Shown piece after piece: positions 1 to 52,204 of a stretch of DNA of 52,204 nt. Within the stretch, counting starts at the first letter, position 1. Each line of letters opens with the position of its first letter. Position numbers and translations under genes: made by a program. The DNA lies in NCBI GenBank assembly GCA_016935485.1, contig JAFGQW010000368.1, positions 1-52,204 on the forward strand, given 5' to 3'. The stretch is from Planctomycetota bacterium. Its GTDB lineage: Bacteria > Planctomycetota > JAFGQW01. Under the pieces are notes generated by a model, which did not search any database, was not told the origin of the DNA, and saw only the letters and a list, made by a program, of their open reading frames with translations.

Positions 1-182
1 ACGCCCCGCGCGTGCACTTCACGCGCGCCACGCGCACTCGCACCGCTCGTCATCGTGCTCGTGCTCGTGCTCGCTCTTGTCTGCGAGAAAGGGGGTCAGA
101 CCCCGTTCCGAAGCGGAACGGCGTCAGACCCCAGTCGGCCTCCCCGCGACCGCGACCCGCACGCTCTCGCGCACCCGTTCAC
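1..182. repeat. Composite hairpin island 1 (modules F2-C-D)
   Basis: GCGCGTG-CACTT-CACGCGC hairpin 8-26; CGTGCT tandem 53-74; 41-nt D hairpin 92-132; abuts the MFS stop codon. Confidence 0.8.
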
Positions 183-1417
183 CCCCCGGCGCTGCCCACC
201 CGGCTCTGCACCCAGTCCACGTGCCGCACCCAGCCCAGCCGCCCCAGCCCAGCCGCGCCCAGGACGAGCAAGCCCGCAATGAGAAACAGCACGCGCGCGC
301 CCACAAGGGCAGCCAGAGCGCCGCCCGCAGCGGCCCCGAAGGCGATCGCGAACTGCATCGCCGATTGCGTCAGCCCCATGGACGCGCCGCGCCCGAATTC
401 GTGCGTGAGCCGGGCCACCGCCGCGTAGGCGGCCGGCATCACGCCGGCGAGAAAGACGCCGTGCACCACGCGCATCACGATCAGCACGAGCGCCGAGCCG
501 GCCAGCACATAGGGCAGGAAGAGCACTCCCGCGAGCAGGGTGCACAGCACGAACGTGCGGCCCGGCCCATGGAAGTCGGCCCGCCGCCCCCACGGCGCCA
601 CGCACACGACGAGCGGCACCGCCACCGCCACGAACAGCAGCGCAGCCACCGTGCTCTGGTATTCCTCGGGGTAGCCGCCGACCTCGATTAGGTAGAGCGG
701 CAGCACCGGGAGGATCAGCGAGAGCCCGGCCTGGAACGTGAACAGCGATCCCAGGAAGGAGCGCATCTCGCTGCCCGCCAGCGTGCCGAGCAGATCACGG
801 GCCATGCCGTGCACAAGCCCCCGGTCGTCGCACGCCGGCTGCACCGCGTCGCGGTCCTCCCGCGCGAGCAGCGCAACCAGGACGAACGCGCTTGCAGCCA
901 GCCCGGCGGTGACCAGGAACACGGGCCGGTAGCCGACCGCGTCGCCGACGAGCCCGCCGAGCACCGGCCCGATCGCAAACCCGGTGAGGAGCCCGGTCTG
1001 GAGCACGCCCAGGGTCCGGCCCTGCCGCTCCACGGGCGTCGACACGCTCACGAGCGTGTTGCCGGCAGCCACGAATCCGGAGAAGACGCCCTGGAGCAGC
1101 CGGAGCAGCAGCATCTGCCAGGGCGCCACGACCACCGCCATGAGCCCCACGAACACGGTGATGGCCACGAGGCTCCGCAAGACCATGATCTTCCGGCCCA
1201 CGCGGTCGCTCAGCGCCCCCCAGATCGGCCCGAACACCGCCGCCATCAGCGGCGCGGCGCCCATGATCAGGCCGGCCCAGACGCCCCGCTCGGCCTCGCC
1301 GGCGACCCCCAGCTCCGTCATGTAGTAGGGAATGAACGGGATGAAGGCTGCCATGCCGACGGCCGTGGACAGGTGGGAGATGTAGATGGCGGTGAAGTTG
1401 CGGCGCGCCACGTTCAT
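179..1417 (-). CDS. MFS transporter (drug/sugar efflux-like)
   Basis: ORF 179..1453(-), likely start at internal Met MNVARRNFTAIYISHLSTAVGMAAFIPF; multiple hydrophobic helices and the motif GALSDRVGRKIMVLRS typical of MFS loop 2-3. Confidence 0.85.
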   Translation of the reverse strand: MNVARRNFTAIYISHLSTAVGMAAFIPFIPYYMTELGVAGEAERGVWAGLIMGAAPLMAAVFGPIWGALSDRVGRKIMVLRSLVAITVFVGLMAVVVAPWQMLLLRLLQGVFSGFVAAGNTLVSVSTPVERQGRTLGVLQTGLLTGFAIGPVLGGLVGDAVGYRPVFLVTAGLAASAFVLVALLAREDRDAVQPACDDRGLVHGMARDLLGTLAGSEMRSFLGSLFTFQAGLSLILPVLPLYLIEVGGYPEEYQSTVAALLFVAVAVPLVVCVAPWGRRADFHGPGRTFVLCTLLAGVLFLPYVLAGSALVLIVMRVVHGVFLAGVMPAAYAAVARLTHEFGRGASMGLTQSAMQFAIAFGAAAGGALAALVGARVLFLIAGLLVLGAAGLGRLGWVRHVDWVQSRVGSAGG

Positions 1418-1565
1418 GGCGCAAACGTAGTCCGCCCGCGCGCCAGCGCCCAACGTCGAATCGGGGAAACCGCCAGGATCGGTGCAGTTGCCGCGCTTGC
1501 GTTACCCCCCGCAGCGCTTCTCGACCCCCCGGCTACCCGTCCGGCACCGCCGCGCTGGAAACGCA

Positions 1566-1597
1566 ATCGGGACCGGGCCTCGAAGCCCGGTCCCGAT
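1566..1597. terminator. Strong hairpin, probable terminator of the 1625-2410 gene
   Basis: ATCGGGACCGGGC-CTCGAA-GCCCGGTCCCGAT, perfect 13-bp stem just 3' of the minus-strand gene. Confidence 0.6.
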
Positions 1598-1624
1598 GCT
1601 CCAGAGGAAACGGGCCGTGCGCCG

Positions 1625-2410
1625 CTACTTCCCGCCGCCCTCGCCCGCGCCGCCCTCGACCTTCTCCCCCCGGCGGATCGTGACGCCCATGGTGCCCCCC
1701 GGCCCCTCGAAGATCTGGACGTCGCCGCCCTCGCCGCCGAGCATGAACGGAATCCCGCCGAAACCGCCGGCGCCCCGGAGGTAGCGCATGGCGCCCTCGG
1801 TCTGCTTCTCGTCCAGAAACTCCTCCAGCTTGGGACGCGTCTCCTCCTCCATGAGCTTGCGCTCGTCCGCGAGGTCCTTCCAGGCCTCGCGGTCCGCAAA
1901 CCCACCGGCCTCCTTCATCTCGGCAAAGAGTTCTCTCACCTGCTTGTCGAAGTTCTTGAAGACCGGTTCGAGCTTCGCCATCTGCTCGAAGGTAAGGCTG
2001 AGCTCCATGGCAATGCGGTCGATGTCGCGCCCACCCATCGGAAGCGCCGCGAGGAACTCGGCGCCGCGTCCCGTCGCGCGCTTGGCCATCTGCTGGATGC
2101 GGTCCAGCGTGCGGGCGATGAACGCCTTGACGTGCGGGTCGACCTGCAGCTGGCTGGCCTCCTTCAGCGCCGGCACCGCCTGGCTGCCCATCGCCATCAG
2201 CGCCTCCCGGACCGCGAACCGGATGCGCGGGTCCTTGTTCGCCACCTGCCCCACCATCATCTGGATGAACTGCTGGGCGTTCGCCTCGCCCACCGCGAGC
2301 GCCGGCGGCGCCGCCGGCGGCGGCGCGACCGGCTCCACCTGAGCCAGCACCGCCGCACCCAGCAGGGCACCCAGAATCGCCGCCAGCCCGACCACCATCA
2401 CCCATCTCAT
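1625..2410 (-). CDS. Secreted/hypothetical protein with signal peptide
   Basis: ORF 1625..2554(-); likely start MRWVMVVGLAAILGALLGAAVLAQ (signal-peptide-like); rest of protein charged and helical. Confidence 0.6.
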   Translation of the reverse strand: MRWVMVVGLAAILGALLGAAVLAQVEPVAPPPAAPPALAVGEANAQQFIQMMVGQVANKDPRIRFAVREALMAMGSQAVPALKEASQLQVDPHVKAFIARTLDRIQQMAKRATGRGAEFLAALPMGGRDIDRIAMELSLTFEQMAKLEPVFKNFDKQVRELFAEMKEAGGFADREAWKDLADERKLMEEETRPKLEEFLDEKQTEGAMRYLRGAGGFGGIPFMLGGEGGDVQIFEGPGGTMGVTIRRGEKVEGGAGEGGGK

Positions 2411-2628
2411 GTGTGTCTCCCGAAACAGCACTCCCGGCCGGGTCACCTCGACCCGGGCAAATGAACCGACGGCTGCATTGTCAGCCACACGCGCCGCATT
2501 ACAATCCCGGCCGTGGCGGACCCGCGGACCGGGGCCCGCCGGAAAACCAAGCATACGCCCGCGCCCCGGAGCCGGCCACCCCCTGGTGGAGCCTTTTCGG
2601 CGCCGGGCGCCCGGACCCTGGAGGCAGG

Positions 2629-4332
2629 ATGCGGACGGCGCTCGTTTGCGGCAGCCTTCTCGCGGCGATGGCCGTTTTCGCCGCCTTCCCGCTGATCGCG
2701 CTCGACCTGCCGCTCCACCTCGCGATGGGCGAGCTCATCCTCGACCGCGGGGCGGTGCCGCCAACCAACGTGGTGCTCCATACCCAGGAGAACACCCCGT
2801 GCGTGAACGACAAGTGGCTCCACCAGGTGGCGGTCGCGCTGGTGCACCGGGCGGCCGGGACCGCCGGGCTGCACGGACTCCGCTGGGGCCTCGTGCTTGC
2901 CACCGTCCTCGCGACCTTCGCGCTCGCCCGTCGCCTGGCGCCGCCGGGGCCGGCCGCCGTGGCGGTCCTGTCCACGGCGCCGCTGCTGGTCCACCGGCTC
3001 GCGCTCCGCCCGGAGCTCTGGAGCGACCTGTTCACGGCGCTGTTTCTGCTCGTGCTGCTCGCGCCGCGGGCCGATCGGCCGGCGCGGCTCCTGGCGCTGG
3101 TGCCGTTCCAGGTGCTGTGGGCCAACCTGCACGTCTACTTCCTGCTGGGGCCGGCGCTCGCGCTCCTCATCGGCGCGACCCGGACCGGGGCGCGCCGGCG
3201 GTGGTCCCTCGCCCTCGGCGGGCTGCTCGCGCTCGCCTCGCTGCTGACTCCCGCCGGCCCGGCCGGCCTGCTGCAGCCGTTTCGCGTGGCGGCATCGCTG
3301 ACCGCGCTCGGCGAGGGCGCGATCAGCGAAGCCGCGGCGATCTGGTCGCCGTCCGTGCCGTGGGCCCTCCCGCGCGTCGGACTCGTGGCGGCCGCCGCCC
3401 TCGCGCTCGTCGGGCTCTTGCGGGCGCGCGGTCGACTGGCGCTGCCGATCTGGCTCGCCGCGCTGCCCCTGATCGCGCTGGGCACGGTCCTCCATCGCAA
3501 CCTGCCGCTGGCCGGGCTCGGAATCCTGCTGCTGCTTGCCGCCGCGCCGCCGCTCCGGGCCGCCTGGCTGGATGTTGCGCTCGTGCCGGCCGCGGCGGCC
3601 GCCGCGATCCTGCTCGTGGCCGCCGGACCGCTCGCCGATCCCGCGCTCGACGGCCGGAGCTTCGGCACCGGCTGGTCGGAGCGGATGTTCCCGTTCCGGG
3701 CTGCCCGCTTTCTCGCCGAGCAGCGCCCCGCCGGCGAGATCTTCAACGACATCGCGAGCGGCGGCTGCTACGTCTTCGTCGCCTTCCCGGAGCGCCGCGC
3801 CTTCATCGACGGAAACACGTCCGGCTATCCGCCCTCGTTCCTCGAGGAGTACCGCCGCGTGCTGGCCCTTGACATTCCGCACCGCGCCCTCATCCGGAAG
3901 TACCGCGTGACCCACTTCCTGCTGCGCCACGACGCGCCCGCGACCCGCTTTCTGGTGCCGGCGCTCTTCCGGGACGAGGGGCTCGTGCTGGCCTTCTACG
4001 ACCCGGCGGCGACCGTGTTCCTCGCGCGCGAGCTCGCGCCCGGCCTCGCCGACCGCCGCCGCGACTGGCTGCGCGACGTGCTGCCCCACGTCCGGGACGC
4101 GCTCTTCCCGGAGCGCGAGCAGGTGAAACCGCTTCTCCGGGAGGCCGCCGCCCTGGTCACGAGCCGACCCGAGGGCGTCGCCGATCTGGCGGGCCGGGCC
4201 TGTCTGCTCGATCCCTGGGAAGCGCACACGTTCCGCGTGTCGGCCATGGCCTACCGCCGGCAGGGGAAGCCCGATCTGGAGGGCCGCGCGTTGCGCGCCG
4301 CCGCGCTGCTGGAGGAACCGGCGCCGCGCTGA
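2629..4332 (+). CDS. Polytopic membrane protein, glycosyltransferase-39/PMT-like architecture
   Basis: ORF 2413..4332(+); probable start MRTALVCGSLLAAMAVFAAFPLIALDLPLHLAMGELIL; many TM segments then a soluble C-terminal part. Confidence 0.55.
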   Translation: MRTALVCGSLLAAMAVFAAFPLIALDLPLHLAMGELILDRGAVPPTNVVLHTQENTPCVNDKWLHQVAVALVHRAAGTAGLHGLRWGLVLATVLATFALARRLAPPGPAAVAVLSTAPLLVHRLALRPELWSDLFTALFLLVLLAPRADRPARLLALVPFQVLWANLHVYFLLGPALALLIGATRTGARRRWSLALGGLLALASLLTPAGPAGLLQPFRVAASLTALGEGAISEAAAIWSPSVPWALPRVGLVAAAALALVGLLRARGRLALPIWLAALPLIALGTVLHRNLPLAGLGILLLLAAAPPLRAAWLDVALVPAAAAAAILLVAAGPLADPALDGRSFGTGWSERMFPFRAARFLAEQRPAGEIFNDIASGGCYVFVAFPERRAFIDGNTSGYPPSFLEEYRRVLALDIPHRALIRKYRVTHFLLRHDAPATRFLVPALFRDEGLVLAFYDPAATVFLARELAPGLADRRRDWLRDVLPHVRDALFPEREQVKPLLREAAALVTSRPEGVADLAGRACLLDPWEAHTFRVSAMAYRRQGKPDLEGRALRAAALLEEPAPR

Positions 4333-4345
4333 GCGAAGGGCGCGA

Positions 4346-4951
4346 TCAGCGCGCGAGGAACTCGATCATCTTGTTCATGTCCACGCGGAGCGAGCAGTCG
4401 TCGAAGCTCGGCAGGGCGAGCACCTTGATGGTGCGCTCGGCGTGGTTGACCTCGAGCCATCCCCGCGGGGTCGTCTCGCTCGTGCCGATCAGGTTCTCGT
4501 ACACGTTCCTGTTACGGGAGCGAACCTTGAGCTCGTCGCCGGCCTTGAGGATGATCGAGGGAACGTCGATCCGGCGGCCGTTCAGGTACCAGTGGCCGTG
4601 CGTGACGAACTGCCGCGCCTGGGCGCGCGTGCGGGCAAAGCCGGCCACGCGCACGATGTTGTCCACGCGGCGCTCGAGCAGGACCATCAGGTTCTCGCCG
4701 GTGTTGCCCTTGAGCTGGGCGGCCTTCTGGAAGAGGTTGCGGATCTGCCGGTCCGTCAGGCCGTAGAAGTAGCGGACCTTCTGCTTCTCGCGCAGCCCCT
4801 CGCCGTACTCGGACAGCTTGTGGCGTCCCTGGCCGTGCGCGCCGGGCGGGACGGGACGGCGGTTGAGCGCCTTGATCGCGCCCGAGTTCTCCAGGATGAG
4901 ATCGCCCAGCCGGCGATTGATGCGACCCTTGGGACCGATGTAGCGGCTCAT
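4346..4951 (-). CDS. rpsD: 30S ribosomal protein S4
   Basis: MSRYIGPKGRINRRLGDLILENSGAIKALNRRPVPPGAHGQ...S4 domain VDNIVRVAGFARTRAQARQFVTHGHWYLNGRRIDVPS; no N-terminal zinc Cys cluster. Confidence 0.97.
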   Translation of the reverse strand: MSRYIGPKGRINRRLGDLILENSGAIKALNRRPVPPGAHGQGRHKLSEYGEGLREKQKVRYFYGLTDRQIRNLFQKAAQLKGNTGENLMVLLERRVDNIVRVAGFARTRAQARQFVTHGHWYLNGRRIDVPSIILKAGDELKVRSRNRNVYENLIGTSETTPRGWLEVNHAERTIKVLALPSFDDCSLRVDMNKMIEFLAR

Positions 4952-5128
4952 CTACGCCCTCGAATTGCTCGCAGAACGGAACAGGGAAAACCCTCGCGCA
5001 GGAACGACTCGGCCGGTGAGTCGCGCGCCCGAAGAGGCGAGCACCCCGGCCGCAGAGCTGACAAGTTTGGCCCCTCCGCGCGGATTTTCAAGTCCAATCC
5101 GCAGCCAGACCCGTCGTGCCGCCCGGAA

Positions 5129-5159
5129 CTGAAAAATGCCCCAGGGGCGTTTTTTTCAG
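5129..5159. terminator. Terminator-like hairpin (AACGCCCCTGG family)
   Basis: CTGAAAAATGCCCC/AGGGGCGTTTTTTTCAG inverted repeat with A/T tracts, overlapping the stop of the DUF2891 gene. Confidence 0.6.
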
Positions 5160-6316
5160 GTACGGGGACGGGCGCCGGGCCGCCCGGCGTTGCTCAGCAG
5201 GTAGACGGCGAACGAGGCCAGCCAGTGCTCGCCCTCGTAGTGGCCGCTGAAGACGTAGCCGAGCCCGGCCTTCGCATGGCGCTCCACCGCAGCCTCCAGG
5301 ACCGCCCGGCGCGGATCGTCTTCCGCAAGCGCACCGGCGATGCCTCGCAGCGTCCACGCCCGGCTCAAGTTCAGCCCGGCGAGGTGGACGAGCCGCCCGT
5401 CGGTCACGTCGCTCACCACGGCGGGCTCGAGAAGGTGGCCCAGCTCGCCGTCCTCGAGGCCCGGGAAGAACCCCTCGAACCACCCCACGAAGGCCTCCGG
5501 CTCGAGCACGCGGCGCATCAGATCGGCCTCGTTCAGCCCGCTCGAGAAGAAGTCCTCGCCCGACGGCTCGTAGCGGGTCGGATAGTCGCGGTCGGCGCCG
5601 TAGAACTCGCGCGCGCGCTTCGCCACCGCCTCCGCCAGCTCGTGCTCGCCGACGGCGCGCGCGTAGTCGAGCGTGAGGGCCAGCGCGAACCCGCTGTCGG
5701 GGTGCACGCCCGTCCGAATCGGCCAGCTCAGCCGCGGCAGGTAGCCCTTCATCAGCCCGACCAGCTCGTCCTCGAGCGGCCGGAAGGCGGCCGCCCACTT
5801 CCGCCCCCGCGGATCGTCCCAGGTGCGGAGCTCCTCGGCCAGCTTGAGCGCCCAGGCCCAGCCGTAGGTGCGCTCGAAGGGGCGGTTGTGCTTCCGGCGG
5901 AAGTACGCGGCCTCCGCTGCCATCTTCTCGGGGGTGAAGCTCTCGGCGAGGCAGGCCTCGATCTCCTTCGCGACCGGCGCATCCGGGTAGAGCCGGACGA
6001 GACGCAGCAGCATCCAGTGGCCGTGCACCGAGGAGTGCCAGTCGAAGCAGCCGAAGAAAGCCGGGTGCATCTCGCGGGGGCTCTGCACCGACTCCTTGCC
6101 GACCATCACGTTGGAGGGCTTGTTGGGATACTCCTGGCGGATCCCCTTGAGGGCCAGCCGCGCGAAGGCCTCGACCTGCGCGTCCGTCAGGCGCTCGCCG
6201 GGCATGGGAAAGCCGGCCTCCTGGGCCGCCGCGGCCCTCGAGGTGCCGCATTCCACGCCCCAGACCGAGACCGGAAGAAACAGAACGAGCGCGAGCACCG
6301 CGGATCGAGTCAACAT
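5156..6316 (-). CDS. DUF2891 family secreted protein
   Basis: ORF 5156..6517(-); start MLTRSAVLALVLFLPVSVWG; HPAFFGCFDWHSSVHGHWMLLRL and GLNLSRAW are typical of DUF2891. Confidence 0.8.
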   Translation of the reverse strand: MLTRSAVLALVLFLPVSVWGVECGTSRAAAAQEAGFPMPGERLTDAQVEAFARLALKGIRQEYPNKPSNVMVGKESVQSPREMHPAFFGCFDWHSSVHGHWMLLRLVRLYPDAPVAKEIEACLAESFTPEKMAAEAAYFRRKHNRPFERTYGWAWALKLAEELRTWDDPRGRKWAAAFRPLEDELVGLMKGYLPRLSWPIRTGVHPDSGFALALTLDYARAVGEHELAEAVAKRAREFYGADRDYPTRYEPSGEDFFSSGLNEADLMRRVLEPEAFVGWFEGFFPGLEDGELGHLLEPAVVSDVTDGRLVHLAGLNLSRAWTLRGIAGALAEDDPRRAVLEAAVERHAKAGLGYVFSGHYEGEHWLASFAVYLLSNAGRPGARPRT

Positions 6317-6394
6317 GGCGCCTCCGAAACGCAGCCGGCCCGAGGCCGAAACACCACTGCCGTTCCTGCAGAACGAGCATCTTACCATGCTCGA

Positions 6395-6725
6395 CCCCGC
6401 GGGCGCACCCCGCGGACGCAGCCCGCCCGCGCCACCCGAGCGCGCGCTTTCCGCGCGCGTCACCCGCACCCGCACGTCTCTCCTCGTGCTCGTGCTCGTG
6501 CTCGCGGCCCCCTGCAACTTCTGGCGCCTGACCCCAGGAAATTGCGCCGTGCAAGTTCTTGGCGCCTGACCCCAGGAAGTTGCACGCGTGCTCGATGTCG
6601 TGCTCGCTCCTCTCTTCCCGAGCGGGGGTCAGACCCCGTTCCGAAGCGGAACGGCGTCAGACCCCAGTCGGCCTCACCGCGCCCGTCACCCGCACGCGCA
6701 CCCCGCCCTGGTTGACCGCCACTGG
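6395..6725. repeat. Composite hairpin island 2 (modules F-E-C-G-G-D)
   Basis: Paired GCGGACG/GCGCGCG hairpins 6412-6458, CTCGTG tandem 6484-6505, two TGCAACTT..GGCGCCTGACCCC..AAGTTGCA elements 6513-6585, 41-nt GGGGTCAGACCCC hairpin 6625-6665. Confidence 0.85.
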
Positions 6726-6785
6726 CTGTGGTAGGAAGTTCACCCGTCGCGCAAACACCGCCCGATCCCCGGAGCCCGTCGATCC

Positions 6786-8369
6786 ATGCGTACTCCTCAC
6801 CCTGTGCTCCTCGCCGCCGTCGTCCTGCTCCTCGCCGCCGCAACGGCCCCGATCGCCGCCGGCGAGAGCGACATCCTGGTGCTCACCTCCGCCGAGCTCG
6901 AACCGGGGCTCGCCCGCTGGAAGAAGCACCGTGAGGCACAAGGCCATCGGGTCTCGGTGGCGCTCCTCGCACACGCCGTGGCTTCCGACGCAGCAAGGCG
7001 CACGCAGGAAACGCTGCTCGAGCGCATCCGCAAGGAACGCCCCCGCGTGGTGCTGATCGCCGGCAACGTCGCGCATGTGCCCGCCTTCGCGTTCACGTCA
7101 GCCAGGCTCGGCAAGACCTGCGAGTCCGACCAGCCCTGGGGTCTGCCGGATCCGGCAACCGGGATGCCGGCGCTCCAGGTCGGCCGCATTCCGGCCGCCG
7201 ACCCCCCCGCGCTCGAGGCAGCGCTCGCCAAGGTGATCCGCTACGAGACGACGTTCACCCCGGGCGAGGCGCGGAACACGATCCACTTCCTGGGCAGCCC
7301 CGCCGGCTTCGGCCCGGCCGTGGACGCGACGATCGAGGCCGTTGCCACGCGTCTGCTCGCGCGCGAGCTCGACCAGCACTACCACCTCGAGGTCCTGTAC
7401 GCCTCGCCCTCGAGCCCCTTCTTCCTGCCGCAAGCGGAGTTCCCCGCGCGCACCCGCGCCGCCTTCGAGGCCGGGCCGCTGCTGGTCGTCTTCGCCGGCC
7501 ACGGCAATGCGCGCAGCTTCGCGCACATCCGGCACCGCGGCATCTCGCGCTACTTCGGTGTGGAGGATACCGCCGGCCTCCGCTGCCGGAGCCATTCCCT
7601 TTTCTTCTCGATCACCTGCCTGACCGGCGACTTCGAGCACGCCGACCGGCCCGGCCTGTGCGCCCAGCTGATGCTCGAGCCCGGGGGGCCGGCCGCCACC
7701 TTCGGCTCCTCCGAGATCTCCGAGCCGCTCGCCAACCTCCTGATCGACCAGGCGCTCCTGGCGCAAGTCGCCAACGCCCGCCATCCCACGCTGGGCGACG
7801 CCCTCGCTGCGCTGCGCGCAGACTTCCAGGAACGGACCAGCTCGATCGGCAGCCTCGTGGACCGCTGGATGCAGGGCAAGACCGACGAGGCCGCGCTGAA
7901 GGAGCACCACCAGCACCTCTACAACCTCTTCGGCGATCCCGCCATGCGGCTTCGCTTCCCGCGCCAGAACCTCGAGCTCGCGGCGCGTCGCGAGGGCGCG
8001 GCGCTGGTCCTGGAGGGAACAAGCCCGACCGTCAGGGAAGGCACCGCACTGATTCGCTACGAAGTCGATCGCGGCAAGCTCATGGGCCGGCTCGAGCCCC
8101 ACGCGGACAAGCCGCCCGCCGAGGCCGCACGCATCCTCCGCAAGAACCACGAGATCGCCTCGAACAAGACGCTCTTCCGCCACGAGGTGCCCATCCGGAA
8201 CGGCACCTTCCGCCTCGCGCTCGACCATGCGGCGGCCACTCCCCGCCGGATCGCGGGCCGCCCCCAGTGGGAGTTCTTCTTTCGCGTCTACGCCTGGAAC
8301 GAGCACGAGGACGCGGTCGGTTCGCTCCGGTACGAACCTGCCGACGAACCGAAGCCCCCGGCGCAGTAA
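6786..8369 (+). CDS. Peptidase C25 (gingipain)-like secreted cysteine protease
   Basis: Signal peptide; caspase-like dyad context LLVVFAGHGNARSFAHI and SLFFSITCLTGDFEH; repeated beta/alpha pattern VVLIAGNVAHVPAFAF, LQVGRIPAADPPALEA. Confidence 0.75.
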   Translation: MRTPHPVLLAAVVLLLAAATAPIAAGESDILVLTSAELEPGLARWKKHREAQGHRVSVALLAHAVASDAARRTQETLLERIRKERPRVVLIAGNVAHVPAFAFTSARLGKTCESDQPWGLPDPATGMPALQVGRIPAADPPALEAALAKVIRYETTFTPGEARNTIHFLGSPAGFGPAVDATIEAVATRLLARELDQHYHLEVLYASPSSPFFLPQAEFPARTRAAFEAGPLLVVFAGHGNARSFAHIRHRGISRYFGVEDTAGLRCRSHSLFFSITCLTGDFEHADRPGLCAQLMLEPGGPAATFGSSEISEPLANLLIDQALLAQVANARHPTLGDALAALRADFQERTSSIGSLVDRWMQGKTDEAALKEHHQHLYNLFGDPAMRLRFPRQNLELAARREGAALVLEGTSPTVREGTALIRYEVDRGKLMGRLEPHADKPPAEAARILRKNHEIASNKTLFRHEVPIRNGTFRLALDHAAATPRRIAGRPQWEFFFRVYAWNEHEDAVGSLRYEPADEPKPPAQ

Positions 8370-8373
8370 CAGC

Positions 8374-8403
8374 GCGGCCCTTCCCGTGCTCGGGAAGGGC
8401 CGC
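8374..8403. terminator. Bidirectional terminator hairpin between convergent genes
   Basis: GCGGCCCTTCCCG-TGCT-CGGGAAGGGCCGC perfect 13-bp stem in a 65-nt convergent gap. Confidence 0.75.
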
Positions 8404-8434
8404 CTGGGCTGGGCTCCGGCACCGGCGCAAGTCC

Positions 8435-9850
8435 TCAGGGGATGCGGAACACGTAGCTATCGGGCAGAAATGCGATGCCGTTCGGCGCCGCGGGGTCGAG
8501 CACCGCCATCGCGATCCACATGGGTTGGTCGATTGCCGGAAGCAGCGACAGGTCCAGGCTGCCGATCGCCTCGCCGCTCGCGTCCAGCTGCTGCGGGCCC
8601 GGGTCGAAGAACGGACGCAGATGCCCGAGCAGGGACGGGCCGGTGAACCGGTCCGGCACCAGGTGGATTCTCCGCCCGTCCGGGAGCGGCACAGCCGGCC
8701 GGTATCCCGAGAGGCTGATCGCCGCCACGTAGTACTTCCCCGGATGGTCCGGGCAGCTGAAGCGAAGCTGCCATCCCTTCGGCGCGATCTTCAGGGGCTG
8801 GATGTTGCGGCTGCGGTAGATGCACTGGGCGTAGGGGTACTTGTACGACGTCAGGCCCGAGTTGTGCAACGCGTGTGTCGGATCGCAGTTGACCGCCGTG
8901 ACCGGGTAGCCCGGGGACCCCGCGTCGATCTGGTAGATCGCCGGATCGTAGATGGTCGGATTCGTACTGGTGTAATACCCCGTCCCGATGATCCTCTTGG
9001 ATGGGGCAGTCTGCAGGTCGAAGTTGCTGCCGTAGGTGTAGATCGTGTAGCCGCCGGGGTAGCCGACGTTGTAGAGGGTGGTCCGTTTCGGATCGCCCTT
9101 CCGGAGCTGGTAGATCACGCGGCTGTACATGCCCACGATGTGCCCGCTGTCGCGGTCCTGCTCCATGTTGGTGTACAGGCCATACCAGCCGTAGTTCGCG
9201 GAGCCGCTGCCGCCGCCGAACGTGGTGAAGGTCCCGTTCTCGGCGACGTCCAACACGGCGTAGTAGTAGGTTGACCCGTTGTGCACGTTGAACAAGTAAT
9301 GCCCTGTGTCCATGTTCCTGCCGACGCCACTGTCCGTGCTGATCGTCGTTCCGAGCTTCGTGCTGTCGAGAATCGTCGTGAGTGTCGTCCCCGCGCTCGT
9401 GAGCTTCAGGAAGCTACGCGTGTACGAACTGCCCACCCGCTGATAGCAGGCGAACACGTAGTCGCCGTCCTGGTTGACGAGCAGGCGGCGCGGGCCGTAG
9501 AGCGCCATGGGGTCCCAGAGCACCGTGGTGATCGACTGCGTGGCGGGATCGACGCGGTAAATGCCGCTCTGCACGTACGGCGCGTACGTGCTGGAGGTCG
9601 TGCCGTACGGAGCGAACACGAGCCGCCGGTTGTCGACGTCCATCTGCACGTTGTAGCTCGTGTAGATCCGGTCGTTCGGCGTCAGGTGCGTCGCGCTCTG
9701 GTTCCGGGCGTCGAGCAGCCAGAAGCCGTTCCAGTAGGCCGTGCTCGTCGAGCCGTACCCGCCCGCGACGTACAGCGGTGCGTGGTACTGGGCCGACGCG
9801 ATCCCGGCGAGGAGGACCATCCCCGCGAGCAGGAGCATGCAGTTCTTCAT
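8435..9850 (-). CDS. Secreted beta-propeller-like protein with C-terminal beta-sandwich module
   Basis: Start MKNCMLLLAGMVLLAGIASAQ; repeated blade-like segments; C-terminal YYVAAISLSGYRPAVPLPDGRRIHLVPDRF shared in style with 25628-26905. Confidence 0.65.
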   Translation of the reverse strand: MKNCMLLLAGMVLLAGIASAQYHAPLYVAGGYGSTSTAYWNGFWLLDARNQSATHLTPNDRIYTSYNVQMDVDNRRLVFAPYGTTSSTYAPYVQSGIYRVDPATQSITTVLWDPMALYGPRRLLVNQDGDYVFACYQRVGSSYTRSFLKLTSAGTTLTTILDSTKLGTTISTDSGVGRNMDTGHYLFNVHNGSTYYYAVLDVAENGTFTTFGGGSGSANYGWYGLYTNMEQDRDSGHIVGMYSRVIYQLRKGDPKRTTLYNVGYPGGYTIYTYGSNFDLQTAPSKRIIGTGYYTSTNPTIYDPAIYQIDAGSPGYPVTAVNCDPTHALHNSGLTSYKYPYAQCIYRSRNIQPLKIAPKGWQLRFSCPDHPGKYYVAAISLSGYRPAVPLPDGRRIHLVPDRFTGPSLLGHLRPFFDPGPQQLDASGEAIGSLDLSLLPAIDQPMWIAMAVLDPAAPNGIAFLPDSYVFRIP

Positions 9851-10189
9851 GCGACTGACCTCCTGGAGTTCCTGCACTGTGCCACCGACGGAACACGCCC
9901 CGCGCGCTCCTCGAGGTGCGCAAGCCGTACGAGACGTCCCAAGCATATCGCGGGATCGGCTCCGCGCCCACGGCGTTTCCCTCTTCCCGGCGCGCGGGAA
10001 GCCCTCGACAGAAGCGGAGCCAGCGGTCTAACTCGTTGGGCCAGCACGACCTGCGTATTCCCCGTCAACCCGCCGGAGAGCCGAGCTGCAGGTCCCGCGG
10101 GAGGCCGATCCTCCCCGCATCCTCCGCACGTTGAGCCACTCGCCCGCCTCTCCGCGCCGCGGCCGGAGAACGCGTGCTCCACGGCCGGT

Positions 10190-10570
10190 CGCGGCTGCAC
10201 CCCTGCGCGCGCCATCCGCGCGCGACACGCTCGCCCGCACGCGCACGTCTCGTCTCGTGCTCTGCTCGTGCTGACTTCGCCTACGCAGCCGCGGCCGCTG
10301 CAACTTCTGGCGCCTGACCCCAGAGAGCTGCACGCACCCGAACACAGGGTCAGACCCCGTTCCGAAGCGGAACGGCGTCAGACCCCAGCCGTCACCCCGC
10401 GCGCGACACGCTCGCCCGCACGCGCACGTCTCTTCTCGTGCTCGTGCTCGTGCTCGTGCTCGACTTCTTCCTCCTCCTCCTCTTCTTCTCTTCTTCGTGT
10501 TCTTCGTCTTCTCTTCATGTGCTTCGTGCTTAACACCCCCGCGCCGACCCCGTCACCCCCCCGGTTCCTC
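10190..10570. repeat. Composite hairpin island 3 (modules F2-E-C-G-D-F2/E-C-B-A)
   Basis: GCGCGCG hairpin 10205-10223, G element 10299-10334, D hairpin 10346-10386, CTCGTG tandem 10435-10462, TTCTTCGTGTTCTTCGTC block then CTTAACACCCCCGCGCCGACCCCGTCA. Confidence 0.85.
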
Positions 10571-10661
10571 CGCGACTTCCCCCCTTGCCCCTGGCGCCAC
10601 CTCCGGCTAAACGGAAGTTCCCCGCCCCGGGGGAACCTGGCCCGGTCGTGAGCCGCGCTCC

Positions 10662-11411
10662 ATGATCATCGAGAACATCAGGACGATCCTCTTCGACGCG
10701 GGCTTCACCCTCATCCGCATCTCGCCCTCCCTGGGCGAAGTCTACGCCCGCGTGGCCGCGCAGCTCGGCGCGCCGTTTTCTGCGGAGCGCTTCCAGGAAG
10801 TGGGCATCCGGGTCTGGAACCGGGAGCGCTCGCCGCTTCACGCCCCGTCGCTGGAAAGCTCCGACGCGATCGAGCGCCGCTTCTGGTGGGACTACAACCG
10901 GATCATCGTCCGCGAGCTCGAACGCGAGGGTCTTCGCGTCGATTTCGAGCCGTGGTTCGAGACCCTCTTCGAGATCTTCGGCCAGCCAGAGACCTGGGCG
11001 CCGCTCGACGGGGCCGCCCGCACGCTCGGAGAACTCAACCGGCGCGGCTACAGGCTCGGCGTCGTGAGCAACTGGGACTCGCGCCTCCAGCGCGTCCTGG
11101 ACGGGCTTGACCTCACGCGCCACTTTCGGATGGTGCTCACGAGCGCCCAGGCCGGCTACCGGAAGCCGAGCCCGCGGATCTTCGCGCAGGCGCTCGGCCG
11201 GATGGATGCGTCGGCCGCGGAGAGCCTCCACGTGGGCGACTCCGAGGAGGACGACGTGGGTGGCGCGCTGGCCGCGGGACTCCAGGCCATCCGGCTCAAG
11301 CCCGGCCGCCGCCTTGCCGGACGCGCCGTCACGTCCGCCGCCTCTCACGTGATCGGCGCCCTGCCCGAACTGCTGGACCTCCTCGGGGCGCCGGGCTCGC
11401 GCACCCGCTGA
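10662..11411 (+). CDS. HAD-IA family hydrolase
   Basis: TILFDAGFTLI (motif I variant), VVSNWDSRL (motif II), AGYRKPSPRIF (motif III), HVGDSEEDDVGGALAAG (motif IV). Confidence 0.88.
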   Translation: MIIENIRTILFDAGFTLIRISPSLGEVYARVAAQLGAPFSAERFQEVGIRVWNRERSPLHAPSLESSDAIERRFWWDYNRIIVRELEREGLRVDFEPWFETLFEIFGQPETWAPLDGAARTLGELNRRGYRLGVVSNWDSRLQRVLDGLDLTRHFRMVLTSAQAGYRKPSPRIFAQALGRMDASAAESLHVGDSEEDDVGGALAAGLQAIRLKPGRRLAGRAVTSAASHVIGALPELLDLLGAPGSRTR

Positions 11412-11838
11412 CCCGCACCCGCACGCGCACGCATCACCGGGAGCGGGGTCAGACCCCAGTCGGCCTCCCCGCGGGCGCAGCTCGCCCGGGCCACCCGAGC
11501 GCGCGCCTTTCGCGCGCGTCACCCGCACCCCGCGGGCGCAATCCGCCCGCGCCACGCAGCGCGCGCCCTCCGCGCGCGTCACCCGCACCCGCACGCGCAC
11601 GTCTCTTCTCGTGCTCGTGCTCGTGCTCGTGCTCGTCTTCGCCTACGCAGCCGCGGCCGCTGCAACTTCTGGCGCCTGACCCCAGAGAGTTGCACGCGCA
11701 CGCTCACGCGCCACGCTCACGCACACCCGCCCCGTCGTGCTCGTGCTCGTGCTCGTCTTCTTCTCTCTTCCTCTTCTTCGTGTTCTTCGTCTTCCCTTCG
11801 TGTGCTTCGTGTTTAACACCACCGCGCTGACCCCGTCA
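11412..11838. repeat. Composite hairpin island 4 (modules E-Dhalf-F-E-F-E-C-G-C-B-A)
   Basis: D half-palindrome 11445-11457; tandem F modules 11471-11517 and 11532-11577; CTCGTG tandems; G element 11661-11695; CACGAAG-type block; module A overlapping the galK 3' end. Confidence 0.88.
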
Positions 11839-13021
11839 GCTCCCCCACCGACGCGCCCGCCCCCGCCACCACCTCCAGGAACGTCGCTTCGCGGCCGCGC
11901 GCCGCCCGGTAGCCCGCGGCCACCTGCTCCCGGAACCGCTCCACGGCATCGCGCTCGAGCAGCGTCACCGTAGCCCCGCCGAACCCGCCCCCCGTGATGC
12001 GCGATCCGAACACGCCGTCGACCCCGCACGCCAGCTCCACCAGCGTGTCGATCTCGGCGCAGCTCACCTCGTAGTCGTCGCGAAGGCTCTCGTGCGACTC
12101 CCGGAGCAGCCGGCCCAGCCACGCCGCGTCCCCGGCCTCGAGCGCCGACACCGCGGCAAGAACGCGCACGTTCTCCCGCACTACGTGGCGCGCTCGCCGG
12201 TACAGCACCGGCTCGAGCTCGGAGCGCACCCCCTCGAGCAGGCCCTCGTCCACCGAGCGGAGCGCGCGAAGCCCCGGCAGCTCGAGCGCCCCGAGTGCTC
12301 GCAGCGCCGCCTCGCACTGCGCCACGCGCTCGTTGTAGGCCGTGGCGGCGAGCTCGTGCTTCACCCCGCTCCACGTGAGCAGCAGCACGGCGCCGACCGG
12401 CGGCCCGGGCACCGGCCGGAAACTCCCGTCGGCGCAGTCGATCAGGATCGGCCCCTCCGGGCGGCCGTGGAGCGCCACGACGAAGTCCATCGGGCCGGAA
12501 CGTACCCCGGCATAGCGGTGCTCCGCCAGCCGCGCCGCGTGGGCGAGCTCCGCCGGTTCCAGCGCGAGCCCGCCCGCGTCGGCAAGCGCGAGCCCCCACG
12601 CCACGAGCAGGGCCGCCGACGAGCTCAGGCCAGCGCCGGTCGGCACCTCGCCCTGAACCACCGCGTCGATACCGCGGAGCTCGTGGCCAACCCCGCGCAG
12701 AACCGCCGCGAGCCCGTGCAGGTAGCGGCTCCAGTGGCCGGGGGGCCCTGCCGGACCGACCTTCAGATCAAGCGCGACCTCCTCGCCGAGGTCGAGCGAG
12801 ACGGCCCGCGCCAGCGCGCTCTCCGACGCGCGAAACGCGATCCAGATGTCGCGGTCCAGCGCGATCGGCAGCACGTAGCCGAGCTGATAGTCGGTGTGCT
12901 CGCCGATCAGGTTCACGCGCCCGGGAGCCCGCGCGAACCGGAGCGGCCCGGGACCGAATCGCTCGGCGTGGACGCGGCGAAGGCGGGCAGCACGCGCCTG
13001 GCGTGCCTCGCGATCGGTCAT
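11813..13021 (-). CDS. galK: Galactokinase
   Basis: APGRVNLIGEHTDYQLGYVLPIALDRD; VPTGAGLSSSAALLVAWGLAL; DNA encoding C-terminal ELTGSARWC overlaps repeat module A. Confidence 0.93.
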   Translation of the reverse strand: MTDREARQARAARLRRVHAERFGPGPLRFARAPGRVNLIGEHTDYQLGYVLPIALDRDIWIAFRASESALARAVSLDLGEEVALDLKVGPAGPPGHWSRYLHGLAAVLRGVGHELRGIDAVVQGEVPTGAGLSSSAALLVAWGLALADAGGLALEPAELAHAARLAEHRYAGVRSGPMDFVVALHGRPEGPILIDCADGSFRPVPGPPVGAVLLLTWSGVKHELAATAYNERVAQCEAALRALGALELPGLRALRSVDEGLLEGVRSELEPVLYRRARHVVRENVRVLAAVSALEAGDAAWLGRLLRESHESLRDDYEVSCAEIDTLVELACGVDGVFGSRITGGGFGGATVTLLERDAVERFREQVAAGYRAARGREATFLEVVAGAGASVGELTGSARWC

Positions 13022-13116
13022 GGGTGGAAGCTCACCTCGAGTGGAAGCGGAGATCCGGCATTCCGAGCGAGCACGAGCACGAGATAACAGCCCGCAAGGT
13101 GCCGGCGCGACGCGGA

Positions 13117-14628
13117 TCAGAAGAACGTCAGGTCCAGCCGGTTGGTGGCGTTCCCGACCGGCTGGCCGCCGACCACGAGGGCGACCACGCCCTGCACGTG
13201 AACGGTGACCCCGATCAGCGCCGCCACGCTCGGAAGCGCGAGCGGCACCTTCCCCGGGACGGCGCCGCTCCCGAGCAGCCCGAACGGCACCCCGACCAGC
13301 ATGTAGCCGTACGGGTCCAGGAACACCGACCCCGTCCAGGGGCTGTAGAGCAGCACCCATGCCGCGCCGGCCGGCCCGGTCACGTCGAAGGTGACCTTCG
13401 TGCCCAGCTGCGGCGGCCCCGAGATCGCCAGCTGCCCCACGCCGAATTCGTCCGCCCCGATGTCGAGCGTGGCGCCGTTGCCGGCGAGCCCGTCCAGGTT
13501 GCCGTCCAGCCGGCGCGAATCGCCGTCGTAGTCCTGGAGCGCGAGCGTGCCGAGCGCGGCCTGGGAGCCGGCGTCGATGCAGGGCGAGCGGAAGGTGAGG
13601 TGGTAGTCCTGCGTGCCCCCGAAGAGCGGGTCCAGCGCGATGCTGTTCGGCCCCGGCGTCAGCCCGTTGTAGTCCCCGCCCGTGTTATTCCAGACGTTGT
13701 TGAAGTCGCTCGGCGGCGCGGTCCCGGTCACCGTGATGCCGCCGCCGGTGGCCCCGGTGTTGCCGACGACGATGTTGTTGAAGATCGCGCCGGCGGCCGT
13801 GCCGGCGTACTCGATGCCGCCCCCGTAGCGATAGCTGCCCGGATTGCAGATGTTGCTCACGATGGTGTTGTTGACGATGTTCGCTGCACCATTCGTGTAC
13901 ACCCGGATGCCGCCGCCGTAGTTCCACGTGCCCGCCTGGCAGAGGTTGCCGGCGATCACGTTCGAGACGACGTTCGACGGCGTCGAGCTCCCGACGAAGA
14001 TCCCCCCGCCGTAGCCGCGACTGCCCGCCTGGTTCTCGTTCTCGAGAATCTGATTGGCGATGATGTCGGGCGCGGCGCCGCTGTCGACGTAGATGCCGGC
14101 GCCGTAGTTCCAGGAGCCGTTCCTCAGGATGTTCTTCGAGATGAGGTTGCGCTCGATGAGCGGCCGCGAGCTCCCGGTCAGGTAGAAGCCACCGCCGTAG
14201 TTCCAGCTCGTCCCGTCGCCGACGTTTCCCGTGATGTGGTTGTGGCGGATCGTCGGCGACGAGGAACTCAAGTGGATGCCGCAGCCGTAGTTGCGCGACG
14301 TGTTCATGAAGCCGCCGGTCACGGTGAAGCCCTCCAGCACCGTGGCGCGGGTCAGCCCGGACCCGAAGGAGATCACCCGGCCGTTCTGGTTCCCGTCGAT
14401 CGTGGTCTGGGCCCAGCCGCACGCGCCGACCAGCCGGATGCCGTCAGTCGAGGGCCAGGTGAGGTTCTCCTTGTAGGTGCCGGGAGCGACCAGGATGACG
14501 TCGCCGGAACCGGCGGCGTTGAGCGCCTGCTGGATGGTGGGATAGGTGCCGGGCACGTAGAGGACCGCGGCCGCGGCCGGCACGACCAGGACGGCAAGTA
14601 GGACTGGAACGATCGACAGTCTGCGCAT
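13117..14628 (-). CDS. Secreted right-handed parallel beta-helix protein with C-terminal beta module
   Basis: Start MRRLSIVPVLLAVLVVPAAAAVLYVPGTYPTIQQALNAAGSGDVILVAPGTY; repeated SxxWNYGGGIxV/xxxNxI rungs (PbH1). Confidence 0.85.
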   Translation of the reverse strand: MRRLSIVPVLLAVLVVPAAAAVLYVPGTYPTIQQALNAAGSGDVILVAPGTYKENLTWPSTDGIRLVGACGWAQTTIDGNQNGRVISFGSGLTRATVLEGFTVTGGFMNTSRNYGCGIHLSSSSPTIRHNHITGNVGDGTSWNYGGGFYLTGSSRPLIERNLISKNILRNGSWNYGAGIYVDSGAAPDIIANQILENENQAGSRGYGGGIFVGSSTPSNVVSNVIAGNLCQAGTWNYGGGIRVYTNGAANIVNNTIVSNICNPGSYRYGGGIEYAGTAAGAIFNNIVVGNTGATGGGITVTGTAPPSDFNNVWNNTGGDYNGLTPGPNSIALDPLFGGTQDYHLTFRSPCIDAGSQAALGTLALQDYDGDSRRLDGNLDGLAGNGATLDIGADEFGVGQLAISGPPQLGTKVTFDVTGPAGAAWVLLYSPWTGSVFLDPYGYMLVGVPFGLLGSGAVPGKVPLALPSVAALIGVTVHVQGVVALVVGGQPVGNATNRLDLTFF

Positions 14629-14751
14629 GGCAATCTCCTCCGTCAACGCACTCTCGGGTGAGCCGAACGCGACCATCATAGCCGATTTCGCGCCGGACGG
14701 GACCGGGCTCCGCCGGAATTGCGCCCCGGCAGCCTTTGGGCCCGGCCGTGC

Positions 14752-16374
14752 TCACTCCCCGGACACCGGCGGGGAGGCCCCGCGGCGGACCGCGCGCCCC
14801 GGCAGGCCGACGATCCCGCTGAGCCCGAACGCCGGCGCGAGCCAGAACGTCGCCGCAACGAATCCCAGACTGAGGCCGAGCACCAGGGCCAGCGCGCCGG
14901 CGAACGTCGCCTCCGGCTGCACCCAGCGACTGAGCCCCGCGCGGAGCAGCGCCGCCGCCGCCCCCAGCAGCACACTCAGCCCGCCTGCCCGAACCAGCGC
15001 CCCCACCACGCCTGCCGCGCCGCGATTGGACGTGCGCCAGCACCACAGTCCGTAGATCATCGCCGCCTGGAGCCACATCGCCACCGAGGCGCCGAGCGCG
15101 ACGCCGACCACCCCCCACCAGCGCGTGAACGCCGCGTAGAGAGGCAGCGCCAGCAGCACGCCGGCGGTGCTCACCAGCGCGGGCACGAGCGTGTTGCGCG
15201 TGGCGAACCAGCCGCGGACCACGATCGCCGCGGCGGCCCAGGCTGGCGCGCCGAGCAGGAAACCCCGGAGCGCGGCCGCCGTCGCCGTGGCATCGTCGAG
15301 CGTGAAGCTCCCGCGCCCGTAGACCAGCCACACCACCTCCGGCGCGAGCACCCCGAGCAGCACGGCGCCGGCCACGACCGGAACCCCGAACCGCACGAGC
15401 GTCGCGTCGAGCAGGGCATTGAGCCGGTCCAGCCGCCCCTCCGCGGCCTGGCGCGCCAGAAACGGATACGAGGCCGTGCCCGCCGCCTGGCCGAACGCGG
15501 CCACGAGCACCAGCATCAGGCGGAGCGCGTAATCCAGACAGGCGATCGCGCCCGGGCTGACCTGGCTGCCGAAGAACTTGAAGAAGAACTCGGTCGAGAA
15601 CGTCATCGTGAGCCCAAGAGCGAGCGGCAACGTGAGCAGGACGTACTCGCGGAGATCCGGATGGCGGAGGCGGAAGCACGGCCGGAAGCGAAAGCCGCAG
15701 CTCCGCGCCCCCCAGGCCTGCAGCACCAGGTTGCCGCCGAGCGCGCCCGCGAGCACGCCCCACGAGAAGCCCGCCATGCCCAGCCGCGGCCCGAGCACCA
15801 CGCCGCCCGCGATGATGCCGGCGTTGTACACGAGCGGCGCGAGCGCCGGCAGCAGGAAGCGCCCGCGCGCCATCTGCACGGCGAGCAGCACGCCGCCCGG
15901 AATGAAGAAGGCCTGCGCCGGGAGCACGATGCGGGTCAGCCGGACGCTCTCGCCCAGCACGGCCCCCTCCAGCCCGGGCGCCACGAGCGGCACGAGCCGG
16001 GGGGCGAGGATCCACTCCACCGCGACGAGCAGCAGCGCGAGCCCTCCGGAGACCATCAGCACCAGCGAGACGACGCGGTCGCCCTCCTCCGGGCGGCGCT
16101 CGGCGAGATGGCGCGCGTAGATGGGGATGAAGGTGACTGACAGGAAGCCCCCCGCGAGCACGTGGTTCAGGATGTCGGGCAGCAGGAACGCCGCCTTGTA
16201 GGCATCCACCGCGCCGCCGGCGCCGCCCGCCCAGGCGATCACCATCTCGCGCACCATGCCCATGACGCGGCTCAGCAGGACCGACCCCATCATCAGGATC
16301 GACGCCCACGCGAGCAGGCGCCCCGGCCGGGCCGTGTCGATCGCGTCCGTCAAGCCGTTGCCTCCCGCGGGCAA
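14752..16374 (-). CDS. murJ: Murein lipid II flippase MurJ/MviN
   Basis: SVLLSRVMGMVREMVIA, KAAFLLPDILNHVLAGGFLSVTFIPIYARHLAE; ~14 TM segments. Confidence 0.93.
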   Translation of the reverse strand: MPAGGNGLTDAIDTARPGRLLAWASILMMGSVLLSRVMGMVREMVIAWAGGAGGAVDAYKAAFLLPDILNHVLAGGFLSVTFIPIYARHLAERRPEEGDRVVSLVLMVSGGLALLLVAVEWILAPRLVPLVAPGLEGAVLGESVRLTRIVLPAQAFFIPGGVLLAVQMARGRFLLPALAPLVYNAGIIAGGVVLGPRLGMAGFSWGVLAGALGGNLVLQAWGARSCGFRFRPCFRLRHPDLREYVLLTLPLALGLTMTFSTEFFFKFFGSQVSPGAIACLDYALRLMLVLVAAFGQAAGTASYPFLARQAAEGRLDRLNALLDATLVRFGVPVVAGAVLLGVLAPEVVWLVYGRGSFTLDDATATAAALRGFLLGAPAWAAAAIVVRGWFATRNTLVPALVSTAGVLLALPLYAAFTRWWGVVGVALGASVAMWLQAAMIYGLWCWRTSNRGAAGVVGALVRAGGLSVLLGAAAALLRAGLSRWVQPEATFAGALALVLGLSLGFVAATFWLAPAFGLSGIVGLPGRAVRRGASPPVSGE

Positions 16375-16404
16375 GACCGCATGCCGCCCCCCTCCCGGGG
16401 CGAC

Positions 16405-16935
16405 CTACAGCCGCTCTGCCGCCTCCGCAAAGGCCCGGAACGTGGCCGTGTCGAAGAGCACGAAGGTCACGCGCTCGAGGACCCGGGCCTCGCGCGTCAG
16501 GTAGTCCCGCACCGTGGCGAGCGCCAGCGGTGCCGCCTGCGCCACCGGATAGCCGTAGACGCCCGTCGAGATGCTGGGCAGCGCGAGCGTCCGGCAGCCC
16601 GCCTCGTCAGCAAGCTCCAGCGTGCGCCGGTAGGCGCCGGCCAGCTGCTCCGCCTCGCCGCGATCGCCGCCGCGCCACCGCGGCCCGACGGCGTGGATCA
16701 CGTGGCGCGCGCGCAGGTTCCCCGCAGGTGTGATCACCGCGGACCCGGTCGGGCAGCCCTCGTAGCGCCTCAGATCCGCCATCAGCGTCGGGCCGGCCGC
16801 CCGGTGGATCGCCCCGTCCACCCCGCCGCCCCCCGCCAGCGCCGCGTTGGCTGCGTTGCCAATGGCGTCCGCTGCGAACGCCGTGATGTCACCCTGCGCC
16901 AGCGCCAGGACCCTGTCGCCCAGCTTCTTCTCCAT
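16405..16935 (-). CDS. ymdB: Macrodomain protein, O-acetyl-ADP-ribose deacetylase-like
   Basis: [64 protein letters not shown]. Confidence 0.92.
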
Positions 16936-17110
16936 GGTTGTGCCTCCCGATCCCGCCCGCGCCCGCCGCCGCGCCCGCCGCCCATGGTAACCGGAGGCCG
17001 CCCTTTGCCGGCGCCGGATTTGCGGTTATGGTAGCGCATCCGGGCGGCGCCCGGGAGCGGCCGCAGGACGCGGGCGCCTGGCGCCGCGCGACGAAGCCAC
17101 GGCAACGTCC

Positions 17111-17527
17111 ATGAGGGTCTCGCTACCTCCGGTTCCCGAGTCGATCGAGCAGCTGCGCGCGCAGCTCGCGAGAGCCCTGGCCGGACTGGACCCGAAGGAG
17201 GCCCACGAGGTGATGCTCGCCGTCGGGGAAGCCGCCGCCAACTACGTCCGGCACGCCGAGCGGGCCGCGGCCGGCTGCCCGCTCGTCGTCGAGGTCGCGT
17301 TCGACGCGGTCCGGCTCACGGTGCGGATCCGGGACTTCTGCCGGCCCGACGAGGCGCAGTCGATCGCCCCGCGCCCCCTGGACCAGGTCCGCCCGGGCGG
17401 CCTCGGCACGCACTTCATTCGCGCGCTCATGGACTGCGTCGAGTACGAGCCCGGCTCGGCGGGCTTTCTGGACCTGGTGCTCCTGAAGACCCTGCGGTCC
17501 GCGCCTGGCGCCGTGTGTGAGCGGTGA
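17111..17527 (+). CDS. RsbW/SpoIIAB-like ATP-binding serine kinase (HATPase_c_2)
   Basis: N-box-like VGEAAANYVRHAE; IRDFCRP and GGLGTHFIRALMD match RsbW-type G1/G2 regions. Confidence 0.82.
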   Translation: MRVSLPPVPESIEQLRAQLARALAGLDPKEAHEVMLAVGEAAANYVRHAERAAAGCPLVVEVAFDAVRLTVRIRDFCRPDEAQSIAPRPLDQVRPGGLGTHFIRALMDCVEYEPGSAGFLDLVLLKTLRSAPGAVCER

Positions 17528-17560
17528 CCCGGCGCGGACCGGCCGCGCGAGGACTGGCGG

Positions 17561-17875
17561 ATGGCGCTCGAGTTGCACCGCGAGGAGACCCCCCGGTCGG
17601 TCCGGCTCCGCCTGAGCGGCGCCGTCGATCTGAACAGCACGCCTGCCCTGCTGAAGTCGCTCAAGGCGGCGCTGCGCACGGGCAAGCGCGAGGTGATCGT
17701 CGATCTCGAGCGGGTGAGCCACATGGACAGCTCCGGAGTGGCCGCCCTCATCGAGGGGGTGCGCGGCGCCCGCAAGAACGGCGTGGAGTTCCTGCTCGCC
17801 CGGGTGCCCGGCCCGGTGTTCGGCGTGCTGGATCTGGCGAAACTCCGGGGGTTCTTCCAGTACCGGGAGGAGTAG
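17561..17875 (+). CDS. STAS domain protein (MlaB-like / anti-sigma antagonist-like)
   Basis: LRLSGAVDLNSTPALLKSLKAAL...VIVDLERVSHMDSSGVAALIEG; immediately precedes mlaE. Confidence 0.87.
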   Translation: MALELHREETPRSVRLRLSGAVDLNSTPALLKSLKAALRTGKREVIVDLERVSHMDSSGVAALIEGVRGARKNGVEFLLARVPGPVFGVLDLAKLRGFFQYREE

Positions 17876-17945
17876 CGCTCTGAGCCGTTTCCTGAAGCAG
17901 ACGCTGGCGGGCCTCGGCCGCCCGCCCGTCGTCTTCCTGGAGCAC

Positions 17946-18713
17946 GTGACCGGCCTGTGGCGGATGACCCGCACGGCGCTGTGGTGGGTGTTCGTCGCGC
18001 CGCTGCTCGTTCGCGCCGACACCCGGAGCCAGGGCGGCCGCTCGAGCCTGTACCGCCACGCCGTCCCGCTCATGGAGGCGATCGGGCTCAAGTCCTTCGG
18101 GATCGTGTTCCTTGTGGCGCTGCTGATCGGCGCGATCCTGGTGCTCCAGACCGCCGACGTCCTCAGGCAGTTCAACCAGGTCGACAAGGTGCCCGCGCTG
18201 GTGGCGCTCTCCATGACCAAGGAGCTCGGACCACTCATGACCGCCATCGTACTCACCGCCCGCGTCGGCGCCGCCTACACCGCCGGGCTGGGCACGATGC
18301 GCATCGCCGACGAGATCCTCGCGCTCGAGACCATGGCCATCAACCCGGTGGGCTTCCTGGTGGCGCCCCGGCTGCTCGCCGCCCTGGTCATGACGCCCTG
18401 CCTGGTGGTCTGGGCAGACATCATCGGCATGGGCGGCGGCTTCGTGGTGGCCTACACGACGTACGACATCGGCTGGCAGGCCTACCTCTCGAGCTCGCTC
18501 GAGATGATCCAGATGCGCGACGTGATCGCCGGCATCCTCAAGGCAGCGGTCTTCGGCGCGATCATCGGGCTGATCCCCTGCTACTTCGGCTTCATCGTCC
18601 GCGGCGGACCCGAGGGCGTGGGCCGAAACACGATGGTCAGCGTGGTGACCACGCTCGTGACCGTGATCTTCGCGAACTTCGTCTTCACCGGGATCCTGAC
18701 GCTCTACTTCTGA
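17946..18713 (+). CDS. mlaE: MlaE family ABC transporter permease (start may lie further upstream)
   Basis: AIVLTARVGAAYTAGLGTMRIADEILALETMAINPVGFLVAPR typical MlaE; in-frame LSRFLKQTLAGLGRPPVVFLEH precedes the GTG start. Confidence 0.92.
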   Translation: MTGLWRMTRTALWWVFVAPLLVRADTRSQGGRSSLYRHAVPLMEAIGLKSFGIVFLVALLIGAILVLQTADVLRQFNQVDKVPALVALSMTKELGPLMTAIVLTARVGAAYTAGLGTMRIADEILALETMAINPVGFLVAPRLLAALVMTPCLVVWADIIGMGGGFVVAYTTYDIGWQAYLSSSLEMIQMRDVIAGILKAAVFGAIIGLIPCYFGFIVRGGPEGVGRNTMVSVVTTLVTVIFANFVFTGILTLYF

Positions 18714-19534
18714 TGGCCGCTTCGGATCGGGCAGCGATGGCCGAGCCCCTCCTCCTGCTGGACAACGTCGCCAAGCGCTTCGGTTCGCGCGAGGTGCTCC
18801 GCGGCGTGAGCTTCGAGGTGCGCCGGGGCGAGACCCTGTGCGTGCTGGGCCCGAGCGGCAGCGGCAAGAGTACGGTGCTCAAGATCGCGATCGGGGCCTT
18901 GCCGCCGACGGCGGGCCGCGTGGTCCTCGACGGGGCGGAGCTCACGGCCATGAGCGAGCGCGCGCGCAACCACGCCCGCTCCCGCTTCGGCGTCCTCTTC
19001 CAGGGCGCGGCGCTGCTGCAATCCCTGACCGTCGGCGAGAACGTCGCGCTGCCGCTGCGCCAGCACACCCGGCTGCCGCGCGCGGCGGTGGCAACCATCG
19101 TCAAGCTCAAGCTCGAGCAGGTGGGGCTGCGCGACGCCGAGCATCTCCTGCCCGCGGAGCTGTCGGGGGGCATGCAGAAGCGGGCCGGACTGGCCCGCGC
19201 GCTCGCGCTCGACCCCGACCTGGTCTTCTACGACGAGCCGAGCGCGGGGCTCGACCCAGTGGCCGTGTCCGCGATCGACGACCTGATGAACGCGCTGCGC
19301 GACCGGACGGGCATCACGTCGGTCGTGGTGACCCACGTGCTCGCGAGCGTCGAGCGCATCGCCGACCGCGTGGTCTTCCTCCACGAGGGCCGAATCCTCG
19401 CCGCCGGCTCGCTCGCCGAGATCCGGGACGCGCCGGACCCGATCGTCCAGCAGTTCCTGTCCGGCAGCATCGAGGGTCCGCTCACGGTCGGCCAGGCGCG
19501 CACGGAGTTCTACGCGGACCTTCTGAACCTCTGA
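18713..19534 (+). CDS. mlaF: MlaF family ABC transporter ATP-binding protein
   Basis: Walker A GPSGSGKST; signature LSGGMQKRAGLARAL; Walker B LVFYDEPSAGLDP; TGATG overlap with mlaE. Confidence 0.94.
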   Translation: MAASDRAAMAEPLLLLDNVAKRFGSREVLRGVSFEVRRGETLCVLGPSGSGKSTVLKIAIGALPPTAGRVVLDGAELTAMSERARNHARSRFGVLFQGAALLQSLTVGENVALPLRQHTRLPRAAVATIVKLKLEQVGLRDAEHLLPAELSGGMQKRAGLARALALDPDLVFYDEPSAGLDPVAVSAIDDLMNALRDRTGITSVVVTHVLASVERIADRVVFLHEGRILAAGSLAEIRDAPDPIVQQFLSGSIEGPLTVGQARTEFYADLLNL

Positions 19535-19550
19535 CCCGAGGACACCGACG

Positions 19551-20615
19551 ATGGACTATCGCACCACGGACATCCGGACCGGGCTGTTCATCGCCTTCTC
19601 GATCGCGGCCGCCACGGTGCTCGTCTTCCTGATGGGCGGCGTGCGCGGCGCGTTTCGCGATGCCCGCCAGGTGCGAGCGCTCTTCGATGACGTCCGCCTG
19701 CTCGAGCCCGAAGCGCCGGTGACCCTGGGCGGCTTTCGCGTCGGCGAGGTCACGCGGATCACGAGCATGGCGCGCGGCGCACGGGCAGGAACGTACGACT
19801 ACCGCGTCGAGGTGGTGCTCACCGTCGACCGCGATCTCGAGCTGCGCGCCGACGCCGCGGCCGTCGTCCGCACCGACGGGTTCCTCGGCCGCAAGTTCGT
19901 GGCCCTCTCGCCGGGTGTCGCGCCGGCGAAGCTCGCACCGGGGGCGGTGATCCGGGGACGCGCGGAGACCGATCTCAGTACGCTGATGGAACAGCTCGAG
20001 GAGCCCGTCGCTCGGCTGAACCAGATCTTGCTCGTGGTCGAGCAGATCGCGGGCAACGACCAGAACGTCGACAACGCGGAGGCGATCGTCGCCGGGACCC
20101 GGACGCTGCTCGAGCGGATCGACCGCACCACGCTGGCGCGTGCCGAGGGCCTGCTCGAGGAAGCGACCCGGGCGCTGGCGCGGATCGACGCGGTCGCCGG
20201 GGAGCTGGCCGCAGCGGTCGGGGCGACGCGCCAGAGCGTCGAACGCTCGCTCGAGGCCGCCGCGCGCTCAATGGAGGCGCTCGCGGGCAAGGCGGCGGCC
20301 GGCGTCGACGAGGCCGTCGCGTTCGTCAACGAGACGCGCACCGTGGTCGCCGCCCTCCAGAGCGACCTCGGCCGGCTGATGGCGGGCGCCGACCGCTTGC
20401 TGCTCGATAACAACCGCAACATCTACCTCGCCGTGCGCAACCTCCGCGACGCCACGGCCGAGCTCGACCGCGTCCTGCGCAAGGTGCGCGCCGACCCCTC
20501 GGTGCTGTTCTGGGGAGACGACGAGCCGCTGGAGCCCCGCACCTTGCCGGAGGATCTCGACGCGCGGCGCCGGGCGGGGCGGGCGCGCCGCTACGGAAAG
20601 GAGCCGGAACGGTGA
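19551..20615 (+). CDS. mlaD: MlaD/MCE family substrate-binding protein
   Basis: N-terminal TM then APVTLGGFRVGEVTRI (MCE core); long coiled C-terminus. Confidence 0.88.
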   Translation: MDYRTTDIRTGLFIAFSIAAATVLVFLMGGVRGAFRDARQVRALFDDVRLLEPEAPVTLGGFRVGEVTRITSMARGARAGTYDYRVEVVLTVDRDLELRADAAAVVRTDGFLGRKFVALSPGVAPAKLAPGAVIRGRAETDLSTLMEQLEEPVARLNQILLVVEQIAGNDQNVDNAEAIVAGTRTLLERIDRTTLARAEGLLEEATRALARIDAVAGELAAAVGATRQSVERSLEAAARSMEALAGKAAAGVDEAVAFVNETRTVVAALQSDLGRLMAGADRLLLDNNRNIYLAVRNLRDATAELDRVLRKVRADPSVLFWGDDEPLEPRTLPEDLDARRRAGRARRYGKEPER

Positions 20616-21493
20616 ACCTGCCCGCTCGACGGAAACTGGCCGGCCGCGCGCTGGCCGCGGCGGCGCTCGCCGCGGGACTGGCCGGATGCCTCACGCGCTA
20701 TCACCCCGAGCCGGGTCCCTTCAACGTTGGCGTGGACCGGCTGGACCAGGGACGACACGCCGAGGCGGCGGCCGCCTTCGAGCGCGTCCTCGAGCTCCGT
20801 CCCGACGACTACCGCGCCCACTTCAACCTGGCGTGCGCCTACGAGGCGCTCGGCCGCCCCGAAGCGGCGCGCACCCACTACGAGGCGGTACTGAGGATCC
20901 AGCCCAGGAACGTGGCCGCCCGCCTCAACCTGGCCGCGCAGGCGCTGGAGGGCGGCGACCGCGAGCGCGCCGTCGCGCTGCTGGAAGAAGCGGGACGGGC
21001 GGATTCGAGCGACCCGCGCGGTCCCAGCAGCCTCGCGCAGCTCGCGCTCGACGGCGACGACCTGGAGGCGGCGGAGGCGGCCCTGAAGGAGGCGCTCGCA
21101 CGCGACCCCGGGCACGCGGACTCGCTGGTCCGGCTCGGTCGGATGCACGAGGCGAGGAACGACCCTGTAGCCGCCGCAGCGGCCTACGAGGCGGCGCTCC
21201 GGACCGATCCGGAGGACTTCCCCGCGCTCTGCCGGCTGGGCGCGCTGGCTCTCGGGCGGGACGATCCGGCGGCGGCGGCGCGCTACCTGGAGCGGGCCGC
21301 GCTGGTGCGGGGAGATCACCGGGCAGCCTGGGTCGACCTGTCCCGCGCGTATCTCGCGCTCGATCAGCTGGAGAACGCGTTGCTCGCCGCCTGGGAGGCC
21401 CGGAATCTGGCGGAAACTCCGGAGGACCGCGCTCAGGATCGCGACCGGCTGCGCGCGCTCTACCTTCGGCTGCTCGAGGCGCCCGGCGACTGA
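20612..21493 (+). CDS. TPR-repeat lipoprotein
   Basis: GTG start overlapping mlaD stop; lipobox LAAGLAGC; TPR units AEAAAAFERVLELRPDDYRAHFNLACAYEALGRPEAARTHYEAVLRIQP. Confidence 0.85.
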   Translation: MNLPARRKLAGRALAAAALAAGLAGCLTRYHPEPGPFNVGVDRLDQGRHAEAAAAFERVLELRPDDYRAHFNLACAYEALGRPEAARTHYEAVLRIQPRNVAARLNLAAQALEGGDRERAVALLEEAGRADSSDPRGPSSLAQLALDGDDLEAAEAALKEALARDPGHADSLVRLGRMHEARNDPVAAAAAYEAALRTDPEDFPALCRLGALALGRDDPAAAARYLERAALVRGDHRAAWVDLSRAYLALDQLENALLAAWEARNLAETPEDRAQDRDRLRALYLRLLEAPGD

Positions 21494-21554
21494 GCGGGCG
21501 TCGCGGCGACCCGGTCCCGGCACGGCCGCGCCCGGGCTTGCCGGAGCCGCGGGC

Positions 21555-21953
21555 TCAGAAGTCGATGCGCCGTCGCCCGGCGAATCCCTCCCGCAGCCCG
21601 TGCCAGTGAGTGACGTCGAGCTCGTCGCGGCGCCAGCAGAGGAACACCATCTCGCCGTGGCGCCAGGCGTAGAAGTCCACCAGGCCGATCTCGGGGTCCT
21701 TGACGGTGGCGCCGAGCTCGTTCACCTGCCGCACGGCGTCGCGCCACTCGGCGTCCAGGTCCTCGAGCTCCGCGCGCAGGCGGCGCACGCGGGGCGAGCG
21801 ACCCCCGGCCTCGAGCTGGCGAAGCTCGTGGTGGCGCGCCTTGATCTCGCGCGTCGCCTCGATGAGCCGATCCACCGCCCGGCGAACCTCGGGCAGACGG
21901 CGGCGCACCTCCGCGACGTCCAGAATGTCGGTGATGACGTTCAGCCGGTCCAT
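21555..21953 (-). CDS. DUF2203 family protein
   Basis: LNELGATVKDPEIGLVDFYAWRHGEMVFLCWRRDE-type C-terminus (sequence: QVNELGATVKDPEIGLVDFYAWRHGEMVFLCWRRDELDVTHWH). Confidence 0.85.
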   Translation of the reverse strand: MDRLNVITDILDVAEVRRRLPEVRRAVDRLIEATREIKARHHELRQLEAGGRSPRVRRLRAELEDLDAEWRDAVRQVNELGATVKDPEIGLVDFYAWRHGEMVFLCWRRDELDVTHWHGLREGFAGRRRIDF

Positions 21954-22151
21954 GCTCCGAGCTCGCCTGGCGCCTCCTCCGCGGACGTTTCGATCGCTGC
22001 GCTCCTCTTAGCGCATGCGGCCGGGCCGTCAACCACGCCGGCGACGTCCCGCGCCGGGGCCGGAGGCGCCGCGGCGCGACCGGCCGGGCGGCGGCCGCGC
22101 CGGGCCGCGAGGGCTGGCAGGCCTGCGGCAGGCACGGTAAGATTCGCGCCC

Positions 22152-23054
22152 ATGACACCGCCCGACTTCGCTCCTGTGCCCGTTCCGCGCTACCGTCCGG
22201 TCGACGTGCTCACGCTCCTCTACACGGCGCTCGTGTTTCTCGCCCTCGCCATCCAGGGCTCCCACCTCGAGGACCGCACGGAGTTCATGGCCGTCTTCCT
22301 CGGCGCATTCCTGCTCGTCAGGATCGCCGTGCCCGTGGCGCGCCGTTCCCGCCGGCCGCTGCTCCGCTTCCTCGCCGAGGTCTACCCGCTGGTGCTGCTC
22401 ACGTTCTTCTACGTCTACTCCAACCGGATGAACACGCTCGTCTTCCCGCAGAGCTTCGATGCGTTCTTCCGTGAGCTCGACCGGCGGATGTTCGGCGGGG
22501 AGCCGAGCTTCTGGCTGGCCCACACCTTCGGCTCGCCGCTCGTCCACGAGATCGTGCACGCGCTCTACGCGACCTACTACATCCAGATCCCCGCCGTCGC
22601 CCTGGTCTACTACTTCACGCGCCGCGCGCACGGACAGTACCAGCGCATGATCTTCACGCTGTGCCTCACCTTCTACGCGTCCTACCTGGTGTTCGTCGCC
22701 CTGCCGGTGCACGGGCCGCATTCGCTCCGCGGCGACGACTACGCGGGCGGCTGGCTGTTCGTGCCCATGATGGACTTCATCTACCGCACGGCCGAGACCG
22801 ACGGCGGCGCGTTTCCGAGCTCGCACGTGGCCGTCTCGCTGGTGTGCCTCCTCTTCTCGTGGCGCCATTCGCGCGGACTGTTCGCCGCCGGGCTGGTGTC
22901 CTTCCTCGGCATCACGCTCGCCACCGTCTATTGCCGCTACCACTATGCCGTCGACTCCCTGGCCGGCATCGCGTGGGGCGTGCTGGGATACGCCGCGGGC
23001 GTGTCCCTCTTCGACCGGCTGCCGGCCGCCTGGCGCGGGACCGACACCGCGTAA
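22152..23054 (+). CDS. PAP2 superfamily membrane phosphatase
   Basis: Multiple TM; GGAFPSSHVAVSLVCLLF and CRYHYAVDSLAGIAWG match PAP2 motifs 2 and 3. Confidence 0.88.
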   Translation: MTPPDFAPVPVPRYRPVDVLTLLYTALVFLALAIQGSHLEDRTEFMAVFLGAFLLVRIAVPVARRSRRPLLRFLAEVYPLVLLTFFYVYSNRMNTLVFPQSFDAFFRELDRRMFGGEPSFWLAHTFGSPLVHEIVHALYATYYIQIPAVALVYYFTRRAHGQYQRMIFTLCLTFYASYLVFVALPVHGPHSLRGDDYAGGWLFVPMMDFIYRTAETDGGAFPSSHVAVSLVCLLFSWRHSRGLFAAGLVSFLGITLATVYCRYHYAVDSLAGIAWGVLGYAAGVSLFDRLPAAWRGTDTA

Positions 23055-23140
23055 GGGCCCGGCCGGCCCTCCCCGCACGCCCGGAAATCGGGTAGAATCC
23101 CTCCTGGCCGCACCACCCCAACCCGGACGGGTGACGCCCC

Positions 23141-25081
23141 ATGCGCTGTGTTCCGATCCTCGCCGCGCTCCTGTTCGCGACCGCCGGCTGCCACAACCAC
23201 AGCCGGCACTCGAGCCACGCGACGGAAGTCCGCTTCTTCCACGCCGCAAACGACCTCGGCAAGCTCCACTTCGTGATCGACGGCTACCTCCGCGCCACGC
23301 TGCACCGCTACGAGATGTCGGAGTACGTCCGCATGGGGTCCGGCTGGCGCTACCTCGAGGTCTGGGACGACGTGCAGCGGGTCTTCTGGGCCCGCGTGCA
23401 CATCGAGGACGGCGACGAGCAGACGTTCAACCTCGTGGGAAGCTCCGGCGGCAACCGCCTCGAGGCCGTCCAGGTGCTCGACCCCGACGGCCAGTCCCCG
23501 CCCGAAACCACGCGCATCTCCTTCTTCAACGCCTCGCCCGACAGCCCGGCGCTCGACCTGGAGATCGAGGGCCAGCCCGCCTTCTCCGCGGCACGCTACA
23601 TCGGCAGCCATCCCGTGCCCGGCTGGGTGACCGTCGACAGCGGGCTCGTCCGGTTCACGCTGCGCGAGACCGGCGGCCGGCGGCGCTTCGGGCCCTTCGC
23701 GCTGCCGGCCGCCTCCCGCCGCGATATGACCGTAGCCGTCACCAATCTGGACGCGGTGATGGAGCTCAGGATCTGGGACGACATCGACGCGCGCGCGGTC
23801 GTGCCGCAGAGCCGCCTGAGACTCCTCAACGCGTCGCCGGAGCTGGGGCCGCTGGAGCTTCGGATCGGCGGCGAGCCGCTGGCGAACCCGGTGCCCTTCC
23901 GCGCCGCTTCCCCCTACGCCCTCCTGCCCGCCGGCGAGCACGCCGTGGAGATCCGCACCGCCCACGCCACGCCCGTCGCCGGCCGCATCACGCTCGAGGC
24001 GGCCACCGACTACACGGCCATGGTCACGGGGACGCCGGCCGCCGCCGTCGCGGTGATGCACGTCGACGGACCGTTCGTCGCCGAGCGGGGCACGTTCGTG
24101 CTCGACGTGTTCCATCTCGGTCGTGACGCCGGTCCGATCGACCTCCGGGTGAACGGCATGCTCCCGGCCGCGCTGCGCGCCCTCCCGTTCCTCAGCTCCG
24201 ATCCGCCGCCGGCGCCGCCGCCCGCTCTCCTCGTGGACCTCGCTGCGCCGGCCGCCCGGGTCGACGTGTTCGAGGCCTTCGAGGCCGGCGGGTCGACCCG
24301 CCTCGACCGCACCGACCTCGTGGCCGAGGAGGACGGGGTCTACAGCGTGGTGCTGCTCGGCAACCGCACCGCGCCGGGGCCGCTCGGCGCGGGCGACTGC
24401 GCCCCGCGGCTGCTCGTCTTCGACGAGATCGCGGACGGCCGCGCGCTGTCGCGCCTGCGTCCGGGCCACGCCTCGCCGGGCCGGGGACCACTCACGTTCA
24501 AGGTGGACGACGCCGCGGAAGCGAGCGCGCTCTCCCCGAGTCTCACCTACCTCGGGCAGACCGGGGCGCCCGGCGCCTACGTCCACCTGGCTCCGGGTTC
24601 TCGCACGCTGGTGGTAACGGCGAGCGGGGCAACGGCAACCGTCGCGGCCAGCCGGCTCGAAACGGGGTACGCGGCCGACGGCACCGTGTTCGTGCTGGAC
24701 GCGAGCGTCGCGAGCCCGACGCCGCGGCTCGCCGAGGTGCGGGATCCGGACGGGCCGTTCCCGCCCCCGCCCGGCCGCGCCCGGGTGCGGCTCCACCATG
24801 CGGCGCGCGGGCTCGCCCAGACCGCTCTGGATCTGCACGTGAGTATCGTGTCGGCCAATCCGCTCGCCCGCGACGTCTTCTACACCACCGCCTCCGCCTA
24901 CGCCGAAGTGCCCGCGGGCCCCGGCCAGACGCTGATCCTCACCCCCGCCGGACAGCCGGGGACCGTGCTGCTGGTGCTCTCGAACCTGGCCTTCCCGGCC
25001 GGCCGGGACTTCTCGCTCGCCGCGCTTGCGACGAACGGACCCGCCGACCTCACCGAGAGCGTCCTTCTCGCGGACAACTGA
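23141..25081 (+). CDS. Lipoprotein with multiple DUF4397-like repeats
   Basis: LFATAGC lipobox; repeats VRFFHAANDLGKLHFVIDG, ISFFNASPDSPALDLEIEG, LRLLNASPELGPLELRIGG, VRLHHAARGLAQTALDLHV. Confidence 0.75.
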   Translation: MRCVPILAALLFATAGCHNHSRHSSHATEVRFFHAANDLGKLHFVIDGYLRATLHRYEMSEYVRMGSGWRYLEVWDDVQRVFWARVHIEDGDEQTFNLVGSSGGNRLEAVQVLDPDGQSPPETTRISFFNASPDSPALDLEIEGQPAFSAARYIGSHPVPGWVTVDSGLVRFTLRETGGRRRFGPFALPAASRRDMTVAVTNLDAVMELRIWDDIDARAVVPQSRLRLLNASPELGPLELRIGGEPLANPVPFRAASPYALLPAGEHAVEIRTAHATPVAGRITLEAATDYTAMVTGTPAAAVAVMHVDGPFVAERGTFVLDVFHLGRDAGPIDLRVNGMLPAALRALPFLSSDPPPAPPPALLVDLAAPAARVDVFEAFEAGGSTRLDRTDLVAEEDGVYSVVLLGNRTAPGPLGAGDCAPRLLVFDEIADGRALSRLRPGHASPGRGPLTFKVDDAAEASALSPSLTYLGQTGAPGAYVHLAPGSRTLVVTASGATATVAASRLETGYAADGTVFVLDASVASPTPRLAEVRDPDGPFPPPPGRARVRLHHAARGLAQTALDLHVSIVSANPLARDVFYTTASAYAEVPAGPGQTLILTPAGQPGTVLLVLSNLAFPAGRDFSLAALATNGPADLTESVLLADN

Positions 25082-25119
25082 TCCCGCCTGCCACGTTTCG
25101 CAGAAGAAGAACCGCGGCA

Positions 25120-25215
25120 GCGGGTGGTTGAGCCTGCCCGCGCCACCCGCGCACCGGCACGGCGACGCGCACCCGCACTCTCGCTCCTCACTCCTCTTCC
25201 CTCTCTTCTTCTGTT
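25120..25215. repeat. Degenerate fragment of the composite hairpin island family
   Basis: CCTGCCCGCGCCACCCGCGCACC...GCGCACCCGCACTCTCGCTCC...CTCTTCCCTCTCTTCTTCTG resembles modules F-E-B. Confidence 0.45.
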
Positions 25216-25627
25216 CGCCCGCAGCGTGGTCGGCACGTGCAGCCGCCCGCTCGGCGACCCGGTTGCGTTCGTCTCCGAAAGGACCACACCGTAGCGCGGG
25301 GCTCGCCCGCGAGACCGCGGGCGGTGCGAACACCATGCGCTCAGTCCAGGCGGGCCTGCTCCGGACCGCTGGCCGCGCGCGTCCACGACTTGCGGCACCT
25401 TGTACAACGGGCGCCACCGCATGGGCTTGCGGGTCTGTTCCCCGCCGTCCCGAGGAGTATCTGGCGCCTGCCGGGCGTCTTCGGTCTGCCGACGCGCCGG
25501 GCCGGGAGGTGGAGCTTCAGCGCACGCACGGCGGCGAAAGCAGATCCGAGATTCCCTTTCGGGATCCTGCCGACACGTGCTTAGATAGACTTCTCCGTGG
25601 TGGCCCCGCGCAAACGAGGGGAGGAAC

Positions 25628-26905
25628 ATGGTCCGCAATCGCCGGCCGCGGGCCGGAATCGCTGCTTGCTGTCTGCTGCTGCTGCTGCTGCCCGCCGTGG
25701 CGACCTCCCAGTGGCACGACCGCGGCTACGTCACCACCTCGGGCGACCGCGTCCACGTCATCGACCCCTCCGGCGGGGTCCGGTCCACCCTGCTCGCGCC
25801 CAGCCACGCGGACATCGCGGACCTCATCATGGACGCGGACAACTGCCAGGTGCTGCTTGTGCTGCGCGACCGGCAGCGCATCGTGCGCTTCGATCCCGTG
25901 ACGCTCGCCATCACCGGAACGCTCCACGAGGGCGCGCCGCTGTCCAGTCCGGTCGGGATCGCGATCGACCACAACGGCCACCACTACATCGCCGACGCCA
26001 CCCAGCAGGCCGTCTATCGCCTCACTCCGCGCGGGATCGAGAAGGTGCTGTCCAGCACGACGCACCTGGATTGGCCGGAAGGCGGCGTGCGCATCGATCC
26101 CGACACCGGGGACCTCCTCGTGCTGAACACGTCCGTCACCAGCGACCGCCTCTACCGCATCCTGCGCAACGGCAGCGGCATCGAGCCCGTCGGCGCGGGC
26201 TTCCAGGCCCGCTACGGGTTCGATGTGCACCTGCCTTCCTGGGACATCTTCGCCACGTCGTGCTGCCAGCCGTTCGTCTCCCCGATCCGCATCCTCCGGC
26301 TGGGCCAGAACGCGGCCGAGGACTTCTTCGTCCAGCCCCCCGGCCTCGACGGCGCCTACGCCGTCCGCTGCGACCGCTCGAGCGCCCGCGACCAGCGTCT
26401 CGTGGTGGCGCCCATGTTCGACCAGGCCGGCATCTGGTTCATCGACATGACCTCGCGGGCGGTGACCTCGCTCCAGCGCCTCGACCGGCCACAGCTCGCC
26501 CTGGAGTTCGTCCACGGCCGCAACGTCCAGCCCGTGGCCGCGGGCAGCGGACGGTGGGATATCCGGCTCAGCTTCCCGGGCGAGGCGCGCAACAGCTACT
26601 TCGTGCTGCTCAGCGTGAACGGCGTCCGGCCCGGCCTGCTGCTCGGCGATGGCCGCAAGATCCAGCTTGTGCTGGACGTCGTGGCCCGCGCGACGCTGAC
26701 GCTGGAGTTCTCGTCCATCTTCTGGAACAACCACGGCGTGCTCGACGGCGCGGGCGAGGCCGCCGCGCATCTCGACGTGAGGCCGCTCGGCCCGAACGTC
26801 CGCGGACTGCGGCTCTGGGCGCAGGCCCTGACCTTCCACCCCGCCGCGCCCCTCGGCATCCGCACGATCGCCGAGCCCGTCGTGCTCGTGGTGGAGGACT
26901 CCTGA
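25628..26905 (+). CDS. Secreted NHL/propeller-like protein with C-terminal beta-sandwich module
   Basis: Signal peptide; blade-like repeats; C-term NSYFVLLSVNGVRPGLLLGDGRKIQLVLD similar to the 8435-9850 protein. Confidence 0.7.
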   Translation: MVRNRRPRAGIAACCLLLLLLPAVATSQWHDRGYVTTSGDRVHVIDPSGGVRSTLLAPSHADIADLIMDADNCQVLLVLRDRQRIVRFDPVTLAITGTLHEGAPLSSPVGIAIDHNGHHYIADATQQAVYRLTPRGIEKVLSSTTHLDWPEGGVRIDPDTGDLLVLNTSVTSDRLYRILRNGSGIEPVGAGFQARYGFDVHLPSWDIFATSCCQPFVSPIRILRLGQNAAEDFFVQPPGLDGAYAVRCDRSSARDQRLVVAPMFDQAGIWFIDMTSRAVTSLQRLDRPQLALEFVHGRNVQPVAAGSGRWDIRLSFPGEARNSYFVLLSVNGVRPGLLLGDGRKIQLVLDVVARATLTLEFSSIFWNNHGVLDGAGEAAAHLDVRPLGPNVRGLRLWAQALTFHPAAPLGIRTIAEPVVLVVEDS

Positions 26906-26988
26906 ACGGCGTTGACACGCGCCGCCGCGCGGGTGAAAGTGGCACCCGCGCCGAGGACCCTCGCCGCCAACCGAAGGCCGTCCAGCCC

Positions 26989-28029
26989 ATGAGCCAGCCG
27001 CCGTCTCGCCTCCTCCACGGACAGCGCATCTACCCGGTCAGCGCCGAGCGCATGGCGGCCGTCCAGGACGGCGCGGTCGACGTCATCGTCACCTCCCCGC
27101 CCTACAACCGCGGCAAGTGCTACTCCGGGGACGACCGCCGCGCGCACGACGACCGCCTCTCCGAGAGCGCCTACCTCGCCCTGCTCCGCCGCGTGTTCGC
27201 GGAATGCCGCCGCGTGCTCCGGGACGACGGGCTGTTCTTCCTCAACATCGGCGACGCGGCCGGCGACCAGGGCAAGTCCGAGCGGGTCGCCCAGACGGCC
27301 GTCCAGGCCGGATTCCGGCGCATCCAGACCGTCGCCTGGGTGAAGTCCCTGCTCGGCAAGGGGCACTACACGCCCTCGGGACGCGACCGGCGCCTGAACA
27401 ACTGCTGGGAGGCGGTCTTCCTGCTGGCCAAGACGGAGCGCTACCGTCTGGACCCCAAGGCCATCGGCATCCCGTACGCCGACAAGTCCAACATCGGCCG
27501 CTACGGCGAGACCGATCTGCGCGACGCGGGCAACGTGTGGCTCGTCACCTACTCCCGGACGACCGGCCACACCGTCAAGAAGGGCCACGACGCCCCCTTC
27601 CCGGTCGAGCTTCCCTACCGGTGCATCAAGCTCGTGCCGGGCGCCCGCCTCGTGCTCGACCCGTTCGGCGGCACCATGAGCACGCTCGCGGCCGCCCGGG
27701 CGCTCGGGCTGCGGGGCATCGGCTTCGAGCCCTTCCCGCGCTGGTCGGTCATCGAGGCGTGCCTCGCGGAGGGCGCGCGTTTCCGGCCGCCGCCCGTGCA
27801 GCTCATTCCCGAGCTGGAGCGCGGTGTCGCGGTCCTGCTCGAGCTGGTGCGCGAGCTCGGGGACGGCGGCACGATCGAGGAGGTGCTGGCGCGGCGGCGC
27901 ATGCGCCGGGACGACCGCGAACTGGTGCTCCGCCTGGCCGGCGCCGCGGCGCCGCCGCCCCCCGAAGCGCGCAGGCCGCGGCGCCGGCACACCGAGACAA
28001 CGCCGGCGCTCCCCTTCGAGGAGCACTGA
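26989..28029 (+). CDS. Site-specific DNA methyltransferase, beta class (N6-A or N4-C)
   Basis: VDVIVTSPPYNRGKCYSGD (motif IV) N-terminal to VLDPFGGTMSTLAAARALGLRGIGFE (motif I): circularly permuted beta order. Confidence 0.92.
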   Translation: MSQPPSRLLHGQRIYPVSAERMAAVQDGAVDVIVTSPPYNRGKCYSGDDRRAHDDRLSESAYLALLRRVFAECRRVLRDDGLFFLNIGDAAGDQGKSERVAQTAVQAGFRRIQTVAWVKSLLGKGHYTPSGRDRRLNNCWEAVFLLAKTERYRLDPKAIGIPYADKSNIGRYGETDLRDAGNVWLVTYSRTTGHTVKKGHDAPFPVELPYRCIKLVPGARLVLDPFGGTMSTLAAARALGLRGIGFEPFPRWSVIEACLAEGARFRPPPVQLIPELERGVAVLLELVRELGDGGTIEEVLARRRMRRDDRELVLRLAGAAAPPPPEARRPRRRHTETTPALPFEEH

Positions 28030-28345
28030 ACCGGCCGGTCGGCCTCTTCAAGAACGCGGACGCCAAGTGGGACCGCGAGGCGGTGTGCGGGTCAACGACC
28101 ACGACTTCCGCTCGGCCGCGGTTGGCATTGCGGTCTCCTGCGGCATCCACGACCTGCACGCCAACCGCGGCGCCCTCGGTGTCGGCCGCTCCCACGACAC
28201 GCCCAACTTCGCCGTCGATTGCCTTGAGCGGTGGTGGCGCTCCGAGGGCAAACCGCGCTGCCCCGGCGCCAACGAGCTCGCCATTCTCGCCGACGGCGGC
28301 GGCAGCACCAACTGCGCCACCGGCCGCGCCTGGAACCGCGTACCG
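28030..28345 (+). pseudogene. ISAzo13-family transposase remnant (frameshifted, truncated)
   Basis: VGLFKNADAKWDRE in one frame then HDFRSAAVGIAVSCGIHDLHANRGALGVGRSHDTPNFAVDCLERWWRSEGKPRCPGANELAILADGGGSTNCATGRAWNRV in another; matches remembered ISAzo13 core. Confidence 0.8.
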
Positions 28346-28358
28346 GTCCGTCCGGTGC

Positions 28359-29507
28359 CTACTGCAGCGTGAGCTCCTCGGGTTGAGAGGCCGCAAAGGC
28401 GGTGTTTCCCGGATCGATGGCCAGGGCGCCCACGCGCAGGCGAAGCCCGGACAGCACGGGACCGGGGTGGGCGATCCCGATTCCCGGCGCCACGGGGAAG
28501 TAAGTAACGCTGTGGGCGCAATAGACGCTTGCCGAGGACGTGGTCCCCACGTTGGCCGTAAGCAACCCGTTGACTCCGTTCACGACGGACCCGACCACGA
28601 GGGGGTCCAGCGCCACTGGCGCGATCACGCCGCCGGGAAAGGACGTGGTTCCGGGCTGGTATCCGACGGCGAGCACGTACGGCCACGGCCCCGGAGCGAA
28701 TGGGGAAGGCCGGGGCACCGCGATCCGCGCGGAGATCGCGCCCTTCCGGGGGAGGACCCGGCCGCCGGGGAAGTGGAGATCGACGATCGTGCCCGTGGAG
28801 AACTCGATGCCGTGGCGAACGGAAACCGGGCCGGGCGCACCCGGATCGATCCAGTCCGCCTGGACGGTGTACGGACCTGCCGCGAGACCAGCGAGCGGCA
28901 GCGAGACCCGCGCCACTCCGCCCGCCGGGACGGTGAGCGAGGGGAACGACGTGGAGGCCGCCGGGACCGATCCGCCGGGCGTGAAGATGCGCAGCGTCGG
29001 AGAGATGACGCGCGGTTGACTCGCCGTGTTCGCGAACTCCCATTCCGATCCACCGGCCGGGAAGGCGATGTGGTGACCGCCGGGGCCGTGAGGGATCGCC
29101 GTCGGATAGGCGTGAATATCCGGGAACCCCGCGCTCGCCGGGCCGACATCGATGCGCGCAGCGGCACCGCTGCCGTGAGGGCAAAGGAGCACGAAGCTTC
29201 CGGACGAGCCCGGGCCTGTCGCCGGAGCCGTGTAGGACAAACTCGCCTTTGCGCCGTTCGCAAGGCAAGACCCGACCGGCCCGCAGCCGACCAGGGCGGG
29301 GGCGATCAGTTCCCCGCCCGGCTGGAGCAGCGTCAGAACGTTGGTCACGGATACGTCGATGCAGATCGGTGTATTGTTGATCAGCACGACCGGGAACGGG
29401 ACCCCCGGAGTCACCGGGGTCGAGGGCACCTGGAGCGTGGTCTGCGAGTGGCCTCGCGAGGCCACGAGGGCGAGGAATGCGACTGCGAGCGTTGCACGAC
29501 GGTGCAT
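28359..29507 (-). CDS. Secreted Ig/beta-sandwich protein
   Basis: MHRRATLAVAFLALVASRGHSQ signal peptide; beta-rich; C-term WPYVLAVGYQPGTTSFPGGVIAPVALDPLVV. Confidence 0.65.
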   Translation of the reverse strand: MHRRATLAVAFLALVASRGHSQTTLQVPSTPVTPGVPFPVVLINNTPICIDVSVTNVLTLLQPGGELIAPALVGCGPVGSCLANGAKASLSYTAPATGPGSSGSFVLLCPHGSGAAARIDVGPASAGFPDIHAYPTAIPHGPGGHHIAFPAGGSEWEFANTASQPRVISPTLRIFTPGGSVPAASTSFPSLTVPAGGVARVSLPLAGLAAGPYTVQADWIDPGAPGPVSVRHGIEFSTGTIVDLHFPGGRVLPRKGAISARIAVPRPSPFAPGPWPYVLAVGYQPGTTSFPGGVIAPVALDPLVVGSVVNGVNGLLTANVGTTSSASVYCAHSVTYFPVAPGIGIAHPGPVLSGLRLRVGALAIDPGNTAFAASQPEELTLQ

Positions 29508-29754
29508 GGGAATCCTCCCGAGCTGCGGTCCGTACGCGATGAATGGTGCCCCCGGTTCGCGCGGACGAGCTCAGTATAACCGCCTGTACCCCGAGGCGCG
29601 AACTTCTCCGCACGGCAAGAAGAAATCCGCCAGTCCATCCACCAAGGCAGCTTGCACGGCGCGCGGTGAACCTGCCCGCCACGCCGTCTCGGTTTCGAAC
29701 AACGCGCAGCGATGCGGGACATGCCCGTCCCGCCTCTCCCACGGTCACGGGCGC

Positions 29755-29779
29755 AAGCTGACAGCTGACGGCTGATCGC
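29755..29779. repeat. AGCTGAC-type tandem heptamer repeat, copy 1
   Basis: caagctgacagctgacggctgat; reverse complement near-matches 43021-43043. Confidence 0.65.
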
Positions 29780-30142
29780 TGTGGGCCGCGGGCAGTGCCC
29801 GCGCTGTGGAATCATCGGCAGGAAGCTGTCGCCTCCGGCAAGAGGGCCGCTGGACGGTCGCGTCTCCCACGGAGCATCGGTGGAGACGTGCCGGTTCGCG
29901 GGCCGCGCAATTCGAGGGTGCCGGAGAGGAGCACAGCGGCCGACATTGCGTAGCCACGGAAGCCAACTCCCCGTCTGCAATGCGTTACGAGGGAGGCGCA
30001 GCTCCAGTCTTTTCGGCGGGTTTGGGCGGGAAGCCCACACAAGGCGGCTTCTGGCCCGTGGGGCAAGGCATCGGTTGCGGAAACCCGACCGCATGAACCC
30101 TCCGGCGACCGTGGCCAAGACGGGCGAAGCTACACCGGTCGC

Positions 30143-30766
30143 TTACCGGCCAGGAACGCTTCGGGCCGGGAGGCGAAACGCGGATTCTAGCCACGGCAGG
30201 GAGCGACGGAACTGCTTGACCATGGGGAAGACGTAAAGGAGCATCGCGGCCAGGGAAACGGTCGAGAACCACGCAGGGGATACACCGTGCACCACGATCA
30301 AGTGGACCGAGTCGTCGCCGATACGCCAGCCGGCCAGGTGGAGCAGCGGAAACGCGGTCCACGTGAGCGACCACATGGCGCAGGCGATGGACAGGCTGGT
30401 CCCGAACAGAAACGGCGCAAGACCGGCCCGGGCCAGGCGGGGCAGGAAAGGCAGGATGGCCACGCCGACGAGGTAATTGAACACGCCGCCTCCGGCCGTG
30501 ATGAGCATCTCGCCCACGCGGCCCGGCGTGCCGGCCCATACCGTCTCGGCCCTGCCCAGGAAGAAGAAGAACTCGACCGCCACCACCCGTCCCCCCGTGA
30601 GCCAGACCGCCAGGCAATGGCCGAACTCGTGGACGGCCCCGACCAGCACCACCACGAGAGCCGTGGTGGGCAGCGCCAGCAGCACGGTCTTGCGCAAGCG
30701 GCGGCCAAAACCCATGGTCCTGGTGGCCGCGGGCGCGCCCGGCGGGCCGCTCTCCGGCTGGATCAT
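30143..30766 (-). CDS. M50-like membrane metalloprotease
   Basis: TM-rich; HEFGHCLAVWLTGGRVV (HExxH in a helix); start MIQPESGPPGAP. Confidence 0.7.
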   Translation of the reverse strand: MIQPESGPPGAPAATRTMGFGRRLRKTVLLALPTTALVVVLVGAVHEFGHCLAVWLTGGRVVAVEFFFFLGRAETVWAGTPGRVGEMLITAGGGVFNYLVGVAILPFLPRLARAGLAPFLFGTSLSIACAMWSLTWTAFPLLHLAGWRIGDDSVHLIVVHGVSPAWFSTVSLAAMLLYVFPMVKQFRRSLPWLESAFRLPARSVPGR

Positions 30767-31245
30767 CCTGCATCCCTCCTGGTGCCCGGGTTCCCGCCCG
30801 GCACGACGCTCACGAGAAGAGCTTCTTCCGTGCCATGAAACAGCAGGAACGACGCCGCAGCGGCCGCGCGGGGCGCGGGGCTCATCCAGGACTTCGAGTG
30901 CCTGGCCCCCGCCGCCGCCCTGGTGGCCAACCTCGAAAAACCGGACTCCGTCGCCATCCTCTGCGGCACCCTCGACGCGCTCTGCCCGCCGCCTTCGCCG
31001 AGCTCGACGCACGCCGCCATGATGCCAAGGCCTCCGGCGGCCCCGTCGAGTCGCCCGCGGCCGACGCCCTCGGCCCCGTCATCGAGACGGCATCGCTTCC
31101 CGCGGCCGACAGCATCGTCCGATCAGACGACAGTGAACCGGCGTATCCGGGCCGCCGCAAGGAAGCCGCCTGCTCCGAGTCCGGCGGGTCCGTTTGCCGC
31201 CCAATCCAACCGAGTGCTGACGCCGTAGGCTCCTCGCGCGGACCC

Positions 31246-32025
31246 TCAGCCCGGGTAGCCGACGGCGTGGCTCGCGGCGTCGACGACGAGGAACCCCCGT
31301 CGCTCGAGCTCGCGCATCACCGGCTCGGCCTGGCTCTTCTTCGTGCTCGGAAGCTGGCTCTCGACGTGCGCGAGCAGCGATTTCACGCGGCCCGGACGGC
31401 GCTCCGGGCTCATGCGCGCCAGGCGCTCCTTCACACGGTCGGCCAGCTCGGCCACCTCGGAACTCGGCTGGCCGCCGGCCTTCTTCTTCTTGCGTCGCCG
31501 GGTCTTCTTCGCCGCAGACGCCGCGGCCGCCGTGCTCGCCGCTGCGGGTGCGGCGGCGGACGCGGCGCTCGCTGCCCTCGCGACCGGCACCGCGGGCGCC
31601 GGCGCGACCGTGGTGCGCGCGCGCCGGCGGGGCCAGCTCGCCGCTTCGGGGTTCACCCGCACCGCGCTCCGGCCCTCCCGGCCGAGCTCGGCGATCAGCG
31701 GGTCGAAGCCGCGGTCGGCGCTGAAGATCGCGAACGCGACCGGTTCCTCGGTCCGCGCGTGGTGCATGCCCACGTGCAGCGCGAGGATGAAGTCGAGCGC
31801 GTTCTTGCCCACCGCGCCGGGCGAGACCCAGTGCACGGCGCGCCCCAGGCGCTGCATGCGCTGCACCAGGTCGAGCGGGATCTTCTTCTGCTGGCTGCCG
31901 ACGAAGATCCACACCCCCTCGAAGTCGTACTGCTCGATCAGCGGCAGACAGTCCGGCGCGTTCTCGTAATCCACGAAGATGCGGTAGCGCGCACCCGGAG
32001 TCTGCTTCTTCTTTCGCTTGCCCAT
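31246..32025 (-). CDS. NYN/PIN-like domain protein with basic linker
   Basis: YRIFVDYENAPDCLPLIEQY...AFAIFSADRGFDPLIAEL; KKTRRRKKKKAGG linker; winged-helix-like C-terminus. Confidence 0.7.
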   Translation of the reverse strand: MGKRKKKQTPGARYRIFVDYENAPDCLPLIEQYDFEGVWIFVGSQQKKIPLDLVQRMQRLGRAVHWVSPGAVGKNALDFILALHVGMHHARTEEPVAFAIFSADRGFDPLIAELGREGRSAVRVNPEAASWPRRRARTTVAPAPAVPVARAASAASAAAPAAASTAAAASAAKKTRRRKKKKAGGQPSSEVAELADRVKERLARMSPERRPGRVKSLLAHVESQLPSTKKSQAEPVMRELERRGFLVVDAASHAVGYPG

Positions 32026-32152
32026 GCCTCCATCCAATCTGTGCGGCCGGATCGCCCGCCGCCTGCCGATCCGGCCCGCATCCGAACTCTTATCGCCCCG
32101 CGACACGGCCAGCCTTGAACCCGGCACCCCGCCCGTCCGCACCGGCCGCCCC

Positions 32153-32791
32153 TCACGGCCGTGGCTCCGGACCGTCTGGCGGCGCCGCCGCGCGCTCGGG
32201 CGCATACGGGCGCCACGCCCGCGGCACGAGATCGACGAGGCTCGGCACGCGCGCCAGGTACTCCCGGTAGGGCGCGCCGAGCGCCGCCGCCAGGGTCCGC
32301 TCCTCCGCGACGCCGCGCACGAAGAAGAGCGCCGCCGCCAGGCCGACCAGCACCCAGGCGATCAACTGCGCGTTCACCAGGGCCATGCCGGTCAGCTCCA
32401 GCAGCAGCCCCTTGTGGAGGGGATGGCGGCAGAGCCGGTAGACGCCGCGGTCGACCACGCGGTGGTCCTTCTTCACCAGGATGAACTCGTCGAAGCACTC
32501 GCCGATTTGCGCGAGCGCCAGCCGACGGAGCGCCACGCCGGCGGCCATCAGCAGCATGCCGACGGCGGCGAGGACGCCCGGGGCCGCGCCGAGCAGCATG
32601 CGGCCCGCGGCCAGCACGAAGAGCGCCCCGTAGCAGAGAAACCAGAGGTAAACGCTCGCGTGGCCGGTGCGCCCGCCCACCCCGGCGGCAGCCGCCTCGC
32701 CCTTGAGGCGGCGAACCAGCTGGTGGCCGTGGCCGAGGAGAGCCAGCAGCACGAGGAGCGCAAGGATGACCAGGCGGAACACGATCGTCAT
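32153..32791 (-). CDS. Isoprenylcysteine carboxyl methyltransferase / phospholipid methyltransferase-like membrane protein
   Basis: GVYRLCRHPLHKGLLLELTGMAL...EERTLAAALGAPYREYLARVP. Confidence 0.8.
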   Translation of the reverse strand: MTIVFRLVILALLVLLALLGHGHQLVRRLKGEAAAAGVGGRTGHASVYLWFLCYGALFVLAAGRMLLGAAPGVLAAVGMLLMAAGVALRRLALAQIGECFDEFILVKKDHRVVDRGVYRLCRHPLHKGLLLELTGMALVNAQLIAWVLVGLAAALFFVRGVAEERTLAAALGAPYREYLARVPSLVDLVPRAWRPYAPERAAAPPDGPEPRP

Positions 32792-32967
32792 GAGCCCTCT
32801 CGCGGGCGGTCGACGTCCCGGGAACTGTAGCGCGCGAGCGAAAGCGTGTAAACGGTTGAATTGCGGCGCGCCCGGCACCAGGAGAGCGCCGGGGGCGGAC
32901 TCGTGCGCTCGACCACGGAGCCACGAGCACGCCGGTCCCGCCAACCGGATGCAGGGAAGGAAGCCGC

Positions 32968-34494
32968 ATGAAAGTCCAGACCCTCCTGAAGGAGCTCGGC
33001 CTGAAGAAGGACAACCCCGGGGTGTATGCTGCACGGTGGCTCGCGGGGCGCGGACGCGAGCCGCTCGCCTCGTGCTCGCCCCACGACGGCGCCGTGATCG
33101 CGCGCGTCCAGCGCGCTACGCTCGCCGACTACGACCGGGCGGCGGCGGCGGCCGTCGCGGCCTTCCCGCGCTGGCGCGACACGCCGGCGCCCCGGCGCGG
33201 CGAGGTGGTGCGCCAGATCGGCAACGTGCTCCGCGAGCACCAGGAAGCGCTCGGGCACCTCGTGTCCCTGGAGATGGGCAAGATCCTCGCGGAGGGCAGC
33301 GGCGAGGTGCAGGAGATGATCGACATCGCCGACTTCGCCGTCGGGCTGAGCCGCCAGCTCTACGGGCTCACCATGCCCTCCGAACGCCCCGGCCACCGCA
33401 TGTACGAGCAGTGGCACCCGCTGGGCCCCATCGGCATCATCACCGCGTTTAACTTCCCGGTCGCGGTCTGGTCCTGGAACGCGATGATCGCCGCGGTGTG
33501 CGGCGACACCATGGTGTGGAAGCCGGCCTCGACCACGCCGCTGTGCGCGCTCGCGGTGCAGAATCTGATCGCGCCGGTGCTCCGCGCCCACGGGCACCCC
33601 GGCGTCATGAACCTGGTGGTCGGGCCGGGCGCGATCGGCCAGGCCATGGGCGAGGACGAACGGCTGGGACTGGTGAGCTTCACCGGCTCCACGGAGGTCG
33701 GGCGCGGGGTTGCCCGCGCGGTCGCCTCCCGGCTGGGCCGCCACCTGCTCGAGCTCGGCGGCAACAACGCCGTGCTGGTCATGGACGACGCGGATCTCGA
33801 TCTCGCCATCCGCGCGGTGCTGTTCGGGGCGGTCGGCACGGCGGGGCAGCGCTGCACGTCCACGCGGCGGGTGCTGCTGCACCGGTCCATCGCCGCGGAG
33901 TTCACCCGGCGGCTCAAGCGCGCCTACGCGCAGGTCCGGATCGGCGATCCGCGCGCCGCCGGCACGCTCATGGGCCCGCTGGTGACGCCCGAGGCCGTGG
34001 CGGACTACGAGCAAGCGCTCGAGCGCATCCGGCGCGAGGGCGGGCGGATCCTCTGCGGCGGCAAGGTGCTCCGGAGCGGTGCCTACCGCAAGGGCAACTA
34101 CGTCCTGCCCACGCTGGTCGCGGCGCCCGACGACCTGCCGATCATGCAGGAGGAGGTGTTCGCGCCGATTCTCTACCTGGTCACGGTGAACGACCTCACC
34201 GAGGCGATCGCCGTCCAGAACGACGTGCCGCAGGGGCTCTCGAGCGCCATCTTCACCGGCCGGGTAGCCGACGCCGAGCGGTTCCTCTCGCACGGCGGCA
34301 GCGACTGCGGGATCGCCAACGTGAACATCGGAACCTCGGGGGCCGAGATCGGCGGCGCCTTCGGCGGCGAGAAGGACACCGGCGGCGGCCGCGAGGCGGG
34401 CTCCGACGCCTGGCGGAGCTACATGCGGCGCCAGACCTGCACGCTGAACTGGTCGGGCGAGCTGCCGCTCGCGCAGGGCATCCAGTTCGGGTAG
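32968..34494 (+). CDS. Aldehyde dehydrogenase, ALDH7 (alpha-aminoadipic semialdehyde dehydrogenase-like)
   Basis: LELGGNNAVLVMDDADLD, GTAGQRCTSTRR, IGTSGAEIGGAFGGEKDTGGGREAGSDAWRSYMRRQT. Confidence 0.92.
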   Translation: MKVQTLLKELGLKKDNPGVYAARWLAGRGREPLASCSPHDGAVIARVQRATLADYDRAAAAAVAAFPRWRDTPAPRRGEVVRQIGNVLREHQEALGHLVSLEMGKILAEGSGEVQEMIDIADFAVGLSRQLYGLTMPSERPGHRMYEQWHPLGPIGIITAFNFPVAVWSWNAMIAAVCGDTMVWKPASTTPLCALAVQNLIAPVLRAHGHPGVMNLVVGPGAIGQAMGEDERLGLVSFTGSTEVGRGVARAVASRLGRHLLELGGNNAVLVMDDADLDLAIRAVLFGAVGTAGQRCTSTRRVLLHRSIAAEFTRRLKRAYAQVRIGDPRAAGTLMGPLVTPEAVADYEQALERIRREGGRILCGGKVLRSGAYRKGNYVLPTLVAAPDDLPIMQEEVFAPILYLVTVNDLTEAIAVQNDVPQGLSSAIFTGRVADAERFLSHGGSDCGIANVNIGTSGAEIGGAFGGEKDTGGGREAGSDAWRSYMRRQTCTLNWSGELPLAQGIQFG

Positions 34495-34531
34495 CGTCCC
34501 GCGCCCGGCGCGCAGCGGCACCCGGGCCGAA

Positions 34532-34563
34532 CTGAGAAGAACGCCCCTGGGCGTTTTTCTCGG
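34532..34563 (+). terminator. Terminator-like hairpin (AACGCCCCTGG family)
   Basis: CTGAGAAGAACGCCC/CTGGGCGTTTTTCTCGG immediately after the ALDH stop. Confidence 0.65.
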
Positions 34564-34698
34564 TTACGCGGGAGCGCGCGCGGGAGCGTGCTTGTTGTCC
34601 GCGCGCGGCCCCGATAGGCTATGGGCACGCCGGCGGCTTGCGGTCGCTCGCACCTCGGCCACCGACCTGGACAGACCTCGGAAGGGAAACGCGAAGGC

Positions 34699-35726
<1,028 letters not shown>

Positions 35727-35730
<4 letters not shown>

Positions 35731-37910
35731 ACGCCCCGACCCCCTGCCGGGCGGCCGCCGTCGCCCTGGCTGCACTGCTGATCGCGAGCGCCACCGTCGC
35801 CGTGCCGCAGTCCGTCGACCGGATCGCCTTCTGCCATCTCCACCAAGGCGAGAAGGTGGGCGTCTCCACGCTCGTGGCGCTGGACGGCGGCGCCGCCGTC
35901 GAGGAGCGGGTCGCGCTCGACCGCGAGCTGCCGTACCATCCCCTCGGCGTCTACACCGAGACGCGTTACGCCTTCGCCGGCGCCGCGCTGACGGCGTACC
36001 GCCTGATCAGCGTCGCGGCCGGACACTACCGCGAACACCGCGCCACGCTCGCCCGCGGCGCGGAGGGGCGCATCTTCGTGGAGCGCGTCCTGCCTGAAGA
36101 CCGGGGGATCGAATCGCGCGTGCGGATCCCGATCCCGAAGGACCGGCCGCTGCTCGTCTTCGATCTCAGCATGCTGACCCCTCTGGTCCGCTTCTGCCGG
36201 GCGGGCGGCTGGCGCGAGAACTTCGATCCGTTCCACCAGGTGAGCCCGCTCGCAGTGCTCGCCGAGGGGACCGCCGATCGGATCGAGGCCCAGGCCGCGT
36301 TCTGGCTGAAGCGGACCGAACGCGAGATCGTGGAGATCGAGCAGCGGCGGATCCACTGCACGCAGTTCGCGCTCCACATCGGCGAGCGCGACATCCTCGT
36401 GAGCGTGGCCGCGGATTCGGGCGACGTCGTGAAGATCGAGGAGCCCGCGCTGGGCTACGAGATCCACCGCACCTTCTCCGAGCCGTCGCCGCCCGCCCGC
36501 CGCGGGCTCTCGCCGGCGGAGGCGTTCGCGCAGTTGCGCCGGCTCGAGGCCGGGCACCTGACCGGCCTGGATCTCCGCGATCGCGCGGCGCTGGAGGCCG
36601 TCACCTACGGCGTGGACCTGCCTTACCGGAGCCCGGAGCCGCCCACGCGGCCCTGGCAGACGGTGGACGCCCGGATCGCCGGGGAGCGGCTGGCGGGCAC
36701 GATCAGGGTGGCGTGCGGCGAGGGCGAGCCGCCGGTCGTCCCCGGCGCGGCGCCCCCGGCAGCCGCGGCCGCCCCGCCGGCGCCGGAAATCCAGGCCGCC
36801 GCCGAGCGGCTGCGCGCCGGCGGCCGCGACGACGCCGCGTTCGCGGCCGCGGTGGTCCGGTTCGTCGCCCGGGATATCGGTCTGGTCTACAACATCGACG
36901 ACCCCGTGCGCGCGCTCGCGGGCGGCTTCGGCAACGTGCGCGCCAAGGTGGAGCTGGCCCGGGCGCTGCTCGGCGCGGGCGCGCTCCCGGCACGCGACGT
37001 CAGCGGACTGGTGTGCACGGGCCGCGCCTTCGTGTTTCATCGGTGGCTCGAGGTCCATCTCGCTGCGCGCGGCGGATGGCTCGCGATCGACCCCACCCTG
37101 GACGAGGTCGGACACCTGAGCCCGCTGCATCTGACCCTCGGCGCCTCCTGGAACCCGCCGCAGAAGGACGCGCCGTTTCGCGTCGCCGTCGAGCAGATCG
37201 CGTTTCGCAGCGCCGGCGAGGGCGCGCGGGACCTCGTGCGCTGGCCTGACGGCGAGCGGCGGGTGTGGGGCTTCTACAAGCGGCTGCCCGAGGGCGAGCC
37301 GAAGCTCTACGGGTATCTGGCGAGCCGACCGCGGCGCGAGGGCGAGGACCGCCTGCGGCTCGAGACCGATCTGATCCTCGACTACGGCCGGATCGGGCTC
37401 GAGGGCTACCTCAAGGGGGAAGCGACCGAGACGTTCGACACACGGGCTCGCCCGCACTGGTTCAGCTTCCAGACCTGGCTCGGCGGCAAGCGCCACACGC
37501 TGTCGGCGCGCATCCAGGGCCTGGAGGCGGTCGTCCAGGAGACCGGGCGCGACCTCGAGCGGGTCGCGCTCGAAGAGGGCTCGATCCTGGCTGCAAATTC
37601 CTTCTATAACCACTGGGCGCTGTTCTTCTCCACGCTCGACCCGGGCCGGACCCGGCACCTGACGATCCACGTGCTGGTTCCGGGCGCGCGCAGCGGCAGC
37701 CGGCTCTACCGCTACAGCCTGATCCGGCGGGACCGGGAGCCGGTGGCGGTGCCGGCCCTCGGTCTCGAGGCGGAGGCCTGGGTGTTCGACGTCCCCGAAC
37801 GGTCGCTCCGGTTCTGGGTGACCGATGCGCGGCTGCTGGTGCGCATCCTCGAGCAGGAGGCCGAGGTCGAGATCCGCCTGGAAGACGAGTCGCTGCGAGA
37901 GCGATTCTGA
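35727..37910 (+). CDS. Transglutaminase-like secreted protein, apparently lacking the catalytic Cys
   Basis: ATGA overlap with moxR; GGFGNVRAKVELARALLGAGALPARDVSGL...FHRWLEVHL...WLAIDPTLDE. Confidence 0.72.
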
Positions 37911-38040
37911 GCGCCCAGGACAGCGCAAGCTCCGCCCGACCTACCTGACAATCTGGCACCGGCCGCGATCGAGCGGATTGGCGCAGTGGACATTTTGACA
38001 CAGGCCGCAGGGCGCCTTCGCACCGCCGCCGGTGGCAAGT

Positions 38041-38075
38041 CCCGCGGGGAAGCACGCCAGGGGCGTTTTCCCGGG
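38041..38075. terminator. Hairpin of the AACGCCCCTGG family, third copy
   Basis: CCCGCGGGGAAGCACGCCAGGGGCGTTTTCCCGGGC. Confidence 0.45.
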
Positions 38076-38222
38076 CATCCGGCGTTGGCATCGGATTTGC
38101 TATCCCCGGCCTCCGCATCCACGATCGGGGCCATTCGCGGCATTGCCTCGAGGGTCCCGACGCGGGGGCTTCCGGTGGGCGCCGCCGGGCCCCGGGCCCC
38201 GCGGCGCGCGGGGATTGCGATC

Positions 38223-38612
38223 ATGGTCAACCTGGCCGATGTGGCCGATCCGACGGTGCTCGTGGCCGACGACGACCGCGGCTGCCGCCGGGCGGTCCGC
38301 GAGGCGCTCGAGACCGTGGGGATCCGGACCTACCCCGCCTCGAGCGGCCGGCGGGCCATCGCCGTCATCCGGCGGCGCCGCGTTCACGTCGGCATCTTCG
38401 ATCTCCACATGCCGGAGATGTCGGGACTCGACGCGATCCGCTTCCTGCGCCAGGAGCGGATCTACGTGCCCGTCATCGTCATGACCTCGGACCCCACCGG
38501 CGGTCTCGAGGAGCGCGCCCTGAGCGAGGGGGCGGTGTCGCTGCTGCTCAAGCCCATCGATCTCGGCGTCATCCGGGACGCGGTGCGGGTCGCATTCGAG
38601 AAGTACGTCTGA
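38223..38612 (+). CDS. Single-domain response regulator (REC)
   Basis: PTVLVADDDRGCRRAVREALE...VGIFDLHMPEMSGLDAIRFL...VIVMTSDP...LLLKPID. Confidence 0.9.
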   Translation: MVNLADVADPTVLVADDDRGCRRAVREALETVGIRTYPASSGRRAIAVIRRRRVHVGIFDLHMPEMSGLDAIRFLRQERIYVPVIVMTSDPTGGLEERALSEGAVSLLLKPIDLGVIRDAVRVAFEKYV

Positions 38613-38640
38613 AGTCCACACGGGAAGGAAACCACGCGAC

Positions 38641-38934
38641 ATGGCAACGATCCATCCGATCGGCGACAAGATCCTGATCAAGCGGCTCGAGGCCCAAGAG
38701 GTCACCAAGGGCGGCATCGTCATCCCCGACACCGCCAAGGACAAGCCGGCCGAGGGCAGGGTGATCGCGGTCGGCAGCGGCCGGCTGCTGCCCAGCGGCA
38801 CGCGGATTCCGTTCCAGGTCAAGATGAAGGACCACGTGCTCTTCAGCTCCTACGCGGGCAGCGAGATCAAGATCGAAGGCGAGCCGCACATCGTCATGTC
38901 CGAGGACGAGATTCTCGCGGTGCTCGAGAACTAG
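38641..38934 (+). CDS. groES: Co-chaperonin GroES
   Basis: IHPIGDKILIKRLEAQEVTKGGIVIPDTAKDKPAEGRVIAVGSG; VLFSSYAGSEIKIEGEPHIVMSEDEILAVLE. Confidence 0.97.
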   Translation: MATIHPIGDKILIKRLEAQEVTKGGIVIPDTAKDKPAEGRVIAVGSGRLLPSGTRIPFQVKMKDHVLFSSYAGSEIKIEGEPHIVMSEDEILAVLEN

Positions 38935-39030
38935 CCGCGCCAGGCGGCGCGCCCGGAACTCCGGTTGGCAATCCGTCGATCCGCGGTATCCTTGCGGGAC
39001 GGTGGACTTGACCGCTGGAGGAACCGAGCC

Positions 39031-40170
39031 ATGCGTCACGAACCCCGGGCCGCCGCCCTCGTCCGACATGCTGTGCTGTTCGGGCTCTGGCTTGCCGCCG
39101 TGTGCCTCGCACCGCTCCCGGTGCGCGCCGACGGCAAGCTGGTCGCGCCCCGCGAATACCCCGGCTCCCTCGAGGAGAAGGCCCAGGAGGCGATCCTCGT
39201 CTTTCACGGCTCCGGCGAACCCGGCGGTGCGGTCGAGGACCTGATCCTGAAGATCACCGTCGCCGGACCGGACCGGGACACCGCGGCCCGCACCTTCGGC
39301 TGGGTCGTCCCCTTCCCGAACCCGCCCACGGCGGCGAAAGAAGACCCCCGGCTCTTCCGCGAGTGCTTCGACTACGTTCAGGCACGCTCGGCCGGGCTGG
39401 CCACGAAAGGCCCGCGCAAGGCCCTCGAGGGCAAGGAAGACCAAGGCGTCGAGGTCCTCTCCCGCAAGGTGGTCGGCACCTACGACGTCGCCGTGGTCCG
39501 CGAGCGCGCCGCGGGCGCGCTCAACGAGTGGCTCGAGCGCGAGGGCTTCCAGACCCTCGACGACGGCGAGGACGTGATCGCGTTCTACCGCAGGAAGGGC
39601 TACGTGTTCGCCTGCATCAAGGTGAGCGGCGCGGCGCTCGCGCAGGGCTCTCCGGTGGATCTCCACCCGCTGCGCTTCACCTTTGAGACCGGCGGGCGGG
39701 ACGGGATCTACTTCCCGCTGAAGATGACCGGCCTCCAGAGCACGCCCTTCGACGTGAACCTCCACGTGTTCTACCGCGCGTGGCTCAACGACAAGCTCAA
39801 CCGGTACGGCTACGTCCACCGGGGCTTTGCGCTCGAGTTCCGCGACTGGGACTCACCGTCCTGCAAACCCAACGCCGGCAAGTCGTGGTCCGCGCCGGAA
39901 GAGGACCCCTATCTCGCGCCGCTGGCCGCCCGGATCCCGACCCTCAAGGCGCTCTTCCAGAAGCTCCACCCCGGCGCGCGCTACTACCTCACGAACATCC
40001 AGGCCCGCCAGCTCAAGCCCGCCGACGTCCGCCACTGGGCCGACGACCTGTGGCTGTTCCCGTACTACACCGACCCCGATTTCGTGCCCTACGATGCCCG
40101 GCCCGGCGGTCCCGCCGCGGACGCGTGGCGAGACGACGAGTCCGCGCCCCGGCCGGAAGCGCCGGACTAG
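39031..40170 (+). CDS. DUF2330-like secreted protein
   Basis: Signal peptide; KAQEAILVFHGSGEPGGAVEDLILKITVAG...FGWVVPFPNPP; PLRFTFETGGRDGIYFPLKMT. Confidence 0.75.
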   Translation: MRHEPRAAALVRHAVLFGLWLAAVCLAPLPVRADGKLVAPREYPGSLEEKAQEAILVFHGSGEPGGAVEDLILKITVAGPDRDTAARTFGWVVPFPNPPTAAKEDPRLFRECFDYVQARSAGLATKGPRKALEGKEDQGVEVLSRKVVGTYDVAVVRERAAGALNEWLEREGFQTLDDGEDVIAFYRRKGYVFACIKVSGAALAQGSPVDLHPLRFTFETGGRDGIYFPLKMTGLQSTPFDVNLHVFYRAWLNDKLNRYGYVHRGFALEFRDWDSPSCKPNAGKSWSAPEEDPYLAPLAARIPTLKALFQKLHPGARYYLTNIQARQLKPADVRHWADDLWLFPYYTDPDFVPYDARPGGPAADAWRDDESAPRPEAPD

Positions 40171-40185
40171 GGGAAAGACCGGGCC

Positions 40186-41088
40186 ATGACCGGACGGACA
40201 GACCGGGCCCAGACCCGCGCCGGGATCCGGCGGCTCAAGGCGCTCCTGCCGCACGGCCTCCTGGAACGGGGGCTCGGCCTGTACGTCGGTCACCGGCGAC
40301 GACGCGCGCGGCGTCCCCGCCGCATCGCAGGCATCCTCCAGACCCGCGACTACACCGACGCGTGCGCCGCCTTCGATTCGCTCGCCGCGCTGTGCGACGT
40401 GACCCTCGTCCTGGACGACAACTCTGCCACCCCGTTCCCGTTCCGGGACCGGTGCTCGGAGTACGTCGCGCTGCGAAATCGCGCCGGCTGGAACGCCTCT
40501 GCCAACCTGACCCTGCTGTTCTATCGCGCCTGCGTCCATGCCTGCGACTGGATCGTCACCCTCGAAGACGACCTCCTCTTGTCCCACCAGGCGCAGGACC
40601 GACAGACCGTGGCCGACCGGATCGCCCGGGCCGAGAGGAGGAAGCTCGACATCGTGTTCTTCCGCTGGCGGGATCTCTGGGACACGGAGGAACGCTACCG
40701 GACCGACGGCGTGTTCGCCTGCAAGACGTTCCCGTTTCTCCGCCGCAACTGGTTCTTCGACCACGCCGTCTCCGTGGTCCCTCCCGCGCACCGGCTCCAC
40801 GCGTCCGTCTATCCGGAGAACCGGATTCCCCGCTGGGAGATCGACGGGGAAGGCGTGGTCTATCATGCCGGCTGTCTCACGCGCGAGCTTCGGCAAGCCC
40901 GCGTCGACAAGTACCGCCGGGAAGATCCCGACCACCGATTCCAGGCGGACTACGCCTACATCCTCGACGAGACCGGCCTCGAGACGCGCGCCGTTCCCGG
41001 CGAAGATCTCGAGATCCTCCGGAGGAAGTTCCAGCGCGACCGGTTCACGGCCGCCCGGGGCCCGGCCCGCGACGCCGGCGCCGGGTGA
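40186..41088 (+). CDS. Glycosyltransferase (GT-A/GT2-like)
   Basis: VTLVLDDNSATPFPFRD, CDWIVTLEDDLLLSHQ (DxD-like). Confidence 0.55.
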   Translation: MTGRTDRAQTRAGIRRLKALLPHGLLERGLGLYVGHRRRRARRPRRIAGILQTRDYTDACAAFDSLAALCDVTLVLDDNSATPFPFRDRCSEYVALRNRAGWNASANLTLLFYRACVHACDWIVTLEDDLLLSHQAQDRQTVADRIARAERRKLDIVFFRWRDLWDTEERYRTDGVFACKTFPFLRRNWFFDHAVSVVPPAHRLHASVYPENRIPRWEIDGEGVVYHAGCLTRELRQARVDKYRREDPDHRFQADYAYILDETGLETRAVPGEDLEILRRKFQRDRFTAARGPARDAGAG

Positions 41089-41160
41089 AGGCCGCGCGGT
41101 GACGGCCGCGCGCGCTCGCCGCGCGCCGCCGTTGCGGCAGGCAGCCAGCGAGACGGCCCC

Positions 41161-42993
41161 ATGGACACGCTCTTCGGCCTGATCGGCAACCGGCCGGTCG
41201 AAACGACCGCGGCGGACCGCGCGGTGGTCCGCGTGGCCGCCGCGCTGCCCATCGCCCGACCGGCCGTCTTTTCGTGCTCGGACGGTTTCGTGGCGGCCTC
41301 CCGCAAGAAGACTCACGCCTTCGCGCCGCGGCCCGCCCTCTTCCACGGCGCCGACGACGACGTGGTCGTCGCCTGCGTGGGGGACCTGCTCAACTTCGCG
41401 CCCCTGGCCGAGGAGTTGCGGCGGGACGACGGCAATCTCCCGCTTCCCGGGAGCGAGGCGGAGCTCGTCTACCGTCTGCACCGCCGGCTCGGGCTGGACG
41501 CACTCGCGCTCCTCGAGGGAAGCACGCAGGTCGCGATCTGGGAGCGCTCCCGGGCCCGCCTGACGCTGGTGGCGGACCGGCTGAACCTGCGCCCGTTCTT
41601 CTGCCACTTCGACGGCGCTTGCCTGGTGTTCGGCTCGCACCTCAAGACGCTTTTTGCCCACGGCCTCCTCGCCGCAGAGCTCGACACCGAAGGCCTCGAC
41701 GAGATGGCGACGTTCGGCGTGCCGCTCCCGCCCGACACGATGTTGCGGGGCGTCCAGACCGTGCACGGCGGCCACCTGCTGGTGCACGAGCGGGCGCCCC
41801 GGATCCGGGCGTATGTCCGGCGCGATTTCACGCCTTCCGACCAGCCCGACGCCGCGCTGATCGAGCAGTGCTTCGAGACCTTCCGGACGGCCGTCCTGGA
41901 GCGCCACGATCCCGGTCTTCAGCCCGGGGTGCTGCTGAGCGGCGGCATCGACTCGGGCAGCATCGTCGCCATCCTGCACCGGGATCGGAGCGCCCCGCGC
42001 CTCAGGACCTACTGCCTGATCGGCGCGCCGGACCGGATCGACCGCACGATGGCGCGGCGCCTGGCCCGGCGCTTTCGCACCGACCATCGCGAGCAGCTCG
42101 GCATGCCCGACCGCTGGGAGGACCTCCTGCCGGCGGCGGTCTGGTACCTGGAGGCCCCGGCGGCCGCCGGCGGCACCCTCGCGCAGCTCTGCCTGAGCCG
42201 GATGATCCACGCCGATACCGACGTCGTGTTCACCGGGGACGGCTGCGACCCGACGTGGGGCGTCTTCGGACCGTTCGGGGACCGGGAGCCCTCGCCCCCG
42301 GCGACCCGCCTGGCCGCGGATTACCGGCGCCTGCGCTCGCTCACCCGCACGATCCCCGTCGAGCAGCTCTTCCCGGCCTGCGCGGCGCAGCGCGAGCGCA
42401 CGCTCGCCAAGATCGCCGCCTGCTCGGCGAACACGGGCATCCTCTACAACGATCTGGCCAGCATCGACGGCGCGATCTTCTCCCAGGTGATGCTGTGCCG
42501 GACGATCGGCCGCCTCGCTCTCGACGCCGGCACGCCGCGGTTTCGCTTCCCCTTCTACGACAGCCGCCTGATGCGTCTGATCGACTCGCTGCCGCCCCGG
42601 CTCCGCATGGGCAGCCACCGGCCGTGGTGGGCGGCCTTCCGGCGCCGGCCGCTCACCAAGCGCGCCTTCCGTCTCGTCCTCCGGCGGCACCGGATCCTGC
42701 CGGCCGCGGCCCTGCGCCAGCCCAAGACCTGGTTGCGGGCCCCCATGGCGAGCGCGCTCCGCGGCCGTCTCCGTCCGCGGCTCGAGCGGGTGCTCACCGG
42801 CCCCGATCATCCATTGCGCGCCTACCTGGACCTCCCAGTCCTGAACCGGCTGCTCGACGAGCACCAGCGCGGGCGCACCAATCACGAGGCGCTGCTCACG
42901 TTCCTCTTGACGATGGGCCTGTGGCAGAAGATCTTCCTCGACACAAGCCCGCTCGAACGACCGCCGACGCAACTGGACGCCTGCTTGCCATGA
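41161..42993 (+). CDS. Asparagine synthase-like ATP-dependent ligase lacking the N-terminal catalytic Cys
   Basis: VLLSGGIDSGSIVAIL PP-loop; FTGDGCDPTWG; N-terminus MDTLFGLIGN instead of MCGI. Confidence 0.82.
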   Translation: MDTLFGLIGNRPVETTAADRAVVRVAAALPIARPAVFSCSDGFVAASRKKTHAFAPRPALFHGADDDVVVACVGDLLNFAPLAEELRRDDGNLPLPGSEAELVYRLHRRLGLDALALLEGSTQVAIWERSRARLTLVADRLNLRPFFCHFDGACLVFGSHLKTLFAHGLLAAELDTEGLDEMATFGVPLPPDTMLRGVQTVHGGHLLVHERAPRIRAYVRRDFTPSDQPDAALIEQCFETFRTAVLERHDPGLQPGVLLSGGIDSGSIVAILHRDRSAPRLRTYCLIGAPDRIDRTMARRLARRFRTDHREQLGMPDRWEDLLPAAVWYLEAPAAAGGTLAQLCLSRMIHADTDVVFTGDGCDPTWGVFGPFGDREPSPPATRLAADYRRLRSLTRTIPVEQLFPACAAQRERTLAKIAACSANTGILYNDLASIDGAIFSQVMLCRTIGRLALDAGTPRFRFPFYDSRLMRLIDSLPPRLRMGSHRPWWAAFRRRPLTKRAFRLVLRRHRILPAAALRQPKTWLRAPMASALRGRLRPRLERVLTGPDHPLRAYLDLPVLNRLLDEHQRGRTNHEALLTFLLTMGLWQKIFLDTSPLERPPTQLDACLP

Positions 42994-43020
42994 CGCGGGC
43001 TTCGCCCGCAGCCCACCGCC

Positions 43021-43043
43021 ATCAGCGGTCAGCGGTCAGCTTG
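43021..43043. repeat. AGCTGAC-type tandem heptamer repeat, copy 2 (inverted)
   Basis: atcagcggtcagcggtcagcttg. Confidence 0.6.
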
Positions 43044-43399
43044 CCCGGCGAAGAGGTCCGCGTACGAAGCCGGCCCGCGCAGTCCAACCGCCCGTCGTCC
43101 AGACCAGGGGCCGCTTGCGGGACAGGTTCGCCACCGGCCGTGCGACCGGCGCTCGCGATTCGACTTGCCGATCGCCGCACGCCGTGCGAAGAAGTTCGCG
43201 CTGCGCTTCTCGTCCGCGTCGAGTCGCGTTGTGGACGGACCGTAGCGCTCCTCGGATCCGCTCCGACCCTGAACCACCGTCCCGCGGCTGCTGGCCTGCA
43301 GCGTCCGGAATGCACCGCGCTCCTGGCGCCATCCGGCCCGCCGGTCATGGAGGCGCGCGAAAACCGCGGAGCTTCTCCGCGCACAGGGAGAACGTGCCG

Positions 43400-44629
43400 A
43401 TGCGGTCCTCCCGCCTGCGGGCGGTGGCCAAACAGTCGCTCGCCTGGCTCGGATCCCGGCCCTGGTCGAGAGCGCTGGGGATGGCTCTCGTCCACCGGCT
43501 GAACCGGCGGACCTTCGCTCGGCTCCGGGCCACGCCCGGCGTCCACCAGGTCCTTGTCCGCGGCAGCTTCGCCCGGGGCGACTTCGTGCCGCTGGCGAGC
43601 GATGTCGACCTCGCCCTCGTTCTGAGCCCGGCGGGCCAGCGCTTCTTCGAACAGATCCTGGCCCTCCACCGCTCCCTGCGCCAGGTGCGCCGCCGCAACC
43701 CGAGCGTTCGCGACTGGTGGCACCACCTGATTCTCACCTCCGAGCTGCCGGTGGTGGAGACGTTCAGCGACCTCTACGCAGCGCACGAGTGGCGCGACGA
43801 GAACGGCCAGCCGACCGCCCCTCGCTCGGACTGGATCGACGCCGGGCTGCGTGCCGCGGCGGCCTGGTCCCAGCTCTGTCTCTGGTCGGGGTCCGCTTTC
43901 CACGGCTTCCTCCATCCACACGAGCGGGTCCACGACTTCGAGGCGGGCGTCCGGAAGACGCTGCGGTTCGCGGATCGCCTGGGCGTGAGGGTCGCGTTGC
44001 CGTCCCGGCCCGGGGCCGGACGCCGCGAGGTGCTCGTGGCTGTCTTCCGGGCGATCGAGCAAAGCGCCGAGCGGGTCCTCGTGGGTGCGGCGGCGGCCGG
44101 CGAGAATGCAGGCGCATCCCGCTCGCCTTCGGCCCCGCCGCCCGGGATCCTCCGGACCGAGCGCGCATGCTTCGTCCTCCTCGCCGGCGGGCTCGGCGAT
44201 GCGGAGCTGAGCGACCGCTTCGCCGATCTGGCGCGCCGCGAGCTGCCCGCGGCGGCGGTCACCTACGTGCTGCCCGCGCCGGCGATTGCCATCTGGCCGT
44301 TCCCCGCCGAACCGGTCCTCTCCGGCGCTCCGCCGCCGGCGATGCCCCTGCCGCTGGCCCGCGAGATCCACCTCTTCGAGGCGCTCTTCCTCCCGAGCGC
44401 GCTCCGCCTGGCGCTCTCCTTTGCCGATGCGAACGCGCGGCTCGGCCGCGTCGTCGCCGCGCTCGAGCGGGCGCTGCATCTCTACGGCGACGGCGCGCCG
44501 CCCGGACCGCCCCTCGGAAGCGACACCCGCGCGCTCTTCGACCACGGCTCGGCGCTCTGTGCGTCGCTCCAGGAAGCGCTGCTCGCGTTCGCCGCCGCCC
44601 GGAAAGCCGGGGGGAAGGCGCCCGCATGA
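43400..44629 (+). CDS. Nucleotidyltransferase-fold protein
   Basis: VLVRGSFARGDFVPLASDVDLALVL (GSxARGD..SDxDL motif). Confidence 0.7.
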   Translation: MRSSRLRAVAKQSLAWLGSRPWSRALGMALVHRLNRRTFARLRATPGVHQVLVRGSFARGDFVPLASDVDLALVLSPAGQRFFEQILALHRSLRQVRRRNPSVRDWWHHLILTSELPVVETFSDLYAAHEWRDENGQPTAPRSDWIDAGLRAAAAWSQLCLWSGSAFHGFLHPHERVHDFEAGVRKTLRFADRLGVRVALPSRPGAGRREVLVAVFRAIEQSAERVLVGAAAAGENAGASRSPSAPPPGILRTERACFVLLAGGLGDAELSDRFADLARRELPAAAVTYVLPAPAIAIWPFPAEPVLSGAPPPAMPLPLAREIHLFEALFLPSALRLALSFADANARLGRVVAALERALHLYGDGAPPGPPLGSDTRALFDHGSALCASLQEALLAFAAARKAGGKAPA

Positions 44630-45579
44630 GCGCCGCGCACGACTACTCGCTCGTCGTGATGACCCGCAACCGCCCCGGCCCCCTCGCGCGCTGCCTCGAG
44701 TCGATCGCGCGGCTGCGCCGCGGTCCTTTGCGTCCCGAGGTCGTGGTGGTCGACGACGGCTCGGATCCCCCGGCCCGCGACGTGATCGAGCGCTTCCCGT
44801 CGCTCGAGGTCATCGCGGTCACTCAGCCCCATCGGGGCGTCGCCGCGGCCCGGAACGTCGGGCTCGCGCGCGCGCGCGGCACCTTCGTCGCCTTCATCGC
44901 CGACGACTACGTCCTGCCCGCGACCTACCTCGAGGACGTGGACGCGTTCTTCCGCGACCACCCGGACGCCGAGGTCATCACGCACCACATCGCGCCGCGG
45001 GGTCCGGCGCTGCTCCGTCCGGTCCAGCAGCTCTACCTCGATCTCGTGATCGGCCAGGAGGTGCCGCCCGGGGAGGCCGGGCCGGAAGTCGTCCGGAGCT
45101 TCACGCTGCCCGCCTCGCGGGCCGCTGTGTTCCGGCGGCGGGTCTTCGAGCGCGTGGGACTCTTCGACGAGCGTCTCCGCGTGGGCGAGGACGGCGAGCT
45201 CGCGCGGCGGCTGGCGCGCGCCGGAATCCCGGTCCACCTCTTCCTCCGCAAGCGCATCCTCCATCACGACGCGCGGACCTCGCTCGACTACTTCCGCCAG
45301 CGGATCCGCTACGGCCGGAGCTATGTCCGCGCGGGCCTCGCGGGCCCCGCGCTCCAGGACCTCTCCAGCCGCCGGTTCGCGGCCGCCATGCTCGGGCGGC
45401 TGAGGCGGCAGCTCCCGCGGTGGTGGGAGGTCTCCGGCCGCCTCGGTCTCCGGCCCCGCTTCCTCGCGCTCGCGCCGTTCCTGCTGCTGTTCCTCGCCCT
45501 GTTCTACTTCGGCGCGTTGCTGGAGTTCCGCGCGGCCCACCGCGTCCGGGAAGCGGGGAGGCGAGCGAACGGCACATGA
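44626..45579 (+). CDS. Glycosyltransferase family 2
   Basis: YSLVVMTRNRPGPLARCLESI...EVVVVDDGSD...GVAAARNVGLARARGTFVAFIADDYVLP; ATGA overlap with previous CDS. Confidence 0.88.
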   Translation: MSAAHDYSLVVMTRNRPGPLARCLESIARLRRGPLRPEVVVVDDGSDPPARDVIERFPSLEVIAVTQPHRGVAAARNVGLARARGTFVAFIADDYVLPATYLEDVDAFFRDHPDAEVITHHIAPRGPALLRPVQQLYLDLVIGQEVPPGEAGPEVVRSFTLPASRAAVFRRRVFERVGLFDERLRVGEDGELARRLARAGIPVHLFLRKRILHHDARTSLDYFRQRIRYGRSYVRAGLAGPALQDLSSRRFAAAMLGRLRRQLPRWWEVSGRLGLRPRFLALAPFLLLFLALFYFGALLEFRAAHRVREAGRRANGT

Positions 45580-45744
45580 GTTCCCCTTCCCCCCGCTTCC
45601 GGCGGGCGCGCCGCCGTACTCGTGGGCGGGCGTGACACAGCACGCGCGCACCCGGCCCGCGCCCTCGAGCAGGCTCTCGCGGCGGAGCGACCGGCGCGCC
45701 GCTGACGACGCCCGCGCTTGCTCCGGTGCGACCACCATGCTCTC

Positions 45745-47523
45745 ATGGCCCCCATGACCGTGCTGCACCCCCTGGATCTCGCCGTCATCGCCATCTACCT
45801 CGTGGGGATCCTCGCCCTGGGCATGGCCTTCCGACGTCGCGCCAGCCGCGATGCGACCAGCTACTTCCTCGCGCGGCGCTCGCTGCCGTGGTGGATCCTC
45901 GGCACCAGCATGGCGGCGACCACCTTCGCCGCCGACACGCCGCTAGCGGTCACGGGCTTCGTGCGGGACCACGGCATCTGGTTCAACTGGTTCGGCTGGC
46001 ACTACGTCCTGGGCCAGACGCTGGCGGTCTTTCTCTTCAGCCGCTTCTGGCGCCGCGCCGGGGTGCTCACCGACAATGAGCTGATCGAGCTGCGCTACGC
46101 CGGCAAGCCCGCGGCCGGACTGCGTGCGTTCAAGGCCTTCTACTTCGCCATCCTCTACAACTTCATCGTCCTGGGCTGGGTCCTCAAGGGCATGGCGACC
46201 GTCGCGGAGACGATCCTCGGGGTCGACCCCACGCTCGCGGTGCTGGCCGGCGCAAGCCTGGCGCTGGCGTACGCGCTGCTGGCCGGCTTCTGGGGCGTCG
46301 CGGTAACGGACGTCCTGCAGTTCCTGCTGGCGATGGCCGGCTCGATCCTCCTCGCCGTGATCGCCATCACCCGCATCGGGGGCATCACGGAGCTCAAGAC
46401 CCGGCTGCTGGAGTCCCCGCTCTCCACTGCCGATACGCTCGCCGTCGTTCCCGGCGGGGGCCTCGGCCTCGAGGACAACTTCTTTCGCTTCCTGGTCTTC
46501 GTCACGGTGATGTGGTGGGCGACGCACAACGCCGACGGCGGCGGCTACCTGATCCAGCGCATGGCCGCCGCCCGCAACGAGCGCGACGCCCGCGCGGCGA
46601 CGCTCTGGTACGTGATCGCGGTCAATGCCGTGCGCTACTGGCCGTGGATCCTGGCGGCGCTCGCGTCGCTGGTGCTGCTGCCGGCGTCGGCCGTGGGCGA
46701 GAACTCCGAGGCGGCCTATCCCCTTCTCATCCGCGAGCTGCTGGGACCGGGGCTGGTGGGGCTGATGCTGGTGAGCTTCCTGGCGGCCTTCATGTCCACC
46801 ATCGACACGCACTTGAACTGGGGCGCGAGCTACCTGACGAGCGACATCTATCTCCGCTTCCTGCGCCCGCAGGCCACTGCGCGCGAAACGGTCATCGTCG
46901 CCAAGTGCTGCGTGGCGGCCATGATGGTGATGGCCGCGGTGGTGGCTCACTTCCTGACCAACATCGCCACGGCGTGGCTCTTCGTCTGGGCGATGGGCGC
47001 GGGCATCGGACCGGTGCTCATCCTGCGCTGGTTCTGGTGGCGGATCAACGCCTGGAGCGAGATCGCCGCCCTCGGCTCGAGCGTGCTGATCGCGCTGGGC
47101 TTCGAGGTCGCCAGCGCCGCGCAGGCAGGCGCCGCGTACCGCCTGTTCTCGACGCCGCTCAACATCAGCGGCCTGGTCCTTGCGACCCACCACAAAGCCC
47201 TGGTCCTGGTGCCGGTGAGCGTGCTCGTCTGGCTCGCCGTGACCCTGGCGACCCGCCCCGTGCCGCCGGCCCAGCTTGCCGCGTTCTTCCGGCGGGTGCG
47301 TCCCGGCGGCGCGTGGCGACCCGTGGCGCACCGGTGCGCGGATGTCGTTCCGGACGGTCTGAACCGACACACGGTGCTGGCCTGGCTGGGCGGAGTCGCG
47401 CTGGTCTACGGCCTGCTGTTCGGCCTGGGCAAGCTGCTTCTGGGCGAAGCAGGGCCGGCCGCCCTGCTCTTCGTGCTGGCGATCGCAGGCATGGTGCCGG
47501 TCGTGAGGGAGCTCAGGAGGTGA
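45745..47523 (+). CDS. Sodium:solute symporter (SSS family)
   Basis: SYFLARRSLPWWILGTSMAATTFAADTPLAVTG; 12+ TM; STIDTHLNWGASYLTSDIY. Confidence 0.9.
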   Translation: MAPMTVLHPLDLAVIAIYLVGILALGMAFRRRASRDATSYFLARRSLPWWILGTSMAATTFAADTPLAVTGFVRDHGIWFNWFGWHYVLGQTLAVFLFSRFWRRAGVLTDNELIELRYAGKPAAGLRAFKAFYFAILYNFIVLGWVLKGMATVAETILGVDPTLAVLAGASLALAYALLAGFWGVAVTDVLQFLLAMAGSILLAVIAITRIGGITELKTRLLESPLSTADTLAVVPGGGLGLEDNFFRFLVFVTVMWWATHNADGGGYLIQRMAAARNERDARAATLWYVIAVNAVRYWPWILAALASLVLLPASAVGENSEAAYPLLIRELLGPGLVGLMLVSFLAAFMSTIDTHLNWGASYLTSDIYLRFLRPQATARETVIVAKCCVAAMMVMAAVVAHFLTNIATAWLFVWAMGAGIGPVLILRWFWWRINAWSEIAALGSSVLIALGFEVASAAQAGAAYRLFSTPLNISGLVLATHHKALVLVPVSVLVWLAVTLATRPVPPAQLAAFFRRVRPGGAWRPVAHRCADVVPDGLNRHTVLAWLGGVALVYGLLFGLGKLLLGEAGPAALLFVLAIAGMVPVVRELRR

Positions 47524-47766
47524 GATCCCGGGCTGCGCACCAGCAAGGTCCGGTGCCCCCGGACCGCGTCCGAGCAGCTCCCGACACCGCCATGCCGCCC
47601 GTTCCGAGGCGACGCCGGCACCAATGCTGCCGTCACAAGTCGCTACACAGTCAGAGGTTATCGCCCGCATTGAAACCTCCGACCCATCCGGCGGACAATT
47701 CCCGCGCGCCTCTCGAGCGGTCAAGACCCCCCGGAGGCGGCCTGTTCTTCACGCCCGAGGTCCGTC

Positions 47767-48807
47767 ATGGCTGAGCACCCCGTCCTCCTGCTGCTCGGCG
47801 CAGCGCTGTCCGTGGCGCTCGCGCTGCTGTTCTTCCGGCCGCGCCAGGGGCTGGTATTCCGCTGGATCCGGCTCAGCCGCAGCGGCCGGCAGGTCCTGAT
47901 GGAGGATGCCCTGAAGCACCTCCACGACTGCGAGTACGTGGGCCGCACCGCCACGCTCCACAGCCTGTCGGGCGCGCTCGAAACCTCGGGCCACCGGGCC
48001 GCAGACCTCGCCGCCCACCTCGAGGCCGGCGGGCTCGTCCACACCTCCGACCGCGGGCTGGAGCTCACCTCCGAAGGGCGCCGCTACGCGCTCAAGGTGA
48101 TCCGCACGCATCGGCTCTGGGAGCGGTTTCTCGCGGACCGCACCGGGCTCAGCGAGAAGGACTGGCATCGAGAGGCCGATCTGCGCGAGCACCGTCTGGG
48201 CCCCGCCGAGGTGGCGCGCCTGGCCCGGCGCCTGGGCGACCCCCGGTTCGATCCCCACGGCGACCCGATCCCGACCTCCCGCGGCGAGATCCCGCCGCGG
48301 CGCGGCCGGCCGCTGCCGGCACTGGCCGCCGGCACGGCCGCGGTCATCGTGCACGTGGAGGACGAACCCGAGGCCGTCTACGCCCAGATTCTCGCCCAGG
48401 GCCTGCACGCCGGCACCCGGATCCGGATTCTCGACGCCTCGGCCGAGCGCATCCGGCTGGAGTCCGACGGCGAGGAGCAGGTGCTCGCGCCGGTCGTCGC
48501 CGCCAACGTGTGGGCAACCCCGCTTCCGGAAGACACCGAGTTCACCGGGCCCCACGAGCGGTTGTCCGCGCTCAAGACCGGCGAAGCCGCCACGATCGTC
48601 GGCCTGGCGCGCGCGTGCCGCGGGCTCGAGCGCCGCCGCCTGCTCGACCTCGGCATCCGCCGCGGCGCCGCGGTGACGGCCGAGCTCCGGGCGCCCGGCG
48701 GGAACCCGACCGCCTACCGCGTCTGCGGGGCGATGCTCGCGCTCCGGCGCGAGCAGGCCGAGCAGATCCAGATCACCCGGAGCCCCGGCGGAGCCAAGAC
48801 CTCATGA
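47767..48807 (+). CDS. Membrane-anchored DtxR/MntR-type regulator fused to FeoA domains
   Basis: N-terminal TM; wHTH MEDALKHLHDCEYVGRTATLHSLSGAL; HRLWERFLADRTGLSEKDWHREADLREH...GDPRFDPHGDPIP; C-terminal LSALKTGEAATIVGLARACRGLERRRLLDLGIRRGAAV. Confidence 0.85.
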   Translation: MAEHPVLLLLGAALSVALALLFFRPRQGLVFRWIRLSRSGRQVLMEDALKHLHDCEYVGRTATLHSLSGALETSGHRAADLAAHLEAGGLVHTSDRGLELTSEGRRYALKVIRTHRLWERFLADRTGLSEKDWHREADLREHRLGPAEVARLARRLGDPRFDPHGDPIPTSRGEIPPRRGRPLPALAAGTAAVIVHVEDEPEAVYAQILAQGLHAGTRIRILDASAERIRLESDGEEQVLAPVVAANVWATPLPEDTEFTGPHERLSALKTGEAATIVGLARACRGLERRRLLDLGIRRGAAVTAELRAPGGNPTAYRVCGAMLALRREQAEQIQITRSPGGAKTS

Positions 48808-51044
48808 CCGCGCCCAGGCGCGCCTGCGCCGCTTGCCCGGCCCGCGCCGCCCCGCCACGGGGCGCGCCCGGCGTGGACCCGGACCGCGCCGACCACGTCG
48901 TGGCGCTCGCCGGCAATCCGAACACCGGCAAGAGCACCGTGTTCAACGCGCTCACCGGCCTGCGCCAGCACACCGGAAACTGGCCCGGAAAGACCGTCAC
49001 CCGCGCCGAGGGCGCGTTCGTTCACGGGACCAGCAGCTTCAAGCTGGTCGATCTGCCCGGCACGTACTCGCTGCTCGCCGCCAGTCCCGACGAGGAGGTC
49101 GCGCGGGACTTTCTCCTCTTCGGGCGGCCCGACGTGACCGTCATCGTGGTGGACGCCACCCGGCTCGAGCGCAACCTCAATCTCGTCCTCCAGGTCCTCG
49201 AGATCACCGACCGCGCCGTGGTGTGTCTGAACCTCGTCGACGAGGCGGCCCGCCGCGGCCTCGCGGTCGACCCCGAGCAGCTCGCGGCGCGGCTCGGCGT
49301 GCCGGTCGTCCCCACCGCCGCGCGGTACCGCCGCGGCATCGACCGGCTGATCGAGACCATCGCCGGCGTCGCCTCCCGGGAGATCCCGTGCGCCCCGCAC
49401 CGGCTCGGCCGGCAGTCCGCCGCGCTCGACGAGGCGGTCGACACGCTCCGGGCCGACGTCGAGCAGACGTTTCCCGGTCTGCCCAACGCGCGCTGGGTCG
49501 CGCTGAGGCTGCTGGACGGCGACGCCCGGATGACGGAAGCGGTGCGCACCGGCGAGCTCGCCGCGCTGGCGGAGCCGCCGTCCCCGAGCGCCGGCCCGCC
49601 GGCCGCGCTGCCGCTCGCGCGCCCCCCCGGTGACGCCGACGTGCTGGAAGCGGCATCGGCGCTCCGCTGGGAGCTCGGCCCCGATTTTCACGAGCGGCTC
49701 GTGGAAGCCCTGTTCACGGAGGCCGCCGCCATTGCGCGTCCGGTGGTCCGCGAGGACCCGCGTGGTCCGCGCGACGGCCTGGACCGCAAGCTCGACCGCT
49801 GGCTCACCGGCCGCACGACGGGATTGCCGATCATGGTCGGCCTGCTTGCCGTCGTGCTCTGGCTGACGATCGAGGGCGCCAACGTCCCCTCGGCGGCGCT
49901 GAGCGCGCTGCTGCTCGACACGATCCACCCGCTGCTCCGGGAGGGCGGCGCCGCCGCGGGGCTTCCCGCCTGGCTCGGCGGTCTGCTGTTCGACGGCATG
50001 TATCTCGCCACGGCCTGGGTGGTGAGTGTGATGCTGCCGCCCATGGCGATCTTCTTCCCGCTGTTCACGCTGCTCGAGGATTTCGGCTACCTGCCGCGCG
50101 TCGCGTTCAATCTCGACCGCATGTTCCAGCGCGTGGGCGGCCACGGCAAGCAGGCGCTCAGCATGTGCATGGGGCTCGGCTGCAACGCCGCCGGCGTGAT
50201 CGCGACGCGGATCATCGACAGCCCGCGGGAACGGCTCATCGCGATCCTCACCAACAACTTCGCGCTCTGCAACGGGCGCTGGCCGACCCAGATCCTGATC
50301 GCGACCATCTTCATCGGCGCGCTCGTGCCCTCCTACCTGGCAGGCCCGGCCGCCGCGGCCGCGGTGGTGCTCGTAGCGCTGGCGGGCATGGGGCTCACCT
50401 TCCTGGTGTCCTGGGGACTGTCACGCACCGTGCTCCGCGGCGAGGCGTCGGCGTTCTACCTGGAGCTCCCTCCCTACCGCCCGCCGCGCCTCCTCCAGAC
50501 GCTCTACACCTCGCTCATCGACCGGACCGTGTTCGTGCTGTGGCGGGCGGTCGTCTTCGCGCTGCCGGCCGGCGCTGTCATCTGGCTGATCGGCAACGTC
50601 TCCCTCGGCGGCGAGGCGATCGCCGCCCATCTCATTCACGGTTTCGATCCGATCGGCCTGTTGATCGGGCTCAACGGCGTGATCCTGCTCGCCTACGTGG
50701 TGGCGATTCCCGCCAACGAGATCGTCATCCCGACGGTGCTGATGCTGACGGTGGTGGCGGCGGGGCTGCCGGGCGTCGGCCAGGAGGCGGGCGTCATGTT
50801 CGAGCTGGAATCGGCGGCCGATACCGGCGCACTGCTCCGGGCGAGCGGCTGGACCGTGCTCACCGCGGTGAACCTGATGCTCTTCAGCCTGGTTCACAAT
50901 CCGTGCTCGACCACGCTCTACACCATCTACAAGGAAACGCGCAGCGCCCGCTGGACCGCCGTCGCCGCTCTGCTCCCGCTCGCCCTCGGCGTGGCGCTCT
51001 GCTTTACCGTGGCGCAGGTCTGGCGGATCTTCGCCGGCAGCTGA
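48804..51044 (+). CDS. feoB: Ferrous iron transporter B
   Basis: LAGNPNTGKSTVFNALTGLRQHTGNWPGKTV; DLPGTYSL; SMCMGLGCNAAGV; ATGA overlap with DtxR-FeoA. Confidence 0.97.
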   Translation: MTAPRRACAACPARAAPPRGAPGVDPDRADHVVALAGNPNTGKSTVFNALTGLRQHTGNWPGKTVTRAEGAFVHGTSSFKLVDLPGTYSLLAASPDEEVARDFLLFGRPDVTVIVVDATRLERNLNLVLQVLEITDRAVVCLNLVDEAARRGLAVDPEQLAARLGVPVVPTAARYRRGIDRLIETIAGVASREIPCAPHRLGRQSAALDEAVDTLRADVEQTFPGLPNARWVALRLLDGDARMTEAVRTGELAALAEPPSPSAGPPAALPLARPPGDADVLEAASALRWELGPDFHERLVEALFTEAAAIARPVVREDPRGPRDGLDRKLDRWLTGRTTGLPIMVGLLAVVLWLTIEGANVPSAALSALLLDTIHPLLREGGAAAGLPAWLGGLLFDGMYLATAWVVSVMLPPMAIFFPLFTLLEDFGYLPRVAFNLDRMFQRVGGHGKQALSMCMGLGCNAAGVIATRIIDSPRERLIAILTNNFALCNGRWPTQILIATIFIGALVPSYLAGPAAAAAVVLVALAGMGLTFLVSWGLSRTVLRGEASAFYLELPPYRPPRLLQTLYTSLIDRTVFVLWRAVVFALPAGAVIWLIGNVSLGGEAIAAHLIHGFDPIGLLIGLNGVILLAYVVAIPANEIVIPTVLMLTVVAAGLPGVGQEAGVMFELESAADTGALLRASGWTVLTAVNLMLFSLVHNPCSTTLYTIYKETRSARWTAVAALLPLALGVALCFTVAQVWRIFAGS

Positions 51045-51074
51045 CGGCGGGCCGGGGCGGGGTGGTCGCGGATG

Positions 51075-51440
51075 CGGGCGGTGACGGGGTCGGCGCGGTG
51101 GTGTTCAACACGAAGGACACGAAGGCAAGACGAAGAACACGAAGAAGAGGAAAAGGGAAGAAGAGGAAGAAGTCGGGGACGAGTACGAGGATGACGACGA
51201 AGAGGAGCGACGACCGGGGTCTGACCCCGGGCCCGGGTGCGGGTGCGGGTGCGGGTCGCGCGCGCGAAACGCGCGCGCTCGGGTGGCGCGGGCGGACGGC
51301 GCCCGCGGTGACGACCGGGGTCTGACGCCGTTCCGCTCCGGAACGGGGTCTGACCCCGGGCCCGGGTGCGGGTGCGGGTGCGGGTCGCGCGCGCGGAATG
51401 CGCGCGCTCGGGTGGCGCGGGCGGACGGCGCCCGCGGGGC
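51075..51440. repeat. Composite hairpin island 7 (modules A-B-C-Dhalf-E-F-D-E-F, inverted relative to islands 1-4)
   Basis: TGACGGGGTCGGCGCGGTGGTGTTCAACACGAAGGACACGAAGG; D half 51216-51228; F 51260-51306; D hairpin 51317-51357; F 51389-51435; (GGGTGC)n. Confidence 0.88.
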
Positions 51441-51460
51441 GCCCGCGGAACGTCGCCTTG

Positions 51461-51493
51461 CCAATGGCCCGGGCGATTGGCTAACTGTTAGCC
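51461..51493. promoter_or_regulatory. Back-to-back palindromes upstream of topA, candidate operator
   Basis: CCAATGGCCCGGGCGATTGG (one mismatch pair) abutting GGCTAAC-T-GTTAGCC (perfect). Confidence 0.4.
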
Positions 51494-51584
51494 CTCCCCG
51501 CCGCGAGTGCCCGGACGCCAGACGTTCCGGCCCGAGCCGGGGCGAAGGCATGCCCGGGCGGGCCGGCAACAAGGAGGCGGCGTC

Positions 51585-52204
51585 ATGCCCAAGCGACTCG
51601 TGATCGTCGAGTCTCCCACCAAGGCGCGCACCCTGCGCCGTTTCCTCGGCCAGGACTACCTCGTCGAATCCAGCCTCGGCCACATCCGCGACCTGCCCGC
51701 GAGCGCCGCCGAGATTCCCGAGGCCCTGCGCAAGGAACCGTGGGCCCGGCTCGGCGTCAACGTCGACGATGCCTTCACCCCCATCTACATCGTCCAGCCC
51801 GACAAGAAGAAGATCATCCGCGAGCTCCAGACCCGGCTCAAGCAGGCCGACGAGCTCCTGCTCGCCACCGACGAGGACCGCGAGGGCGAGGCGATCAGCT
51901 GGCACCTCGTCGAGGTGCTGCGCCCCAGGGTGCCGCTGCGGCGCATGGTCTTTCACGAGATCACGCGCGAGGCGATCCTGGCCGCGCTGGACACCACCCG
52001 CGCGGTGGACGAGCATCTGGTGGAGGCCTATCGAGCCCGGCGCATCGTCGACCGGCTCTACGGCTACGAGGTCTCGCCGGTGCTGTGGCGGAAGATCGCG
52101 CCGCGGCTGTCGGCCGGCCGCGTGCAGAGCGTCGCGATCCGCATCATCGTCGAGCGCGAGCTGGAGCGGATGCGCTTCCGGTCCGCCCGCTACTGGGACC
52201 TCGC
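51585..52204 (+). CDS. topA: DNA topoisomerase I, 5' part (truncated by window end)
   Basis: RBS aaggagg; [75 protein letters not shown]; absent from the ORF track because no stop lies in the window. Confidence 0.97.

Follow-up and report, generated by a model that had tools for sequence, protein, structure and literature searches.

A paired stem change at a contig start marks a subfamily of a probably REP-like double-hairpin repeat in a Planctomycetota genome

The window, the whole stretch of 52,204 nucleotides analysed here, is contig C46 of a MAG of 4.89 Mb in 405 contigs, and its position 1 is a contig end. A hairpin at this end belongs to a large repeat family with two forms, F1 and F2, and its paired stem change is real but marks a subfamily and is not fresh proof of the repeat working as RNA. 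The F1/F2 family is probably a lineage-specific REP-like element, spread as the substrate of a putative Y1/HUH (RAYT-type) transposase, in which compensated stems could found subfamilies.

Positions 8-26 read GCGCGTG CACTT CACGCGC with perfectly complementary arms. The double change from C-G to T-A with all 7 bp kept, described in a sequence-only reading of the window, could be confirmed, and the flanking C7 and G27 form an eighth pair, so that the stem is 8 bp long and the hairpin spans 7-27. It folds alone on both strands.

7-27, minus strand: hairpin with the GCGCGTG/CACGCGC subfamily stem and F1-type flanks (arms 7-14 and 20-27, 8 bp; loop 15-19)
28-31, minus strand: CCAC, in the sequence the minus-strand GTGG tag directly 5' of the 8-bp palindrome (GTGG is found here in 164 of 172 F1 hairpins)

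The hairpin had been taken for an F2 copy, but its flanks, CCCC before and GCCAC after, are of the F1 type. The comparison locus is C276:8914, where the GCGCGTG/CACGCGC stem likewise occupies the F1 position and a normal F2 comes next. Compared with the F1 consensus, the stem at 7-27 differs at two pairs, both compensated, and a second exact copy of the hairpin was found at C63:9842. A lone hairpin is unremarkable, since the chance background in 1.52 Mb amounts to about 400 unrelated hairpins of 7 bp for each loop length; this one is more than chance because it belongs to a large repeat family.

For the family census 1.52 Mb of the genome was read, comprising contigs C1-C32 and a few more by number, while most later contigs were chosen for matches and densities are therefore inflated. 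Hairpins of 7 bp with a 5-nt loop numbered 1024, compared with about 400-470 for loops of 3, 4, 6, 8 and 9 nt. The excess consists of the stems GCGGGCG, GCGCGCG and GCGCGTG; 7-nt loops were also in excess, since F1 repeats read in a shifted register fall into this class. With a 5-nt loop, the F1 stem GCGGGCG was counted 183 times, the F2 stem GCGCGCG, whose alternating GC also scores in a shifted register, 177 times, and GCGCGTG 11 times. The 1.52 Mb hold about 173 F1 and 165 F2 hairpins.

Both forms share a fixed stem, a hypervariable pentaloop C-M-N-Y-Y, in which the C and both Y were partly selection criteria in the per-position set, and a following GNCAC; without selection on the loop, its first position is C in 185 of 193 F2 sites. 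CCC precedes F1, and a linker ending in A precedes F2. On the minus strand F1 reads GTGG-CGCGGGCG-RRNNG-CGCCCGCG, and the outer C-G pair, which makes an 8-bp stem directly adjacent to the tag, is present in 167 of 172 hairpins. The tag of F2 is less uniform (GTGT 91, GTGA 42, GTGG 15 and GTAG 2 among 168 hairpins). F1 and F2 follow each other in this order at a spacing of 27 or 28 nt, giving islands mostly of the form 12, 1212 and so on; these head-to-tail dimers are an unusual feature of the family. The bare F1-F2 unit is the commonest island content (47/135), and none of the 135 islands contains hairpins of mixed orientation. Loops of the same form within an island are identical in 53-60% of comparisons, with 6-9% expected, which indicates that local duplication makes the islands grow. 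The idea that the two loops of a dimer pair with each other was set aside, since both loops are pyrimidine-rich and their identity within a dimer is at chance level (3 versus 2.9). Besides the hairpin at 7-27, the window contains the following copies, with one-sided breaks taken from the anchored stem analysis described below.

6412-6430, minus strand: F1 with one one-sided break (GCGGACG/CGCCCGC, pair 5 G-C to A-C)
6440-6458, minus strand: F2, consensus stem, loop CTTTC
10205-10223, minus strand: F2-type, consensus stem, loop CCATC
11471-11489, minus strand: F1 with one one-sided break (GCGGGCG/CGCCCGG, pair 1 G-C to G-G)
11499-11517, minus strand: F2, consensus stem, loop CCTTT
11532-11550, minus strand: F1, consensus stem, loop CAATC, opening the second F1-F2 unit of the island that holds the 11471-11517 hairpins
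11559-11577, minus strand: F2, consensus stem, loop CCCTC
51260-51278, plus strand: F2 in the opposite orientation, tag on the plus strand
51288-51306, plus strand: F1 in the opposite orientation, GTGG tag at 51283-51286 on the plus strand
51389-51407, plus strand: F2 of a second tandem unit (unit length 129)
51417-51435, plus strand: F1 of the second tandem unit

Many contigs end no more than about 200 nt from F1/F2 copies (position 1 of the window, C60, C71, C88, C196 and C252). Breaks in the assembly are probably caused by the repeats, and the genome likely holds more copies than were counted.

The paired change turned out to be a propagated subfamily and not a one-off. The pattern GCGCGTGCNNNNCRCGCGC gave 16 matches in the genome, compared with 2 for the reversed control; 12 loci have the T-A stem, one is a T.G intermediate, two are chance-like, and one palindromic locus was listed on both strands. 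What had been described as a single example thus exists in 12 copies genome-wide, with 7 different loops and in about 10 islands. Nine of these sites are F2 and three are F1-type (C276, C403 and the window copy). The one-sided T.G intermediate of the T-A pair is located at C87:1520.

Conservation of pairing was measured in mutually anchored sets, in which F2 sites were picked only by a nearby F1 and vice versa, blind to the stem. Among 174 anchored F2 copies, 144 have the consensus stem, 9 carry two-sided Watson-Crick changes, 2 have a G.T pair only, and the rest are broken or misregistered; apart from the misregistered L217, the two-sided Watson-Crick copies are fully paired. Among 165 anchored F1 copies, 149 are consensus, one is two-sided Watson-Crick (an F2-type stem), and the rest have G.T only or breaks. 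Copies from both sets with exactly one changed pair comprise 9 two-sided Watson-Crick, 6 one-sided G.T, 10 A.C, 7 other one-sided and 1 two-sided A.C changes. Some apparent breaks at position 4 look like F1/F2 chimeras, with an F1 left arm and an F2 right arm and flank (L233, L280), and not like point mutations. Looser flank-anchored counts were dropped because register artefacts and coding sequence were mixed in.

The sequence-only reading had proposed to weigh compensatory against breaking substitutions, with breaks as common as compensations speaking against pairing. Counted within this genome, one-sided breaks outnumber compensated copies, 17 versus 9, which taken literally goes against pairing; however, this is the wrong null, as double hits can arise only after single ones. 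When identical stems within an island were removed, 8 double Watson-Crick changes remained in F2, whereas 5000 shuffles gave 0.48 on average and never more than 5. One of the 8 is the misregistered L217 and six are TG/CA subfamily members in different islands, which brings the independent events in the anchored F2 set nearer to 2; since the T-A change belongs to a 12-copy subfamily, most compensated cells represent one or two events. Outside this set, the compensated stems GCAGGCG/CGCCTGC (1 copy) and GCGTGCG/CGCACGC (2 copies) were found, and the centre pair that distinguishes F1 from F2 is itself a compensated difference. Broken haplotypes are many, each in at most 3 islands, whereas TG/CA occurs in about 10. 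We read this as a real coupling of the arms, for which the statistical support becomes modest when the relatedness of copies is taken into account. In a repeat family, compensatory pairs should accordingly be counted by subfamily and weighed against breaking changes.

The paired change had been presented as direct evidence for pairing. That pairing is conserved holds in the shuffles, but template switching between the arms of inverted repeats was overlooked (PMC8794818), and unique, direct evidence is too strong a reading. By such switching, a mutation bias would keep the stem with no need for any function of pairing; it is compatible with a REP-like identity and is a possible, though tentative, account of the stems. 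Switching has been described for RNA-hairpin genes (PMC8794818) and for quasipalindromes of E. coli (PMC7202029), both changes in the 7-27 hairpin are of the kind that one event would make, and the independent compensated events are few. On the other hand, the one-sided T.G intermediate exists, though it need not be ancestral, broken copies persist uncorrected, and none of 338 in-context hairpins has an inverted loop, whereas some switches invert the spacer. The intermediate and the lack of inverted loops weakly favour stepwise change. The data as a whole speak for paired arms without separating selection from arm-correcting template switching. Hundreds of near-invariant stems with free loops provide an in-genome dataset on which transposase selection can be set against such switching.

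With genes predicted by a simple home-made codon-usage caller, 349 of 355 hairpins lie outside genes. Islands occupy 36 convergent and 8 divergent gaps, compared with 51 convergent and 139 divergent among all gaps over 150 nt; copies thus prefer gene 3' ends. Such a placement, behind genes and where genes converge, would suit hairpins with a function in the transcript, such as stabilising the 3' end of mRNA or terminating transcription in both directions, with the stem kept for that role; REPs have been proposed to act so (PMC3733652), and a palindromic stem forms in either transcript. In same-direction gaps, however, the islands are evenly split, 22 having the loop strand in the direction of the genes and 22 against it, and such random orientation relative to gene direction does not support an RNA role. 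One-sided G.T changes are also not commoner than A.C (6 versus 10), and no Rfam match in the window exceeded the gathering score. Strand balance and the G.T/A.C counts argue against a strand-specific RNA role, and maintenance of the stem by an action in RNA is very unlikely.

The family appears restricted to this lineage. The exact F1+linker is present in 196 copies in its own genome and absent from 394 further genomes of the phylum, among them one from the same family, and a hairpin census of samples from the same-family genome G001 (partly N-masked) and from G002 revealed no comparable family. In 60 relatives BLASTN yielded nothing beyond (CGTGCT)n tails and G+C-rich matches that lack the F1/F2 layout. 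An exact-pattern scan of wider genome contigs, from which own-genome records were possibly left out, gave single scattered matches in unrelated phyla that were judged to be chance.

By definition a REP has the tag GT[A/G]G ahead of a palindrome, which in Stenotrophomonas adjoins the tag and measures 8-9 bp (Nunvar 2013, PMC3686654). F1 resembles the GT[A/G]G REPs of Stenotrophomonas and Pseudomonas in its GTGG tag adjoining an 8-bp perfect palindrome; the F2 tag departs from GT[A/G]G, and F2 is therefore regarded only as a REP-like partner. Within REP families, subfamilies are known whose stems differ by complementary changes, and most REPs are located between genes that run in one direction or converge (Di Nocera 2013, PMC3733652), so that a compensatory change is expected behaviour for a REP-like element. 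High copy number, intergenic and species-restricted occurrence, location at 3' ends and in convergent gaps, and stem subfamilies with complementary changes are shared by GT[A/G]G REPs and F1/F2. Unlike these REPs, F1/F2 have a 5-nt hypervariable loop, a degenerate F2 tag and no RAYT gene flanked by them, and where these REPs form inverted dimers, F1/F2 form head-to-tail dimers of two stem types, which fall outside the usual described REP dimer layout. BIMEs and REPINs are likewise regularly spaced pairs of two REP types in mosaic intergenic islands, but their doublets are inverted, whereas F1/F2 keep one orientation per island (135/135) in the order (F1-F2)n. In fungal and algal mitochondria, double-hairpin elements consist of two close GC-rich hairpins repeated in intergenic DNA; these are organelle genomes, and the likeness is an analogy only. 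CGTC-tagged REPs share with F1/F2 the 5-nt loop (in most families) and the lack of a dedicated transposase (PMC3733652). Their stems of 8-9 bp start with A-T pairs and their dimers are mostly inverted (PMC3733652), while F1/F2 stems start with G-C, have no 5' CGTC and carry the tag GTGN on the complementary strand.

Two RAYT-type genes were found in the genome (on C277 and C87). Both exceed the Pfam Y1_Tnp cut-off, and the best NCBIfam match of both is NF047646, REP-associated tyrosine transposase, at 77.6 and 64.7 bits, below the curated cut-off of 80. Neither of the two Y1_Tnp genes is flanked by F1/F2, in a MAG that is about 90% complete and could lack a third; a cognate RAYT is not a strict requirement, as CGTC REPs occur without one (PMC3733652). 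Fixed stems, variable pentaloops, the GNCAC flank in both forms, the GTGG tag and outer pair of F1, the intergenic location, the local duplication, the excess of double Watson-Crick changes and the wider spread of the TG/CA stem than of broken stems count for the REP-like model, as do the two RAYT-type genes, by which the genome is seen to host systems of this type, whereas the lack of an F1/F2-flanked RAYT, the head-to-tail dimers, the F2 tag and the roughly two independent compensated events count against it.

In the REP-like model the element would be a tagged palindrome (GTGG, 8-bp stem and 5-nt loop on the minus strand of the window), which a diverged partner F2 (GTGT or GTGA and 7 bp) follows head-to-tail as a dimer. 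Most likely the copies spread as non-autonomous single-stranded hairpin substrates, whose tag and folded stem would be read by a Y1/HUH (RAYT-type) transposase; stem perfection and one base of the loop are important to the S. maltophilia enzyme (PMC8266576). Tandem duplication would then multiply them locally, and they may be retained in intergenic DNA, chiefly behind the 3' ends of genes, where insertions would be tolerated. Stems that still pair could be copied on, by which GCGCGTG/CACGCGC would have founded its subfamily, with most broken copies staying isolated. Tag, stem, loop pattern, copy number, location, tandem structure and the excess of paired double changes are observed; that a transposase acts on the elements and that selection keeps the arms paired is what we infer. 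It is rather unlikely that F1-F2 instead form a new REP-like class, a head-to-tail double hairpin with variable loops and without inverted dimers or its own RAYT, maintained by another enzyme or through copying of single-stranded hairpins during replication.

Other repeats accompany F1/F2. Within 600 nt of F1/F2, which covers 10% of the sample sequence, 78 of 87 REP-A and 29 of 31 module-G copies were found. Together with the evident local tandem duplication, this clustering would fit F1/F2 being immobile passengers of larger mosaic islands, which would expand through recombination at REP-A and other repeats. This is unlikely, as the bare F1-F2 unit is the commonest island content and the F1-F2 layout is constant at many unrelated gaps while loops vary, which passive spread from a single source does not predict.

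REP-A palindromes also lie beside the C277 RAYT-type gene. In the window, the REP-A motif GGGTCWGACCC has six copies (93, 6626, 10347, 11446, 51217 and 51346; 0.06 expected), all inside F1/F2 islands, the first of them in a pair.

93-132, no strand assigned: REP-A pair GGGTCAGACCCC...GCGTCAGACCCC around CGTTCCGAAGCGGAACG

Module G, TGCAACTTCTGGCGCCTGACCCCAGgAAATTGC, recurs in islands (6509-6583, 10295-10331 and 11657-11693) and near the C277 RAYT gene. Tracts of (CGTGCT)n follow hairpins in window islands 2-4, e.g., at 11600-11640, and 39 of 53 sampled tracts are within 600 nt of F1/F2; similar tracts occur in the relative G002, where the hairpins were not found. Finally, a REP-B palindrome, TGAAAAA-CGCCCCWGGGGCG-TTTTTCA, is present on both sides of the C87 RAYT-type gene (L034 820-895 and 1915-1990), and REP-B occurs once in the window, at about 5133-5160, downstream of an rpsD-like gene.
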